A stretch of 64,000 nt of DNA from an uncultured Granulosicoccaceae bacterium (GTDB lineage Bacteria; Pseudomonadota; Gammaproteobacteria; Granulosicoccales; Granulosicoccaceae): assembly GCA_937920585.1 (NCBI GenBank), contig CAKZSB010000149.1, positions 1 through 64,000 of the forward strand. Direction: 5' to 3'. Of the stretch, positions 1 to 64,000 are shown one piece after another (positions within the stretch are counted from its first letter, which is position 1; every line of letters starts with the position of its first letter). Made by a program: the position numbers and the translations under genes. Below the pieces are notes generated by a model, which saw only the letters and a program-made list of their open reading frames with translations, was not told the origin of the DNA and did no database searches.

Positions 1-204
1 CCGCCATCGGCACCACCGTCCGCTGTACCGCCATCGGCACCACCGTCCGCTGTACCGCCATCGGCACCACCGTCCGCTGTGCCGCCATCGGCACCACCGT
101 CAGCTGTGCCACCATCGGCACCACCGTCCGCTGTACCACCATCGGCACCACCGTCCGCTGTACCGCCATCGGCACCACCGTCCGCTGTACCGCCATCGGT
201 ACCG
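1..204. repeat. 27-bp coding tandem repeat
   Basis: Seven full 27-bp units occupy 1-189 and a partial unit continues to about 204. Units differ at only a few positions (gta/gtg at the unit end, ccg/cca at the start, one cag for ccg). Near-identity at DNA level suggests recent expansion by slippage or recombination. The array is truncated by the window edge, so its copy number is unknown. Confidence 0.95.
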
Positions 205-440
205 TCAGAGTTCACAACCCCGTCGTCGTCGTCGTCGTCGAGGCCCAGCAGGATACCTACCAGCGCAACGCCGCCTATCACACCCAGCGTGCCACCAGAA
301 ACAGATCCACCACCTGCTGCGAGGCCATCGTTAGTTGTACCTAGCTGGTCTCCACCGGAGCAGCCACCAATGGCGACGGCGATAGAAAGCGCCAGCGGAG
401 CCAGGCGTGTTCGCAAGGCAAATTCAGGAAATTTCTCCAT
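1..440 (-). CDS. Lipoprotein with tandem DGGTADGGA repeats (partial, runs off left edge)
   Basis: Reading leftward from an ATG at 440 the frame stays open to the window edge. Residues 1-27 form a lipoprotein signal: RTR near the N-terminus, a hydrophobic core, and an IGGC lipobox with Cys27. A Gly-rich linker and a second hydrophobic stretch (around GVIGGVALVGILLGL) follow, then six consecutive Asp codons, then a nine-residue repeat (DGGTADGGA) copied at least seven times. The acidic, Gly-rich repeat suggests a flexible secreted or surface spacer, possibly Ca-binding; the function is unknown. The opposite-strand reading (PPSAPPSAV repeats) is a shadow. The missing C-terminal part lies outside the window, so the domain the repeat leads to cannot be seen. 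Confidence 0.8.
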   Translation of the reverse strand, partial: MEKFPEFALRTRLAPLALSIAVAIGGCSGGDQLGTTNDGLAAGGGSVSGGTLGVIGGVALVGILLGLDDDDDDGVVNSDGTDGGTADGGADGGTADGGADGGTADGGADGGTADGGADGGTADGGADGGTADGGADGGTADGGADG

Positions 441-782
441 AATCGTAGTCTCGTGTTGAGGGGCCGTACAGTTGTTACGGCAAAAACTATCAAGGTTCAG
501 GTTGCGGGTGCCGGCATCGATACGGGGTGCCGTACACGCGTATGAACGGAAGATGATCGGGTGCCAACGGTTCGAAAACAGCCACCGTTCTCGCTCACCA
601 CAATCACTGAGTCTTCACGCTCGCGTTGCGCTGAGCAGACCACATTTTAACTAAGGAATCAGGTAATTCTGTAAACAAATCGCACTCTGACACCAATTTT
701 GACGTGAAACTTCATTGAACTTCATTAATGAAACATAGAATTTCATTTTCGATACACATATTTCTGACGCTTTAACCTTCCA
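441..782. promoter_or_regulatory. Intergenic region with TTCATTAATGAA palindrome
   Basis: No convincing gene is seen here. The AT-rich part (about 660-780) holds a perfect 12-bp palindrome TTCATTAATGAA at 721-732, preceded by TTCATTGAA at 711-719. It lies between the 3' end of the selenoprotein gene (783) and the start of the lipoprotein gene (440), both leftward, so it may hold the lipoprotein promoter and an operator. This is inference from symmetry and position only. Confidence 0.35.
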
Positions 783-1892
783 CTATTGATCATGATGTCT
801 GAACGCGTTTATTCCGAGCGACTCTCTGAGCTCTTCAGTGGCAAGTTCCGCTCGCCCCAGGCCAATGCCGGTTGCATTGGCAATTCGAACCATGCGCTGG
901 AAATTTGATGCGATCGCGGCGGCGTCAATCATTTGCGCCTCGTTAACCACTTTGAGCAACTGTTCGCGCGCACGCGCAACGCCATTCGCCTCTCGGGCGA
1001 CAATCGCCTCGGCAAACGCCACCAGTTCCCGGCCGTTGACAATACCGCTGTCGACGCCACCTTCCATCACCGCATTCAAATCAACCGTTTCACTATGACT
1101 TTCGCTGCTCGCACGGAGCATCTGGGCATGAGAACTGGTTCAGTAGTAACAGGCGTTCAACGCTGATGTGCGACCTGCCACTAACTCCATCTGGGTTCTG
1201 CTTAGTGATCTACCGCCGTTATAACCGTGTTTGCGCACATCTTCCATCGCCAGGTAGTGCGCGCCCGATAGCTCTTTGAGCGTGCGCACTTCGGCCGGCA
1301 CCAGGCTCAGTGCTCGCACTACGTTACCTGTGTTGTTCGCGACCCACAGATCGGCCTCGGGGGTATTGCTGTTATCTTCATCGACCATCGGCACCCAGGC
1401 GTCATCCACACCTGCGGTGGCGGGCCGATACTGATCCGGCTCACCGACGCCGGGCTGCGGCAGGGCGCGCTCTGTTATACCCAGTGCGATCGCAAAGCTG
1501 TCGATGCTGACAATTGACACCACGGTGCCAACGAGCTCGATGTATTGCCCCTCACTGATGCCGCGCTCGAGCAAACCTTCATACCAGCTGCGGCTCAGAC
1601 GAGAAGAGTCTGTGGTGATTCGGTGAATGGCCTCGACCGCGGCATCGGGGAGTGACGACACAGCCTGATGCTCACCTTTGACAGCATTGGGCGACAAGGC
1701 CTCGGCACAGGCGCGGCAGTGCCCGCAATGCCAGGCGGCGCGAACCTCACGTGCGATATCAATGCGCTGCGCACTGTTCCACCAGCTACCAGGCTGCTGC
1801 AGCCTGGCCCAGTAACGATTGTGAGCCGCCGGCAAATCTGCGCGGATCGGCCAGCCTGCATCGCGATAATCGATTGTGGATGATGTCTCCAT
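783..1892 (-). CDS. AhpD-type alkylhydroperoxidase-related selenoprotein (in-frame UGA = Sec)
   Basis: One 369-residue protein interrupted by TGA at 1142-1140. The frame before the TGA ends in NACYY and the same frame after it continues TSSHAQMLRAS, giving N-A-C-Y-Y-[TGA]-T-S-S-H. This lines up with the AhpD/carboxymuconolactone decarboxylase core motif NxCxYC...H, so TGA falls exactly on the second redox cysteine. The part after the TGA carries the rest of an AhpD helical domain (LVAFAEAIVAREANG, NFQRMVRIANATGIG). The N-terminal half has a separate Cys-rich element (WHCGHCRAC). A SECIS-like hairpin lies 19 nt after the TGA. Start ATG at 1892 has AGAGG upstream. It is the last gene of a leftward operon, 15 nt behind the phosphoribosyltransferase. 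From memory this family is known as an alkylhydroperoxidase-related (seleno)protein; peroxide or thiol redox chemistry is inferred. The alternative is a nonsense mutation giving a 250-residue truncated product. Confidence 0.85.
1106..1142 (-). promoter_or_regulatory. Sec UGA codon plus SECIS-like hairpin
   Basis: TGA is at 1142-1140. Downstream on the same strand TGCTC (1120-1116), loop CGTGC (1115-1111) and GAGCA (1110-1106) form a 5-bp stem with a small loop containing G-U. The loop G-U sits 28-29 nt from the first base of TGA, within the range I recall for bacterial SECIS elements and close to that in E. coli fdhF. No longer lower stem was found by eye. Confidence 0.65.
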
Positions 1893-1907
1893 CTAACCTC
1901 TACCCCT

Positions 1908-2558
1908 TCAGCTGATTTGCTGACGTTGCGGGAAAGCCAGTTCGGGCCGGTAGTGCTCGAAGCTGTCCAGCGTTTGTCGATTGGCCTGCTGTTGCCAGCT
2001 GCTGCCCGGCACAACCGCTGAGGTACAGGTATATTTCTGCCGGTACTCATGTGTTCGGGCATTTTCCTCGAACACGATCGCGCAAAGCCCTGCCACCACG
2101 CCCTGCTGCCGCTCGACCAGCCTGATTGCCCCGTCCATCGTGCCGCCGGTCTCGACCCACTGATCGACCAGCAGCACCTGCGTGCCAGGGGCAAACGCGG
2201 GTGTGCGCATTTCCATATCCTGGGTGCGACCGGAATAGTTGGTAAACGACACGGCATCGGTGGCGACGCAAAGTTTGCCGGCTTTGCGAATCGGCAAAAA
2301 GCCGCGCCCGATACGTGCACCAATCGCAGCACCCAGAACAAATCCCATCGCATCCAGCCCGGCTACCACGTCGATCCGGGTCGGGTCGAGCTCGGCACAG
2401 AGATCGTCGAGCAAGTCACTGAACGCCTCGCCGTTGATATAGATTGAGGTGGGATCAAGCCAGGCGAACTCCGCCCCGCGCGTGTTCGGCGCCATCAGCG
2501 GCAAGTACCAGCGATCGTCTCGCGGACCAATGTCTGCAGGTCTGCTGGATTCAGCCAT
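1908..2558 (-). CDS. APRT-like phosphoribosyltransferase
   Basis: A type I phosphoribosyltransferase of about 216 residues. It has the APRT-like block GLDAMGFVLGAAIGARIG...GFLPIRKAGKL and a PRPP-binding loop VLLVDQWVETGGTM. In canonical APRT the loop begins VDD; here the second acidic residue is Gln, so substrate or activity may differ. I chose ATG 2558 because GGAG lies six bases upstream; ATG 2570 and GTG 2576 are also in frame. The gene overlaps the end of the BtpA-like gene by 8 nt and is followed after 15 nt by the selenoprotein gene, so the three are probably co-transcribed. A bona fide Apt is encoded at 53.3 kb, which suggests this one has a specialised base or a salvage role tied to its operon. 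Confidence 0.8.
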   Translation of the reverse strand: MAESSRPADIGPRDDRWYLPLMAPNTRGAEFAWLDPTSIYINGEAFSDLLDDLCAELDPTRIDVVAGLDAMGFVLGAAIGARIGRGFLPIRKAGKLCVATDAVSFTNYSGRTQDMEMRTPAFAPGTQVLLVDQWVETGGTMDGAIRLVERQQGVVAGLCAIVFEENARTHEYRQKYTCTSAVVPGSSWQQQANRQTLDSFEHYRPELAFPQRQQIS

Positions 2559-3306
2559 TTTTTGCTCCATAGTCACAGCAGGTTTGTATCAGGGTTCGAA
2601 GTCTGGAGGCGTCGATATTGTAGAAGTCGTCGGCCTGGTTGATCCCGGTGGCGACCAGAAACGCATCCACAAACGGGGCGTACAGCTCAGCGTTGTCAGG
2701 GGTAATTCCGGAGGCCACCGCGATCGCAGACTCTGCACAGGCATGGCGAAACATTTCGATCTTGCCGATCTCTGCCGCGTTGCCGGTTGCCACGCCAGAG
2801 GTGGTCACAACGTCCATCCAGTGACTTGCAATGCTGGCTGCGGTGGCATAGTCACCAGGGTCCACCACACGCTGCTTCTTGAACGCCGTACCGCCAAAGT
2901 AAAGCCCGTTCCATTGATAGTCCCGGCGACGCTGATCCGCCAGCTTTGCCTCAGGCTGGTCGTGCGTTGCCCGGTTCTCGTCGATCCGCGCATCGTCTGC
3001 CCAATAGCCATCGATAACAACACCATCGCGCTGCAACTGGTTGATCGTCGGCAGCGCCTCGGCCAGCGGGACTGCGAGAAAATTCACGCCCAGCCAGAGC
3101 GAAGGCCAGGCTTGCCGCACATCGCGGATGATTGGCAGAAACGGCTCGACCGGGAAATCATGGTTGATCAAAAAAACACCGTGCGCCCCGCAGGCTATCG
3201 CCCGCGCTACATTGCGGCGCGCCTGCGCTTCGTCGAGCACGTGTATAACTGGCAGCACCGCGGGACCTACGCTGCGAAAAGCCTTGTGAAAATCGTGTTT
3301 GTTCAT
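2551..3306 (-). CDS. BtpA-like TIM-barrel protein
   Basis: 251 residues. The C-terminal half (VTTSGVATG, then AVASGITPDNAELY, then DAFLVATGI) resembles the TIM-barrel phosphate-binding end of BtpA/SgcQ-family proteins. The N-terminal half has alternating beta/alpha pattern (LPVIHVLD, GAHGVFLINHD, LWLGVNFLAV). BtpA was first linked to photosystem I assembly, but most bacterial members have no proven role and many sit beside sugar or nucleoside genes. Here it is the first gene of the operon with a phosphoribosyltransferase and the AhpD selenoprotein, divergent from a polyamine-type importer. A ribose- or nucleobase-related reaction is plausible but unproven. Confidence 0.6.
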   Translation of the reverse strand: MNKHDFHKAFRSVGPAVLPVIHVLDEAQARRNVARAIACGAHGVFLINHDFPVEPFLPIIRDVRQAWPSLWLGVNFLAVPLAEALPTINQLQRDGVVIDGYWADDARIDENRATHDQPEAKLADQRRRDYQWNGLYFGGTAFKKQRVVDPGDYATAASIASHWMDVVTTSGVATGNAAEIGKIEMFRHACAESAIAVASGITPDNAELYAPFVDAFLVATGINQADDFYNIDASRLRTLIQTCCDYGAKNG

Positions 3307-3407
3307 GTTTTACCAGTTGCGTGAGGCGCCACCGGACGAGCAATCGAGGCCGCGCACAATATTTCCTGCTTGTGCGGACGGTGACTTCAGGTAAGAATAT
3401 TACACGC

Positions 3408-3437
3408 TGTTCACGCTCATCACACCGATTGTGAACA
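3408..3437. promoter_or_regulatory. Inverted repeat TGTTCAC-N16-GTGAACA between divergent operons
   Basis: Perfect 7-bp arms TGTTCAC (3408-3414) and GTGAACA (3431-3437) are separated by 16 bases. They lie in the 184-bp gap between the leftward BtpA-like operon and the rightward importer operon. Position and symmetry fit an operator shared by both operons, but no regulator gene is adjacent. Confidence 0.4.
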
Positions 3438-3490
3438 CCTGCCAGCTCATCAGCACACCGCAAACCGCCATCACGCATCCGGAGAACCGC

Positions 3491-4642
3491 ATGAAAAAAA
3501 CCACAGACCAGACTACCGTAAGCACAGGGCGGCGCGGCATATTGAAAGCCGGCGCCGCGCTGGGTGTATCAACGATTATTGGCGCGCCCTACATCCGCCC
3601 GGCACACGCGGCCCCGACCGAAATCAATATGCTGGCCTGGTACGGCCACGGCGAGCCCGACATGGTCGGTGCCTTCGAAGAGGCGAATAACGTCAAGTTC
3701 AAGCCCAAGTACTACGCGGGCGGCGACAACATGCTGGCCCTGATCGCGCAATCTCCCCCGGGCACCTACGACATCATTCTTTCCGACGCCGAGTTCGTGC
3801 AGCAGCTAAACGCTGCCGGCTACATCGAAGAGATGAACGCCGCAGACTACCCGTTCGATGACTTCGTCCACAGCGATTTTCAGAAATTTCCCGGTCACTG
3901 GGCAGACGACAAGCTCTGGTCAGTGATGGTCAGATATGGCCATCTGGGTGTCTCGTACAATACCGAGCGTGTGTCTGCAGAGGAGGCTGAAAGCTACAAA
4001 GTGTTCTGGAAGCCGGAACTCAAGGGCAAGGTCGGCCACTTCGACTGGCACCTGCCAAGCCTCGGTCAGATCAGCCTCTATGGCGGCAACAACTCGCCGT
4101 CACCTTTCGATATCGACGAAGGCGCGTGGACCAAAGTTCAGGACATCACCCGTTCGCTGCGTCCGCAAGTTGGCGGATTCTTCGATTACGGTGGCACCTT
4201 TGCCTCATTAAAGAATGGCGAAATGTCTGCCATGTGCGGTATCGGTGACTGGATCACCGGTGTGCTGGAGCGAGATGGAGCGCCGGTCGCCAGCGTCGTG
4301 CCCAAAGAGGGCGGCATTCAGTTCACCGAGTCCTACTCAATTGGCAAAGGCAGTGAAAAAGCCGAGATCGTGAAGAAATTCATCCAGTACATGCTCTCAC
4401 CCGAAGGACAGGCAACCTCGGCGCAAATGGCAGCCTACCCCGGTTTTTGCGTAACCAACGCCGGCATGAAGAAACTGCAGGAAGTCAATATGGCCGAGGC
4501 GCAGCGCACAGGCCAGGTCGAAGGTGCGGCGAACCATCCCGTCAGCCTGATCAAGGAAGGCCGGATTCACTATCGCGATATCCCCAAGCAGCAATCGCTT
4601 GAAGACTGGAACGACTTCTGGTCGGAATATAAAGACGCCTGA
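3491..4642 (+). CDS. Polyamine-type ABC transporter substrate-binding protein
   Basis: Periplasmic solute-binding protein of about 383 residues, PotD/PotF-like family. The N-terminus carries a Tat-like twin-arginine signal (GRRGILKAG, hydrophobic run, cleavage after AHA). The mature part has the family features: LAWYGHGEPDMVGAFEEANN, YDIILSDAEFVQQL, and the C-terminal SLEDWNDFWSEYK. I chose ATG 3491 because GGAGA lies 5 nt upstream; the frame extends to a GTG at 3431, which would put 20 residues before the signal. It is the first gene of the importer operon, followed by two permeases and an ATPase. The ligand is not predictable; spermidine/putrescine or another small cation or amino-acid derivative is usual for the family. 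Confidence 0.88.
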   Translation: MKKTTDQTTVSTGRRGILKAGAALGVSTIIGAPYIRPAHAAPTEINMLAWYGHGEPDMVGAFEEANNVKFKPKYYAGGDNMLALIAQSPPGTYDIILSDAEFVQQLNAAGYIEEMNAADYPFDDFVHSDFQKFPGHWADDKLWSVMVRYGHLGVSYNTERVSAEEAESYKVFWKPELKGKVGHFDWHLPSLGQISLYGGNNSPSPFDIDEGAWTKVQDITRSLRPQVGGFFDYGGTFASLKNGEMSAMCGIGDWITGVLERDGAPVASVVPKEGGIQFTESYSIGKGSEKAEIVKKFIQYMLSPEGQATSAQMAAYPGFCVTNAGMKKLQEVNMAEAQRTGQVEGAANHPVSLIKEGRIHYRDIPKQQSLEDWNDFWSEYKDA

Positions 4643-4654
4643 TGGTATGACCCG

Positions 4655-4676
4655 GGTGGCGGGTAATCCCGCCACC
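4655..4676 (+). terminator. Intercistronic stem-loop after the binding-protein gene
   Basis: GGTGGCGGG (4655-4663), loop TAAT and CCCGCCACC (4668-4676) form a perfect 9-bp stem with no U-tract. Its place right after the binding-protein stop is typical of mRNA-stabilising or partial-termination hairpins that keep binding protein more abundant than permease. Confidence 0.65.
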
Positions 4677-4720
4677 TGCCCCGCTGCTGTTTCGAATTCT
4701 CCAACCCGCACCCTTTTCCC

Positions 4721-5581
4721 ATGCCAATAACAGATGGCCGCTCCAGCCGGCTGTATGCCCATTTATGGCGCTGGCCCATGCCTGTTTGGCAGCTGCTGTT
4801 CTTCTTGGTGCCACTGTGCTTTATGGTGCTGATGAGCTTTTGGCTGGTGAAAAATTATCGAATGGAACCAGCCTTCGTCACAGCCAACTGGGAGAAAATG
4901 TTCTCGCGCGGGTATTTCTGGAACGCGTACTGGCGAACACTCGGGCTGGCCGGGCTGACCACATTGATTGCAACGCTGCTGGCGTTTCCCGCAGCCTATG
5001 CACTGTCCTTCAAAGTATCAGAGACCGTGCGCCGCTGGATCATTTTTCTACTGATCATTCCGTTTTTCACAAGTTTTCTGGTTCGCATTTACGCCTGGCA
5101 GGTCATACTGGCAGAAAGCGGTGTGATCAATGCCGGCCTGGCCACACTTGGCATTGGCCCCTTTACCATGCTCAATACTGCGTTCGGCACGATAATCGGC
5201 TACCTCACCCTGACACTGCCGCTGGTGGTCATACTGCAAACCATGTCGTTAAGCCAGGTTGATCGCTCACTGATCGAGGCGGCATGGAATCTGGGCAGCA
5301 GCAGGGTGAGAACAATTGCCACCGTGATTTTGCCACTGGCGAAAACCGGCTTGATCATCGGCGCGGTATTCTGCTTTATTCTGGCGTTCGGGGATTTTGT
5401 CAGTCCGTATTATCTGGGCGGGTCCAAACCGCCAACCCTGTCTATCCTGATTATCGATACCACCAAATCAGGACAACAGTGGCCGCGCGCCGCAGTGGTC
5501 GCCATTACCATGATCGTCACCTTGTTAACGGTTGCGTTTGCCGCGGTGGCGCTGGCCTATCGCAGCCGGGTGCGCCGCTAA
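4721..5581 (+). CDS. ABC transporter permease (PotB/PotH type)
   Basis: 286-residue inner-membrane permease with about six hydrophobic segments. It carries the permease EAA-type loop as LIEAAWNLGSSRVRTIATVILPLAKTG, which contacts the ATPase. The usual PotB-type ending of the protein (FGDFVSPYYLGG) is present. Its stop codon overlaps the start of the next permease (TAATG at 5579-5583), so the two are translationally coupled. No strong Shine-Dalgarno is visible at ATG 4721, so a slightly different start is possible. It forms the membrane channel with the next gene. Confidence 0.88.
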   Translation: MPITDGRSSRLYAHLWRWPMPVWQLLFFLVPLCFMVLMSFWLVKNYRMEPAFVTANWEKMFSRGYFWNAYWRTLGLAGLTTLIATLLAFPAAYALSFKVSETVRRWIIFLLIIPFFTSFLVRIYAWQVILAESGVINAGLATLGIGPFTMLNTAFGTIIGYLTLTLPLVVILQTMSLSQVDRSLIEAAWNLGSSRVRTIATVILPLAKTGLIIGAVFCFILAFGDFVSPYYLGGSKPPTLSILIIDTTKSGQQWPRAAVVAITMIVTLLTVAFAAVALAYRSRVRR

Positions 5582-6393
5582 TGCACAACAAGACGACAGG
5601 CCGCTTCAGCACCTGGATACTGCGCGCCTATATCGCACTGGTACTGGTGTTTGTTTTTTCACCGCTACTGGCGAGCATGGTGTTTTCGTTCAACTCGGAC
5701 CGGTTTCCCAGTTTGCCGCTGGGGGAATTCACAACCCACTGGTACAAGGCGGTGTGGAACAACGACGCGGTTCCAGAGGCCTTGCGCAACAGTGTTATTG
5801 TTAGTCTGTGCAGCGCCGTACTCGGTACCTTTATCGGTTTTTGCACGGCCTACACCGACTACCGCTATCAGTTTCGCGGCAAGGCGCTGTATCTGGGGCT
5901 TGCACTGTTACCACCCACCATTCCGCTGGTAATCATGGGCCTGGCTATGCTTGCCTGGCTGTCGCGCGCCGGGTTGTCTGGCACCTTATTCGCGATCATC
6001 ATTGCCCACACCGTGATGTGTGCGCCGTTCGCGATGGCGCTCATTCGGCTGCGACTGCAACAGATCGATCCGAACCTTGAAGCTGCAGCCTGGAACCTGG
6101 GCGCCTCGGAGTGGCGCACGATGCGCAGCGTAATCATTCCATTTACACGCCCCTCCATCATCGCCGCACTCTGCCTGACAGCGGCCGTATCATTCGATGA
6201 ATTTGCCGTGGCCTGGTTTGTCAGCGGGCTGAACAAGACTGTGCCGGTGGTTATTCTGGAAATACTTCAGGGCAACGTCGATCCGCAGATCAATGCCATC
6301 GGTACCTTTGTATTTATCATATCGATTACGCTTGTGGTAATTACGCAGTTAATTGTGATGAAACAGAACAAGGGGCACAGGCATGGGCGATGA
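5581..6393 (+). CDS. ABC transporter permease (PotC/PotI type)
   Basis: 270-residue second permease. Features are an N-terminal membrane segment, the loop LEAAAWNLGASEWRTMRSV (EAA motif) and the PotC-like sequence SFDEFAVAWFVSG. The ATG overlaps the upstream stop, and its own end overlaps the ATPase start by 11 nt, showing tight coupling. It partners the preceding permease as a heterodimeric channel. The same frame is open upstream to 5284, but that part lies inside the first permease and is not coding. Confidence 0.88.
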   Translation: MHNKTTGRFSTWILRAYIALVLVFVFSPLLASMVFSFNSDRFPSLPLGEFTTHWYKAVWNNDAVPEALRNSVIVSLCSAVLGTFIGFCTAYTDYRYQFRGKALYLGLALLPPTIPLVIMGLAMLAWLSRAGLSGTLFAIIIAHTVMCAPFAMALIRLRLQQIDPNLEAAAWNLGASEWRTMRSVIIPFTRPSIIAALCLTAAVSFDEFAVAWFVSGLNKTVPVVILEILQGNVDPQINAIGTFVFIISITLVVITQLIVMKQNKGHRHGR

Positions 6394-7498
6394 TCTGGTG
6401 GTATTCGATTCGGTTGAAAAGCACTTTGGCTCCTTTACCGCGGTACGCTCGCTCGATCTCAAAATTCAGAGCGGCGAATTCGTGGCCCTGATGGGCCCTT
6501 CAGGTTGCGGCAAGACCACCACCCTGCGAATGCTGGCCGGGCTCGACACGCCCAGCGCAGGCGAAATCAGACTCAACGGCGAGCGCATTAATGAGGTCCC
6601 GGCACATCGGCGGCAAACGCCTATGGTCTGGCAATCGCTGGCGCTGTTTCCTTTTCTGAACGTACGGGAGAACGTTGAGTTTGGCCTGAAAATGCTCGCC
6701 GTGCCCGAGCAGGAGCGCAGGACGCGCGCGATGGACTGGCTCGATCGAATGGAGATTGCACAATTCTCCGAGCGCCATATCGAGCAATTATCCGGCGGCC
6801 AACGCCAGCGGGTAGCGCTGGCCCGCGCACTGGTAACCGAACCCTCCATTCTCCTGCTCGACGAACCTTTGTCTGCGCTGGACGCTAATCTCGTGATTCG
6901 CATGCAGGGGGTTCTGACTCGCCTGCAACGTTCACTCGGCATTACATTTATCTATGTCACGCACTCGCAGTCAGAGGCTTTTGCAATGGCCGATCGCGTG
7001 GTGATTATGAACGAAGGCGAGATTGCCCAGGTTGGCAGTTCACGCGATATCTATCGCAATCCGGCCAATCGCTTTGTCGCAGAGTTTGTCGGTCGAAACA
7101 ATATTCTAAACGGCGACGTTCGCGCCCAACCCGGCCAGACTGGCCACAATCAGCGGCCCGTGCCAGACGATTGCATCGAGGTGAAAACCAGCGCCGGGAC
7201 ATTTCAGGCAGCCTTCAATGGACAACCGCCGGGCAATGGCAGCGCGGTGACGCTGGTCGTGGGTGCGGACCTGGCATCGGTCACCGCTGCACAGCCGGAT
7301 ACATCAAATCATGTGCGTGCGACGGTGATCTCGGAAGAGTTCGTCGGTGCGGTGGTGACGCTATTTATGGAAACCGACGATGGCACTGAATTCAAGGTAC
7401 AACTGCAACAACGCGAACTCGACAAACTCGAGCTCGAGACCGGAACGGGTTTGTGGGTGAGCTGGGATGTCGCAAACACTCACCTGATTCAGGCCTGA
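6383..7498 (+). CDS. ABC transporter ATP-binding protein (PotA type)
   Basis: 371 residues. Walker A is GPSGCGKTTT, the signature is LSGGQRQRVALARAL, Walker B is ILLLDEPLSALD, and the H-loop His is in FIYVTHSQSEAFAMADR. After about residue 240 comes a TOBE-type regulatory domain. It energises uptake through the two upstream permeases and is the last gene of the four-gene importer operon. The short N-terminus (VVFDSVEKHFGSFTAV) is family-typical. Confidence 0.9.
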   Translation: MGDDLVVFDSVEKHFGSFTAVRSLDLKIQSGEFVALMGPSGCGKTTTLRMLAGLDTPSAGEIRLNGERINEVPAHRRQTPMVWQSLALFPFLNVRENVEFGLKMLAVPEQERRTRAMDWLDRMEIAQFSERHIEQLSGGQRQRVALARALVTEPSILLLDEPLSALDANLVIRMQGVLTRLQRSLGITFIYVTHSQSEAFAMADRVVIMNEGEIAQVGSSRDIYRNPANRFVAEFVGRNNILNGDVRAQPGQTGHNQRPVPDDCIEVKTSAGTFQAAFNGQPPGNGSAVTLVVGADLASVTAAQPDTSNHVRATVISEEFVGAVVTLFMETDDGTEFKVQLQQRELDKLELETGTGLWVSWDVANTHLIQA

Positions 7499-7501
7499 CG
7501 T

Positions 7502-7711
7502 TCAATCGCGCCCGCCACCTCGGCGCAGGCCGGCCGCGATGAAGGCCAGCAAACCGAGTAACAGCAGTGTTGGATCAATTGCGCCCTCGCTCGCGACAAC
7601 ATTGGCAGCCGCCGACTCCGCAACGGCTGCGGCGGGCAAAACACACGCCACGACCACCGTCGCCATTTTGTGTGCAATCCGGGCAAGCCCGGCCGTGATG
7701 AGTGTCGCCAT
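7502..7711 (-). CDS. Small predicted exported protein with C-terminal anchor
   Basis: A 69-residue leftward frame in the 485-bp gap between the importer and the rhomboid gene. It has a hydrophobic signal-like stretch (MATVVVACVLPAAAVA), a short polar centre, and a second hydrophobic helix (TLLLLGLLAFIAAGL) directly followed by RRGGGRD. The layout of short mature part, transmembrane helix and Arg cluster is like PEP-CTERM or GlyGly-CTERM tails, and a rhomboid protease gene lies next door. The ribosome binding site is weak (AAGG nine bases upstream), and other frames are also open here, so the gene call is uncertain. Confidence 0.4.
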   Translation of the reverse strand: MATLITAGLARIAHKMATVVVACVLPAAAVAESAAANVVASEGAIDPTLLLLGLLAFIAAGLRRGGGRD

Positions 7712-7983
7712 GCGAGCAAGCCTTCAGTTGAGTAGATTTCAACGACATATCTTTGATGCGAACCAGCACACAAAGTGTCGCGGCATGAAGACGCCATCGG
7801 CCTTCGCCGGTAATACTTTAATGATGTCGACCCGATGCCAGGCCGACAGCGCCAATGCCAGCGAGAACAACCACTTGCCAGCGATTCCGGATGCGGCCTG
7901 TCATAAAGTAAAAACACACTCGACAGCTGCTTGCCGGCGTTAGAATGGAGTCGACGCCAAGGCAGCCGCACAGGTAATTTCAT

Positions 7984-8763
7984 ATGTTTCCGATACGCGA
8001 TGAAAATCCGCAGATCAATATCCCCTACGTCACCTATGCGCTGATCGCCCTGAACACGCTCGCCTGGTTCGCATTGCAGGGCTTCGGGCAGGAACCCGGG
8101 CTCAGCCAGTCAGTGTGCAACTTTGGCCTGATTCCAGCCGATATTCGCGGCATTGAACTGGCGGCCAGCCCCGGCTTTTGTGCAGTCGACGGACGCCCTG
8201 ACTGGGGTACCACGATCAGCTCGATGTTCATGCACGGCAGCTGGATGCACATCATCGGCAACATGTGGTTTCTGTGGATCTTCGGCAACAATGTCGAGGA
8301 TGCCATGGGGTCGGCGCGATTTTTGGCGTTTTATCTGATCTGCGGCCTTGCGGCAGCGGCGACCCAGGTGTTTTTCGATGCCGACTCGGCCATTCCAATG
8401 GTTGGTGCATCAGGAGCAATTGGCGGCGTTATGGGCGCCTACATCGTGCTGTATCCGCGCGTGCATGTGCACCTGTTTATTTTTCTTGGCATCATTTTCT
8501 ACACCTTTGCCGTGCCAGCGATCGCCATGCTCGGCTACTGGATTGCCGTGCAGTTGATCGGCGGGTTCAGCTCTATCGGATCGGATGAAGGCGGCGTGGC
8601 GTTCTGGGCTCACATTGGTGGCTTTGTCGCCGGTGCTGCGCTGATCCTGGTATTCAAGAACGAGCAGCTTCTGGCTGGTCACCCCTATCGCGGCTGGACA
8701 CAAAAGGAACACGCAGATGCCGCCTGGAAGCGAATCCGTGAAAAACGCGGCAGCTGGCATTGA
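7984..8763 (+). CDS. Rhomboid family intramembrane serine protease
   Basis: 259 residues with several membrane segments. Catalytic serine motif GASG lies in MVGASGAIGGVMGAY and catalytic His in FWAHIGGFVAG, giving the Ser-His dyad. The conserved HGSWMHIIGNMWFLWIFG block (loop L1 and TM2 HxxxN) is present. The family cleaves membrane-anchored substrates within the bilayer, and the position beside a small C-terminally anchored protein (7502-7711, minus strand) is suggestive. It follows the type with an N-terminal FPIRDENP sequence, common in bacterial rhomboids. Start ATG 7984 has little Shine-Dalgarno. Confidence 0.9.
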   Translation: MFPIRDENPQINIPYVTYALIALNTLAWFALQGFGQEPGLSQSVCNFGLIPADIRGIELAASPGFCAVDGRPDWGTTISSMFMHGSWMHIIGNMWFLWIFGNNVEDAMGSARFLAFYLICGLAAAATQVFFDADSAIPMVGASGAIGGVMGAYIVLYPRVHVHLFIFLGIIFYTFAVPAIAMLGYWIAVQLIGGFSSIGSDEGGVAFWAHIGGFVAGAALILVFKNEQLLAGHPYRGWTQKEHADAAWKRIREKRGSWH

Positions 8764-8792
8764 TGACACGCACCGGCAAGGGCCACCGCTAA

Positions 8793-9701
8793 ATGTTAGA
8801 GGCATGGATACCCATCGCGATCGCCGCGGCGTTTTTTCAAAACCTGCGCTCCGCGCTGCAAAAGCACCTCAAGGGCAAGCTGTCGAATAGTGGCGCGGGG
8901 TATGCGCGATTCCTCTACGCGCTGCCGCTTGCAATCCTCTATCTCTGGGCGATATCCGCCTGGACAGGCAGTCCGCTGCCCACCGCGAACCTGCGCTTCG
9001 TGCTCTATTGCATCGCCGGCGGGGTCGCGCAAATTATCTTTACGGTGTTGCTGCTGTGGATGTTTTCGTTCCGCAGCTTCGCGGTTGGAACCACGTTTTC
9101 AAAACTTGAAGTCGTGATGGTGGCAGCCCTTGGCGCACTGATTCTCGGCGATGGTCTGAGCTCACTTGCCGTGCTTGCCGTGGCGATCAGCGCGGTTGGC
9201 GTCGTCGCGTTATCGATGGCGCAGACAAACCTTTCAGTACGCGCATTCATCACCGGCCTGAGCGGCAGGGATACGCTGGTTGGTCTCGTATGCGCAAGCT
9301 TTCTCGGTGCTTCGGTGGTGTTTTTTCGCGGTGCCTCACTGGCGCTGCAACACGACAATGTACTGATGTCGGCCGCCTTTACGCTGGCGGTGGCGCTGGT
9401 GATTCAGAATATTGTCATGGGTTTGTGGTTATGGTTTCGCGAGCCCGGAGAGATTGGCCGGGTGTTCGAGCAGTGGCGCTGGGCAAGCCTTGTTGGCGTA
9501 ACCGGCATACTGGCATCGATTGGCTGGTTCACCGCTTTCACACTGCAGAACGCGAGCTATGTGCGAGCCGTCGGGCAGATCGAGCTGATTTTCACCTTCA
9601 TTGTCACCACACGGGTATTCAAGGAATCGGTCAGCCGTTTCGAGATGCTGGGCATTGTGCTGGTGGTTGCGGGCATCGTTTTGATTTTACTTGCCCCTTA
9701 A
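8793..9701 (+). CDS. EamA/DMT family transporter
   Basis: 302-residue polytopic membrane protein with about ten hydrophobic helices in two repeats, the drug/metabolite transporter layout. The second repeat ends in IVTTRVFKESVSRFEMLGIVLVVAGIVLILL, a typical EamA tail. The N-terminus (MLEAWIPIAIAAAFFQNLRSALQKHLKG) lacks a signal peptide. It lies 29 nt after the rhomboid gene in the same direction. Substrate is unknown; family members export amino acids, metabolites or drugs. Confidence 0.85.
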   Translation: MLEAWIPIAIAAAFFQNLRSALQKHLKGKLSNSGAGYARFLYALPLAILYLWAISAWTGSPLPTANLRFVLYCIAGGVAQIIFTVLLLWMFSFRSFAVGTTFSKLEVVMVAALGALILGDGLSSLAVLAVAISAVGVVALSMAQTNLSVRAFITGLSGRDTLVGLVCASFLGASVVFFRGASLALQHDNVLMSAAFTLAVALVIQNIVMGLWLWFREPGEIGRVFEQWRWASLVGVTGILASIGWFTAFTLQNASYVRAVGQIELIFTFIVTTRVFKESVSRFEMLGIVLVVAGIVLILLAP

Positions 9702-9787
9702 CACACCGACACTCGCTACTATAAAAACCTGCACTATTCCTTTAATATCTCACCGACGTCTCCACTCGCAAACACAAGGTTATCCCA

Positions 9788-10897
9788 ATGGAATCAAGAG
9801 CTGCCATCGCTGTTCAGGCCGGCAAACCGCTCGAGGTAGGAACGGTTGAAGTCGAAGGCCCCAAAGCGGGCGAGTGCCTGGTGGAAATAAAAGCTACCGG
9901 TATCTGTCACACCGATGAATTTACCCTGTCAGGTGCAGATCCAGAGGGAATCTTTCCGGCCATTCTCGGTCATGAGGGCGCCGGTGTTGTGGTCGACGTC
10001 GGCCCCGGTGTGACCAGCCTGAAGAAAGGCGATCACGTGATCCCGCTGTATACCCCCGAGTGCCGCGTTTGCGAATACTGCACCTCCGGCAAGACCAATC
10101 TGTGCCAGCAGATTCGCGTGACGCAGGGCCAGGGCCTGATGCCCGACAGCTCCAGTCGCTTCTCACGCGGTTCGGACAAGATTTTCCACTATATGGGTAC
10201 GTCTACTTTTTCAAACTATACCGTAGTGCCCGAAATCGCACTGGCCAAAGTGCGCGAAGATGCGCCGTTCGAAAAGATCTGCTACATCGGCTGCGGCGTC
10301 ACCACCGGCATTGGCGCGGTCATCAACACCGCCAAGGTACAGCCAGGTGACAACGTGGTTGTGTTTGGTCTCGGTGGCATCGGCCTCAACGTCATCCAGG
10401 GTGCCCGGCTGGCCGGTGCTGATATGATTATCGGCGTGGACCTGAACCCGGCACGAAAGGAAATGGCCGAGCGATTCGGCATGACCCATTTCGTTAATCC
10501 AAAGGAAGCCGGTGACGACCTGGTGGCCTATCTGGTCGATCTAACCAAAGGCGGTGCAGATTACTCTTTTGAGTGTATCGGTAACGTCGATGTCATGCGC
10601 CAGGCGCTGGAATGCTGCCACAAGGGCTGGGGCACATCGGTTATTATCGGGGTTGCACCTGCCGGTGCCGAAATTTCCACACGCCCGTTTCAACTGGTTA
10701 CCGGCCGCAACTGGCGTGGTACCGCATTCGGCGGCGCCAAGGGCCGCACCGATGTGCCCAAGATCGTCGATTGGTATATGAACGGCAAAATTGAAATCGA
10801 TCCGTTGATCACCCACGTTATGCCGCTTGATGAAATCAACAACGCCTTCGATCTGATGCACAAAGGCGAATCCATACGCTCTGTGGTGACGTTCTAG
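9788..10897 (+). CDS. adhC: S-(hydroxymethyl)glutathione dehydrogenase / class III alcohol dehydrogenase
   Basis: 369-residue zinc-dependent medium-chain dehydrogenase. It has a catalytic Zn ligand motif [17 protein letters not shown], the structural Zn Cys cluster [17 protein letters not shown], and the NAD-binding [18 protein letters not shown]. The length and the tail ([10 protein letters not shown]) match class III ADH, which oxidises the spontaneous adduct of formaldehyde and glutathione. AAGG stands eight bases before ATG 9788. It is transcribed alone, towards an enoyl-CoA hydratase gene. The role is formaldehyde detoxification and possibly S-nitrosoglutathione reduction. Confidence 0.95.
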
Positions 10898-10913
10898 CAG
10901 CAACAGATTGTTT

Positions 10914-10937
10914 GTCCCCGGTATTTCAACCGGGGAC
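10914..10937. terminator. Stem-loop between convergent genes
   Basis: GTCCCCGGT (10914-10922) pairs with ACCGGGGAC (10929-10937) around a 6-nt loop. It lies between the converging adhC and enoyl-CoA hydratase genes and could stop transcription from both sides, although neither side has a strong T-run. Confidence 0.55.
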
Positions 10938-10952
10938 CAACACAGCTACGTA

Positions 10953-11747
10953 TTAGCGGTGCTGAAACACAGGCTGTCTCTTTTCGAGAAATGCCTGCAC
11001 TCCCTCGGCGGCGTCATCAGTCTCGAACACCTGGCGCATTTGCCCGTCCTCGAAATCGAGACCTTGTTGCGTCACCTCTGAACCGACCTGCTCGACGCAA
11101 GCCCTGATCGCATCGCGCGCCGGCCGACTGTACACCGCCATTTGCAAAGCATAGTCACGAGCCTGCGCAAGCAAAGAGCTGTCGTCGCCGGCAATCCGGT
11201 TTATCAGACCAATCCGCAAGGCCTCATCCGTCTCCACGGCTCGCCCGGTCAACATCATATCGAGCGCAATCGACTTACCGACCAGCGTCGGTAAAAATTG
11301 CGTACCGCCATAGGCTGGCAGCAGGCCGAGCTTAATCTCCGGCAATGCCAGCTTTACGTGCGGCGCAGCAATGCGGAACTCGCAGGCCATCGCCAGTTCG
11401 AGTCCGCCGCCATAGGCCAGACCATTGAGCGCAGCGATTGTCAGCACGCTGGACTGCGAGATGCGAAACATTAGCTGCCGGGCCATGTGATTTTTTGCCA
11501 TTCGCGCCTCACGTGTCATGCCCTGCAATTCGCCCAGATCGGTCCCGGCGCAAAACGCCCGCGCCTCCTGACCGGTAAAAATCACCACATGAGCCTGTTC
11601 GCGCTCGGCGATATCCAGACTCTCGGCGATGCCATCGAGCACCGGGCGCGTCAGCGCGTTGAGCTTGTGCGGCCGCTCTATCGTGAAGTGCCCGATACCG
11701 GCATCATCGAGTTCAAAGGTAAATGCCTGATCGGCGGCGAGTCGCAT
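10953..11747 (-). CDS. Enoyl-CoA hydratase/isomerase family protein
   Basis: 264 residues of the crotonase fold. The oxyanion-hole blocks are AFCAGTDLGELQG and ALNGLAYGGGLELAMACEF, and LALPEIKLGLLPAYGG provides the second acidic position, so both catalytic glutamate positions look intact. The C-terminal sequence VQAFLEKRQPVF is family-typical. Start ATG 11747. It stands alone, divergent from an EamA transporter, so its pathway cannot be read from context; short-chain enoyl-CoA hydration is the default expectation. Confidence 0.88.
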   Translation of the reverse strand: MRLAADQAFTFELDDAGIGHFTIERPHKLNALTRPVLDGIAESLDIAEREQAHVVIFTGQEARAFCAGTDLGELQGMTREARMAKNHMARQLMFRISQSSVLTIAALNGLAYGGGLELAMACEFRIAAPHVKLALPEIKLGLLPAYGGTQFLPTLVGKSIALDMMLTGRAVETDEALRIGLINRIAGDDSSLLAQARDYALQMAVYSRPARDAIRACVEQVGSEVTQQGLDFEDGQMRQVFETDDAAEGVQAFLEKRQPVFQHR

Positions 11748-11856
11748 TTGTCATATCCTGCCGTTGAATTTCCTATATGTTACCAGCCCGGGTGCGCGTG
11801 TCGCGACGCCTGTGAACACGGCTCAGCCGCCTCTGCCGATTGCACCTTTCCAGCAC

Positions 11857-12789
11857 ATGAAAACTACCACACACAGCCCGCCGGACTCGGGTACTCAGGC
11901 CAACCTGCGCGGCGCCGGTCTGATGGTAATGAGCATGCTGGGCTATGGCTGCAACGATGCATTGATAAAGCTCGCAGCCGATGAGCTTCCCCTGTTTCAA
12001 TCTATTTTCATACGCGGCGTGTTTGTGGTGTTCGCGGTGATGGTGCTGATCAGCCATCAACGGCTGGCGATTCGCCTGCCTGCCACCAGAGATCGAAAAC
12101 TGATCGGGCTGCGCCTGCTTGGTGAAGTTATTTCAACGATTTGTTTTCTCACCGCACTGATGCACATGCCTATTGCCAATGTTACCGCAGTGCTGCAGGC
12201 CACTCCGATCACACTGACGCTGGTCGCCGCATTTGTGTTGCGGGAAAAAATCGGCTGGCGGCGCTATCTTGCGATTATCACGGGCTTTGTCGGGGTGATC
12301 ATCCTCGTTCAGCCGGGCACAGATGCATTCACACGCTATTCACTGTGGGCACTGGCAGCAGTAATCTTCCTGGTCTTGCGCGATCTCAGCACGCGACAAC
12401 TGTCGGCCGAAATTCCGTCTTTGCTCGTCACCCTCTACACGGCGGTGGCAATCACCCTGGTTGCCGGTCTCACCGGTCTGTTTAGCGAATGGCAGATACC
12501 GTCACTACGGGCAATCACACTGCTGGGGGTCGCTGCGATGTTTCTGCTCGCAGGTTATCAATTTGGCATCATGGCCATGCGAGTTGGCGATATCGGCTTT
12601 GTCTCGCCGTTTCGCTACTCCATCATGCTATGGGCAATCGTGTTGGGTTTGCTGTTGTTTGGCGAGGTACCCGATCGAATGACATTGCTGGGTACCGTGA
12701 TTGTGGCCACCACCGGCATCTATACCTACTATCGCGAATTCAGATTGAAACAACGAGCTGAAAAGCGCGACAAGCAAGTGTACAAGTAA
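11857..12789 (+). CDS. EamA/DMT family transporter
   Basis: About 310 residues with ten predicted membrane helices. I place the start at ATG 11857 (MKTTTHSPP); the frame also opens upstream from a TTG at 11764, but that segment is Pro/Ala-rich and precedes the usual cytoplasmic N-terminus. ILVQPGTDAFTRYSLWALAAVIFLVLRDLSTR is typical of the S-adenosylmethionine-uptake-like DMT subgroup. It lies 62 nt upstream of lysW on the same strand; whether it exports a product of that cluster is open. Confidence 0.85.
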   Translation: MKTTTHSPPDSGTQANLRGAGLMVMSMLGYGCNDALIKLAADELPLFQSIFIRGVFVVFAVMVLISHQRLAIRLPATRDRKLIGLRLLGEVISTICFLTALMHMPIANVTAVLQATPITLTLVAAFVLREKIGWRRYLAIITGFVGVIILVQPGTDAFTRYSLWALAAVIFLVLRDLSTRQLSAEIPSLLVTLYTAVAITLVAGLTGLFSEWQIPSLRAITLLGVAAMFLLAGYQFGIMAMRVGDIGFVSPFRYSIMLWAIVLGLLLFGEVPDRMTLLGTVIVATTGIYTYYREFRLKQRAEKRDKQVYK

Positions 12790-12851
12790 CGCTGTGGCAT
12801 GCAAAATAGCGCCAGTCTGTATACCGTCCAACACTATCCTGGGAGCTAACG

Positions 12852-13016
12852 ATGGCCACCTGCCCCGTCTGCGATGCCGATGTAGAGAATCCCGACGATC
12901 CGGTCGTCGGCGAGTTGCTGACCTGCGACGATTGCGGTTGCGAGCTTGAAGTTCTGGAACTCAAGCCATTGAAACTTGGTGAGGCCCCCGAAGCCGAGGA
13001 GGATTGGGGCGAGTGA
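12852..13016 (+). CDS. lysW: LysW amino-group carrier protein
   Basis: 54-residue acidic protein. Two Cys pairs (CPVC at 4-7 and CDDC at 25-28) form a zinc-finger-like knuckle, and the C-terminus ends in EDWGE, the hallmark tail of LysW/ArgW. The gamma-carboxyl of the terminal Glu is the site where LysX attaches the amino group of alpha-aminoadipate or glutamate, protecting it during the following steps. GGGAG stands six bases before ATG. It is the first gene of the carrier-protein cluster, and its stop overlaps the lysX start by 4 nt. LysW systems are best known from Thermus, Deinococcus and archaea; finding one here is unusual. Confidence 0.95.
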
Positions 13017-13849
13017 AAATCGGCCTGCTCCACTCACTGATCCGCAAGGACGAAAAGCTACTCCTCGAAGCATTCAAAAACGCCAGTTGTGAACTGGTGA
13101 TGATCGACGATCGCAAGTTGATCATGGATTTTAAATCAGCACCGCAAGTCGATGTTCTGCTCGAACGTTCGATCAATCACTCGCGCGCACTGCACGCGCT
13201 TCGGCTGTTTGAAAGCATTGGCATAAAATGCATTAACAAGCACGATGTCGCGACTGTCTGCGGCGACAAAATCCTCACCACCGCAGCGCTTGCCGAGGCC
13301 GGTGTGGCACAACCCGGCAGCCGTGTCGCATTCACTGAAGATTCTGCCATTGATGCGATTGAGGAGATGGGCTACCCGGTGGTTCTGAAACCGGCAGTGG
13401 GTTCGTGGGGCCGTTTGCTTTCGAAGGTCAATGATCGCGATGCTGCCGAGTCGATTCTGGAGCACAAGACCATCCTGGGCAGCTATCACCACTCGGTATT
13501 CTACATACAGGAATACATCGAAAAAGCGGGCCGGGATATTCGCACGTTCGTCATAGGCGACGAGTGTATTGCCGGTATCTATCGCAGCTCGAAACACTGG
13601 ATTACCAATACTGCCCGCGGTGCAGAGGCCAGCAATTGCGAGATCACACCGGAAATCGCCGAGATTTCACTGGCCGCAGCCAATGCGGTGGGTGGCGGTG
13701 TTGTGGCCGTTGATCTGCTCGAATCGGACCGTGGTCTATTAGTCAACGAAGTTAACTACACCATGGAATTCAAGAACAGCATCGATACCACCGGCGTCGA
13801 TATACCGGCGAGAATTGTTGACCACGCCATTCAGGAAGCCTCTCGTTGA
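13013..13849 (+). CDS. lysX: LysX, ATP-grasp ligase attaching the substrate to LysW
   Basis: 278 residues starting at GTG 13013, which overlaps the lysW stop. From memory it aligns with Thermus LysX almost throughout: [67 protein letters not shown], and near the end [18 protein letters not shown]. The Asn-X-Thr in the last block (NYT; NHT in Thermus LysX) is, as I recall, the aminoadipate-type signature distinguishing LysX from glutamate-specific ArgX. ATP and metal ligands of the ATP-grasp fold appear intact. It uses ATP to form an isopeptide with the LysW terminal glutamate. The true substrate here is unresolved. Confidence 0.93.
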
Positions 13850-14871
13850 AAGTCTCTATTGCCGGCGGCTCCGGCTACGCAGGCGGCGATCTGCTACGCA
13901 TATTGCTGTTCCATCCGGAAGTTGAAATCGTCCAGGTCACATCCGAGCGCCACGCCGGCAAGCTTGTTACCACGGTTCACCCGAACCTGCGCAAGCTGAC
14001 CAAACTCAAGTTCTGCCCGGCCAGTGAACTCGAGCCGTGCGACGTGCTGTTTACCGGTCTGCCACACGGTCACGTGATGGGACGCCTGGCAGAATTCGAG
14101 GCACTGGCACCCGTACTGATTGATCTGTCCGCCGATTTTCGTATGAACAATTCAGACGACTACGAAAAATGGTACGGCAAGCCACATAGCTGCCCGCAGC
14201 ACTTACAGGATTTTGTCTACGGCATTCCCGAGCTGCACCGCGAACAAATGCGCGGCGCCAAACGAATATCCGGCGCGGGATGCAATGCCACCGCCACCAT
14301 CCTCGCACTGCATCCCCTGTTTTCTGAAGGCCTGGTGGAGAGCACTGTGGTGGAAGTAAAGGCGGGATCAAGCCAGGGTGGCAATGCATCCAGCGATGCC
14401 AGTCATCATCCGGAACGCAGCGGTGCAGTGCGCTCCTACAAACCAACCGGTCACCGCCACCTTGCCGAAATCCATCAGGAGCTCGACGCCGATATACCCG
14501 TGCACTTTTCGGCAACCTCTATTGAAATGGTCCGCGGTCTGCTGGCAACCTGCCACGTTTTTCTAAATCGACAACTGACCGACAAGGACATGTGGAAGCT
14601 GTACCGTAAATACTATGGCGACGAGCCTTTTATCCGGATCGTCAAGGAGCGCAGCGGCATCCACCGCTACCCGGAACCCAAGCTGGTCGCCGGCAGCAAC
14701 TATTGCGATATCGGTTTCGAACTCGACCCGCACAGCAATCGTCTGGTGGTGATGTGCGCGATCGACAACCTGATGAAAGGCGCTGCCGGCCAGGCAGTTC
14801 AGGCCTTCAACATCGCACACGGTTTCGAAGAGACCACCGGGTTGCAATTTCCCGGGCTTCATCCGGTTTAG
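13846..14871 (+). CDS. lysY: LysY, [LysW]-acyl-phosphate reductase (ArgC family)
   Basis: 341 residues from TTG 13846 (4-nt overlap with lysX). It begins with the NADP-binding [19 protein letters not shown], and the active-site Cys lies in [18 protein letters not shown]. These are features of N-acetyl-glutamyl-phosphate reductase relatives, and the GCNATAT block is that of LysY. It would reduce the LysW-bound gamma-phosphate to the semialdehyde, after the kinase LysZ. Upstream coupling with lysX and 3-nt spacing to the amidotransferase gene support a single operon. Confidence 0.92.
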
Positions 14872-14874
14872 GCC

Positions 14875-15510
14875 ATGTGCCGAATACTGCTGGCGAGCGC
14901 CGACTCGCCCTTCCCCGTTGAACCGCTGCTGCAATCATTCGCAACGATCAGTCGCGACAGCCGTGAGTATCAGGGCCATGGCTGGGGTTGTTCGTGGCAC
15001 ACGGCAAGCGGCTGGCACCACTATCACTGCATTGACCCTGTATGGCAGGACGATCTAGCCCAATTTGGCGAAACCCGGTTGCTGTTGGTGCACGCTCGTT
15101 CGGCATTTCGCGATGAGGGCATCGCGGTGGAAAACAATATGCCCTTCAGTGACGACAGCAGTGTTTTCATTTTCAACGGCGAGCTTCGCGGCGTGCGAAT
15201 CAAATCCGAGGGTCGCATCGGGGCTGAAAAAATATACAACTACATCAGGCGCCTCGACAAGGGCGATCTGCTGGCAGCACTGGAAAAAGGGGTTGATATC
15301 ATCAGCCGCCGAAGCAGTTATGTTCGTGCGATGAATATTCTTATGTCTGATGGTGAGCGGCATTTGCTGTCGTGCAACTACAACGAAGATACCGAGTATT
15401 TTCAAATGCACCAGACCCGACGCGACGACATGCTGCTGGTGTGCTCCGACCCCTTTCCCGGTGAAACTGACTGGCAGCCGATCGCCAATCACACCACCGT
15501 ACAACTTTAG
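14875..15510 (+). CDS. Class II glutamine amidotransferase-like Ntn hydrolase in the LysW cluster
   Basis: 211 residues beginning Met-Cys, so the catalytic nucleophile would be Cys exposed after Met removal. Class II GATase landmarks are all present: YQGHGWGCSWH (DGWG-type), LLVHARSA (HxRxA), VENNMPF (ENxHPF-type) and FIFNGELRG (NG oxyanion element). It is a stand-alone domain of the YafJ/EgtC kind, with no synthase partner fused. It lies between lysY and lysZ, 3 nt after lysY. EgtC-type members hydrolyse gamma-glutamyl amide bonds, and the LysW-substrate link is a gamma-glutamyl amide, so I infer a possible role in releasing the final product from LysW. Supplying ammonia is the alternative. 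Confidence 0.8.
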   Translation: MCRILLASADSPFPVEPLLQSFATISRDSREYQGHGWGCSWHTASGWHHYHCIDPVWQDDLAQFGETRLLLVHARSAFRDEGIAVENNMPFSDDSSVFIFNGELRGVRIKSEGRIGAEKIYNYIRRLDKGDLLAALEKGVDIISRRSSYVRAMNILMSDGERHLLSCNYNEDTEYFQMHQTRRDDMLLVCSDPFPGETDWQPIANHTTVQL

Positions 15511-15540
15511 CGCAAGCGCGCAGAACCGCAGAGACTTATC

Positions 15541-16332
15541 GTGTACCTGATCAAGATTGGCGGCGGCGAATCCATCAACGCCGAAGGAATTATCAAGGAC
15601 CTTTCGGACTGTGGAAAGCCGTTCATTATTGTTCACGGTGCCAACGCCCTGCGCGACAGCATCGCAAGCCAGATGGGCTGGGAAAAACAAACACTGACTT
15701 CGCTTTCCGGTTACAGCAGTGTATTTTCCGATCAACAGGCGATCGACGCTATCCTGATGAGCTACGCCGGATTGCGCAACAAGCGACTGGTTGAAGCCTG
15801 TCAACTGAACGGTATCAATGCGGTGGGGCTTTCAGGAATCGACGGACAGCTTGTCAGAGGCCGCAGAAACAAGGGAATCAGGGTGAGAGAGAACGGTAAA
15901 AACCTGATCAAACGCGATTACTCAGGCAAACCAAAGGAGCTCAATACCGATCTGCTGGAACTGCTGCTCACCAACGGCTATAACCCGGTACTGTGTATAC
16001 CAATCATTGACGAGAACGGCTATGCGATCAACTCCGAAAACGATGATATCGTCACGCTGCTGGCCTCCGCACTCAAACCCGAATGCGTGTTTCAGTTTAT
16101 CGAGGCGCCGGGGTTTATGGATGACCCGGCAGACGAAAACTCACTGGTAAAAAGCCTGTCCGGTGCCGAGCTCAGCGCGCGCGAGCAGCAGGTTGAAGGA
16201 CGGATGAAACGCAAAATGCTGGCGCTGAAGAAAATGTTCGAACAATCCGAAGGCAGAGTCATAATCGCCGACGGCCGCGTTGAGCACCCGCTGCAGGCCG
16301 CCCTCGGTGGTCATGGGACGATCATCGAGTAA
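15541..16332 (+). CDS. lysZ: LysZ, [LysW]-aminoadipate/glutamate kinase
   Basis: 263 residues from GTG 15541. It is an amino-acid kinase fold protein: YLIKIGGGESIN at the N-terminus (phosphate-binding Lys and GGG), NKRLVEACQLNGINAVGLSGIDG, and the C-terminal block EGRMKRKMLALKKMF...VIIADGRVEHPL. These match Thermus LysZ as I remember it and distinguish it from ArgB. It phosphorylates the side-chain carboxyl of the LysW-bound substrate, giving the substrate of LysY. The 30-nt gap after the amidotransferase gene has no terminator. Confidence 0.92.
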   Translation: MYLIKIGGGESINAEGIIKDLSDCGKPFIIVHGANALRDSIASQMGWEKQTLTSLSGYSSVFSDQQAIDAILMSYAGLRNKRLVEACQLNGINAVGLSGIDGQLVRGRRNKGIRVRENGKNLIKRDYSGKPKELNTDLLELLLTNGYNPVLCIPIIDENGYAINSENDDIVTLLASALKPECVFQFIEAPGFMDDPADENSLVKSLSGAELSAREQQVEGRMKRKMLALKKMFEQSEGRVIIADGRVEHPLQAALGGHGTIIE

Positions 16333-16344
16333 GCGCTACTGCGA

Positions 16345-16824
16345 TCAGGCGCTGTTCTGATCGACGATGGGGCTGGCGTAATTGAGTTCCATGTCCCAGG
16401 GGAAATTGATCCACGTCTCCTGCGACACCACCTTGATGCAGTCGTCTACTTCGGGATGCCCTTCCGGTTTGGCGTAGACTGTGACGAAGCGAGCCTTCGG
16501 TACCAGTGCCTTCACCGCGCGCGCTGTTTTACCGGTATCGACCAGATCGTCGATCAACAGCATGCCCTCGCCATCGGTATCACAGGCTTTGAGTATTTCA
16601 CTGGCACCCTGCGCACGATAGTCGTAAGTCTTTATACAGATGGTATCGACCAGCCGGATATTCAGCTCGCGGGCGATAATCGCGGCCGGCACAAGGCCTC
16701 CACGGGTAATAGCAATCGCCCCCGTCCAGCGCTCTGCGGGCAACAGACGACGGGCCAGCTCGCGGGTGTCGCGATGCAGTTCTTCCCATGACACGAAAAA
16801 GTTTTCCTGCTTGCCTGGCGGCAT
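16345..16824 (-). CDS. gpt: Xanthine-guanine phosphoribosyltransferase
   Basis: 159 residues. It has the PRPP-binding loop MLLIDDLVDTGKTARAV with both acidic residues, AITRGGLVPAAIIARELNIR, and the C-terminal WINFPWD, all as in E. coli Gpt. It salvages guanine, xanthine and hypoxanthine to nucleotides. It is read against the lysW cluster, between lysZ and lysJ, with a 12-nt gap to the lysZ end, and so splits that cluster into two transcription units. Confidence 0.93.
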   Translation of the reverse strand: MPPGKQENFFVSWEELHRDTRELARRLLPAERWTGAIAITRGGLVPAAIIARELNIRLVDTICIKTYDYRAQGASEILKACDTDGEGMLLIDDLVDTGKTARAVKALVPKARFVTVYAKPEGHPEVDDCIKVVSQETWINFPWDMELNYASPIVDQNSA

Positions 16825-16960
16825 AGTGGTCTCCGGATAATGCGCTCAATGCTTCGGGTTAGCCGGTTTTATCCAGCCGACGCCCGGCTACGGGCAGACG
16901 CTGGATTGTGACATAATTGCGCTGAGTTTTTATCCCATTCTCGCTGCAGACAAACACCCA

Positions 16961-18121
16961 ATGAATGCCGACCAGTACAAGGATCTGGAGAATCAGTACG
17001 GCCTGAATCTCTATGCCAAGCGCGATGCTGTGATTGTTCGCGGCGAAGGTGCCACCGTGTTCGACACCGAAGGACGCGCCTACATTGACTGCGCTGCCGG
17101 AATCAGTGTGGCGAACGCTGGCCACTGTCATCCCGACATCGTCGCCGCAATGCAACAACAGGCCGCGCAACTTACTGTTGTGGCCAATACCCTTTACAAC
17201 GATCGGCGTGCTGAACTGCTTCAACGCCTGATTGAGACAGCACCAACCGGGCTCAACCGCGCCTACCTTTGCAACTCGGGCTCGGAGGCGATCGAAGCGG
17301 CACTGAAATTCGCGCGGCTGGCAACGGGGCGCACCGATTTTGTCACCGCTATGCGCGGGTTTCACGGGCGCACCATGGGCGCTGTCAGTGCTACATTCAC
17401 GAAAAAATACCGCGATCCCTTCGCACCGCTTATTCCCGGTTTTTCCTATGTTCCGTTAAACAAGATAGAAAAACTTGATGCAGCGATCACTGAAAACACG
17501 GCGGCTGTATTGCTTGAACTGGTGCAGGGTGAAGGCGGCGTCAACATCGCAGACGCACAATACATCGCCGCGGCGCGCCAACTGTGCAACGATCGCGGCG
17601 CACTGCTGATCATCGACGAAATCCAGACAGGGCTGTGCCGAACCGGCAAGTTCTTCGCCTGCGAACACTACGATCTACAGCCGGATATGGTCACTGTTGC
17701 CAAAGCGCTTGCCAGCGGCATACCAATAGGTGCCACCCTGCTTAACGACAAAATAAACGTTGACCCGGGCTTGCACGGCACCACATTCGGTGGCAACCCG
17801 ATGGCTTGTGCCGCCGCCATCGCAACACTTGACGTCATGAAAAACGAGGATCTGGCAGCCAAAGCGCACGGCACGGGGGAGTATTTCGAGCAGCGTCTGG
17901 CGGAAAAGCCCCTGGCTCAAGTGCGTGAATTGCGCCGCCGCGGGCTGATGATCGGGATCGAACTTAAATCCAAGGTTCAGCCGATACTCGAACAACTCAT
18001 GGCACGCGGTGTCATCGCCCTGCCAGCCGGTGCCACGGTGCTTCGACTGTTGCCACCGCTGATCATTGAGCGCGACCAGATCGATACTGTCATTAACCAC
18101 CTGCACGAACTACTGGCCTGA
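16961..18121 (+). CDS. lysJ: Class III aminotransferase, LysJ/ArgD type
   Basis: 386-residue PLP enzyme of the acetylornithine aminotransferase family. It has the cofactor phosphate-binding NSGSEAIEAALKFAR, LIIDEIQTGLCRTGKFFA with the PLP-ring Asp, and AKALASG with the Schiff-base Lys. In the LysW route it would transaminate the LysW-bound semialdehyde to the omega-amine (lysine or ornithine precursor). Sequence alone cannot separate LysJ from ArgD; I use the LysJ name because the other lys genes are next to it, though gpt intervenes on the opposite strand. It lies 4 nt upstream of the ureohydrolase gene. Confidence 0.85.
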   Translation: MNADQYKDLENQYGLNLYAKRDAVIVRGEGATVFDTEGRAYIDCAAGISVANAGHCHPDIVAAMQQQAAQLTVVANTLYNDRRAELLQRLIETAPTGLNRAYLCNSGSEAIEAALKFARLATGRTDFVTAMRGFHGRTMGAVSATFTKKYRDPFAPLIPGFSYVPLNKIEKLDAAITENTAAVLLELVQGEGGVNIADAQYIAAARQLCNDRGALLIIDEIQTGLCRTGKFFACEHYDLQPDMVTVAKALASGIPIGATLLNDKINVDPGLHGTTFGGNPMACAAAIATLDVMKNEDLAAKAHGTGEYFEQRLAEKPLAQVRELRRRGLMIGIELKSKVQPILEQLMARGVIALPAGATVLRLLPPLIIERDQIDTVINHLHELLA

Positions 18122-18125
18122 TTGC

Positions 18126-19082
18126 ATGAGTGTACAAACCGACAGCGCATTCACCCGCGAGCGTGATATCGGCATTATTCAGGAGCATACCTTCGCCGGT
18201 GCGCTCAGTTTCATGCGCCGGCGTTACACCCGTGACCTGACCAACTTCGCCCTGGCCGTCACGGGCGTGCCATTCGATTGCGCCACCACTAATCGCCCCG
18301 GCACTCGATTCGGTCCGCGTGCGATTCGCGAGCAATCATCGTTGCAGGCACACGACGCACCGTATGGTTGGGATTTCGATCCATTCAGCGAGATCGCGAT
18401 CGCCGATTATGGTGACTGCGCGTTTGACCACGCCAGAGTCGACCAGATACCGGGCGCAATCCAGCAGCACATCAGCACGATTCTCGACAGCGACACGGCA
18501 GTACTGACACTGGGAGGCGATCATTACATCAGCTACCCGGTGATTGCCGCTCACGCCAAAAAATACGGGCCACTGTCACTGATTCAGTTCGATGCGCACT
18601 CGGATACCTGGGCAGATGACGAGCCCGACCGCATCGATCACGGAACCATGTTTTACAAGGCATTTCGCGAAGGGCTTATCGTGCCAGAGCGATCTGTGCA
18701 AGTTGGCATTCGAACCAGCAACCCGGACACACTGGGCGTAAACATCATCGATGCCATGACAGTTCACCAGACTCCGCTGCCCGATATCGCCCAACAGATT
18801 CGTGGAGTTGTCGGGGATAATCCGGTCTATCTGACATTCGATATCGACAGCCTCGACCCCGCCTATGCACCCGGCACCGGCACCCCGGTCAGCGGCGGCC
18901 TGACCAGTGCTCAGGTCGCCATTGTGTTGCGCCAGCTGAGCGGCATCAATCTGGTCGGTATGGACGTTGTCGAAGTCGCACCCGCCTATGATCACAGTGA
19001 CATAACGGCGATTGCCGCCGCCCATGTCGCAGTCGACCTGATTTGCCTGTGGGCACAAAACCACCGCAGTAACAACGGCTAA
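18126..19082 (+). CDS. speB: Agmatinase-type ureohydrolase
   Basis: 318 residues from ATG 18126. The dinuclear Mn ligands of the arginase/agmatinase family are all visible: GGDHYISYPV, QFDAHSDTWADD, and TFDIDSLDPAYAPGTGTP. The sequence is closest to agmatinase SpeB, which converts agmatine to putrescine and urea; guanidinobutyrase or other guanidino substrates are possible. It starts 4 nt after the aminotransferase gene, so the two are probably one operon. This links the LysW-related cluster to guanidino or polyamine chemistry. Confidence 0.85.
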   Translation: MSVQTDSAFTRERDIGIIQEHTFAGALSFMRRRYTRDLTNFALAVTGVPFDCATTNRPGTRFGPRAIREQSSLQAHDAPYGWDFDPFSEIAIADYGDCAFDHARVDQIPGAIQQHISTILDSDTAVLTLGGDHYISYPVIAAHAKKYGPLSLIQFDAHSDTWADDEPDRIDHGTMFYKAFREGLIVPERSVQVGIRTSNPDTLGVNIIDAMTVHQTPLPDIAQQIRGVVGDNPVYLTFDIDSLDPAYAPGTGTPVSGGLTSAQVAIVLRQLSGINLVGMDVVEVAPAYDHSDITAIAAAHVAVDLICLWAQNHRSNNG

Positions 19083-19402
19083 CGACCGTTTGATCGGTTA
19101 ATTCTGAGTATTACGGCAGTCTGGAGCGGACGCAATTTACTTGAATGCGCCCGTCACTGTGACAGAGCACGCTATTCCCAGGCTAAAGACGCATTTTCCC
19201 ACGCCGCTACCAATTGCAATGGTTGTAGCGGCAACCCGCAGAACACTGCGTGTAACGTCGCAAAACCACTCCGACAAACCACCCGTTGGTCACTGTCCAC
19301 CACAGCCCGAAGGTTGCCACCGCACGCCAGTCGCCCGGTGCCACACCAGACTCAGGACACACACGGGCTGCACATTGACGTCACCGCCAAGGACTCTGCA
19401 AC
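19083..19402. other. Intergenic region with a stem-loop
   Basis: I see no convincing gene between speB and the large lipoprotein; the short frame at 19141-19488 overlaps the lipoprotein start and has no family features. GCCGCTAC (19203-19210) can pair with GTAGCGGC (19225-19232) around the loop CAATTGCAATGGTT. It has no T-run, so it may be an RNA stem or a weak terminator for the speB transcript. Confidence 0.45.
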
Positions 19403-21748
19403 ATGCTGAAACCCTCTTTTCTTCAAACGCTCACCAGCGCCGCGATAATTGCCACACTCAGTGGTTGCGGTGGCGGTGGTGGTGTTAGCTCAAGCGGCGC
19501 ATCCGCAACCGATCAAACAGACGCTACCGGCAACACAGTGACCAACCCGGCCACCACGCCTGAAACAATCAGTGGGCGAGTCGCCGATGGTTACCTGCAG
19601 GGTGCGGTAGTCTGTGTTGATCTCAATGAGAATCGATCGTGTGACGATGATGAGCCATCGGCAATCAGCGGTGAAGGTGGCACCTATGAAATAGTTAAAA
19701 CCGCAGAGACCGAAGGCAAGCCCATCGTTGCCGATGTGCCTGCCAGTGCCATTGATGAAGACACCAACGAACCGATTGGCAAAGAACTGGTGTTGAGCGC
19801 ACCGGCTGAGCGCCCGGACTTCATCAGCCCGATCACCACCCTTGTGCATCAGGAGCTGGACGACAACCCGGCACTGGATGTCGACGCGGCAGAAGCGAGC
19901 GTCAAAGCGGAACTGGGCCTGGGTGACGACGAAGAGACCAGCCTGTTCACAGATTACGTTGAGCAGAGTCGCGACGAAAACGCGGAGCGGCCGGAACAAT
20001 TCCAGTATCTGCACCAGACCGCACAAATTGTCGCCCGGATGATGCAGGAGATTCAGGACACCATTGAGGAGGCAGTGACCGCTGAGGGGGTTGACCTGGC
20101 GGGCGACAAAGACGCGCGCAAAGCCTTACAAAGGCTGTTGCGCGAGGAAGTTCGAAACCTGCTGCCAGAAATAACCCGTGCCGTCAGCGACAGTCTGGCT
20201 GCCGAGAACGCGGCCGAAACCGAGGGTGTTGAAGCCACCGAATTCGACCCTGATGCAATTACTACCAGTTTGCGCCCGACCACTGTCGATGTAGATGCCG
20301 ACCGGCTGCAGGCAGAGGTGAATCGTCGCCCGGCAGAGCGCACCACAGTTGAAGAAATCCTGACCGATGGCTTCTACTGGATTGATGTCGACTGTGACTA
20401 CGATCGCTACGACGAAGCCGAACCGACTGACGCCGATACAACCGTTGTGCGACCGGCCAACGATGAATTCATCTTTGACACGAGCAGTCTTTGCCAGGCG
20501 GAATACGGCCACATCGTGCTCGCTGACAGCGGCGATTCAATCGTTGAGTCCCGCTTCGAATATGACGCCGAGAGCGCAAGCTGGCTGCAGGTAGGCCAGG
20601 ACGATGAAGACTACGACGACGAGCCGTATGCGCTGCGGCTGGTCGACGGTGAATGGACCGCCGAGGATGGCCCGGACAGCAGCGGTGTCGAGTTCACCGC
20701 CGATGGCGGTGCCATCATCACCACAAATGATGGCAGGATGACAGTATCAGCCGCCGTCCGCGACCTGGCTGATCGCCCGGTCCTGCACCACCTCTGGGAC
20801 CTGGGTGCCCATGAGGACTTCAGCGCCACCAGCGACAGCGAACTCTTCCCGGCCGATTCAAGCGCCTACATTTTCAACCTGACACGCACCGAGTCCGAAC
20901 ATATATTGTTCAACTGGTATGACGACAGCGGTGAGAACCATTGCGGCGAATTTAACGGCAATTGCAATGCTGTTCAGCAGGTCGGTGACGATGGCATGAA
21001 CGCCGTGGCAACGCTCGAAGCAGTAGTAACAGCCGCAGCCGATGGCATAACGCTGACTGGCCTGGTCCATGACTATAATGGCCAGCCGATCGATGCCGAA
21101 TTGCAGATAGCAGGCAACGGTAACAACGCGACTGGCGGCCTGGTGAAATGGCGAGTTAACGAGTACCAGCCGCAAATGCCAGAACCGACAGAATTTCCGG
21201 ATGGCACGACTTATCCGAATGAGCCGGTGGACCTTGTGTGCGTCGACGCGACCGGTATCCCGGATCCTACTTTTGAGCCGCTGCCGGAACCGGAGATCGA
21301 CAGTGTGAACCCGGTCGATGGACCCATTCCCGATCACAATCAGATTCTGCAGGACGAATCCTTTGATCAGGTGTCGCTGCCGCCAGAAACTGTCAGCTGT
21401 GTCGACCCTCGATACGTAGAAAATCTGATTGCCGAAGATGACGCTTCGGGTGTTGAACCCGGCATTGCGAGCGCCTTGACGTCCATCTCACGTCAGGCCT
21501 ATGGCACTAGCCGCTGGCAGCTGGTTGAAGTACAGGGCGTCGAGATGATCGAGCTTTCGATTCCGGTTCCGTTGCGCCATCGAATCGATATGGATGATGC
21601 CGGCGCTATTCTGCTGATCGAGCAGGATGGATTCGTCAGACGCGGAATGCGCTTCAGCGACAACGGTACTGACACTGAAGTGATGTACAACGACACTGCA
21701 TTCGATGTAATGCAGGATGTGATGCAGGGGTTTGTCAGCCAGCGCTGA
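19403..21748 (+). CDS. Large predicted outer-membrane or periplasmic lipoprotein
   Basis: 781 residues with a lipoprotein signal ending LSGC (Cys22) followed by a Gly run (GGGGG), a common pattern in marine gammaproteobacterial lipoproteins. Residues about 55-120 (ISGRVADGYLQGAVVCVDLNENRSCDDDEP) resemble the carboxypeptidase-regulatory-like/SdrD-like repeat found at the start of many such proteins. The rest is acidic with several Asp-rich stretches (DDEDYDDEPYA), and no catalytic motif is recognised. It is monocistronic and ends at a strong terminator. Function unknown; surface attachment or binding is a guess. Confidence 0.85.
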   Translation: MLKPSFLQTLTSAAIIATLSGCGGGGGVSSSGASATDQTDATGNTVTNPATTPETISGRVADGYLQGAVVCVDLNENRSCDDDEPSAISGEGGTYEIVKTAETEGKPIVADVPASAIDEDTNEPIGKELVLSAPAERPDFISPITTLVHQELDDNPALDVDAAEASVKAELGLGDDEETSLFTDYVEQSRDENAERPEQFQYLHQTAQIVARMMQEIQDTIEEAVTAEGVDLAGDKDARKALQRLLREEVRNLLPEITRAVSDSLAAENAAETEGVEATEFDPDAITTSLRPTTVDVDADRLQAEVNRRPAERTTVEEILTDGFYWIDVDCDYDRYDEAEPTDADTTVVRPANDEFIFDTSSLCQAEYGHIVLADSGDSIVESRFEYDAESASWLQVGQDDEDYDDEPYALRLVDGEWTAEDGPDSSGVEFTADGGAIITTNDGRMTVSAAVRDLADRPVLHHLWDLGAHEDFSATSDSELFPADSSAYIFNLTRTESEHILFNWYDDSGENHCGEFNGNCNAVQQVGDDGMNAVATLEAVVTAAADGITLTGLVHDYNGQPIDAELQIAGNGNNATGGLVKWRVNEYQPQMPEPTEFPDGTTYPNEPVDLVCVDATGIPDPTFEPLPEPEIDSVNPVDGPIPDHNQILQDESFDQVSLPPETVSCVDPRYVENLIAEDDASGVEPGIASALTSISRQAYGTSRWQLVEVQGVEMIELSIPVPLRHRIDMDDAGAILLIEQDGFVRRGMRFSDNGTDTEVMYNDTAFDVMQDVMQGFVSQR

Positions 21749-21766
21749 TTGCCTCGGCACCATTGC

Positions 21767-21804
21767 AAAGGGCGCCAACCGCATGCGGTTGGCGCCCTTT
21801 TTTG
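21767..21804. terminator. Bidirectional rho-independent terminator
   Basis: AAAGGGCGCCAACCGCATG and its complement form a perfect palindrome over 21767-21800, with T-runs on the right (to 21803) and A-run on the left. It separates the rightward lipoprotein gene from the leftward coiled-coil gene and should serve both. Confidence 0.93.
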
Positions 21805-21828
21805 TTGTCTGCGCGTTTGTGTTTTGCT

Positions 21829-22404
21829 TCAGGTGCGCGCGCGATGACTTACGCCGTGCACATGCTGCTCCAGCGCCATCGAGCAGGCCGATGCGAATGC
21901 ACGGCATCGCCTGCCAACTTCGCGCACTCTGCGTACCCACAACGAATCGAACATGCTGTCATCAATGGGTAAAAATTCGGCCGGATCGATAGCCGGAATA
22001 TTCTCCTCAGCAACGGGTTCAGCAACGATTGCCGGTTTGTCGGCTCGAAACCGCATTACCGCGCGCCCGAGCGTCGCCGATCTGGATTCCTTGTGTCTTT
22101 TGCGCACAGGCAAAATGGCCTGCTCACCATCGACGGGAATCTCCAGCCCGGTGACGACATCGAGTCGTGTTCGAAGATGATGAATGAGCCGATGCTGGAC
22201 CTTGAGCTTGCGACGGGCCGTGTCGCGATCCGTGGTTAGTTTGGCATTGGCATGCTCCAGCCGCTCGACGCGATCAGCGAGCTTCTTCACCAGTAAGTGG
22301 TATTCGTCAACCGACAGCAATGTCGCAGTGTCAGCTGTACCGTCGACAACGGCGATCGTTGCCGGATCAATGTTGGTATTTTTCGAATCAGTTTGTGTTT
22401 GCAT
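21829..22404 (-). CDS. Hypothetical protein with central coiled coil
   Basis: 191 residues starting at ATG 22404, with AGGTG just upstream (a GTG at 22410 is also in frame). Residues about 30-85 (LVKKLADRVERLEHANAKLTTDRDTARRKLK) are a clear coiled coil. The next part is basic (VRKRHKESRSATLGRAVMRF) and the tail contains PIDDSMFDSLWVRRVREVGRRCRAF. There is no signal peptide or membrane segment, so it is cytoplasmic. I recognise no family. It ends at the strong terminator shared with the lipoprotein gene. Confidence 0.65.
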   Translation of the reverse strand: MQTQTDSKNTNIDPATIAVVDGTADTATLLSVDEYHLLVKKLADRVERLEHANAKLTTDRDTARRKLKVQHRLIHHLRTRLDVVTGLEIPVDGEQAILPVRKRHKESRSATLGRAVMRFRADKPAIVAEPVAEENIPAIDPAEFLPIDDSMFDSLWVRRVREVGRRCRAFASACSMALEQHVHGVSHRART

Positions 22405-22656
22405 TGTCACCTGTCTTTCAACGCCCTGGTGGCGAGAGCACGCTCGGTAGTGGCCTGCCGTGAACTACCTGAACCTGGCGTGTCAGGTTCGCGTCGCCCT
22501 GTTGGCGATCCGTCTGAGCCCAAAATACCCCAGTTGCCCCGCACCTCTCAACCAGAATTGCCCAAAGTGGCACATTTTTGTGCGAAAGCTAGTGCTTCAT
22601 CACCGTATTTGTGCCGCCTGAAGACCCGCTAACGGAAATTTGTCCGTTCAGATACT

Positions 22657-23457
22657 CTACTCGAAAAAGAGACTGACATTGCCAAAATCGCCGTAGTCTG
22701 CGTGGATTGTCGATCCATGTGGCGCTTCAACGGGGCGAATGAAAGAACCGGAAATCACAATTTCACCGGCTTTTATTTGCTGCCCGTACTGCGCCAGTCG
22801 TCGGGCCAGCCAAACAATGCCCTGAGCCGGATGGCCCAGCACCCCTGCCCCCAGTCCGGTCTCCTCGATACAGGCATTTCGCGAGAGCACCACACCAACT
22901 CGAGCCAGATTAACGTCAGCCGGATCCATCGGGTTGCCACCGAGCACGATGCCGGCATTGGCTGCGTTGTCTGACACGGTGTCGTGGATTGTACGCGCGC
23001 GACCGCTCTGTGGATCGGCGCGGAGAATGCGCGTGTCGAGTATTTCCAGTGCCGGGCAGACATATTCCGTGGCTGCCATAACCCCCTGCAGATCAAGATT
23101 GTGCGCGTCGAGATCACGCTTGAGTACAAACGCGATTTCGGCCTCCACCCGAGGCTGAATGAACCGATCGGCCGCAACCCGACCACCATTCTCTAACAAC
23201 ATGTTGTCAAACAACACCCCTGAATCGGGCGTCTCGATATTCAATGCCGCCTGCATCGCCCGCGAGGTGAGGCCGATTTTCCAGCCGCGCATCACCAGAC
23301 CTGCATCGGTCTTGAGCGATACCAGTGCAGCCTGTACCGCATAGGCATCGTCCAGGCTTATATCGGGATACTCTACGGATAGCAGTCCGCGTTGAACACC
23401 GGATTTCTCAGCTTCGAAAAGCGTTTGAGCCGCCTGCGCAATCTGTGCCGGAGTCAT
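22657..23457 (-). CDS. hpaH: 2-oxo-hept-4-ene-1,7-dioate hydratase (HpaH/HpcG type)
   Basis: 266 residues from ATG 23457 (MTPAQIAQAAQTLF). It matches E. coli HpcG across its length: WKIGLTSRAMQAALNIETPDSG, RVEAEIAFVLK, ATEYVCPALEILDTR, TVSDNAANAGIVLGG, EETGLGAGVLGHPA, ISGSFIRPV. The acidic metal ligands of the fumarylacetoacetase-like/hydratase fold are in VEAEIAF and PALEI. The enzyme hydrates a C7 dienoate intermediate in homoprotocatechuate breakdown. None of the other hpa genes are beside it, so it is isolated here and could act on a related 2-keto-enoate. Confidence 0.9.
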   Translation of the reverse strand: MTPAQIAQAAQTLFEAEKSGVQRGLLSVEYPDISLDDAYAVQAALVSLKTDAGLVMRGWKIGLTSRAMQAALNIETPDSGVLFDNMLLENGGRVAADRFIQPRVEAEIAFVLKRDLDAHNLDLQGVMAATEYVCPALEILDTRILRADPQSGRARTIHDTVSDNAANAGIVLGGNPMDPADVNLARVGVVLSRNACIEETGLGAGVLGHPAQGIVWLARRLAQYGQQIKAGEIVISGSFIRPVEAPHGSTIHADYGDFGNVSLFFE

Positions 23458-23698
23458 GGTTGATAATCTTCCTGAAGTAGCATCGAGTGTTTGGTTTTGC
23501 TGCAGCAATTTTAACCAGGGCAGCATCAGCTGCTCAATTTTGCCCGAAACCGACAGTCGGTGGAACTCTATCCGTCAGTCGCAGGCAATCTTGCCGCTGC
23601 GAGCAGCTCGTCCGCAGGGTGGCGGTGACAAAGCCATCACCGGCAATCGATAGTATGATGCACCCTGTTCATACGGGGCGCGTCCACCGCGTCAATCC

Positions 23699-24994
23699 AT
23701 GGCCCGATTTCGCCACTTGCTCTACAACCTCACGCTGATCATTCTGGCGTTGCCGATAGCCATTTTCACAGCCTGGCAGGCAGTCAGACGCAAAGGCGGT
23801 ATGCGTTTCTTCTGCCAGCGCCTGCTTGTGCATCGAGCGATTGATAGTTCCGGCACCAGACCACTTTGGGCTCACGCGGCATCAATCGGCGAGGTAAAGG
23901 CGGTACTCCCGCTACTTGAGCAGCTATTGCAACGGGGCGACATATCACAGTGTCTGCTGACCACCAACACACCGGAAGCGGCGCGGCTTGTCGAAGGCCG
24001 ACATCACGCGCAAATTCGTCATCGCTATTGCCCGATCGACTGGCCGGTTTTCACCCGCTATTTCATCGCCCGCATTGATCCTTGCGCTTTGGTTATTGCA
24101 GAAACCGAAATCTGGCCCAATCTCTATCGGGCCGCAGACCGCCGAAATTTACCACTGGTTATTGTCAATGGTCGGCTGAGTCCCCGCACACTCGATCAAC
24201 CGGCGCCGGTCAGAAAACTCATTGCCGATACTCTGCACTGCGTCGACCGCATTCTCGCCCGATCCGAAGCGGACATACAGGGATTTTTACAGTTGGGTGT
24301 GGCAAGAGAAAAAATAAAACTCTGCGGCAATATCAAGCTGGCCGCCAGTCGCGGCACCGACACAAAACCATTGCCGGAATTGCTAAATCGAGAATACTGC
24401 CTTGCCGTCTCCACCCACGAGCCGGAGGAAATTCTGCTCGCCAACGCGCTATCCGGACTGCCCGCGAAAAGCCTGCTGGTTATAGTGCCCCGTCACCCGC
24501 AGCGCAGCGCGGCAATTCAGCGCGAACTGCGTGCGGCAGGTTTTGCAATTGCAGTGAGAAGCCAGGCGCAACCGCCCCTGGCCGAGCGTTCCATCTATCT
24601 CGCCGATACAGTTGGCGAAGTGGAGGCGCTGATCTGTGGTGCCAGTTTGGTATTTGTTGGCGGCTCACTGGCACCGGTCGGCGGGCACAACCTGCTTGAA
24701 CCGGCAGCCTGGGCAAAACCTGTGATCAGTGGCCCGCAGTTGCACAATTTTAGCGAGGAGGCGTTACTGCTCGACTCATTTCAAGCGTTGCAACGCGTGC
24801 AGGATCAGTCGGAGTTAACCGCGTGTTTTAAGGAGCTGAATGCATCAGCACAGTTGCGCTCACATTGGGGTGAAGCCGCGGGGCGCGCTATCGACAGCTG
24901 CCACAGCACCCTGGCACTTTATGTGACGGAGCTTGCCTGCATACTTAAAGAGGCGCATAAAACAACAATCCCGCAACGAGACGAGCCCCAATGA
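23699..24994 (+). CDS. waaA: 3-deoxy-D-manno-octulosonic acid transferase
   Basis: 431 residues. An N-terminal membrane anchor (LIILALPIAIFTAWQAV) is followed by the GT-B glycosyltransferase body: LWAHAASIGEVKAVLPLLEQLL with the catalytic Glu region, AETEIWPNLY, PRHPQRSAA, and near the end FVGGSLAPVGGHNLLEPAAW. It adds Kdo to lipid IVA on the inner leaflet of the inner membrane, which shows the host makes lipopolysaccharide. Its stop overlaps the following fosA-like ATG by 4 nt. Start at ATG 23699. Confidence 0.95.
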   Translation: MARFRHLLYNLTLIILALPIAIFTAWQAVRRKGGMRFFCQRLLVHRAIDSSGTRPLWAHAASIGEVKAVLPLLEQLLQRGDISQCLLTTNTPEAARLVEGRHHAQIRHRYCPIDWPVFTRYFIARIDPCALVIAETEIWPNLYRAADRRNLPLVIVNGRLSPRTLDQPAPVRKLIADTLHCVDRILARSEADIQGFLQLGVAREKIKLCGNIKLAASRGTDTKPLPELLNREYCLAVSTHEPEEILLANALSGLPAKSLLVIVPRHPQRSAAIQRELRAAGFAIAVRSQAQPPLAERSIYLADTVGEVEALICGASLVFVGGSLAPVGGHNLLEPAAWAKPVISGPQLHNFSEEALLLDSFQALQRVQDQSELTACFKELNASAQLRSHWGEAAGRAIDSCHSTLALYVTELACILKEAHKTTIPQRDEPQ

Positions 24995-25395
24995 CCAACG
25001 GCGTCAATCACATCACTATTGCGGTTAGTGAGCTGGATCGATCATTCGATTTTTATGTCGATTTACTCAAACTCAAACCCCATGCCCGCTGGAATGGCGG
25101 CGCCTACCTCACCAGTGGAGAACTGTGGATATGCCTGTCCTGCGATACCACTTCACCCGCGGGCGACTATAGCCATATCGCTTTTGATGTCAGCCCGGAA
25201 GAATTCGACCGGGTAGCCGGTCAGTTGAGAACGGCTCGCGTCACCGAGTGGAAAGATAATCGCAGCGAGGGTAACTCGGTCTATTTTCTTGACCCGGACG
25301 GCCACAAGCTCGAAATCCATTGCGGCACGCTACAGGATCGACTGGCCTCGCTGATCCACTCACCCTACGATGGCCTGCAGCTATTCAAACCATAG
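24991..25395 (+). CDS. fosA: FosA-type glutathione transferase (VOC superfamily)
   Basis: 134 residues, one VOC domain duplication. It resembles FosA closely: GVNHITIAVSELDRSFDFY (metal-ligand His7), RWNGGAYLTSGELWICL, SHIAFDV (second His), EWKDNRSEGNSVYFLDPDGHKLEIH (K/N/RSEG fosfomycin-binding region, final Glu ligand). FosA opens the fosfomycin epoxide with glutathione. It begins inside the waaA stop (ATGA), so translation is coupled to Kdo transferase. No mobile element is near; this is an intrinsic gene. Resistance would need to be measured. Confidence 0.88.
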   Translation: MTNGVNHITIAVSELDRSFDFYVDLLKLKPHARWNGGAYLTSGELWICLSCDTTSPAGDYSHIAFDVSPEEFDRVAGQLRTARVTEWKDNRSEGNSVYFLDPDGHKLEIHCGTLQDRLASLIHSPYDGLQLFKP

Positions 25396-25414
25396 CTTGC
25401 CCACTAGTGGGCCA

Positions 25415-26368
25415 CTAGCGATTGCGTGGCATCGGGTGCTTGATGACGAATTTTCTGTCCAGCACCACTTCGCGCCAGAAAACATATAAACCCGAAAACA
25501 GGATCAGCGAAATACCGATCCATGCCCACAGATCGGGCCACTCGCCAAACAGAGTAATGCCCCAGAATATCGCGAGCAGCAGAGCCAGATATTCAAATGG
25601 CGCGATCACCGTCGCCTCGCTCATGCGATAAGCCTGGCTGATCAAATATCCACCGATACCACTGGCCAGACCAAGCCCGATCATAATGAAAAGGTCACGT
25701 TGAGCGGGCCACTTCCATTCGCGCAGTAAAAAGTCCAGCGATGGATTGTTGCCTGGTGCGTATTGTCCATCCCCGACCAGCAAACCGGAGACCGCACAGA
25801 CGACCACAAAGACGAGCTGTATGTAGAAACTCATGGTCGAGGCTTTCTCTGTCATTCCCATTGAACGCGTGAGAATCTGCAAAGTGGCGTAGGCCGCGGC
25901 GGCAAAAAGCGGCAGCAGCGCTGCCAGTCGAAATGCCTCGGAGCCAGGGCGCAGCATAACCAGCACGCCGACAAAACCAACCAGTACCGCAAACCAGCGC
26001 CGCGGGCCAACCGGTTCATGCAAAAAAATCGCTGACAGCGCCGTGATGATCAAGGGTGCAATAAAAAAGATTGCGCTCGCCTCTGGCAAACTGATCGTCG
26101 CAAGACCAGTGAAAAAAGCCAGATTCGCACACACCACGCAAAAGCCGCGCACCAGATGCATGACGGGTCGTTTCGTTTTCAGAACGTTGATGCCACCTTC
26201 GAGGGGCACAAAAACAGCGAGCGTAAAGGCCATTCCTGTCAGCGCTCTGATCAACACAATCTGATGCAGCGCATAGTCAGCGGCAAGGTACTTGATGCCG
26301 ATATCGTTCAGAGAGAACATCAACCACGCACCGAGTGCGCAGAACACACCGGTTAGATTTTTCGGCAA
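25415..26368 (-). CDS. EamA/DMT family transporter
   Basis: 317 residues, about ten membrane helices. The first repeat contains LHQIVLIRALTGMAFTLAVFVPLEGG and the last helix is followed by a basic tail (VVLDRKFVIKHPMPRNR). Third transporter of this family in the window and a distinct sequence from the other two. It converges on fosA with a 19-nt gap. Substrate unknown. Confidence 0.85.
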   Translation of the reverse strand: MPKNLTGVFCALGAWLMFSLNDIGIKYLAADYALHQIVLIRALTGMAFTLAVFVPLEGGINVLKTKRPVMHLVRGFCVVCANLAFFTGLATISLPEASAIFFIAPLIITALSAIFLHEPVGPRRWFAVLVGFVGVLVMLRPGSEAFRLAALLPLFAAAAYATLQILTRSMGMTEKASTMSFYIQLVFVVVCAVSGLLVGDGQYAPGNNPSLDFLLREWKWPAQRDLFIMIGLGLASGIGGYLISQAYRMSEATVIAPFEYLALLLAIFWGITLFGEWPDLWAWIGISLILFSGLYVFWREVVLDRKFVIKHPMPRNR

Positions 26369-26434
26369 AATTTTCCTTGCATGATACTTCGCTGACGACG
26401 GTACAACGAAGTATAAGGTTAGCGAATCAGCAAA

Positions 26435-28360
26435 TCATTGGTTGAGCTGATCGAGTACAGCCTGAAATGGAATGGCCTCCGCCACACCAAAAAGTGCCGC
26501 GCTGGTCAGTTTAGCGCGCCCGATGGCGGGCGAAGATACGCCACACAGAACCCGCGCAAGTTCCACATTTGAACGCAATACTGCAGGCTTTGCCAGCTGC
26601 AATTGCCGCGCCTGCTCAATCACAGCAGGCTCAAGCGTGATTGCTGCCAATTCGTTTAACTGCACAGGCTTGCGCTGTCTACACCAGCTACAGTGACCGC
26701 AAGGTTGCTCAAGCGGGTTTTCAAAACGCGCCGACAGGGCCGACGACTGACAGCCATCGAGCAGAATCCAGTCCAATACCTGTTGCAATCGACCCAATTC
26801 ACGCTGCTCGCGTTGCGCAGCGGCCTCGATCAGTTCCTGCGCGAACGTCTGATTTGACTCGGGTCGTCGCTCAATACGATAACGGTTGCGGACACCCGAC
26901 ACTTTCACTTCCAGCAAGCCAATCTCGCCGAGGTAATCAAGTGCATCCACCAGCCGCTTTCTCGGCTGCTGCATATTGGCCGCAGCTTCGTCGAGATCGA
27001 TCTTGAACCATATCTTGCTGCGTGTGGATTGACGAAACAGATTGCCGAGAAATTCACGCCGATCACCGTCGAACTGTTGCAGGATCTCGGCAGAACTCTT
27101 TAAAGGTTTGAATTGATAATCTGAATAAAACGGCGTGCCACCCGTAAGATAGCCATTTAGCTCGAGGCCGGTCAGCAGGGTTCGCAACACCAGTGGCCTG
27201 ATGTCGCACTGGCGAGATAGTTCAAATAATGAGATGTCGAAGTCTTGTGGGTGACTGAAAATTGCCTCCACAAAACTATGAATTGCTGCTGCCGCCGGTG
27301 TATCGCCATAGATAAAATTCTGCAGCGGAATAACATCTTCCGCGCAGGCAAAAAGGTGGCAGATCGAATTTTCGCCATCGCGCCCGGCGCGGCCGATTTC
27401 CTGCGAGTAGTTTTCGAGACTTTTCGGCAGATTGTAGTGATAGACGTATCGAATATCGGATTTGTCTATGCCCATGCCAAAGGCGATAGTCGCAACAACG
27501 ATCGCAGTGTCGGACTGAATGAACCACTCCTGCACTTCACTGCGCTCATGATCCTTCATGCCGGCATGATAGTGGCGCGAAGCGTGACCCGCATTGGCCA
27601 GCAGTTCAGCCACGCGCTCGGCTGTTTTCTGCAACGTGACGTAGACAATCGCCGGCCCCTTCGGACGCGCTGCCATCTGCTCCAGACAGTAACTGTCTCT
27701 GCTCGTCGGGGTTAGCGCTGTTGCGTGCAGTGCAAGATTCGCACGGTAAAATCCGGTGTTAACGGTACACTCAGGCGTAATTTCGAAAACGCGGCAGATG
27801 TCATCGAGCACCGCACGGGTGGCAGTAGCGGTGAGGGCCAGTACGCGTTCAGCCTGTATGGATTTGGCAAACTGCACCAGCTTGAGATAGTCGGGGCGAA
27901 AGTTATGCCCCCACTCCGAGATGCAATGCGCCTCGTCGATCGCAAACAGGGCGATGCGTCGCTGCGCGATGGCATGGCGAAATCGCTCGTTGTTAAAACG
28001 TTCCGGAGCCACATACAACAAGCGCAATTCGCCGCTGCGAATCTCCCCCATCACCTGTCGGTAGCCCTCCAGATCGAGGCTTGAATCCAGACGCCGGGCA
28101 ACGATTCCACGCGCGGCCAGCGCATCGATCTGATCCTTCATCAAGGCGATCAACGGCGACACAACGATGGTAAGCCCTTCGAGCAACAGTGCCGGTAACT
28201 GGTAACACAGCGATTTGCCACCGCCGGTCGGGAACACGGCAGCGGCGGATTTCCCTTCCAGCAGGTGTGCGATCACGTCGCGCTGTCCGGGCCTGAACTG
28301 ATCGAATCCAAAATACTTTTGCAGCGCCGCTGGCGCGGCTTCCGGCAGGTTTACTTCCAC
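26435..28360 (-). CDS. recQ: ATP-dependent DNA helicase RecQ
   Basis: About 641 residues. Helicase motifs: KYFGFDQFRPGQRDVI (motif 0), TGGGKSLCYQLP (Walker A), FAIDEAHCISEWGHNFRPDY (DEAH plus RecQ loop), SQEIGRAGRDG (motif VI). The C-terminal part has winged-helix character and a late Cys cluster (CGHCSWC) that may bind zinc; no HRDC domain is obvious. I chose GTG 28360 because AGGAG stands eight bases before it; the GTG at 28369 overlaps that Shine-Dalgarno. It unwinds DNA in recombination and replication repair. It lies 28 nt downstream of lysS and could be co-transcribed. Confidence 0.92.
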   Translation of the reverse strand: MEVNLPEAAPAALQKYFGFDQFRPGQRDVIAHLLEGKSAAAVFPTGGGKSLCYQLPALLLEGLTIVVSPLIALMKDQIDALAARGIVARRLDSSLDLEGYRQVMGEIRSGELRLLYVAPERFNNERFRHAIAQRRIALFAIDEAHCISEWGHNFRPDYLKLVQFAKSIQAERVLALTATATRAVLDDICRVFEITPECTVNTGFYRANLALHATALTPTSRDSYCLEQMAARPKGPAIVYVTLQKTAERVAELLANAGHASRHYHAGMKDHERSEVQEWFIQSDTAIVVATIAFGMGIDKSDIRYVYHYNLPKSLENYSQEIGRAGRDGENSICHLFACAEDVIPLQNFIYGDTPAAAAIHSFVEAIFSHPQDFDISLFELSRQCDIRPLVLRTLLTGLELNGYLTGGTPFYSDYQFKPLKSSAEILQQFDGDRREFLGNLFRQSTRSKIWFKIDLDEAAANMQQPRKRLVDALDYLGEIGLLEVKVSGVRNRYRIERRPESNQTFAQELIEAAAQREQRELGRLQQVLDWILLDGCQSSALSARFENPLEQPCGHCSWCRQRKPVQLNELAAITLEPAVIEQARQLQLAKPAVLRSNVELARVLCGVSSPAIGRAKLTSAALFGVAEAIPFQAVLDQLNQ

Positions 28361-28388
28361 AACGAACACTCCTGATTTAGATATCTGT

Positions 28389-29900
28389 TCACCCCGATGG
28401 ATCGTGCGAGTGCTCGGCGCGCATATGCGGGAACAAAATCACATCGCGAATCGATGGTGAACCGGTGAACAACATGACCAGCCGGTCGATGCCAATGCCC
28501 TCGCCGGCTGTGGGCGGCATACCGTACTCAAGCGCCCGGATGTAGTCTGCATCATAATGCATCGCCTCATCATCCCCGGCGTCCAGATTTGCGACCTGAT
28601 CCCGGAATCGTGCGGCCTGATCTTCGGCGTCATTCAATTCCGAAAAGCCGTTGGCAATCTCGCGTCCGCCGACAAAGAACTCGAATCGATCGGTGACCTG
28701 CGGGTTGTCGTCGTTGCGTCTGGCCAGCGGCGACACCTCGGCCGGATAGGCCGTGATGAAGGTGGGATCAGTGAGGCGATGCTCTACGGTCGCTTCAAAA
28801 ATTTCGGTTTGCAGTTTGCCCACACCCCAGTTTTCTTTTACCGCAATACCCTTGTTGCGCGCGATAGACTGCATCGCGGCCAACTCCTCTATATCGCCCG
28901 CGTAAATATCCGGGTTGTACCGAATGATCGCATCGGCCATGGTCAGCCGCTCGAATGGCTTGGCGAAATCGTAACTCTCCTCGCCTTCAGTCGACTCAAT
29001 CGTGGTAGTGCCGATGACCTTTTCGGCAATCTCCCGCAACAGGGTTTCAGTGAGATCCATCAAGTCGTTGTAATCGGCGTAGGCCTGATAGAACTCGAGC
29101 ATGGTGAATTCCGGATTGTGCCGAGTCGATAAACCTTCGTTGCGAAAGTTTCGGTTAATTTCGAACACGCGCTCAAAGCCCCCGACCACCAGGCGCTTTA
29201 GATAGAGTTCTGGCGCGATGCGCAGATAGAGGTCCATATCCAGCGCGTTGTGATGGGTGATGAATGGCCGCGCCGCCGCACCGCCGGGAATCACCTGCAT
29301 CATCGGGGTTTCAACCTCGATGTAGTTGCGGGCGTTGAAAAACTCGCGAATATACTGAACGATTGCGGCACGCGTGCGAAAGGTATCGCGCACCTGCTCG
29401 TTCATGATCATATCCAGGTAGCGCTGCCGATAACGCTGTTCGGTGTCGGTCAATCCATGCCATTTCTCGGGCAGCGGTCGCAGTGATTTAGTCAGCAAAC
29501 GGACGGCGGATACCTTGATCGTCAACTCGCCGGTTTTGGTAAAAAACAGCTTGCCTTCCACGCCGAGCATATCGCCAACATCCAGTTGCTTGAAAGCCGC
29601 ATAGGCGTCTTCACCAACAGCAGCCCCCTGCAAAAACAACTGGATCTTGCCGGAGGAATCCTGCAACTGGGCAAAACTTGCCTTGCCCATCACGCGCTTG
29701 GCCATCAAACGGCCGGCGACACTGACCTTCTCTTCGTTGCTGTCGAAGTACTCGCGATCGCGGTGCTGGTGCTCCTCGAGAATATCGAACGCCAGGTGGG
29801 CCGGTTTAAAATCATTCGGAAACGCCGGGCCACGCTCGCGAATTGCATTGAGCTTTTCACGCCGCTGGGCGATCAGCTGGTTTTCTTCATCGTTTGACAT
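28389..29900 (-). CDS. lysS: Lysyl-tRNA synthetase, class II
   Basis: 503 residues. An N-terminal OB-fold anticodon domain ([23 protein letters not shown]) is followed by the class II core: motif 2 in [15 protein letters not shown] and motif 3 in [13 protein letters not shown]. Length matches bacterial LysS. It charges tRNA-Lys. It follows prfB and precedes recQ on the same strand, the recJ-prfB-lysS order seen in xanthomonads and relatives. Confidence 0.97.
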
Positions 29901-29987
29901 GGTGTTCCATTTTGCCGCTGAGCGGCCGGTTTTGTACTGGCTAAAACCCTGCAGCGTGTCAGTCAGATCGACGCCGCCGGGTGTGCA

Positions 29988-31083
29988 TCAGAGTCCGCTC
30001 TTGAGACTGGCCTCAATGAATTGATCGAGACTGCCATCGAGCACCGCCTGGGTGTTGCCGGTCTCCACGTTAGTGCGCAGGTCCTTGATACGAGATTGAT
30101 CGAGCACGTAGTTGCGAATCTGGCTGCCCCAGCCAATATCGGATTTGCTGTCTTCTAGTTCCTGCTGATCGCCGCGTCGCTTCTGCATCTCGAGTTCGTA
30201 CAACTTGGCCTTGAGCTGCTTCATCGCCTGATCCTTATTCTTGTGCTGCGAGCGATCATTCTGGCACTGCACCACTACACCCGATGGCGCGTGGGTAATG
30301 CGCACCGCAGATTCCGTCCGGTTAACGTGCTGACCACCAGCGCCTGACGCGCGATAGACATCGATGCGAAGATCGGCGGGATTGATTTCGATCTCTACAC
30401 TGTCGTCGATCTCCGGGGCGACAAACACGGCAGCGAAAGAGGTGTGGCGGCGACTGCCGGAATCGAACGGCGATTTTCTCACCAGCCGGTGCACACCGGT
30501 TTCGGTTCTCAGCCAGCCAAACGCATACTCGCCCTCGAAGCGCACAGTGGCGGATTTCACCCCGGCAACATCACCCGGCGAGGCCTCCATCAGTTCAGTG
30601 CGAAAGCCATGCGCCTCACCCCAGCGCAGATACATTCGCAGCAGCATCTCGGCCCAGTCCTGCGCTTCAGTGCCGCCCGATCCGGATTGTATATCGACAA
30701 ACGCGTTGTTGCTGTCGTGTTCACCACTGAACATGCGCTGGAATTCCAGCTTGGCAACCTTGACCTCGAGCGCCTCCAGGTCGTGCTCAACCGAGTCGAG
30801 CGTGTCCTGGTCTTCTTCTTCGCGCGCCATTTCAACCAGTTCAGCGGCGTCATCCAGAGCGCTGCCAATCGAGCTTAGCAACTCGACGACGGACTCGAGT
30901 TGCGCGCGCTGTTTGCCTAGCGCCTGGGCGCGTTCGGGTTCATTCCAGATCGCCGGATCTTCGAGCTCCATCTGCACTTCTTCAAGTTGCTCGCGCTTGG
31001 TGTCGTAGTCAAAGATACCCCCTCAGCGCTTCACCGCGCTCCCGAAGTTCTTCGATCTTGTTTATTGCGGGATTAATTTCCAT
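29988..31083 (-). CDS. prfB: Peptide chain release factor 2 with programmed +1 frameshift
   Basis: Begins ATG 31083; the first 24 codons end AGG GGG TAT CTT followed by TGA at 31011-31009. The internal SD (AGGGGG) plus CTT-TGA-C is the classic autoregulatory site: low RF2 lets ribosomes slip +1 on CTT and continue from GAC at 31010. After the shift the frame runs to 29988, giving about 364 residues. The stop-codon tripeptide is SPF (in RKSPFDSG) and the GGQ motif is in [14 protein letters not shown]. It terminates translation at UGA and UAA, which matters here because the host apparently decodes one UGA as selenocysteine. Confidence 0.97.
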
Positions 31084-31154
31084 TGCTTGTCGCAGCTGAT
31101 GATTGACCAAATTCCTGCATTTTAGCGCGTGGCGCGGTCCACCGCAGATTAACT

Positions 31155-32906
31155 TCAGCCACCCGCGAGCTGTTCGTCATCAGCGGGGGTCATATACTGA
31201 ACGCCAAGCTGCAGCGATTCGCTGCCAGAGTAGCGATTGACGCCGAGGCTGAACACCACTCTCCAGCGACGAGCCAGCGCCGCATCGACGCGACGATTAA
31301 ATGCGATCGCAGCCAGCTCGCGCGTGCCGTCACAGCGCTTTAGACGCAATCGCGAATGATTGCTGCCGACCGGACGCACGTCGGTGATTTCAAAAGTGTC
31401 GTCGAATAGCGGGGCTGGAAACCCCTGCCCCCACGGCTGCAGAAATTCGAGTTCACGGGCGCTGTCGAGATTGAAATCAGCATCGTCAAGCGCACCGTCG
31501 GTCAGCCATTCACGTTGCGGCAGGCTGCCCTGCAACACTCGTGTCACCTCGCGCCGGAAACTGGTGTCGAACAGCTGCAGGTCGCGTTCGGCAAGGCTTA
31601 AGCCCGCGGCCATGGCGTGGCCACCAAATTTCTTCAGCAAGCCCGGTGTGGTGGCGGCGATGGCGCTGAGTATGTCGCGCAGATGGACGCCGGGAATGGA
31701 ACGCCCCGAGCCTTTCAACTCTCCGCTGGCAGTTCTGGCAAACGCAAAGACCGGTCGATTGCAGTGCTCGCGAATTCGGCCGGCCACGATGCCAACGACA
31801 CCCTCGTGCCAGTCTTCACGGTACAGGCTGATCGCCTCGGGAAACTGCTCATCACTGTTTGCATTGAGAATCGCCTCGACCTGCTCAAGCGCCACCTCGC
31901 GCATGCCACTCTCTATTTCGCGCCGCTGCCGGTTGAGGGCGTCGAGCTGGCGCGCGATCGGCGTGGCCTGGCTCTCGCGCTCACTGAGCAGGCAGTTGAT
32001 ACCGATGCTGATGTCTTCGAGACGCCCCGCTGCGTTGAGTCGCGGGCCAATGCAAAAACCCAGGTCCTCGGCGCGTGCGGTCTGGTAATCGCGCCCGGCT
32101 ACAGCGAACAACGCCAGCACTCCGGGACGCGTTCGGCCGGCGCGAATACGGCGCAAGCCCTGCTCAACCAGAATTCGGTTATTGCGATCGAGCGGCACGA
32201 CATCGGCCACTGTGGCGATGGCAACGAGGTCGAGATAGTCCGCCATTACCGGCCGCGCCAGCCGGCGCTGCTCGTACCAGCCCTCGCTGCCGAGCCGGCG
32301 ACAAAGCACCGCCAGCACATAAAAGATAACCCCGGCGCCACACAGATTGTGCCCATCGCTCTGATCGTCTGCACGATTGGGGTTGACCAGCGCATCGGCA
32401 GCGGGAAGTACCTCGGGCGGCAGGTGGTGATCCGTCACCAGCACACTGATGCCAGCGGCCCGTGCTGCTTCAACACCATCATGCGATGCCACGCCATTAT
32501 CGACGGTGACGATAAGATCAGGCTCTCGCGGCAGTGCCAGCTCGACAATCTGCGGTGATAGCCCGTAGCCGAATTCAAAGCGATTGGGTACCAGCCAGTC
32601 GACATGCGCGGCGCCCATCGCGCCCAGCGCGTGCACAGCCAGCGCTGTGCTGGTCGCGCCATCGGCATCGTAGTCGCCGACAATCAGGATGCGTTTGTCT
32701 TGCATGATGGCGTCGCGCAGCAACGCGACAGCGGTATCCAGATCGGCCATGCTGTCAGGCCGCAGCATACCGGCGAGCGCCAGTTGCAGATCCTCAGGGG
32801 ATTGCACATCCCTGGCGGCCAACACGCGGCCGATGAAGCCACACTGGTGCAACTGGCCCGCCAATTGCGCATCGTAATGCCGACGTCGCACGCTGTCACT
32901 CTGCAT
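31155..32906 (-). CDS. recJ: Single-stranded-DNA-specific 5' exonuclease RecJ
   Basis: 583 residues from ATG 32906; the frame also opens from a TTG at 32930. DHH-family motifs: VGDYDADGATSTALAVHAL (motif I), VDNGVASHDGV, VLVTDHHLPPE (DHH), plus the DHHA1 region with GGHAMAAGLSL. It degrades 5' single-strand ends in RecF recombination and mismatch repair. The start overlaps the rpfE-like stop by 11 nt, so the two are coupled. Confidence 0.93.
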   Translation of the reverse strand: MQSDSVRRRHYDAQLAGQLHQCGFIGRVLAARDVQSPEDLQLALAGMLRPDSMADLDTAVALLRDAIMQDKRILIVGDYDADGATSTALAVHALGAMGAAHVDWLVPNRFEFGYGLSPQIVELALPREPDLIVTVDNGVASHDGVEAARAAGISVLVTDHHLPPEVLPAADALVNPNRADDQSDGHNLCGAGVIFYVLAVLCRRLGSEGWYEQRRLARPVMADYLDLVAIATVADVVPLDRNNRILVEQGLRRIRAGRTRPGVLALFAVAGRDYQTARAEDLGFCIGPRLNAAGRLEDISIGINCLLSERESQATPIARQLDALNRQRREIESGMREVALEQVEAILNANSDEQFPEAISLYREDWHEGVVGIVAGRIREHCNRPVFAFARTASGELKGSGRSIPGVHLRDILSAIAATTPGLLKKFGGHAMAAGLSLAERDLQLFDTSFRREVTRVLQGSLPQREWLTDGALDDADFNLDSARELEFLQPWGQGFPAPLFDDTFEITDVRPVGSNHSRLRLKRCDGTRELAAIAFNRRVDAALARRWRVVFSLGVNRYSGSESLQLGVQYMTPADDEQLAGG

Positions 32907-33933
32907 TATCTGACTCGATAAATGTTTCAAACGGTTGGGTTCTGCGCCAGAACTGATGTCGAGCGCGGGCGTTTATCTGCAGCCAGCGCGTGCCTGTCCA
33001 CAGGTTCACCTGGCGCATCCGCGAGGACGACAAATTGCGCCAAAGCGGCTGGAAAATCTGCTGGTCCAGCGAAGCCAGGGTGCGGCTGCGCAGTTGGCCA
33101 TCGCCAGTGTTGACTGCGGTTTGAAAACTGCGATCAGCGATCAATACTGCGGTGTCGGCGCTGAAATTGATTTCATCAGTGGCAGCGGTGGTTGCCGCTG
33201 TGAAGTCCGCCAGACTACGCACGTAGAAATCATCGCTGTAAGCCTTGCGGGTAACTGCATCGGGGGTATGCTCTGGAAGCGCGCCCTCGCCCCACAACCA
33301 AAGCGAATTGACTGGAAGTTTTCCGGCCAGTTCGCGCTGACGGTTGACCGGATGGTCGAATAGAACCATCTGGCACTCGGTCAGCAGTTTCTGCCACTTG
33401 CCGGTGTCGCCACCGACCGCATTGGTATGTGCGATGTTGCGGCCGATAGCAGCAGCAAGAGGCGTACTTTGCAATTCCAGCTTGTCGGTGGTGTGTAAGT
33501 ACCATCGCTGCGCGGCCTGGCAAGACAGGCTTATGCCATCGCCGGCCAGATGATGGTTGAGCGACTCGATCAGCGCGTGGGCCTCGTCTGTGCTAAGTTC
33601 AAGCAGGCCGGGGTCACCAAGCAAAATACTATGCAAATCAATTTGTTGGTACACCGGGTCCGCACGAAACAGCGTTTGGTCGGGATTGCTTGGGTTCTGC
33701 GGTCCAAACTCGATACGATGGCCAAGTTGTGCTGCAGCAGACTCACCGTTTGTTGACCGGACATTGAACCATTCGAGAGCGACTTGCTCAAAAGTGCGGA
33801 CGTCAGGACAAGCGGAGCTTGCCCGGCTCAGTAACCTGCTTATCGCTGGCAGCGAAGCAGTTTCAGTAGCTTGATCAACCGCCTGCAACAATCCGGGCAA
33901 CAACAGACAAACCGACTGCGCGCGCGCGCTCAC
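32896..33933 (-). CDS. rpfE: RpfE-like protein upstream of recJ
   Basis: About 345 residues. No catalytic motif is obvious. The sequence has VCLLLPGLLQ near the start and PVNSLWLWGEGALPEH in the middle, the pattern I associate with the RpfE / phosphoglycerate-mutase-like proteins found just upstream of recJ in xanthomonads and other gammaproteobacteria. Function unknown. The frame stays open upstream to 34074 with an ATG at 33975, whose CATG is shared with the divergent start at 33974; I prefer GTG 33933 because GGGA precedes it. Stop overlaps recJ. Confidence 0.7.
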   Translation of the reverse strand: MSARAQSVCLLLPGLLQAVDQATETASLPAISRLLSRASSACPDVRTFEQVALEWFNVRSTNGESAAAQLGHRIEFGPQNPSNPDQTLFRADPVYQQIDLHSILLGDPGLLELSTDEAHALIESLNHHLAGDGISLSCQAAQRWYLHTTDKLELQSTPLAAAIGRNIAHTNAVGGDTGKWQKLLTECQMVLFDHPVNRQRELAGKLPVNSLWLWGEGALPEHTPDAVTRKAYSDDFYVRSLADFTAATTAATDEINFSADTAVLIADRSFQTAVNTGDGQLRSRTLASLDQQIFQPLWRNLSSSRMRQVNLWTGTRWLQINARARHQFWRRTQPFETFIESDNAE

Positions 33934-33973
33934 GCAATTTCCCACTGATTCAGATTTTGCAGGCTTTAGTGAC

Positions 33974-34663
33974 ATGAACAAGACAAAAATCGTGGTTTTA
34001 CTGGCGGCGGCGGCGTTGATCGCAGCGTTTTTTCTGCTCGATCTCGGGCAGTATCTGTCACTCGATTTTCTCAAGGAAAAACACCAGACTATACTCGATT
34101 TTTACGCCCAGAATCGAGTTCTGACCCTGGCTGGCTTTTTCTTCGGCTATGTCCTTGTCACGGCACTTTCTCTGCCTGGTGCCGCGCTGCTGACGCTCGC
34201 AGCCGGGGCGATTTTCGGTTTTCTGACAGGCCTGATCGTAGTCTCTTTCGCCTCCACGCTCGGCGCCACGCTAGCCTTCCTGGTGTCTCGATTTCTTTTC
34301 AAAGAGACTGTTCAAAGCAAGTTCGGCAATCAGCTGGGCGCAATCAATCGGGGCGTGGAAGAGGAAGGTGCATTTTATTTGTTCACCCTGCGCCTGATTC
34401 CTGCTGTACCCTTCTTTGTGATCAATCTGCTGATGGGCCTGACACCGATAAAAACCGGTATCTATGCGCTGGTCAGCCAGCTGGGCATGCTACCTGGCAC
34501 GGCAGTTTTCGTTAACGCCGGCGCCCAGCTTTCGAAAATCGAATCACTGAGCGACATTCTCTCACCCGGTCTGATCGGCGCGTTCGTGCTGCTCGGCATC
34601 TTCCCCATCGTGGCCAAGAAATTACTGGCCTACTACAAACAGAAAAAGGTCGCTGCACTATGA
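33974..34663 (+). CDS. TVP38/TMEM64 family membrane protein
   Basis: 229 residues of the SNARE-associated/DedA-like VTT family. The N-terminal helix KIVVLLAAAALIAAFFLLDLG precedes the family core, with GFFFGYVLVTALSLPGAALLTLAAGAIFG and, after a charged loop, FTLRLIPAVPFFVINLLMGLTPIKTGIY. Family members are lipid scramblase-related integral proteins. Its stop overlaps the start of the flavoprotein gene by 4 nt; this pairing, often even a fusion, is widespread in bacteria, implying a shared process. Confidence 0.88.
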   Translation: MNKTKIVVLLAAAALIAAFFLLDLGQYLSLDFLKEKHQTILDFYAQNRVLTLAGFFFGYVLVTALSLPGAALLTLAAGAIFGFLTGLIVVSFASTLGATLAFLVSRFLFKETVQSKFGNQLGAINRGVEEEGAFYLFTLRLIPAVPFFVINLLMGLTPIKTGIYALVSQLGMLPGTAVFVNAGAQLSKIESLSDILSPGLIGAFVLLGIFPIVAKKLLAYYKQKKVAAL

Positions 34664-36126
34664 GCGGGCAACATGAAAAACCGCGCCATTTCGACACCAA
34701 CATTATTGTTATCGGGGCGGGCTCCGGCGGGCTGGTAACCGCACTGATCGCCGCAGCGGTTAAAGCGCGTGTCACGCTGATCGAACGACACAAGATGGGC
34801 GGAGACTGCCTGAACACAGGCTGCGTTCCATCCAAAGCCCTGATTCGCTCGGCGAAGTTTCTCTCCGACGTGGCCAATTCGAAAAAGTACGGTGTTCACA
34901 CCGCAAGTGCGGATTTTGATTTCGCCGAGATCATGGAACGTGTGCAAGGCATTATCAAACGCATTGAGCCCCACGATTCGGTCGAGCGATTCACCAGCCT
35001 GGGCGTCGACTGCATTATGGGCGAAGCCAGAATAGTCAGTCCCTGGGCGGTCGAGGTTAATGGCCAGACAATCACAGCACGAAACCTGGTGATCGCGACC
35101 GGCGCGAGCCCGTTTGTGCCGCCGATAAAGGGACTGGATCAAGTCAGCTGGTACAACTCTGACACGCTCTGGGATCTGCGTGAGCAACCCAAACGCATGG
35201 TTGTGCTCGGCGGTGGTCCGATTGGCTGCGAACTTGCGCAGTCGTTCTGCCGCCTCGGCAGCGAGACCTCACTGATCGAAATGTCACCGCGCATCATGAT
35301 TCGCGAGGACGAGGAGATTTCAAGCATGATCCAGCAGCGCTTTGAGGCCGAGTCGATGCAGGTGCTGACCGGCACCCGAGCGGTGGAATGCCGACGCGAT
35401 GGCGATACGCAGTTATTGATTTGCGAACGGGATGGCGAAACGCTGGAGATTCCGTTCGATGGCTTAATGATTGCGATCGGTCGCAAGCCGAACGTCGAGG
35501 GTTTTGGCCTGCAGGAACTTGGCGTAGAACTGCGCAAGAACACCACCGTAGCCACCGACGACTTTCTGCGCACCAACTTCCCCAGTATTCTGGCCGTGGG
35601 CGATGTCACAGGCCCTTACCAGTTTACCCATACCGCTTCGCACCAGGCCTGGTTCGCGGCGGTTAACAGTTTATTTGGTGTGGTTAAAAAATTTCGCGTC
35701 GACTACTCGGTGGTACCGTGGGCCACATTTACCGACCCGGAAGTGGCGCGCGTCGGGCTGAATGAAACTGAAGCGAAAGAGAAGAAGATTCCCCACGAAG
35801 TGACGACCTACGACATCGGCACGATGGATCGTGCGGTGGCGGACAGCGCGGACTTTGGTTTGGTCAAGGTGCTCACCGTGCCGGGTAAAGACAAGATACT
35901 CGGCGCGACCATTGTGGGGGCTCACGCCGGTGACCTGCTGGCTGAGTATGTCTTCGCGATGAAGCACAAGCTGGGTATGAACAAAATACTGGGCACCATC
36001 CACACCTATCCCACCATGGCAGAGGCCAACAAGTTCGCCGCTGGCAACTGGAAGCGCGCCAATGCGCCGCAACGAATACTTGGCTGGGTGGAAAAGTTTC
36101 ACCGCTGGCGGCGCGGCAAACAGTAG
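34660..36126 (+). CDS. FAD-dependent pyridine nucleotide-disulfide oxidoreductase (mercuric-reductase-like)
   Basis: 488 residues. An FAD-binding GAGSGGLVTALIAAAVKARVTLIE is followed by the redox-active disulfide GGDCLNTGCVPSKAL, the NAD(P)-binding GGGPIGCELAQSFCRLG, and the FAD-binding AVGDVTGPYQFTH. The C-terminal dimerisation domain has the family's His-Xxx-Tyr (IHTYPTMAEA), as in lipoamide dehydrogenase-type partners. It lacks the terminal vicinal Cys pair of true MerA, so mercury reduction is unlikely. It is coupled to the TVP38-like gene. Confidence 0.88.
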   Translation: MSGQHEKPRHFDTNIIVIGAGSGGLVTALIAAAVKARVTLIERHKMGGDCLNTGCVPSKALIRSAKFLSDVANSKKYGVHTASADFDFAEIMERVQGIIKRIEPHDSVERFTSLGVDCIMGEARIVSPWAVEVNGQTITARNLVIATGASPFVPPIKGLDQVSWYNSDTLWDLREQPKRMVVLGGGPIGCELAQSFCRLGSETSLIEMSPRIMIREDEEISSMIQQRFEAESMQVLTGTRAVECRRDGDTQLLICERDGETLEIPFDGLMIAIGRKPNVEGFGLQELGVELRKNTTVATDDFLRTNFPSILAVGDVTGPYQFTHTASHQAWFAAVNSLFGVVKKFRVDYSVVPWATFTDPEVARVGLNETEAKEKKIPHEVTTYDIGTMDRAVADSADFGLVKVLTVPGKDKILGATIVGAHAGDLLAEYVFAMKHKLGMNKILGTIHTYPTMAEANKFAAGNWKRANAPQRILGWVEKFHRWRRGKQ

Positions 36127-36151
36127 CCACCGCCCTACGCGCCGGGCAGTA

Positions 36152-38917
36152 TTACCGGTTATCGATCAGCGCGGGCTTGCCGATATGGTAGCCCTGTGCG
36201 AAATCGACGCCCATGTCTCTTAGTTTATCCAGCACGGCCTCGTTTTCGACATACTCCGCAATGGTTTTCTTGCCCAGGGTCTGTCCGATGTCATTGATCG
36301 CCTTGACCATCGCGAAATCGATCGGGTCCTCGAGAATATCTCTGACGAACAGCCCATCAATCTTCAGGTAGCTCACGGGTAGATTCTTGAGATAGGCAAA
36401 CGACGACAGACCACTGCCAAAATCGTCGAGAGAGAACTGGCAGCCCAACTCGCCCAGTTGCTTCATGAATCTGGATGCGACGGTTAAATTGGCGATGGTC
36501 GCGGTTTCCGTAACTTCAAAGCAGATGCGCGATACATCGATACTCGACGATGATAATTTTTTCATCAACAGGCGGGTAAACTCTTCGTCGGCGAATGATT
36601 GCCCGATCAGATTGATGCCGCACATTCGCAGGCTTTCGATCATATGTGGCTGGCTCTCAAGCCATTTCAACGCGGCGTCAACGACCGCAAGGTCAATTCG
36701 CGCGGCGAGCCCGTAGCGTTCGGCCGCTGGCAGAAACGAGCGCGGGCTGATCAGCTCCCCTTCGGCTGTGAGAATACGCATGAATAATTCTGTGTACCGA
36801 CCAGACTCATGTTCAGCCGCCAGCGGTTTGATCTGCTGCATCATTAGTCGAATACGTTTTTCGTCGAGCGCTGAGTTGATCATTTCAACCCATGGCCGCT
36901 CGGCGCTGCGCGCGTCCCGTTCGTTCTCATCGGCCTTGTAGACCGCCACCCGATTGCGGCCCTGATTCTTGGCGTCGTAGCAGGCCGAGTCTGCCGCACC
37001 GAACACCGCAGAGCGAGACTCCCAGCGCTCATCAACGATTACCAGTCCTATGCTGGCGCCAACCGAGAAGCGATTGTCTTCCCACAGAAACTGAAAGTTC
37101 TCTACCTCTGCGCGAATCTGATTGGCCAGACGCAACGCTTCGTTGAGCCCGACATTGAAAACCAGCACGCCAAACTCATCTCCGCCCAGGCGCGCCAGCA
37201 CATCACTTTTGCGCACAAGACCCGTAAACATCGCCGACAACTGCCGCAACAATTCATCACCTGCCAAATGGCCGCTGGTGTCATTGACCGTTTTAAAATT
37301 ATCGAGATCGACAAAGCACAAGGCATGCGTGGTGTTGCCATTGCGTGCAGAGGCCACGGCCTCATCACAGCGCTTTTCAAATTCGCGGCGATTGACGAGG
37401 CCGGTCAGCGCATCGTGACTGGCGTGATAGGCCACGGCGACCGAATCTTCATAGTTGCGTGTGATATCGCGCCCGCCGCCACGATAACCAACAAACTGAC
37501 CGTCACCATCGAAAACCGGTACGGCAGACACGCGCAGCACCGCGACCCGGCCGTCGGGTGTCAGCCATTTTAATTCTCTGTCTCTCAGCACTTGATGCTG
37601 CTGCAAATCGCTCAGCACACTATCCCAGCCGCCCTGACTATCCGGTGCCGCCATTGTCTGCATCAGTTCTGCAAGCGTGCGACCGGTGAGCAGCGTTTCA
37701 TCAAACGAGGTCACCAGGCTTGCCAGCGCATCAAAGCGGGTGACACGGAAATCGGCGTCGACTTCAATCAGAAAATCGGCGGCGGCCTGCGCATAATCGT
37801 GCATGCGCATCAGGCTGGTACGCGCTTCATCCAGTTGCAGCAGTTCATCCGGCAGTAACTGCAGACTGAACAGGGTTCGCAATTCTCCCTGCCATTCGAG
37901 CATGCTCACGGTGACATGGTAAAGCTGCTCGGAAAAACGGCTGCTCAAGTGCACCGGCGCCCGCAGATGCTCACGTTGGCGCATGCCGGCGGCGATCCGG
38001 GCACGATCCCGATCAGTAAACAATTCGTTGATGTCAGTATCGACCGGCAACGGATTGGCAAACAACTCGACTGCGGCCGGATTGCGATACAGGAGCCGCC
38101 AGCCGTCGCTGATGATGACCGGGTTGGGCAACGTGTCGAATTTTGATGCCTGCTCAACGGCAAGCCCTGCACCCGACGACTCCCCCGCCTCGCTCTGACG
38201 CCGACGACCGCGTCTTTTTTCTACATAGGTTGCACTGGCAGGCGGCCGTGCCACCGATGCGTCTCGGCCGGTCACGTAAACAGCTTCGGCGGGCAATCCG
38301 TTCCAGCGCACAGCCACCCGATGCGCCTGCAGCGATCGAGCGGCATAGAATCCTGCGGCGTCATCCGCAGCATCGCGATCGAGCCAGCCTGCCAGTTGCG
38401 CAGCGGTAGGCAAACGCTCCAGACCGTGCAGCCTGAGCCAGTTTTGATTGGTATACAGGGTGTCGTAATCTCGATGCACCAGCACACCCCAGGGAGCGCT
38501 GGCGCTCAGTTCGCGCATTTGTAACAGGCTTGCAAACATGTTTTGCTGCGCTGCTGGCAGCAGCGCCATGTCCACGATCTGGACCTCCAGCCCGGCCAGG
38601 TTCCCGCTACGCGACAGCATAGGCAACGTGCAGATGTACTTGCCGCCCAATCGACTGGACAACAGTCCGCCGTCGAGAAATGAGGGTTCAAGGGAGTCTC
38701 TGACCAGCTCGTCACTGCGTCTGACGAGCTGTGCTGCCTGCTTCGGCAGTAAGTCAAAATCATCTCTGTCGACGATATTGGACGCGGCGCTGAGCCGCAT
38801 GGCTTTGGCATAGCCATGTGTGCAAATACGATAGCGAAGCTGCAGATCCTTCAGCGCCAGGCTGTCGGCCTGAGCCACGATCGGGGTGTGCGATTCGATC
38901 ACGACCAATCCCAGCAA
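36152..38917 (-). CDS. PAS-GGDEF-EAL cyclic-di-GMP enzyme
   Basis: About 921 residues with no ATG near the beginning; TTG 38917 or GTG 38902 are the possible starts. The N-terminal half contains PAS-like segments (for example KFDTLPNPVIISDGWRLLYRN, and FRVTRFDALASLV). GGDEF domain: ARLGGDEFGVLV, with the product-inhibition RxxD (RKSD) five residues upstream. EAL domain: the first acidic motif reads ELF not EAL, but later ones (EVTETATIANL, LDDFGSGLSS, IAEYVENEAV, QGYHIGKP) are standard. Probably a membrane-independent, sensor-regulated enzyme making and/or breaking c-di-GMP. It is monocistronic. Confidence 0.88.
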   Translation of the reverse strand: MLGLVVIESHTPIVAQADSLALKDLQLRYRICTHGYAKAMRLSAASNIVDRDDFDLLPKQAAQLVRRSDELVRDSLEPSFLDGGLLSSRLGGKYICTLPMLSRSGNLAGLEVQIVDMALLPAAQQNMFASLLQMRELSASAPWGVLVHRDYDTLYTNQNWLRLHGLERLPTAAQLAGWLDRDAADDAAGFYAARSLQAHRVAVRWNGLPAEAVYVTGRDASVARPPASATYVEKRRGRRRQSEAGESSGAGLAVEQASKFDTLPNPVIISDGWRLLYRNPAAVELFANPLPVDTDINELFTDRDRARIAAGMRQREHLRAPVHLSSRFSEQLYHVTVSMLEWQGELRTLFSLQLLPDELLQLDEARTSLMRMHDYAQAAADFLIEVDADFRVTRFDALASLVTSFDETLLTGRTLAELMQTMAAPDSQGGWDSVLSDLQQHQVLRDRELKWLTPDGRVAVLRVSAVPVFDGDGQFVGYRGGGRDITRNYEDSVAVAYHASHDALTGLVNRREFEKRCDEAVASARNGNTTHALCFVDLDNFKTVNDTSGHLAGDELLRQLSAMFTGLVRKSDVLARLGGDEFGVLVFNVGLNEALRLANQIRAEVENFQFLWEDNRFSVGASIGLVIVDERWESRSAVFGAADSACYDAKNQGRNRVAVYKADENERDARSAERPWVEMINSALDEKRIRLMMQQIKPLAAEHESGRYTELFMRILTAEGELISPRSFLPAAERYGLAARIDLAVVDAALKWLESQPHMIESLRMCGINLIGQSFADEEFTRLLMKKLSSSSIDVSRICFEVTETATIANLTVASRFMKQLGELGCQFSLDDFGSGLSSFAYLKNLPVSYLKIDGLFVRDILEDPIDFAMVKAINDIGQTLGKKTIAEYVENEAVLDKLRDMGVDFAQGYHIGKPALIDNR

Positions 38918-39210
38918 TCAGCCGCTGCCCGACCAATTGGCCGGCAAGTTGTGTGCAGCTGAGAGTCGTCGCAAGTTGCCAAAATTTAGAGAGTCGGAGG
39001 GAATTTGCGGGACTCTAACAAATCGTGTTGGCGGAGGTTTCAACCCCATCACAAATCAGTGGCGCCGCGACGCAGGGAATGCCGAGATTGGTACGGGTCG
39101 ATAACCCGGCCGCCAGGCAGGGCCGGGGCTGGGTTAGTAAGGCGTGGCAGCGGGGCCGGAGTTATCTATAGTTTTTTTCATGGCCGCAGCTGATGGGTGA
39201 GTGACCTAAC

Positions 39211-39753
39211 CTACTCCCCCGATACCATGCCGCTGGTGGCGTACTGTTGCCGGCCACCAGGTGACTCGGAAGCGATCGCGTCAGCCGGCTCAATGGGCTC
39301 GTTCGACAGCGAATCGACGACAGACTCAATACGGCTGAGCCCAAGATACAGACTCGACTGCTCTTCGCGGCTCAAACCTGCCAGCAGTTGTTCGTTGCGC
39401 GCTTCCATCATTTTGTGCACTCGATCGTACTTCTCCCGACCGGATTCGCTGAGATCCAGCAGCACGTTGCGAGATTGACCATTGCTGGTGTCCGCGATCA
39501 GCAAACCGCTTTTAAGCATCGACTTTACCGTGCGGCTGATCTGCCCCTTATCCATGCCGATACGCGTGCGCACATCGGCCTGGCTAAGCGGTCCCCCGCG
39601 AGCCACCAATGCCAGAATACGCCACTCCGGCAATCGAAGATTAGCCAGCTTCTGCACCGCCTGGCCGACCTGACGACTTATCTTTGCTTGCACCACATTC
39701 AGTTTCAAGCTGATTAACGAATGCAGCGCCCCTTCATCGATTTGGTTTTCCAT
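39211..39753 (-). CDS. MarR family transcriptional regulator
   Basis: 180 residues. The winged helix is visible: LRLPEWRILALVARGGPLSQADVRTRIGMDKGQISRTVKSMLKSGLLIADTS, then NVLLDLSESGREKYDRVHKM. Divergent from the Ldh-family gene with a 188-bp gap, which suggests it may control that gene. The roughly 290-bp stretch to its left up to the PAS-GGDEF-EAL gene holds no gene I can support. Confidence 0.88.
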   Translation of the reverse strand: MENQIDEGALHSLISLKLNVVQAKISRQVGQAVQKLANLRLPEWRILALVARGGPLSQADVRTRIGMDKGQISRTVKSMLKSGLLIADTSNGQSRNVLLDLSESGREKYDRVHKMMEARNEQLLAGLSREEQSSLYLGLSRIESVVDSLSNEPIEPADAIASESPGGRQQYATSGMVSGE

Positions 39754-39941
39754 GTGGGAAATGTTTCGCCTCGCCTTGTAAACTCTCCAGCTGACACGCT
39801 GCCAGCCGGGACGTGAATACTACGTGAATTAAAACTGCAAATATCTTACAACTGCGGGAATGAACGTGGCGTCAACGCGCTTGTGAACATCACCATTAAT
39901 AAATAAACAAATGCAGCACAACTTTTACTTCGGAGCTGATC

Positions 39942-40946
39942 ATGAAAATAACAATAACCCCGGAATCTCTTTCGCAGTTGATGGTGGAATCGCTTTGTCG
40001 TCACAACACATCCGAGCGAAACGCAGCAGCGGTGGCCAAGGCCCTGACAGCTGCTGAAGCACAGGGTTTGAGTGGCCACGGCCTTTCTCGCTTGCACGCC
40101 TATTGTGGACAAGCTGCCAGTGGCAAAGTTCAGGGATTCGCCACACCGCAACGCACAACTGTCTCGCCTTCGATGGTAAAAATTGACGCCGGAAACGGTT
40201 TTGCCTATCCGGCAATCGATATCGCCATAGAATCCTGCAGGGACGGCGCGCGACAAAATGCCATTTGTTGCGCATTGATCGGAAACTCACACCATTTTGG
40301 CGCAGCGGGACTGGTCGTTGAGCAGCTGGCCGAAGCCGGGCAAATTGCCATTATGACGGGCAATTCCCCAAAGGCGATTGCACCAGCCGGTGGCAGCAGC
40401 CCGATGTTCGGCACCAACCCGATTGCCTTTGCCGCACCAAGAAAAAACGCGCCGCCGCTGGTCATCGATCTGTCGCTATCGACCGTGGCGCGCGGCAAAG
40501 TCATGGTAGCCGCACAGCGTGGCGAACCGATTCCACACGGTTGGGCGCGCGACGCTCAGGGCGCTCCCACTACCGATGCCCAGGCCGGGCTGGATGGCTC
40601 GATGGAGGCTATCGGCGGCGCCAAAGGGGCAATGCTGGCAATGATGATCGAAATACTGGTCGCCGGATTGACGAGCTCGAATTTCGGCTACGAGGCGACT
40701 TCGTTTTTTACCGCCGATGGCGCCCCGCCGTGCACGGCACAGATGCTGATCGCCATCGATCCGCAAGCGGCCGGGGCGAGTGACTTCGACAAACGGCTGG
40801 AAACCCTCATTGCAACGATGCTCGATCAGCCTGGCGTGCGCCTGCCTGGCAGCCGCCGGGCGGAACTGGCTGCTGCCGCGACCCGGGATGGAATTTCCAT
40901 CAGCCAGCAGGCACATGAGCACTTGCTCGAATTAGCCGGACGTTAG
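39942..40946 (+). CDS. Ldh-family (malate/L-lactate/ureidoglycolate) dehydrogenase
   Basis: 334 residues of the NAD(P)-dependent L-lactate/malate dehydrogenase type 2 family. It has GLSGHGLSRLHAY near the N-terminus, the catalytic-His region LIGNSHHFGAAG, GTNPIAFAAPRKNAPPLVIDLSLSTVARGKV, and GAKGAMLAMMIEILVAGLTSS. GGAG precedes ATG 39942 by six bases. Substrate among small 2-hydroxy or 2-keto acids is not resolvable, and some relatives act on imino acids. Probably regulated by the divergent MarR. Confidence 0.88.
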   Translation: MKITITPESLSQLMVESLCRHNTSERNAAAVAKALTAAEAQGLSGHGLSRLHAYCGQAASGKVQGFATPQRTTVSPSMVKIDAGNGFAYPAIDIAIESCRDGARQNAICCALIGNSHHFGAAGLVVEQLAEAGQIAIMTGNSPKAIAPAGGSSPMFGTNPIAFAAPRKNAPPLVIDLSLSTVARGKVMVAAQRGEPIPHGWARDAQGAPTTDAQAGLDGSMEAIGGAKGAMLAMMIEILVAGLTSSNFGYEATSFFTADGAPPCTAQMLIAIDPQAAGASDFDKRLETLIATMLDQPGVRLPGSRRAELAAAATRDGISISQQAHEHLLELAGR

Positions 40947-41078
40947 CTGGCCAGTTGAAAAATACAGTAACCGCGCTGGAGAAACTCGACGCAGGGCCCT
41001 GCTATGCCTGCGTTTTTCCGCCTTGTTCTGACGCAAAGTACGGTGCGAACAGAGTAACTCTGTTTCTCAGGCGACCTG

Positions 41079-41822
41079 CTAGCGTCCACCACTCACATCA
41101 ATAAATGTTCCAGTGCAATAGGCAGACTGCGCTGACATCAACCACAGCACAGCGTCGGCAACTTCTTCAGCCGTCCCCCCTCGCAACATTGGAACACCTG
41201 CTTTAACCCGCTCCACTCGATCCGGCTCTCCGCCGCTTGCATGAATATCGGTGTAAATAACACCGGGCCGGACGGCATTGACTCTGATACCACAATCACC
41301 GGTTTCACGAGCAAGGCCGATAGTTAAACTGTCTATGGCCCCTTTACTGGCCGCGTAGTCAACATACTCGTTCGGCGCGCCCAGCCGCGCGGCCATCGAC
41401 GACACATTGACGATCGAGCCACCGATGCCGCCGTTGTGGGTCGACATGCGCTTTATCGCCTCGCGTGCGCACATCATCGAGCCGATCACATTGGTATTGA
41501 AAACGCGGCGAAAGCGTTCGGTGGACATATTTTCAAGTCGATCATGATGCTCGAGAATACCGGCATTGTTAACCAGTGCTGTGACCTCACCCAACTCGGC
41601 AGCCGATTGCTCAAACAGCCGGGTAACATCCTCCTCGACAGCGACATCACCCCGCACCACTATGGCTTTGCCGCCGGCGGATTCGATTTGCGCACGCACT
41701 GCCTGCGCGTGGTCTTCACTGTGAAGATAATTAATACATACCGAATAGCCATCACGTGCGGCGGCTATTGCCACGGCCGCACCAATTCCACGACTGGCAC
41801 CTGTAACGATCGCAACACTCAT
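41079..41822 (-). CDS. Short-chain dehydrogenase/reductase
   Basis: 247 residues. NAD(P)-binding TGASRGIGAAVAIAA, NNAGILEH (NNAG), catalytic Ser in NVSSMAARLG, and YVDYAASKGA (YxxxK). The C-terminus (LMSAQSAYCTGTFIDVSGGR) is typical. It is 30 nt downstream of icmF on the same strand, so may act in the same acyl-CoA or keto acid pathway. Confidence 0.9.
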   Translation of the reverse strand: MSVAIVTGASRGIGAAVAIAAARDGYSVCINYLHSEDHAQAVRAQIESAGGKAIVVRGDVAVEEDVTRLFEQSAAELGEVTALVNNAGILEHHDRLENMSTERFRRVFNTNVIGSMMCAREAIKRMSTHNGGIGGSIVNVSSMAARLGAPNEYVDYAASKGAIDSLTIGLARETGDCGIRVNAVRPGVIYTDIHASGGEPDRVERVKAGVPMLRGGTAEEVADAVLWLMSAQSAYCTGTFIDVSGGR

Positions 41823-41852
41823 AGTTTCACTGGTCTCCGGTTCTGTTGCTGT

Positions 41853-44800
41853 TTACATATTGCGACGGTACTTGCCACCCACCTCGAACAGCGCATCGGT
41901 GATCTGTCCGAGCGAACAGTACTGTGCCGCGTCGACCAACTCGGCAAACACGTTTTCATCGGCGACGGCTGCCGCTTTAACCCGTTTTAGCGCTGCACGG
42001 GCATGATCACTGTTGCGTTGTTGAAAGTCTCTCAAGCGTTCGATCTGACTCTGCTTTTCCTGTTCCGTAGAGCGTGCCAGCTCCACGACTGCTTCCACTT
42101 CATTTTCATCCGGGTTGCGATAGGTGTTCACGCCAATGATCGGCAAGCTGCCATCGTGCTTGCGGTGTTCGTAGAGCATCGACTCCTCCTGAATCTTGCC
42201 GCGCTGATAACCGGTTTCCATCGCGCCCAACACACCGCCACGCTCCGAGATGCGTTCGAATTCCTGCAGCACCGCCTCCTCGACCAGATCAGTCAGTTCG
42301 TCTATCACAAAACTGCCCTGATTCGGATTTTCGTTGCGCGCCAGACCCCATTCGCGGTTGATGATCAGTTGAATCGCGATCGCGCGACGGACTGACTCCT
42401 CGGTTGGCGTGGTGACGGCCTCGTCATAGGCGTTGGTGTGCAGCGAGTTGCAATTGTCGTAAACCGCAATCAGTGCCTGCAAGGTAGTGCGAATATCATT
42501 GAACGCCATCTCCTGAGCGTGCAAAGATCGGCCGGAAGTCTGGATGTGATATTTGAGCTTCTGGCTACGCTCGTTGGCACCGTATCGCTCGCGCATCGCC
42601 ACCGCCCATATACGCCGCGCCACACGCCCCATCACGGTGTATTCCGGATCCATTCCGTTACTGAAAAAGAACGAGAGATTAGGCGCAAAGTCATCGACGT
42701 TCATGCCGCGGGCCAGATAGCTCTCCACGTAGGTAAAACCGTTGGCAAGCGTAAAGGCCAGTTGACTGATCGGGTTCGCGCCCGCCTCGGCAATGTGATA
42801 TCCCGAAATCGATACCGAGTAAAAATTACGCACCTGATTGGCGACAAAATATTCCTGGATGTCACCCATTACTTTCAAGCTGAATTCAGTCGAGAAAATA
42901 CACGTGTTCTGCCCCTGATCCTCCTTGAGAATATCCGCCTGCACCGTGCCGCGCACATTGGCAAGCGTCCAGGCGCGCAGTTGCGCAAGCTCTGCATCGT
43001 CCGGTCTGCGATTATTTTCCTTTTCGAACTTTTGCTGTTGTTGCCGAAATGCGGTGTTGAAGTAAAACGCCAGAATAGTCGGCGCAGGTCCGTTGATGGT
43101 CATCGAGACCGAGGTGGCGGGATCACAAAGATCAAAGCCGTCATAGAGCGCCTGCATGTCTTCAACGGTTGCGATAGAGACACCGGAATTGCCTACTTTG
43201 CCGTAAATATCCGGCCGCTCGTGCGGATCGTTACCGTAGAGCGTTACCGAGTCAAAGGCGGTGGACAGCCGTTTCGCGGCCGCATGCTCTGAGAGCGCCT
43301 TGAAGCGACGATTGGTGCGAAAGGCATCGCCCTCTCCGGCGAACATTCGAGTCGGATCCTCACCTTCGCGCTTGAACGGAAAGACTCCCGCAGTGAACGG
43401 AAAGTAACCCGGCAAATTCTCAAGCATCAGCCAGCGCAGCAGATCGCCATGATCAGAAAAACGTGGCAGCGATACTTTATTGATCACGCTACCGGAGAGC
43501 GTGGTGTGCTGCAGGGCGGTGCGGATTTCCCGATCCCGCACGGTGGTGACCAATTCTGCAGACTGGTACTGCTCCCGCCGCGCTGGCCATTGTTCAAGCT
43601 GCTCGCGATTGCGACGCTCGATCGAATCACGGCGCTCATCCAGCAAGCGGCCAAGTGCTGCCGAATCGACGTCAATTGAATGGTTGTCGAGCATGGATTT
43701 AGCCGCCAGCAATTGCTGGTGCTGACGCGCGAGATCTGCCTGCTGTTCGGCACTCGCCCGATAGCCTCGCACAGAATCGGCGATTTCCGCCAGATAGCGT
43801 TGCCGATTGGCCGGCAGAATCACCGCGCTGTCAGTGGAATGCCGTGTATCGACCGCGGCTAAGTGCCGTTCACCGGTGACCAGCCCGGCGCTTTCAAGTT
43901 GCTCCAGCAGACGCTGGTAAAGCGCGGTGACTCCGTCGTCGTTGAAGCGTGCTGCCATGGTGCCGAACACAGGCATCTGCTCCGGGGCAATCGAAAACTG
44001 CTCGCGATTTCGCTGCACCTGTTTGCTGACATCGCGCAGCGCATCGGCTGCACCTTTGCGATCGAACTTGTTGATCGCCACGACATCGGCGAAATCGAGC
44101 ATGTCGATCTTTTCGAGCTGGCTGGCAGCGCCAAATTCCGGCGTCATCACATACATGGACACGTCGCAGTACGGCACTATGCCGGCATCACCCTGGCCGA
44201 TGCCGGGGGTCTCAACGATGATGAAATCAAAACCCGCCAGCCGAGTGGCTGCAATCATGTCACCCAGTTGGGCGGGCACGTCACCGCCCGCCTCGCGGGT
44301 TGCGATCGAGCGCATGAAAATATTGGGGTGGTCGATCGCATTCATGCGAATCCGATCACCGAGCAACGCACCACCGGTTTTGCGCCGGGTCGGGTCGACG
44401 GCGAGTATGGCTATTTTGAGCTGATCGGCGTGATCAAGCCGAAAACGCCTGATAACTTCGTCTGTCAGCGACGATTTACCCGACCCGCCAGTGCCGGTAA
44501 TACCGAGGACCGGCACCTTGTTCAGGGTGCCGGCGGCTTCCCGGATTCGCTTGCAGGCCGCCTCGGGATAGCTGTCGTTCTCAAGCGAGGTGAGGATTGC
44601 GGCCAGCAGCGTCGCATCTGTGGCGAGATTGTCGAAGTCGGTACTGGCGCGCTGGCCAGGATCGAAATCACAGCGGCCGAGCATGTCATCTATCATTCCT
44701 TGCAGGCCGATCTTCTGGCCATCTTCAGGTGAGTAAATACGCGCCACACCATAGTTGTGTAGATCGTCGATCTCTTCGGCAACGATCACCCCGCCACCAC

Positions 44801-45119
44801 CGCCAAACACCTGAATGTGGCCACAGCCGCGATCGCGAAGCATGTCGACCATATACTTGAAGTACTCGACGTGGCCGCCCTGGTAGGAGCTGATGGCAAT
44901 GCCCTGCACATCCTCCTGGATGGCCGCCACGACAATCTCCTCAACCGAGCGATTGTGGCCCAGATGAATAACCTCTGCACCCGAGCCCTGCAGAATCCGG
45001 CGCATGATATTGATCGATGCGTCGTGGCCGTCAAACAGACTCGCTGCGGTAACGAACCTGATGTGTCGAACCGTATCTGCTTTGCTGATGTTGAGTACAT
45101 CGCTGGCAGGCGTTGACAT
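41853..45119 (-). CDS. icmF: Fused isobutyryl-CoA mutase IcmF
   Basis: 1088 residues in three parts. Residues ~20-160 are the B12-binding domain ([16 protein letters not shown] with the cobalt-coordinating His, [14 protein letters not shown]). Residues ~200-420 are the MeaB-like G-protein chaperone ([15 protein letters not shown] Walker A). Residues ~540-1080 are the mutase barrel ([46 protein letters not shown]). This fused order is IcmF, which interconverts isobutyryl- and n-butyryl-CoA, and sometimes other branched acyl-CoAs, via adenosylcobalamin. Its promoter overlaps an operator likely bound by the divergent MerR. Confidence 0.95.
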
Positions 45120-45209
45120 CGCTGTTCCTCGCTGATTGATTACTGGTTTCCGGTGCGTAAATCAGACCAACCAGAGCGCACCCGTAAACTTGATTTTACA
45201 CAGTGTGAG

Positions 45210-45237
45210 TGTATATTCACGTTTACGTAAACGTCAA
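45210..45237 (-). promoter_or_regulatory. icmF promoter with 16-bp operator palindrome
   Basis: On the minus strand TTGACG (45237-45232) and TATACA (45215-45210) are spaced by 16 bases. The spacer and -35 edge contain the perfect palindrome ACGTTTACGTAAACGT (45219-45234). MerR-type regulators bind such sites between -35 and -10. The divergent MerR-family gene at 45255 is the natural candidate; its own promoter probably shares this site. From memory, LiuR sites in related bacteria look similar. Confidence 0.75.
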
Positions 45238-45254
45238 TCAGCGCAACCCTGTCA

Positions 45255-45698
45255 ATGACTGCCCCTGAGTCTTCCGATACGTTCAGCATTTCCGAACTTG
45301 GCAAGGAATTTGGCATAACAGCCAGAGCGATGCGGTTCTATGAGGACAAAGGCCTGCTCTGCCCTGCGCGAAACGGCCAACGGCGCATCTACTCGCGGGC
45401 CGACCGGACTCGGTTGAAACTGGTCATGCGCGGCCGCAGGCTTGGATGGCCGCTGGACGAAATCCGCGCGGTAATCGATATGTACGACACCTCCGAGGGC
45501 GAACTCAAGCAGCTGGAATATACCTGCGAAAAGATTTCCGAAAGGCGTGAGCGTTTGCTCCAGCAGCAGCGCGATATTGAATCGTCTCTGCGCGACATGC
45601 AGGAAATCGAGCAGCGCTGTCGAAACCGAATCGAGCAAATGAATATCAAACCCAACACACCCGCATCAAGCAAACCGGAGCCGGCACGAGATGAGTGA
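45255..45698 (+). CDS. MerR family regulator, LiuR-like
   Basis: 147 residues. N-terminal MerR helix-turn-helix (SISELGKEFGITARAMRFYEDKGLL, then RRIYSRADRTRLKLVMRGRRLGWPLDEI) followed by a long coiled coil (residues ~85-135) for dimerisation, without the Cys residues of metal sensors. Downstream genes are a thiolase and an acyl-CoA dehydrogenase, the first starting within this gene's stop region (8-nt overlap). This is the context of LiuR, which controls leucine/isovalerate breakdown. It likely represses icmF and its own operon until an acyl-CoA signal appears. Confidence 0.88.
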   Translation: MTAPESSDTFSISELGKEFGITARAMRFYEDKGLLCPARNGQRRIYSRADRTRLKLVMRGRRLGWPLDEIRAVIDMYDTSEGELKQLEYTCEKISERRERLLQQQRDIESSLRDMQEIEQRCRNRIEQMNIKPNTPASSKPEPARDE

Positions 45699-46884
45699 AC
45701 AAGACCCTATCGTCATAACCGCAGCGCAGCGCACACCCATGGGCGGCTTCCAGGGTGCTCTGGGCGATATGACTGCCGCACAGCTCGGATCAACTGCGAT
45801 AGCCGCCGCCGTCGACAACAGCAAGCTCGAACCTGCCGATGTGGAAGAGGTTGTGATGGGCTGCGTGCTGCCCGCAGGCCAGGGTCAGGCACCGGCGCGC
45901 CAGGCGGCACTGGGCGCGGAACTGCCACTGGCAACCAGTTGCACTACGATTAACAAGATGTGCGGTTCCGGTATGAAGGCGGTGATGTTTGCCCACGATT
46001 CATTGCTGGCAAACAGTAATAAGGTCATGGTCGCAGGTGGCATGGAGAGCATGAGCAACGCGCCCTACCTGTTGCCCAAAGCCCGCGGTGGCATGCGTAT
46101 GGGACACGGCAATGTACTGGACCATATGTTTCTCGACGGGCTGGAAGACGCCTACGACAAAGGCCGACTGATGGGCAGTTTTGCGGAAGATTGCGCCGGA
46201 CACTACAAATTCAGCCGCGAGCAGCAGGACGCATTTGCGATCGAATCACTCACCCGGGCACGCAACGCGATAGACGCCGGCCACTTTGCCGACGAAATCG
46301 CACCCTGCAGCGTCACCAGTCGACGCGGCACCACCGAGGTCACCACCGACGAGCAGCCTCACAAGGCAAACCTCGAAAAAATCCCGCAACTGCGTGCCGC
46401 CTTCGCCAAAGATGGCTCGGTCACCGCCGCCAATTCGAGCTCCATTTCCGATGGTGCCGCCGCCCTGGTGATGATGCGCAAGAGCGAGGCCACGCGCCGT
46501 GGCCTACAACCGATGGCGACAATACTCGGCCACAGCTCGCATGCGCACGAGCCGAACTGGTTTACCACTGCCCCGGTTTATGCCATGAAAAACCTGCACG
46601 ACCGGCTCGGTCTCACTCAGAGTGAAATCGATCTCTATGAAGTAAACGAGGCTTTCGCTGTGGTGACGATGGCGGCAATGAACGAGCTCGAACTGCCCCA
46701 CGACAAGGTCAATGTGCACGGCGGCGCCTGTGCGCTGGGCCATCCAATTGGTGCATCCGGTGCGAGAATCCTGGTCACGCTTATCCATGCCCTGCAACAA
46801 CGCAATCTGCAACGCGGCATGGCCGCACTGTGTATCGGCGGAGGCGAAGCCACCGCAGTTGCGATTGAATTGAACCGGGATTGA
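45691..46884 (+). CDS. Acetyl-CoA acetyltransferase (thiolase)
   Basis: 397 residues. Active-site Cys in [15 protein letters not shown], the His motif in [16 protein letters not shown], and the second Cys in [12 protein letters not shown]. The length and spacing match degradative/biosynthetic thiolase II (acetoacetyl-CoA specific). It lies in the operon of the MerR regulator (8-nt overlap upstream) with acyl-CoA dehydrogenase 10 nt downstream. It likely makes acetyl-CoA from acetoacetyl-CoA in branched-chain or short-chain acyl-CoA catabolism. Confidence 0.93.
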
Positions 46885-46894
46885 TTCCAGCACC

Positions 46895-48028
46895 ATGAGA
46901 TACACAGACGAGCAATTGATGATTCGCGACACCGCTCGCGACTTTGCCGCCGAGCAACTGGCGCCCAACGCCGCCCGATGGGACGCAGAATGTATCTTTC
47001 CGCGCGAGGCGATCGCCGCCATGGGATCACTGGGCTTGCTTGGCATGGTGGTACCCGAGGAATATGGCGGCTCCGCCACTGATAACGTTGCCTACGCTAT
47101 GGCGCTGGAAGAAATTGCCGCCGGTGACGGCGCCTGCTCCACTATCATGAGCGTGCACAACTCGGTGGGCTGCCTGCCGGTGCTGCGCTTTGGAACCGAA
47201 GCGCAAAAAGCACGCTGGCTCGAGCCATTAGCCACGGGCAAGCTGCTGGCCGCGTTCTGCCTGACCGAACCCCAGGCAGGCTCCGATGCATCCGCCCTCA
47301 CCGCTCGCGCGACAGCCCATGAAGGCGGGTACCGGCTCAACGGCGTCAAGCAGTTCATCACCTCAGGCAGCAATGCCGACCTGGCCATCGTATTCGCCGT
47401 GACCGATCCGGATGCCGGCAAACGCGGCATCAGCGCCTTCCTCGTGCCGACTGACAATCCCGGTTACAAAGTCGCGTCGGTAGAAAAGAAAATGGGCCAG
47501 CGAGCCTCGGATACCTGCCAGATTCTGCTCGAAGACTGCGACCTGCCCGCCGACAGCCTGCTCGGCGACGAGGGGGAGGGTTATCGCATTGCGCTGGGCA
47601 ACCTCGAGGGCGGACGTATAGGCATTGCCTCACAGGCTGTCGGTATGGCACGCGCCGCCTATGAGCACGCACTCGCCTACGCCAGCGAGCGACAGGCATT
47701 CGGTGAACCGATATTCAATCAGCAGGCGGTGTCTTTTAAACTGGCCGATATGTGCACCGCTATCGATGCCGCACGGCTGCTGGTGCATCGCGCAGCGGCG
47801 TTGCGCGACGACCAGCAACCCTGTTTGAAGGAGGCTTCCATGGCCAAGCTTTTCGCCAGTGAAATGGCCGAGAAGGTTTGCTCGGACGCCATTCAGATTC
47901 ACGGCGGCTACGGCTATCTCGCCGACTTTCCGGTCGAGCGAATCGCACGCGATGTGCGGGTTTGCCAGATCTACGAAGGCACATCCGACATCCAGCGGCT
48001 CGTGATCAGCCGCTCCCTGCTAGCCTGA
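46895..48028 (+). CDS. Acyl-CoA dehydrogenase, short-/branched-chain type
   Basis: 377 residues. The N-terminal alpha domain has [21 protein letters not shown], the middle beta domain has [14 protein letters not shown], and the C-terminal part has the catalytic Glu in [12 protein letters not shown]. That C-terminal Glu position is the one used by butyryl- and other short-chain dehydrogenases, not the isovaleryl position. It uses FAD and electron-transfer flavoprotein. Co-directional with the thiolase and 10 nt away. Confidence 0.93.
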
Positions 48029-48038
48029 TCCCGCGCAG

Positions 48039-48365
48039 ATGGCATCTGGCGCCGACAGAAAACTTGTAACGCTCGGCTATCTGCTCTTTGCATTCGGTGC
48101 ATTGTTCGGTATCACCGCCGTCATCGGCGCTATCGTCACGCACAGCAAGATTGCAAGTGTTGAGAACAGTCAGTCGCGCTGGCACCTGCGAGCACAATTG
48201 TCGGCATTCTGGCTGCTCGCCGCAATGCTCGCGATCGCCGCCTGGCAATGGCCGAACAGCGTGGCAAAACCAGTCATTGTCGTTGCTGTCGCACTATGGG
48301 CGATTACCTGGCTGGCCGGATTCTGGTTGCTGGGCAAAGAGCGCAAAACCATCGACGACCGGTAG
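48039..48365 (+). CDS. Small DUF4870-like membrane protein
   Basis: 108 residues with three hydrophobic helices (LGYLLFAFGALFGITAVIGAIVTH, FWLLAAMLAIAAW, VIVVAVALWAITWLAGFWLL). The loop SRWHLRAQLSAFW recalls the SHFRxQIRTFW motif of DUF4870 proteins. It starts 10 nt after the acyl-CoA dehydrogenase stop. Role unknown. Confidence 0.75.
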   Translation: MASGADRKLVTLGYLLFAFGALFGITAVIGAIVTHSKIASVENSQSRWHLRAQLSAFWLLAAMLAIAAWQWPNSVAKPVIVVAVALWAITWLAGFWLLGKERKTIDDR

Positions 48366-48409
48366 TTGGGTATACTGCCGTTCACGTCAACAACTTTGGA
48401 GTATATAGA

Positions 48410-48649
48410 ATGTCGGATCCTGAAATCGCTGGCACTGCGCCCATCCCGGTCGAGGTAGAAGATGGCAAGAACTACTTTTGGTGCTCCTGCGGAAAGAGCG
48501 CCAGCCAACCCTTCTGCGATGGATCACATAAGGGCACCGACTTCGCGCCGGTTAAATACACCGCTGAAAAAGATGGCAAGGTGTTCTTCTGCAGTTGCAA
48601 GCGCAGTGCAAAGTCGCCCCTGTGTGACGGCAGTCACAAGGCCCTGTAG
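48410..48649 (+). CDS. Double CDGSH-type iron-sulfur protein
   Basis: 79 residues from ATG 48410, with GGAG eight bases upstream. Two CDGSH motifs, each C-x-C-x8-9-C-D-G-S-H (CSCGKSASQPFCDGSH and CSCKRSAKSPLCDGSH), should each bind a [2Fe-2S] cluster through three Cys and one His. It is cytoplasmic, with no signal peptide. Proteins of this type move electrons or clusters, and some neighbours are glutamate synthase-like genes, which are absent here. Follows the membrane protein gene by 44 nt. Confidence 0.93.
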   Translation: MSDPEIAGTAPIPVEVEDGKNYFWCSCGKSASQPFCDGSHKGTDFAPVKYTAEKDGKVFFCSCKRSAKSPLCDGSHKAL

Positions 48650-48660
48650 TTCACCCCGCC

Positions 48661-48683
48661 ACGGCGACACCCCGTGTCGCCGT
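48661..48683 (+). terminator. Stem-loop downstream of the CDGSH gene
   Basis: ACGGCGACAC (48661-48670), loop CCC and GTGTCGCCGT (48674-48683) make a perfect 10-bp stem 12 nt after the stop. It lacks a T-run, so it may be a weak or Rho-aided end of the MerR-operon transcript. Confidence 0.6.
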
Positions 48684-49175
48684 CAGTTCCCCGAGATTCG
48701 CCGGAACTGCGCCCAAAAGCTTGCGCACCTTCAAAAAAACACAGTTCCACACAATCATTTTTACGGCAGCCTTGTAAATCCGTAACTTAGCGAACTTTCC
48801 GTGAAACCCACCGATGTCAGGTCGAACGGTAAACCTATCTAAACCATAGACTTACAGTCACTTTGCAACGCCGTAGACAACTCACGGTTCAAAGGCAAGC
48901 CAAATCCTTATAACTTACCGCACTTCAATCACTTCGCGCTGCAATTGAAAACTTTGATTAAATTCTGTCAACGCCTGCCCTTGTCAACACCGCGTAAATT
49001 TGGCCGATTACTGTTTCGACACCCATGCAGCACGGGCGTCACTCAGGCTGACAGGCAACACCTGACTTGAGTAAACCACTGACTTTGATAAGTGAACAGA
49101 CACTGTCAAAGCAGTGAACGGTCAACTTGCGTGCAGCCCGATACGGGGACAGTTCCCTGTATCGACAGAACCCGA

Positions 49176-49405
49176 TTGCAATAGTTAAAACTATGGCGGT
49201 ATTAAACTAGGAGTTTTAGGCGAGAGATCTGACAAAAGTGCTGATGGAAGATCAGGCACAAGCACTATGACACCAATAATAAAAAGCAAGGTGTCTGTTT
49301 TACTCAGTGCAGCCGCGGCAACCACAGCGTTAATAACAAAATGCAGATCAATGTAATCGGGAGCACTCCGTGCGGCGCCAAGGCGCCGCACGATTTTAAT
49401 TTTTT
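49176..49405 (+). ncRNA. Candidate small transcript between promoter and terminator
   Basis: A sigma70-like promoter, TTGCAA (49176-49181), 18-nt spacer, TATTAA (49200-49205), is followed about 190 nt later by a terminator: stem CGTGCGGCGCC / GGCGCCGCACG (49369-49392) then ATTTTAATTTTT. The transcript would start near 49212. It contains a tiny frame MEDQAQAL (49244-49270) whose stop overlaps ATG 49267 of a 29-codon frame (49267-49356; MTPIIKSKVSVLLSAAAATT, then ALITKCRSM) with signal-peptide-like character. The ribosome binding site is weak, so an untranslated RNA is as likely as a micropeptide. The rest of the intergenic space 48684-49175 shows no gene. Confidence 0.5.
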
Positions 49406-49530
49406 ACCGGCACGAAACCATCGCCCGGTATTGCACGAGTTACAGCCCCTTCACTCGGCGGGCACTTCACTTTGTTGCCGCGTAGCAGAGCACAGCGCTA
49501 TAGTGTTATGTACTGCGCTGGAGCAATCCG

Positions 49531-50319
49531 ATGACTGACCACGATATTCTGCTCAACACCCGCGACGGCCACGTCGCGACGCTTACCATGAATCGCCCCG
49601 ATAAATTCAATGCGTTATCGGAGGAGTTGCTCGACGCCTTGCAACAGGCTCTGGAGTCGGCAGCCAGCGACGATTCGATTCGGGTAGTGGTAATCGCCGC
49701 GACAGGTCGTGCATTTTGCGCCGGCCACGACCTGAAACAGATGCGTGGCAATCATTCGAAAGCCTACTACGACGCCTTGTTTGCACAGTGCAGCAAGATG
49801 ATGCAAACCATCGGCGAGCTGCCCCAACCGGTTATCGCGAGTGTACAGGGTCTGGCCACCGCGGCAGGCTGCCAGCTGGTTGCAACCTGCGACCTTGCCA
49901 TCGCGGCCCACTCCGCCCGTTTCGCTGTCTCGGGTGTTAACCTGGGGCTCTTTTGCAGCACGCCTGCGGTGGCTTTGTCGCGCAATGTAGCGCGCAAGCG
50001 ATCACTGGAAATGTTGCTCACCGGCGAATTTATCGACGCCGCCACGGCAGTGGAATACGGTCTGATCAATCGCAGTGCCGCCGATGAGGAACTGGCTGGC
50101 GAAGTAGCGCAGCTGGCCGCGCGAATCAGCGCAAAACCCGGTCATGCGGTGCGCCACGGCAAAGCCATGTTCTATCGCCAGTTACAGCAACCGCTCGGCG
50201 ATGCGTACTCACTGGCCGCCGGCGTTATGGCCTGCAACATGATGGAAGCCGATACTGTCGAAGGCGTCGATGCCTTTCTGGAAAAGCGCCAGCCGAGGTT
50301 CGAACATCGCGAGGATTAG
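49531..50319 (+). CDS. Enoyl-CoA hydratase family protein lacking catalytic glutamates (ECHDC3-like)
   Basis: 262 residues of the crotonase fold with GGAG seven bases before ATG. The oxyanion block AFCAGHDLKQMRG is present, but in LATAAGCQLVATCD the first catalytic position is Gln and in AVSGVNLGLFCSTPAVALSR the second position is Gly, so hydration by the usual Glu pair is unlikely. This pattern, with GLFCSTP, is as in ECHDC3-type proteins, whose reaction is not known. Acts in the cytoplasm on an acyl-CoA presumably. Isolated by the small-RNA terminator upstream. Confidence 0.85.
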   Translation: MTDHDILLNTRDGHVATLTMNRPDKFNALSEELLDALQQALESAASDDSIRVVVIAATGRAFCAGHDLKQMRGNHSKAYYDALFAQCSKMMQTIGELPQPVIASVQGLATAAGCQLVATCDLAIAAHSARFAVSGVNLGLFCSTPAVALSRNVARKRSLEMLLTGEFIDAATAVEYGLINRSAADEELAGEVAQLAARISAKPGHAVRHGKAMFYRQLQQPLGDAYSLAAGVMACNMMEADTVEGVDAFLEKRQPRFEHRED

Positions 50320-50426
50320 TGCGCACACCAGGTTCGCGGGGATCAAGTCCCTCCCCACCGCGCCGATAACGCTGATGGTACAGCATATCTTCCAAAGCCC
50401 TTCCGGGGCCTTAGAGACCGGCACGA

Positions 50427-50831
50427 ATGAGCGAAACAAAACCCCTCACCTATCTGAACGCATTGGCGATCAGCTGCCTTGCCACTGGATTGATCGACGA
50501 GTCGGAGCCCGCTTTCAAAGACATCGCCGCGCAACTGCCCGACCACTCAGCAGGCCCTGTCGGCCTGGCAAGCGCAGAGCTTGCGCGCGGCAACATCGAC
50601 GATGCCTGCCGGATTCTGCGCGAACACGTCGACGCATCAGATAGACGCAGTGGCGAAACCAAACGCATTCTGATCACCGCACTGACCTCAGCCAACCAGC
50701 TCGACCAGGCCAATAAATTACACCAGAGCCTGTTGGGCATCGACGCCGCCAACGACGACAGCGAATACGTCAGAGCGACGCATGATTTCTTCGGCACCGG
50801 CCATCCGGCTGACTGGGGTAATCCGGCCTAA
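50427..50831 (+). CDS. Small TPR-like protein
   Basis: 134 residues. Helical repeats resembling TPRs are visible: LNALAISCLATGLIDESEPAFKDIAAQLPD, GPVGLASAELARGNIDDACRILREH and KRILITALTSANQLDQANKLHQSLL. No signal peptide or membrane segment; likely a cytoplasmic scaffold or chaperone-like protein. The tail (FGTGHPADWGNPA) is polar. The gene sits 46 nt upstream of the RNase D gene and may share its transcript. No function assigned. Confidence 0.7.
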   Translation: MSETKPLTYLNALAISCLATGLIDESEPAFKDIAAQLPDHSAGPVGLASAELARGNIDDACRILREHVDASDRRSGETKRILITALTSANQLDQANKLHQSLLGIDAANDDSEYVRATHDFFGTGHPADWGNPA

Positions 50832-50876
50832 AGGCTTCGCTACCTGTATGATGTCGCCACCAACCGCGTGGCGATT

Positions 50877-52037
50877 ATGAGCGACAACAATAATATTCAA
50901 TTCATCGATACTGCCTCGGCGCTTAACGAACTCTGCGCTGCCTTGCAGCCGTTTGACTGGCTGGCCATCGATACGGAGTTTCTGCGCGAGCGCACCTATC
51001 GCCCTGAACTCGCGCTGATACAAATCGCTGCAGGTGACATCGTCGCGATTATCGATCCGCTGGCACTGGACTCGCTGGAGCCATTGTTATCGATTCTCTA
51101 TAACCCCGCGACAACCAAGGTTCTGCATGCAGCCGGCCAGGACCTGGAGATCTTCTACTGGCTTTGCGGCAAGGTGCCGGAGAATCTGTTCGATACCCAG
51201 ATTGCCGCGCCGCTGCTGGGTTACCAGGAACAACTGGGGTACGGCAACCTGATCCGTGAGGTTCTGGGCGTCGAACTGGCAAAGAGTCACGCCAGAGCAG
51301 ACTGGATGCGGCGTCCGTTACCTGAAAAACAGCTTCAATACGCCGCCGATGATGTGATCTATCTTGCCCGGGCTTATCCGATCATGCGCGATCGGCTCCA
51401 GGAACTTGGCCGACTGGACTGGCTGCAGGCCGAGTGGCGCGACATGACAAACCCGGAGCGCTACGAAAAGCCCGCCGAGCATATGTGGAAGCGGGTCAAG
51501 CAGGTCAACAATCTCAAAGGCGCACGTTTGTCGGTAGCGCAGCATCTGGCGAGCTGGCGCGAAGTTACTGCACGAACCCTAAACACCCCGCGCACCTGGC
51601 TGTTGAAAGACCCGTTGATCCTCGATCTGGCCAGGCAAATGCCGGACGACATAGACGAGCTCAAGCACGTGCGTGGATTGTCTGCCGGCACCATACGCCA
51701 ACACGGCAAAGCGATCGTCAGCCTCATCGGTGAGGCGCGTCAGAGCGCGCCAATCCCGATCGGTCCGCAAACGCGCAAAGGCGGTTTAACCGTTGGCCAG
51801 GATGCCGCCGTCGACCTGCTCGAAGCAGTCGCAAAACTGTACGCCGCGGAGCTTGCGATAAACGCCACCGTGCTGGCACCACGCAAATCAATAGAAGACC
51901 TGATTCGGGGGCAAACCGAAACGGCGGTTATGCAGGGCTGGCGCCATGAGCTGATAGGCCAGCGCCTGCAGCGAGTTCTCGACGGGGAGACGAAAGTCGC
52001 CATTGAGGCAGGTCAGTTGCAGGTGATCGGGACGTAA
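50877..52037 (+). CDS. rnd: Ribonuclease D
   Basis: 386 residues from ATG 50877 (a GTG at 50868 is in frame). DEDD exonuclease motifs: WLAIDTEFLRERTYRPELALIQIA (Exo I, Asp and Glu), VLHAAGQDLEIFYW (Exo II), YAADDVIYLARAY (Exo III, Tyr type). The C-terminus has HRDC domains (around VAQHLASWREVTARTLNTPRTWLLKD and the last 90 residues). It trims tRNA and other small RNA 3' ends. Confidence 0.95.
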   Translation: MSDNNNIQFIDTASALNELCAALQPFDWLAIDTEFLRERTYRPELALIQIAAGDIVAIIDPLALDSLEPLLSILYNPATTKVLHAAGQDLEIFYWLCGKVPENLFDTQIAAPLLGYQEQLGYGNLIREVLGVELAKSHARADWMRRPLPEKQLQYAADDVIYLARAYPIMRDRLQELGRLDWLQAEWRDMTNPERYEKPAEHMWKRVKQVNNLKGARLSVAQHLASWREVTARTLNTPRTWLLKDPLILDLARQMPDDIDELKHVRGLSAGTIRQHGKAIVSLIGEARQSAPIPIGPQTRKGGLTVGQDAAVDLLEAVAKLYAAELAINATVLAPRKSIEDLIRGQTETAVMQGWRHELIGQRLQRVLDGETKVAIEAGQLQVIGT

Positions 52038-52208
52038 GTCTGCTTTGCCCAACGGACGCTAGCGGTGCCAGGCTCTCCAACCGCGCTGAGTACAACGACA
52101 TGGATCGCCGGCCCCGCAGAGCCGACCAGCGAGCGGGATTTTGCCAAAGGGCTGTAATTGCGCGCGCCATGGCATAAACTTGGCGCCCCGCCACTCTCAG
52201 CCTTATTA

Positions 52209-53282
52209 ATGTCTGCCAAACTCACCAACATCAATATCGTCTCCGAATCTGTGCTGGTCACACCACAGGAGTTGCACGACACATTGCCTCGATCTGATGC
52301 CGCAACTACTACGGTGGACAACGCTCGCACCGTGGTGGAGAACATTCTGGCGCGTCGCGATCATCGTCTGCTGGTCGTCGCCGGCCCCTGTTCGATCCAT
52401 GATCTCGAATCCGCCAAAGATTACGCGCGTCGGCTCAAGGCGCTGGCCGACAAGCACGCCGAGCACCTTTATATCGTGATGCGTGTGTATTTCGAGAAAC
52501 CTCGAACAGCCCTGGGGTGGAAAGGATTCATCAACGACCCGTCACTGGACGACTCATTCGACATCGACAATGGCTTGCACAAGGCGCGCGAACTGTTGCT
52601 TTGGCTTGCAGATCTGGGCTTGCCGGCCGGTACAGAGGCGCTCGATCCGATCAGCCCGCAATATCTATCCGATTTGTTTGCCTGGACGGCGATTGGCGCC
52701 CGAACATCCGAGTCACAAACCCACCGTGAAATGTCGAGCGGGCTATCGACGCCGGTAGGCTTCAAGAACGGTACAGACGGCAGCCTTGATATCGCCATCA
52801 ATGCGATGAAATCGGCGGCATCACCACATCGTTTTCTGGGCATCAATCTGCACGGCCAGGTGACCCGTCTCGAGACCGCCGGCAATCAGTTCGGCCACAT
52901 CATTCTGCGTGGTGGCTCCGAGCCGAACTACGATTCGGTCAGTGTCGCTCTGGCCGAACAGGCACTGGAGTCGGCCGGGTTGTCGAGCAGCCTGATCGTC
53001 GACTGCAGCCATGCAAATTCCCACAAGGACTACGCGCTGCAACCGCTGGTGGCAGATAACGTCAGCAAGCAGATTGCCGAGGGCAATCAGTCGATCATCG
53101 GAATCATGCTCGAAAGCCACATCGGTGCAGGCAATCAGAAGCTTGGCAAAGACCCGTCGGCACTTGAGTACGGCGTGTCGATAACCGATGGCTGTATCGA
53201 TTGGGAGACGACTGAAAAGCTGTTTGAATCGATGACCCGCCAGCTCGCAGAGCCCCTGCGTGCGCGGATGGCAAAGGCCTGA
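52209..53282 (+). CDS. aroG: 3-deoxy-7-phosphoheptulonate (DAHP) synthase, class I
   Basis: 357 residues from ATG 52209. The AroFGH class shows VAGPCSIHD, VMRVYFEKPRTALGWKGFINDP, LDPISPQYLSDLFAW, GFKNGTDGS and near the end DCSHANSHKDYALQ with the metal-ligand His, plus FESMTRQLAEPL. It joins PEP and erythrose 4-phosphate as the first step of aromatic amino acid synthesis. The isozyme (Phe-, Tyr- or Trp-inhibited) cannot be told by eye; the gene symbol marks family only. The ORF reads further upstream, but the family N-terminus fits this ATG. Confidence 0.92.
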   Translation: MSAKLTNINIVSESVLVTPQELHDTLPRSDAATTTVDNARTVVENILARRDHRLLVVAGPCSIHDLESAKDYARRLKALADKHAEHLYIVMRVYFEKPRTALGWKGFINDPSLDDSFDIDNGLHKARELLLWLADLGLPAGTEALDPISPQYLSDLFAWTAIGARTSESQTHREMSSGLSTPVGFKNGTDGSLDIAINAMKSAASPHRFLGINLHGQVTRLETAGNQFGHIILRGGSEPNYDSVSVALAEQALESAGLSSSLIVDCSHANSHKDYALQPLVADNVSKQIAEGNQSIIGIMLESHIGAGNQKLGKDPSALEYGVSITDGCIDWETTEKLFESMTRQLAEPLRARMAKA

Positions 53283-53318
53283 TATGAACGATCCAGCTTG
53301 TTACCGCGGCATCCGGCG

Positions 53319-53876
53319 ATGAGTCGCGCTCAGAACCAGTACTTCGACGATTACATCAAGTCACGCGTGCGCACCATCCCGGATTGGCCCGTGGAGGGTG
53401 TGCAATTTCGCGACATCACACCGCTGATGCAGAATCCCGCCACCTTTCGACGCCTGGTCGACTGCTTCGTGCACCGCTACTACGAACACGATATCGACGT
53501 ACTGGCGTGCATCGATGCTCGCGGGTTCATTATAGGCGGAGCACTGGCGTACGAGCTGAGCACCAGCCTGGTGCCCATCCGCAAACGCGGCAAACTGCCG
53601 TTCGACACCGTGAGTGAGAGCTACGAACTGGAGTACGGCAAGGCAGAAGTGGAACTGCACAAGGACGCCATTGCAGCGGGCCAGAAAGTACTCTTGCTCG
53701 ACGACCTGATTGCCACCGGTGGCACCATGCTGGCCGCCGCCGCGCTGATCAAACGCCTCGGTGGCGAACTCGCCGAAGCCGCCGCCATCATCGATCTGCC
53801 CGATCTGGGTGGCTCGGCCAAACTGCAACAGGCCGGCTACAAAGTTTTCAGTATCTGTTCTTTCGACGGCGAGTAG
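53319..53876 (+). CDS. apt: Adenine phosphoribosyltransferase
   Basis: 185 residues from ATG 53319. Standard APRT: YIKSRVRTIPDWPVEGVQFRDITPL at the start, ACIDARGFIIGGALAYELS, LVPIRKRGKLPFDTVSESYELEYG, and the PRPP loop VLLLDDLIATGGTM with both Asp. It salvages adenine to AMP. It starts 36 nt after the DAHP synthase stop. This is the housekeeping enzyme and contrasts with the divergent paralog at 1908-2558. Confidence 0.95.
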   Translation: MSRAQNQYFDDYIKSRVRTIPDWPVEGVQFRDITPLMQNPATFRRLVDCFVHRYYEHDIDVLACIDARGFIIGGALAYELSTSLVPIRKRGKLPFDTVSESYELEYGKAEVELHKDAIAAGQKVLLLDDLIATGGTMLAAAALIKRLGGELAEAAAIIDLPDLGGSAKLQQAGYKVFSICSFDGE

Positions 53877-53886
53877 TCACTCGCCG
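53867..53886. terminator. Stem-loop at the apt stop codon, between convergent genes
   Basis: CGGCGAGT (53867-53874), loop AGTC and ACTCGCCG (53879-53886) overlap the apt stop. It lies between apt and the convergent secreted-protein gene. No T-run is present, so it is only a probable transcription end. Confidence 0.5.
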
Positions 53887-53900
53887 CCGTCTGACTGTTG

Positions 53901-54197
53901 CTATCGACCGGCAACCGTGATCACGGTGTGCAGCACGATGTCGTACTCAAAATAGACTTCGAATCCAGCGTATTCCCAGCTTGAAATCGGCGGGCTTCCG
54001 ACCGCCTCGTGGCGATGGACCGGCTCGCCAAACTTTGCCAGCACATCGTTACGATGCAGGCCGGAACGCGGCACCGATGCAGACTCCACTACTGAAAGGC
54101 TGCCTTCGTGGTGGCGAATGATCTCGGCGTTCAAAGGCGCGGCAGCAGCCAGCATCAGCGCTGCTGCGGCAAGAGGGGTTGCTACGAGTTTTATCAT
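53901..54197 (-). CDS. Small secreted hypothetical protein
   Basis: 98 residues. An N-terminal signal peptide (LVATPLAAAALMLAAAAPLNA, cleavage after NAE-type site) is followed by a short domain with SVPRSGLHRNDVLAKFGEP and PPISSWEYAGFEVYFEYDIVLHTVI. That pattern (short helix, GxP, aromatic beta hairpin) recurs in small gammaproteobacterial periplasmic proteins I recognise only as a conserved unknown family, somewhat like DUF2845. Role unknown. Confidence 0.75.
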   Translation of the reverse strand: MIKLVATPLAAAALMLAAAAPLNAEIIRHHEGSLSVVESASVPRSGLHRNDVLAKFGEPVHRHEAVGSPPISSWEYAGFEVYFEYDIVLHTVITVAGR

Positions 54198-54358
54198 TAT
54201 TCTTCTCCGTGGACCGTAACAAGATCGTCCGTCAAAATTCTTTCTTTAGACAACAATTTGACGTCAACAGGGCGATATATCCGTTTTGTCGTTTGGTCCG
54301 GGCGATGAAGTGGTCATAATCCGGCACAGACCTCTCAAACACCCTTTGGAGTCAGCGC

Positions 54359-54937
54359 ATGCTGAGGTTTTTCGCCGGAATCCTGTTCGCGCAAGTGGCG
54401 GCTGTCTTGCTGTCGCTGGTGCTGCTCGATCCATTCAACATTGAAAACGCGCTGATATTTCTGTTTCCCGTCGGAATAATCACGGTAATTTTCATGTTCT
54501 GGTTTCGCTCGATCGCGGCGCAAATGGCAGAGCAGCGAGTCGCTGCGCTATCCGCCCGCTTCGCAAAGGAACGAGAGAGCTTCAATCTCAACGCGGAACG
54601 AGCGAAAACCCGGCTGGTCCGTCAAACCCAGAAAGAGATCGCCAGCGAAACGCGCAAAGCGCGCAATCGGGCCAATCTCAAAGTGGGCGCCGCAGTGGCC
54701 GTTGCCGGCGGTTTCGGCATGATCATGCTATTCAGTCAAATGGTGACGCTCGGATTGCTGACCCTGACCACAGCCGGTGGCGCAGTCGGCGGCTATCTCG
54801 CCCGCGCCCGCCGCGAAACCACTGCCCTGCCCGAACAAGACTACAAACTGATCGAATCGATAGACGAGCCGCCCCCCGAGAGCGACAAGCCAGCCAGCGC
54901 ATCGCTGTCCGATCTCAATCCCGAAACAGGTCGCTGA
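54359..54937 (+). CDS. Hypothetical membrane protein with coiled coil
   Basis: 192 residues. Two hydrophobic helices open the protein (FFAGILFAQVAAVLLSLVLL and ALIFLFPVGIITVIFMFWF). A charged helical stretch follows (AQMAEQRVAALSARFAKERESFNLNAERAKTRLVRQTQKEIASETRKARN) that is a likely coiled coil, then one or two more helices (VGAAVAVAGGFGMIMLFSQMV) and an acidic tail. No family is recognised. It ends 23 nt inside the convergent Nmad3-like gene, so the 3' ends overlap. Confidence 0.75.
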   Translation: MLRFFAGILFAQVAAVLLSLVLLDPFNIENALIFLFPVGIITVIFMFWFRSIAAQMAEQRVAALSARFAKERESFNLNAERAKTRLVRQTQKEIASETRKARNRANLKVGAAVAVAGGFGMIMLFSQMVTLGLLTLTTAGGAVGGYLARARRETTALPEQDYKLIESIDEPPPESDKPASASLSDLNPETGR

Positions 54938-55742
54938 TCCATTCGTGTGCCTCGGGATAATCCGCCATATCGAGAACAAACTCCTGACCACGAGCGGCCG
55001 CTCTTAGCTGCACGCTGTCCGGCTGCCCGGTCCAGCGCGCAAGATCGGTGTGATAGCTCAGCGCACTGGCCCTGCCTATTGGATTAAGCCAGCCTGGCAG
55101 TTGCCAGATCGAACGCGTACACCCGTCGGCGGTTAACACACGATGGGACTGGTAGCGTTCAAAAACGCCGCATGAGGCACAGCCTGACGCCCATTGCAGG
55201 TTATTGCTCGCCGCGATGTAAAAGCTGTTGCCGGTCCCGAACTGGCCATAAAAATGGGGATGATAACGAGCCCATTCAGCCCGCATTTGTTCTACAGGCT
55301 CAATCGACCCGACCTGCATCCAGCCGAAAATCACATGCTGATCCGGCGCGTCGGCCACATAGCGCCATCGGCCGGCAACGCAGTGCACCTGCCTGAACCA
55401 GCCAAAAAACAGGAACAGGTCACCAGGCTCCACACCCTGCAGCTGCAAGTGGCGCTGGGCGGCGCCATGTTGGCCGAACAATCCACACCAACCCGGCGCG
55501 CGCGACATCGAATTGCAATCGAGATCCGGGTCCATATGAACGCGTGACGCGCCGACGATTCTACCGCGGCTGAGATTGTGCACGACTCTGGCAGCATTGG
55601 CGGGTGCTCGCAGATCGCGGTATCGAATGGGCGAACGCACGTCGGGAATCGGCACCGACCAGAGCGTGCCATCGGGAAAGATCGGGCTGGCAAAACCGCC
55701 GACACTGCTGTCGACGCCCTTGCGACTCAGTATCAGTCGCAA
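54915..55742 (-). CDS. Nmad3-like nucleotide-modification-associated protein
   Basis: About 275 residues from TTG 55742. The N-terminus LRLILSRKGVDSSVGGFASPIFPDGTLWSVPIPD and SPIRYRDL is the signature of the Nmad3 domain predicted in DNA base-modification systems. The middle has GDLFLFFGWFRQV and HVIFGWMQVG, the end DMADYPEAHEWISDLF. The frame opens to an ATG at 55811, but that would overlap the glycosylase by 79 nt; TTG is more economical and fits the family N-terminus. It overlaps the AlkA-like gene's end (10 nt), so the two are translationally coupled. Biochemical role is unproven. Confidence 0.75.
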   Translation of the reverse strand: MRLILSRKGVDSSVGGFASPIFPDGTLWSVPIPDVRSPIRYRDLRAPANAARVVHNLSRGRIVGASRVHMDPDLDCNSMSRAPGWCGLFGQHGAAQRHLQLQGVEPGDLFLFFGWFRQVHCVAGRWRYVADAPDQHVIFGWMQVGSIEPVEQMRAEWARYHPHFYGQFGTGNSFYIAASNNLQWASGCASCGVFERYQSHRVLTADGCTRSIWQLPGWLNPIGRASALSYHTDLARWTGQPDSVQLRAAARGQEFVLDMADYPEAHEWISDLFRD

Positions 55743-56377
55743 GCCGACCAGTCCACGCTGTCTGTCGCACGCCACAGATACCAGCTGGCAACCGAGCGGT
55801 GCGGGCTCCAAAGTTCGCCGACTCTGGCAAGCTGCCCGGCGGGGAGCATGTCGTCGAGTGCATAGGCCAGCGCGTGTCCCTTGCGAATGCCGAGATCAGT
55901 CGAGGGCAGCACATCGGCACGTTGAAGATTGAAAATCATCAGCACCTCGACGCTCCAGCGGCCGATACCGCGAACAGTCGTCAGCAGCTCAATGAGTTTG
56001 TCGTCGTCAAGCTCACGCAGCTCGCGATCGCCGGGAATCGCGCCATTGCGCATTTTCTCGCTGAGCTCCAGCACCGATGCCACTTTGGCGCGACTAAATC
56101 CGATTTCGCGCAGCTGCGGTTCGCCCAGCTCGATCACCGTGTCTGGCTCGACGCCGGTGGGACAGGCATGTAGCAACCGTTCATGGATCGCGTTGGCTGA
56201 TTGGGTGGACAGCATCTGATAGACAATGGCCCGCACCAGTGACTGATAGATGCTGAGCTGACGCTCACTTCGCACGCGCGTGGGCCCGACCCGCTCGATC
56301 AATCGCGCCATCACGGGATCAACCTGGCTCAGGTATTGTTTGCCGCGGCTCAGCGACAGTTTTCCGGATGCGGCCAC
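55733..56377 (-). CDS. DNA-3-methyladenine glycosylase II-like (HhH-GPD)
   Basis: 214 residues from GTG 56377. The HhH-GPD fold is clear: LVRAIVYQMLSTQSANAIHERLL, the helix-hairpin-helix LLTTVRGIGRWSVEVLMIF, and the catalytic Asp in PSTDLGIRKG. It corresponds to the short, AlkA-type glycosylase without the N-terminal extension of E. coli AlkA. It removes damaged bases from DNA. It is coupled to the Nmad3-like gene, which suggests a joint base-modification or repair role. Confidence 0.9.
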   Translation of the reverse strand: MAASGKLSLSRGKQYLSQVDPVMARLIERVGPTRVRSERQLSIYQSLVRAIVYQMLSTQSANAIHERLLHACPTGVEPDTVIELGEPQLREIGFSRAKVASVLELSEKMRNGAIPGDRELRELDDDKLIELLTTVRGIGRWSVEVLMIFNLQRADVLPSTDLGIRKGHALAYALDDMLPAGQLARVGELWSPHRSVASWYLWRATDSVDWSACD

Positions 56378-56485
56378 AATTGCCTCTGCTCGCTGACGAA
56401 GCCTCTACGATAACCGGCGAACCGGGCCAAGTCGTGCCTAAAACCATCGCCAAGCGATTACAATCCGGTCTCTATCTCTATTTCG

Positions 56486-57223
56486 ATGCGGATCGTGCAA
56501 AAAGACAGAATATTCGCTCAACCGCTCGGCCATATCGAGCAATTCAGCTTCGACGAACGAGTCGCTGGTGTGTTCGACGATATGATCGAACGCTCAGTAC
56601 CCGGTTATCGCAGTATTGTTGCGCAAACCGGCATCCTCGCCGGCCGATTTGCCCTGCCCGGCACACACTGCTACGACCTCGGCTGTTCGCTTGGCGCATC
56701 CACATTTGCCATGCGTGCCAACCTTGCAAAAACCGCCTGTCGGCTCGTGGCGGTGGACAATTCCACAGCTATGCTCGAACGCATGCGCGAGCGCCTGCGT
56801 GATGACCCGGTATCCGTGCCCGCCGTCGAGGTGCGCAACGCCGACATTGCCAGCATGCCCCTTGAACCCTGCAGCGTTGCGGTGCTGAACTTCACACTGC
56901 AGTTTGTCGCGCCTGAGTTGCGTGCCGATTTCACAGTGCGACTGGCAGATGCGATGGTGACCGGTGGCGCGCTGGTGCTATCGGAGAAAATCCGCTTCGA
57001 CGATCAGGCGCAACAGTCACTGCACGTAGAGATGCACGAGCAGTTCAAACGCAACAACGGCTACAGCGAACTCGAGATTAGCCAGAAGCGTGAGGCACTG
57101 GAGGATGTGATGATTCCGGAAACGCTCAGCACACATCGCGATCGGCTGCACGCCGCCGGTTTCAGCAGTGTCGAAGTCTGGTTCCAGTACTACAACTTTA
57201 TGTCGCTGGTGGCAATTAAATGA
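56486..57223 (+). CDS. cmoA: Carboxy-S-adenosyl-L-methionine synthase
   Basis: 245 residues. It matches CmoA: QFSFDERVAGVFDDMIERSVPGYRSIV, SAM motif YDLGCSLGASTFAMRANL, and VAVDNSTAMLERMRERLR. It converts SAM and prephenate to carboxy-SAM, used by CmoB. Its stop overlaps the cmoB start by 4 nt. DAHP synthase upstream (52.2 kb) leads to prephenate, its co-substrate, but this is not a close link. Confidence 0.95.
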   Translation: MRIVQKDRIFAQPLGHIEQFSFDERVAGVFDDMIERSVPGYRSIVAQTGILAGRFALPGTHCYDLGCSLGASTFAMRANLAKTACRLVAVDNSTAMLERMRERLRDDPVSVPAVEVRNADIASMPLEPCSVAVLNFTLQFVAPELRADFTVRLADAMVTGGALVLSEKIRFDDQAQQSLHVEMHEQFKRNNGYSELEISQKREALEDVMIPETLSTHRDRLHAAGFSSVEVWFQYYNFMSLVAIK

Positions 57224-58212
57224 GTTTGCTGGATGGATTCCTGCAAGCGCCGCACACACCGGCACTGAGCCGCTGGCTGCATGAGCTCGAGCCGCTCGCA
57301 AAGCAAAAACTGGAAGCCAGCGGTCACGGCGACTACCCGCGCTGGCGATTGGCGCTGGATCAATTGCCAACCTTACCTGTCGAGCGAGTTGATCTGAGCG
57401 CAGAGGCTGTCTCCTGCTTTGCTGCCTCGCCAATATCCACCGCAGACCACGAACAGCTCGCTGCGGCATTGATGCAGTTGAGCCCGTGGCGCAAAGGCCC
57501 GTTTGATCTATTTGGTGTGCGGATCGATGCGGAATGGCGCTCGAACCAGAAATGGCATCGAGTAGCCCCGCACCTGCACGCACTGAATGGCCGCAACGTC
57601 CTCGATGTCGGCAGCGGAAACGGCTACTACGCAATGCGCATGCTGGGCGCAGGCGCTGCCAGCGTCGTGGGCCTGGATCCCGGCTTGCTGTTCAACCTGC
57701 AATTTCACGCCATCAACCGATATTGTGGCCAAACGCGCGCCGCCGTACTGCCACTTGCGGGCGAAGTACTCGAGCAACATCCCTTTCCATTCGATACCGT
57801 ATTCTCTATGGGAGTGCTCTACCATCGGCGCGATCCGCAGGCGCACCTGCGTACACTGCTGGATAGTCTGCGACCCGGCGGGCAACTGATCCTCGAAACG
57901 CTGGTGATTGACGACGCCCGCGCGAACTTCGTCAACGGTCAGCGCTACGCCAACATGCGCAATATCTGGTACCTGCAAAATTCCACGGATCTGCTCGAGC
58001 TCATCGCCGCGGCTGGCTTCGACGACGCCAGATGCGTCGACTTCAGCCACACCACCGTCAGCGAGCAAAGACAAACCAGCTGGATGACCTTTCATTCATT
58101 GGCGCAAGCACTTGAGCCCGGTGACAGCAGCCGCACCATTGAGGGACACCCCGCGCCATGCCGTGTGATTGTGACCGCCGTCAAACCTGCTGTAACTGCT
58201 TTGGAACAATAA
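57220..58212 (+). CDS. cmoB: tRNA U34 carboxymethyltransferase
   Basis: 330 residues, coupled to cmoA by ATGA. CmoB signatures: PWRKGPFDLFGVRIDAEWRSNQKW, LDVGSGNGYYAMRMLGAGA, FSMGVLYHRRDPQAHL and GGQLILETLVID. It transfers the carboxymethyl group from carboxy-SAM to 5-hydroxyuridine at the wobble position, forming cmo5U in tRNA. Confidence 0.95.
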   Translation: MSLLDGFLQAPHTPALSRWLHELEPLAKQKLEASGHGDYPRWRLALDQLPTLPVERVDLSAEAVSCFAASPISTADHEQLAAALMQLSPWRKGPFDLFGVRIDAEWRSNQKWHRVAPHLHALNGRNVLDVGSGNGYYAMRMLGAGAASVVGLDPGLLFNLQFHAINRYCGQTRAAVLPLAGEVLEQHPFPFDTVFSMGVLYHRRDPQAHLRTLLDSLRPGGQLILETLVIDDARANFVNGQRYANMRNIWYLQNSTDLLELIAAAGFDDARCVDFSHTTVSEQRQTSWMTFHSLAQALEPGDSSRTIEGHPAPCRVIVTAVKPAVTALEQ

Positions 58213-58347
58213 TTGACAGTCGTCACAAATGACGGTGCACGATGGTTTCGCTTGTGCAATAATCCGCCGCCTGCGATCGGCAATCACTGGCCGGTGCACG
58301 GAAAATCGCGCTGCCGCTAGCGCGCCACCGGGCAATTCCCAGCACAA

Positions 58348-59331
58348 ATGAATTTTGCATGCAACTCTACGACCTTTCGCCAGGGCGGCGTCTGGGCGAC
58401 AGAAGACGGCGCACTCTGCGACGGCACTAAACGCAGCGTTGAGGGCCAGGAGTTCGTCTTCTACGAAGGTTACTGGATTCGCTACTACGAGCCGCCCGAG
58501 GACACCCTCGTGGCGCGCAAAAAGCTGATCGAATCACTAACCCGCCGAACTTTTCATCACACCGAACCAGGTATCAACACGCCCGGCAAAGCACTTGATG
58601 GCGCGCGCAAGCACTACGAACGCGAAACCGACCCCCGTAAAAAACGCGTAAACGCAGCGATGCTGGCCGGTGCACTGTTCAATCGCGCCACCGACATTTT
58701 CAATGCGATCGTCGATTTGAACGCCAAAGGGGTCACGATAGACCGCAGCAATGAACTCATGCGCCAGTGTGGACAGTGTTTCAAAGAAGCACTGGAACTG
58801 GGCAGGCAGGTGAAACACTACAGCGGACAGGAAGGTATCGACGAACTGTGGGGAGAACCCTTTCGCGCCTTCACCGCACCAATTGAGCAGTTTTACCGAT
58901 CGCGCTACATAAAAGTTGCCCAGGCAATGCGCAACATCGACGTCATCGCCGACCACATCAAGTGCGCCTATTCTCCATCGCCAGCCTTCGCCGAGCTCGA
59001 CTGGTATATCGATCATTTCGCCACCGCCGCCAAGTACGAGTGCGAAACCATGCGCAGCGATGCGACCAACAATTTCGTGATTTGGCCGGAGTTCGTGTCA
59101 GCCGGGGAGCTAATGGAAGAGTTTCGCTGTAGTTCAAAGAACGATTCAATCACCCCAAGCTACCTGCTGGAGCATGGCGAGAGTCTGCTCGTCGAAGGCA
59201 AAAAGCTTATCGAGTGGGTCGCCATGGCGCGCGTCCCGATGCCAGTCAGCACCAATGCCTATCTGGAAAAATGCGACAGCTTACGCGTGGCATTGCAACG
59301 TATCCCTCGAGCCGCGCAAAGCCGGTTTTAG
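58348..59331 (+). CDS. Unknown protein between cmoB and mnmD
   Basis: 327 residues, cytoplasmic (no signal, no membrane helix). Visible pieces: the start MNFACNSTTFRQGGVW, EFVFYEGYWIRYYEPPEDT, and a helical centre with RNAxxFNRAT-like alternations (MLAGALFNRATDIFNAIVDL), three Cys (CGQCFKE) and DELWGEPFRAFTAPIEQFYRSRY. No catalytic motif is recognised. It lies 135 nt after cmoB and 18 nt before the mnmD gene, between tRNA-wobble genes, so it could be linked to tRNA biology or to something unrelated. It looks like a real, well-conserved-style protein on length and codon use. Confidence 0.7.
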   Translation: MNFACNSTTFRQGGVWATEDGALCDGTKRSVEGQEFVFYEGYWIRYYEPPEDTLVARKKLIESLTRRTFHHTEPGINTPGKALDGARKHYERETDPRKKRVNAAMLAGALFNRATDIFNAIVDLNAKGVTIDRSNELMRQCGQCFKEALELGRQVKHYSGQEGIDELWGEPFRAFTAPIEQFYRSRYIKVAQAMRNIDVIADHIKCAYSPSPAFAELDWYIDHFATAAKYECETMRSDATNNFVIWPEFVSAGELMEEFRCSSKNDSITPSYLLEHGESLLVEGKKLIEWVAMARVPMPVSTNAYLEKCDSLRVALQRIPRAAQSRF

Positions 59332-59349
59332 CATCTGGCACAACCACCC

Positions 59350-60030
59350 ATGCAAGTGTGCCAAACCGCAGACGGCTCACTGACCCTGCTCGACCCGCAG
59401 TCCGGCCAGTCCTACCGCTCGATGCACGGCGCAGTGACCGAATCAACCCAGGTATTTCTGCAAAATAGCGGCGTCGCCGCCCGACTGTCTGCCGGTATGC
59501 CAAGCAGCGTGCTTGAGATCGGCTTTGGCACCGGGCTGAACTTCGGCGTCACAGCCGCCCATGCGGCTGAGCACTGCAGCAAACTGCACTACACCGCATG
59601 CGAGTTTGCCTTACCGCCGGTGAGTACCATTCAAGCGTTGTGGAAACACAATTTGCCGCACTCGATGCCACTGCTGAATGCTCTGGTTACCGAGCTAAAC
59701 CGACCGCAAGCCACTGATAATTGCAAAGCCGCGCTGAGCGAATTCGTCGAACTCGATCTGCGCCTGAGCGATGCAAACACTTGCCACTGGCCCGGCGACT
59801 TTTTCGATGCGATCTATCTCGATGGATTCAGCGCCAGCCGCAACCCCGCGTTATGGCAACAAGCGTTTCTCGAGAAGCTGCTACCCACGCTTCGCCAGAA
59901 CGGCCGACTGGCGACATTTGGCGTCAATCGAGCATTCAGACAGGCACTGGAGGGCGCCGGATTCGGCTGGCTGAAAAAACCCGGACCACCGGGCAAACGA
60001 GAGGTACTGGTGGCTCACCGACAGGCTTGA
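59350..60030 (+). CDS. mnmD: tRNA 5-methylaminomethyl-2-thiouridine methyltransferase (MnmD type)
   Basis: 226 residues. N-terminal LTLLDPQSGQSYRSMHGAVTESTQVFL, SAM motif I VLEIGFGTGLNFGVTAAHAAE, and FDAIYLDGFSASRNPALWQQ are as in the MnmC1/MnmD methyltransferase domain. The oxidase half of E. coli MnmC is absent, so this is the single-domain MnmD. It methylates the aminomethyl group of nm5s2U34 to give mnm5s2U34. It complements cmoAB, both acting on wobble uridine. Confidence 0.9.
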   Translation: MQVCQTADGSLTLLDPQSGQSYRSMHGAVTESTQVFLQNSGVAARLSAGMPSSVLEIGFGTGLNFGVTAAHAAEHCSKLHYTACEFALPPVSTIQALWKHNLPHSMPLLNALVTELNRPQATDNCKAALSEFVELDLRLSDANTCHWPGDFFDAIYLDGFSASRNPALWQQAFLEKLLPTLRQNGRLATFGVNRAFRQALEGAGFGWLKKPGPPGKREVLVAHRQA

Positions 60031-60033
60031 AGC

Positions 60034-60693
60034 CTATACAGCCGCAGCCTTCATTTGATAGCCACTCTGCTGCAACTCGTTGATATACTCGGAAATATTC
60101 GAGCGAGCCACCGCCTCGTAGCGCTCGAAAAACCAAGGATAGGTAAAAAGCGGCGAGCGATCTGCCAACGATTGCATGAAGCGCATCTGGGCGGGATAGA
60201 ATTCATTGTCGCTAAGATGGGCCATTTCGCTTCGCACATTGCGCCCATCGGATTTGAATCGATCCCACGGCAGCCCGAATCCGGATAGATCCACCTCGAC
60301 AATGAAACGTTTGTCGTCTCCTTCCGGTGCGTGCGAGTGATCAGTGGCCATGATGAGATCAAAGACATGTTGGCGCAGTTTGTCGTCGAATTGGGCTTCA
60401 CTGACCGCCATAAAGTGCTCGGCACTTCTGAGCTCGTTGTCGGCCCCGCCCATGTCGTAGATGACATCGTGAAACCACAGCGCCATTTCCACCAGGTCAG
60501 GCTCGAGACAATGATCGCGAGCCGCGTCAAAGACGCTTAGGCAGTACTCGATGTGGGCAAGGTTGTGATAATACCGGCCTTCAGTCTCGTAATACCTACC
60601 GATTTCCCGAAAAATGCCGCTGGAGTCCTGGTCACTGCCCAATCGACGCCATAGCGCCTGAAATCGCGCTAGCTGTTGTGACTGCTTTTCCAT
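60034..60693 (-). CDS. HD-domain metal-dependent phosphohydrolase
   Basis: 219 residues. HD-superfamily residues: RYYHNLAHIEYCLSVFD (His), MALWFHDVIYDMGGADNELRSAEHF (HD), and LIMATDHSHAPEGDDKRF (H and D). This family of small predicted metal-dependent HD hydrolases acts on unknown nucleotide or phosphate substrates. It converges on mnmD with a 3-nt gap and is transcribed alone. Confidence 0.88.
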   Translation of the reverse strand: MEKQSQQLARFQALWRRLGSDQDSSGIFREIGRYYETEGRYYHNLAHIEYCLSVFDAARDHCLEPDLVEMALWFHDVIYDMGGADNELRSAEHFMAVSEAQFDDKLRQHVFDLIMATDHSHAPEGDDKRFIVEVDLSGFGLPWDRFKSDGRNVRSEMAHLSDNEFYPAQMRFMQSLADRSPLFTYPWFFERYEAVARSNISEYINELQQSGYQMKAAAV

Positions 60694-60947
60694 TTATCCG
60701 TAATGGCGCAAGTATTGAAGCATAATAACGGGTAATTCCGAACAGCTCTGAAAAAAGCGTACCATTAATCACTCGCTCGGCAGGGACTTTGCACAACCGA
60801 AGGCATCAGTTTGTGCGCACCTTGCTACTGTACGTCCTATCAGCCTCAAAGGAAACAGTCGTCCCGGTCGCATCGACTACGAAGTCACAATAATGCAACC
60901 CCCGATTAACGATTCCGGCTGGTTCCGGTCTTGGGATACCTACTCAA

Positions 60948-62285
60948 ATGAATGTAACTTTGTATGGCTCTGGCTACGTTGGACTGGTAACCGGCGCTTT
61001 GCTGGCTGATGTCGGCAACAACGTGCTCTGCGTCGACATCGACGAGGACAAGGTCGAAGCCCTGAACCAGGGAATAATACCAATTCATGAGCCCGGTCTG
61101 GACGACATCATCAAACGCAATGTCGAGATTGGTCGCCTGCAGTTCACCACCAATCAGGACCAGGCAGTCGCACACAGCGAAGTGCAGTTCATTGCTGTTG
61201 GCACCCCGCCCGATGAAGACGGCTCCGCCGACCTCAAACACGTGCTGGCTGTGGCGCAAACCATCGCCGAACGGATGGACAGCCGCAAGCTGGTTGTCAC
61301 TAAATCGACGGTCCCGGTGGGCACATCGGATAAGGTAGCCGCACGCATGCGCTCGGTACTCGACGAGCGCAAAGCCGATTTCGAATTCACCACCATCTCC
61401 AATCCGGAGTTCCTTAAAGAAGGAGCGGCGATTGAAGATTTCCGCAAGCCAGACCGAATCATTGTCGGCACCGAAGACGCCTACGCCATCGAACAGATGC
61501 GCAAACTGTACGCGCCGTTCTGCCGCAACCACGATCGCCTGATCTTCATGGACGTGCGCTCGTCTGAACTGACCAAATACGCCGCGAATTCAATGCTGGC
61601 GACCAAGATCAGCTTTATGAACGAATTGTCTAATCTGGCCGATGCGCTGGGGGCGGATATCGAGAACGTGCGCATTGGCATTGGCTCTGATCCACGGATC
61701 GGCTACAGCTTCATCTACCCCGGTATCGGTTACGGTGGCTCATGCTTTCCAAAAGACGTGAAGGCGCTGGTGGCCACAGCCAGAGAAGTTGGCTACCGCG
61801 CCGAACTGCTCGAATCTGTGGAGAGCGTGAACGAGCGTCAGAAACAAGTCATTTTTAACAAGCTGTCCGAGCATTTCAATGGCGACTTGTCCGGCAAGAC
61901 CTTCGCAGTCTGGGGGCTTGCGTTCAAACCTAACACCGACGACATGCGCGAAGCACCCAGTCGAGTGCTGATGGAAGCACTCTGGGCACAGGGCGCCAAA
62001 GTACAGGCCTACGACCCCGTTGCGATGGACGAAGTACGCCACATCTACCCTGCCGAGAGCAACCTGATGCTGACTCACAGCGCAATGGATGCGATCAACA
62101 ATGCCGATGCTCTGATCATCAATACCGAGTGGCGGGAATTTCGCAGCCCCGACTGGAAACGCATCAAAGAAAATCTGCGACAACCACTGGTGTTCGACGG
62201 ACGCAACATCTACGACCCCGAGATATTGCGCGAAAACGATATCGAGTACTACTGCATCGGTCGCCCCAACAGCAATAAGGCCTAG
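60948..62285 (+). CDS. ugd: UDP-glucose 6-dehydrogenase
   Basis: 445 residues. NAD-binding [21 protein letters not shown], catalytic Cys in [14 protein letters not shown], and [19 protein letters not shown] of the UDP-binding domain. It makes UDP-glucuronate for capsule, exopolysaccharide or LPS sugars. It is preceded by about 250 bp of intergenic DNA, likely with its promoter, and a stem-loop follows. Confidence 0.95.
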
Positions 62286-62305
62286 CCTTATATTGATCGC
62301 TACAA

Positions 62306-62326
62306 CCGGTACGATCTTCGTACCGG
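62306..62326 (+). terminator. Stem-loop downstream of ugd
   Basis: CCGGTACGA (62306-62314), loop TCT and TCGTACCGG (62318-62326) make a perfect 9-bp stem 20 nt after the ugd stop, without a T-run. Probably a weak terminator or RNA-stabilising element before the MATE gene. Confidence 0.6.
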
Positions 62327-62409
62327 CTGGCGTCCCTCCTCTACAGCAATTGCCGCTGGCAAAACCTGCTGCCGTATAATCCGGGCGACCAGGTTCAGGC
62401 CAACAGCCA

Positions 62410-63741
62410 TTGCAGACACATCCAAGCTGGCACCGTCGAGTCTGGTTACTCGCGGTTCCGATTATTCTATCCAACGTTACCGTACCGCTGGTTGGTGCGG
62501 CCGACACGGCAGTAATGGGCCATTTGCCCGGCGCGGCAAACATCGCCGCTGTCGCGCTCGGCGCCTCGATATTCAGCCTGGTGTTCTGGACTTTCGGCTT
62601 CCTGCGCATGGGCAGTGGCGGCTTGATTGCCCAGCACTATGGTGCCGACGACGACGCTGCAATCCAGAACACACTGCTGCGCTATCTGCTCACTGCAGTA
62701 GCCATCAGCGCCCTTGTGTTGTTGCTGCACGCTCCACTACTTTCACTGTGCCTGTGGTTACTCGACGCTGACCCACAGCTACAGGCCATGACGAGCGACT
62801 ACTACGCCATTCGCGTGTGGTCGGCGCCGGCCACATTCGCCAACTACGTGCTGCTGGGCGCCTTCATCGGCCTGCAGCAAACTCGCCGGGTACTGGCATT
62901 TCAGCTCTTGCTGAACCTGTTGAACATAGGTCTCGACTTACTGTTTGTGGTGGTTTTCGATTTTGCCATTCAAGGCGTTGCGATTGCCTCTGTGATCAGT
63001 GAATACTGCGCCATGCTGTTTGCCCTGTTCCTGATCCGCGACCACTTACGTGCGGCCATAAAACACTGCACGCCAGCGCGATTGTTCAATCGTACGGCTG
63101 TCCTGCAGTTGTTTAATATCAACTCGAATATTTTCTTTCGAACTCTGCTGCTGGTGGGCAGTTTCTTTTACTTTCATGCAGTGAGCGCCCGGCTCGGCAC
63201 CTTGACGCTGGCCGCCAACGCCGTACTGCTGCAGTTACTTTATATCTGTGCTCACGCGCTCGACGGCTTCGCCCACGCTACTGAAACCCTGGTCGGGCAA
63301 GCGGTAGGCGCCCGCAATCGCGGCCATTTCAAACTCGCCATCAAGGCTGCAACCGTGCAGGCCTTTATCGTCGCGCTGCTTTTCTCAACAACACTTCTAC
63401 TGTTCGGAACTCAACTGATTGCCCTGTTCACAAATCAGACGGACGTCCGGCAGGCAGCGGCGGTGATGCTGCCGTGGCTGGTAGCGATGCCGTTGCTGTC
63501 AATCTGGAGCTATCAGCTCGATGGTATCTTTATCGGTGCAACCAGCACCGCGGCGATGCGCAACGGTATGTTTATTTCCACGGTGATATTCGTTGCGGTA
63601 ACTGAAATGTTTGGCGAAAAATTGAACAATGACGGCTTATGGCTCTCATTTGCAGTCTTCAGCCTGCTGCGCGCCACGACTCTGCTGATCAAACTGCCAA
63701 GCGTCTATCGCCAAATCCCGCCTGCCCCGCATGCAAGTTAG
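62410..63741 (+). CDS. MATE family efflux protein (DinF-like)
   Basis: 443 residues, 12 membrane helices. The N-terminus VWLLAVPIILSNVTVPLVGAADTAVMGHL is the MATE/DinF sequence; the second half begins around NINSNIFFRTLLLVGSFFYFHAVSA. Cation-driven export of drugs or metabolites is expected. No ATG is near the beginning; TTG 62410 is the likely start (weak Shine-Dalgarno). Its end overlaps the murB start by 11 nt. Confidence 0.88.
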   Translation: MQTHPSWHRRVWLLAVPIILSNVTVPLVGAADTAVMGHLPGAANIAAVALGASIFSLVFWTFGFLRMGSGGLIAQHYGADDDAAIQNTLLRYLLTAVAISALVLLLHAPLLSLCLWLLDADPQLQAMTSDYYAIRVWSAPATFANYVLLGAFIGLQQTRRVLAFQLLLNLLNIGLDLLFVVVFDFAIQGVAIASVISEYCAMLFALFLIRDHLRAAIKHCTPARLFNRTAVLQLFNINSNIFFRTLLLVGSFFYFHAVSARLGTLTLAANAVLLQLLYICAHALDGFAHATETLVGQAVGARNRGHFKLAIKAATVQAFIVALLFSTTLLLFGTQLIALFTNQTDVRQAAAVMLPWLVAMPLLSIWSYQLDGIFIGATSTAAMRNGMFISTVIFVAVTEMFGEKLNNDGLWLSFAVFSLLRATTLLIKLPSVYRQIPPAPHAS

Positions 63742-64000
63742 TCACAACTACTCACTCAAAACCCACAACACTTTCGGCTTCGATGTGCTGGCGGAACACT
63801 TCACCCGCAGTGCGAATGTGGCTGAACTGCAGCGCGCGCTGGCATGGGCAAAATCGCGACAGCTGCCGGTATTCATACTTGGCGCCGGCAGCAACAGCGT
63901 TTTTACCGCCGATGTAGCGGGCCTCGTCATTCAGATGGATTTTCGACAGCTCGAGTTTTTAGCCCCGAATCGAACAGGCGCTGCAGTCATTGCCGGCGCC
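63731..64000 (+). CDS. murB: UDP-N-acetylenolpyruvoylglucosamine reductase (partial, runs off right edge)
   Basis: First 90 residues from ATG 63731. LKTHNTFGFDVLAEHFTR and the FAD-binding LPVFILGAGSNSVFTADVAGLVIQM match the MurB N-terminus (GxGSN). MurB reduces the enolpyruvyl group to form UDP-N-acetylmuramate for peptidoglycan. It overlaps the MATE gene end by 11 nt, so is coupled to it; the rest lies beyond the window. Confidence 0.93.
   Translation, partial: MQVSHNYSLKTHNTFGFDVLAEHFTRSANVAELQRALAWAKSRQLPVFILGAGSNSVFTADVAGLVIQMDFRQLEFLAPNRTGAAVIAGA

Follow-up and report, generated by a model that had tools for sequence, protein, structure and literature searches.

A selenoprotein gene of the AhpD-related family NF041238 and its predicted two-domain architecture in an uncultured Granulosicoccaceae bacterium

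In AhpD, the reactive thiol is the second cysteine of a CxxC motif and is activated by a Glu/His relay. Several described groups of proteins lie close to the gene analysed here (papers are given by PMC number). A 2005 survey of the Sargasso Sea described 'hypothetical protein 1', which has a CxxU motif and a predicted SECIS element, and counted Cys homologues of it (PMC1088965). The NCBIfam family NF041238 (AhpD_rel_CFYUT) bears the name 'alkylhydroperoxidase-related (seleno)protein' and is tabulated among selenoproteins in a 2026 review (PMC13188914). AhpD-like 1 (COG2128) and AhpD-like 2 (PF02627), from marine metagenomes, likewise have CxxU in an AhpD/CMD domain and are tabulated as separate families (PMC2398784). 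Two AhpD-type domains in one chain occur in Sestrin2 and in bacterial fused AhpD dimers (PMC4674687, PMC11429811), and such bacterial fusions have been discussed as forerunners of the Sestrins (PMC11429811).

The gene lies in a 64-kb stretch of DNA, which we refer to as the window. Its minus-strand frame runs from the ATG at 1892 to the TAG at 783 and encodes 369 residues, with the TGA at 1142–1140 as the sole interruption (Table 1). This TGA separates an open reading frame of 250 amino acids (1140–1892) from 783–1139, which continues in the same frame; an ORF finder begins the downstream piece at the ATG at 1121 (112 amino acids, 783–1121). An earlier note, made from the letters of the window, had proposed that the two frames are joined through this TGA and that gene callers would split them. 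Our reading of the frame agrees; gene prediction would stop the product after residue 250.

Table 1 Features of the selenoprotein locus in the window
Feature	Position	Strand	Details
Selenoprotein gene, family NF041238	783..1892	-	Sec at 251, stop TAG 785-783; single in-frame TGA
UGA codon, predicted Sec251, second redox residue of C248-Y-Y-U251...H255	1140..1142	-	TGA in homologues
Spacer with AGAGG Shine–Dalgarno-like stretch before ATG 1892-1890	1893..1907	-	from sequence
bSECIS hairpin	1105..1121	-	5-bp stem UGCUC/GAGCA, 1120-1116 with 1110-1106; loop CGUGC 1115-1111
N-terminal half, residues 1-178, degenerate AhpD-type domain	1359..1892	-	C56xxC59, H75, H90; independent AhpD fold match
C-terminal half, residues 179-369, AhpD/CMD catalytic domain	786..1358	-	E236, C248, U251, H255; PF02627

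By itself a TGA junction is weak evidence, because the window contains 78 pairs of frames (each at least some 60 codons long) that are joined in this way; judged by reading, none of the others in the 64 kb resembled a known selenoprotein site. The junction at 1142–1140 stands above chance because the family match spans the TGA from end to end: the read-through protein scores 456.6 bits against NF041238 (equivalog cut-off 175), over profile positions 1–356 of 357. It also matches PF02627, the CMD domain (28.4 bits, cut-off 23), and TIGR00778 (29.1 bits, cut-off 27.8), and scores 48.2 bits against TIGR01926, below the cut-off of 81.8. Neither half alone, when split at the TGA, has a Pfam match. 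PF02627 is matched solely by the read-through protein, and the earlier note's reading of NACYY-TGA-TSSH as the AhpD motif with UGA at the second redox position corresponds to the C248-Y-Y-U251-T-S-S-H255 that we see. The C-[FY]-Y-U-T motif of NF041238 is present with its in-frame UGA as CYYUT, in place of the CFYUT of the family name, and nothing places the protein outside the family. With 'hypothetical protein 1' it shares the same end-to-end match, CxxU with Sec second and a downstream SECIS-like hairpin. We are nearly certain that this is a genuine selenoprotein gene of NF041238, a family that corresponds to the 'hypothetical protein 1' described in 2005.

Homologues were collected by using the family alignment to scan the species genomes of GTDB and taking the best 80 of 107 loci. 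Two search patterns were used, neither of which favoured Sec and one of which demanded Cys at that codon; a query of the genome contigs with the single protein had given no match, and the alignment query then succeeded. The site is TGA in all 91 homologues (about 81 of them distinct, from several phyla; the GTDB part being the best 80 of 107 loci), which fills the Cys/Sec column to which the earlier note had pointed with the Sec codon throughout. A Cys codon occurs there in none of the 91 (again with the best 80 of 107 GTDB loci). By comparison, the 2005 survey had Cys homologues of 'hypothetical protein 1' (PMC1088965), whereas none is found among the relatives and the best 80 of 107 loci here; Cys counterparts are abundant in many selenoprotein families, according to a table in PMC2398784. 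One short AhpD match within which a TGA had been noted (L031) was ruled out, its active site being an ordinary CxxC.

Among Granulosicoccaceae relatives there are nine full-length homologues besides the gene and a paralogue in its own genome, each with one TGA in the matched stretch. In a wider sample of the phylum, the own genome is the sole carrier among 399, so the gene is sporadic. Relatives of the gene were sought in viral contigs and in plasmids, and none was found there. The paralogue (L049, 1246–2340 in gene orientation, contig C253) is a second NF041238 selenoprotein, 38–39% identical, with the same UGA and hairpin. Paired members of the family recur in other genomes (for example, L107/L126 and L119/L129), in separate clades of the tree.

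Downstream of the UGA, the earlier note had described a 5-bp hairpin starting 19 nt past the TGA, and a stem and loop are located there (Table 1), with 19 nt between the TGA and the 5-bp stem. Some of the conservation at the nucleotide level reflects coding, since the protein is conserved 3′ of the UGA. A free fold of 48 nt does not choose the hairpin as its minimum-energy structure and does no better than shuffles; we therefore used comparative and synonymous-codon tests as evidence. These covered 81 distinct sequences (the GTDB part being the best 80 of 107 loci) under a six-pair model. Across them, 96.3% of cells are paired, and 20 cells are changed on both sides, including 19 changes from C-G to A-U at the sixth pair. 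That pair is C-G in 44 of the 81 sequences and A-U in 19; it is present in 66 of the 81 (best 80 of 107 GTDB loci), and in the window its positions, 1121 and 1105, are A and G and unpaired. The covariation score was reached by none of 500 shuffles, which leave relatedness in, and all slid registers were worse. Codon choice points the same way: Leu at +8 is CTC in 81/81 sequences (28% background) and Arg at +9 is CGC in 0/81 (41% background). Compared with synonymous recodings, the hairpin ranks in the top 5% for stability in 72 of the 81 sequences, the window's own at 1.7%. From these sequence comparisons, the hairpin is conserved beyond coding constraint.

Against the bSECIS model of PMC13188914, the window hairpin agrees in loop size, stem length, a G in the first two loop positions and a 24-nt spacing. 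At -5.7 kcal/mol it misses the model's limit of -7.5, which is a limit for computational searches and not a biological definition; the family core hairpin has a mean of -6.3 and a best value of -8.0. A subset of bSECIS elements fails the model, according to that review (PMC13188914). An Rfam scan of the window gave no match at gathering thresholds. Three homologues (L103, L104 and L109) have the SECIS loop AGGUU or AGUUU, with the stem kept and with AGG or AGT replacing the codon CGT.

The own genome (5.34 Mb, 489 contigs, 91.6% complete) contains all four of the genes selA, selB, selD and tRNA-Sec that the earlier note had named. The tRNA-Sec has a UCA anticodon (71.8 bits); selA (580.1 bits) and selB (400.9 bits) lie about 1.4 kb apart on contig C311; and selD scores 245.2 bits. 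A 716-amino-acid protein of this genome (L018, 355–2505 on contig C265) has SelD as its C-terminal part, with CAGC (Cys, not Sec). Its N-terminal part is an NADH-dehydrogenase-like domain, as named from its sequence and from the Ndh–SelD fusions described in PMC2398784. In the Granulosicoccaceae, tRNA-Sec was found in seven of the eight genomes that carry the full-length gene (the eighth is 84% complete) versus 11 of 28 without it. Outside that group, 35 of the 40 homologue-bearing genomes tested have tRNA-Sec (loci being the best 80 of 107), and three of the five without a tRNA-Sec match have selB. Two genomes (G474 and G489, those of L075 and L090) have, besides a full-length SelB, a second, shorter SelB-like match below the cut-off, in a frame of about 400 amino acids, which may be ordinary EF-Tu that the SelB model also matches.

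We propose that the ribosome would read the UGA at 1142–1140 as Sec, Sec-tRNA(Sec) being brought by SelB, which would bind the hairpin 24 nt downstream; judged by sequence, Sec would thus be inserted at position 251. Two other readings of the codon can be set against this. The gene might be disrupted, with the TGA as a true nonsense mutation or the frame after it as a decaying remnant, and a frame broken by a TGA at which gene callers stop after residue 250 is what such a gene would look like; yet the same TGA is shared by every one of the homologues across several phyla (best 80 of 107 GTDB loci) and the protein is conserved on both sides of it, and we give this reading next to no weight. The identity of residue 251 is a sequence-based prediction, which leaves some room for read-through by a near-cognate tRNA, or a reassigned code, that would place Trp, Cys or another residue there. 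We consider this highly improbable: the Sec machinery is complete in the own genome, the hairpin is conserved and the codon falls at the redox position within the AhpD motif.

The product that we predict on the selenoprotein reading is a fused double AhpD-domain protein of 369 residues with an E236...C248-Y-Y-U251...H255 active site in its C-terminal domain. By analogy with AhpD, the residue that reacts should be Sec251, with C248 as the resolving one. The Sec251 selenolate would attack a hydroperoxide (or another small oxidised substrate of that kind), a selenenylsulfide would form between Sec251 and C248, and a partner would then reduce it again; the substrate and the reductant in this scheme are what we infer. 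Peroxidase-type chemistry is moderately probable on the strength of the family. The selenoprotein might instead be a thiol/selenol reductase or a dehalogenase with the AhpD fold, comparable to the debrominase Bmp8; this alternative concerns the reaction alone and leaves the Sec reading intact. Enzymes of this fold serve diverse functions, the fold matches include Bmp8 (6ohi, 6ohj), and neighbouring genes vary among genomes and indicate no pathway; the nearest sequence and fold matches, however, are AhpD-type antioxidant proteins, most of them themselves uncharacterised, and we regard a non-peroxidase function as rather unlikely.

In an alignment of 72 sequences, E236, C248, Y250, Sec251 and H255 are invariant, and an AlphaFold model built from that alignment has a pLDDT of 95.3. 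The best matches of the full model in the PDB are AhpD-type proteins of half its length. When the N-terminal half is modelled alone, AhpD proteins are again the top matches (probability about 1.0, TM about 0.5). A profile alignment places the two halves in colinear register, pairing helix 114–137 with helix 318–341 (E 0.0011), and pairs the C56xxC59 region with C248xxU251 weakly (0.19). Because each half matches AhpD folds and the half-to-half alignment is colinear, the protein is most likely, as modelled, a fused AhpD dimer with a double AhpD domain in one chain. The earlier call of an AhpD-type selenoprotein is thus supported in every testable respect, for a family that is not itself new: it is upheld by the match to NF041238, by the Sec machinery of the genome and by the conservation of the UGA and the hairpin, although in place of a single AhpD the protein models as a fused two-domain one. 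We found no statement of a fused double-AhpD architecture for NF041238 in the available parts of the literature.

AhpD/peroxidase-related proteins (TIGR01926; PDB 6k40, 2prr and 3c1l) have the fold of the C-terminal domain and the Glu...CxxC/U...His site in common with it, but are single-unit Cys proteins of about 190 residues, whereas the protein here is two-half with Sec. AhpD-like 1 and 2 are set apart by their tabulation (PMC2398784); the protein here has about 370 residues and two AhpD-type halves. Sestrin2 (5t0n, 5dj4) is aligned over the whole model by Foldseek (probability 0.85–0.99, E 0.03–0.3, TM about 0.45), with an rmsd of about 13; the large rmsd and weak E over the full length mean that domain packing differs or is uncertain. 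Sestrins have their catalytic Cys in the N-terminal domain and a DDYDY-type acidic hinge in the C-terminal domain (PMC11429811). The Sec site here is in the C-terminal domain and the translation contains no DDYDY, and we therefore rejected Sestrin membership, although two AhpD-type domains are present.

The N-terminal half has its own pattern of conservation. C56, C59, H75 and H90 each occur in 71 of the 72 aligned sequences; one homologue (L134, 5001–6047) has lost all four together with R98 and keeps the UGA site. In this half the relay His has given way to another residue, most often Lys (A63 in the protein here), and no residue corresponds to the catalytic Glu at the equivalent spacing. 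Since the four residues are near-invariant and are lost together in one homologue, the sequences suggest that C56xxC59...H75...H90 is a second site, perhaps metal-binding; no description of this set was found in the accessible literature on the family. On the same grounds, we tentatively entertain a broader view of NF041238, possible at best, as a predominantly or obligately Sec-using fused AhpD pseudo-dimer of Sestrin-like architecture, in which the ancestral CxxC hairpin of the N-terminal domain has become either a metal site (C56, C59, H75 and H90) or a dithiol that partners the CxxU centre in the C-terminal domain.

Upstream on the same strand lie a phosphoribosyltransferase gene (PF00156, 1908–2576) and, overlapping it, a gene for a BtpA-like protein (2551–3306; a weak match, below the Pfam cut-off). 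Co-transcription of this pair (1908–3306), 15 bp away, with the selenoprotein gene is possible. A conserved operon was rejected: phosphoribosyltransferase, BtpA-like and transporter genes occur beside no other homologue, with a positive control run. Gene neighbours differ even between close relatives, and because they are not conserved we infer no pathway from them. At the left edge, the window has a tandem array (1–203; 7.5 copies of a 27-bp unit, 96% match) that runs off the edge and reads on the minus strand as a Gly/Asp/Ala-rich repeat, possibly of a secreted or surface protein.

At this locus the apparent stop is a coding codon, and automatic annotation truncates the gene (783–1892). The two-domain AhpD reading offers a testable structure for a family named by resemblance alone and, if the metal-site or dithiol view of the N-terminal half is true, there would be an undescribed division of labour between two domains of one chain. 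The occurrence of Sec with no Cys replacement in about 81 distinct sequences from several phyla (best 80 of 107 GTDB loci) hints that selenium chemistry is needed at this site.
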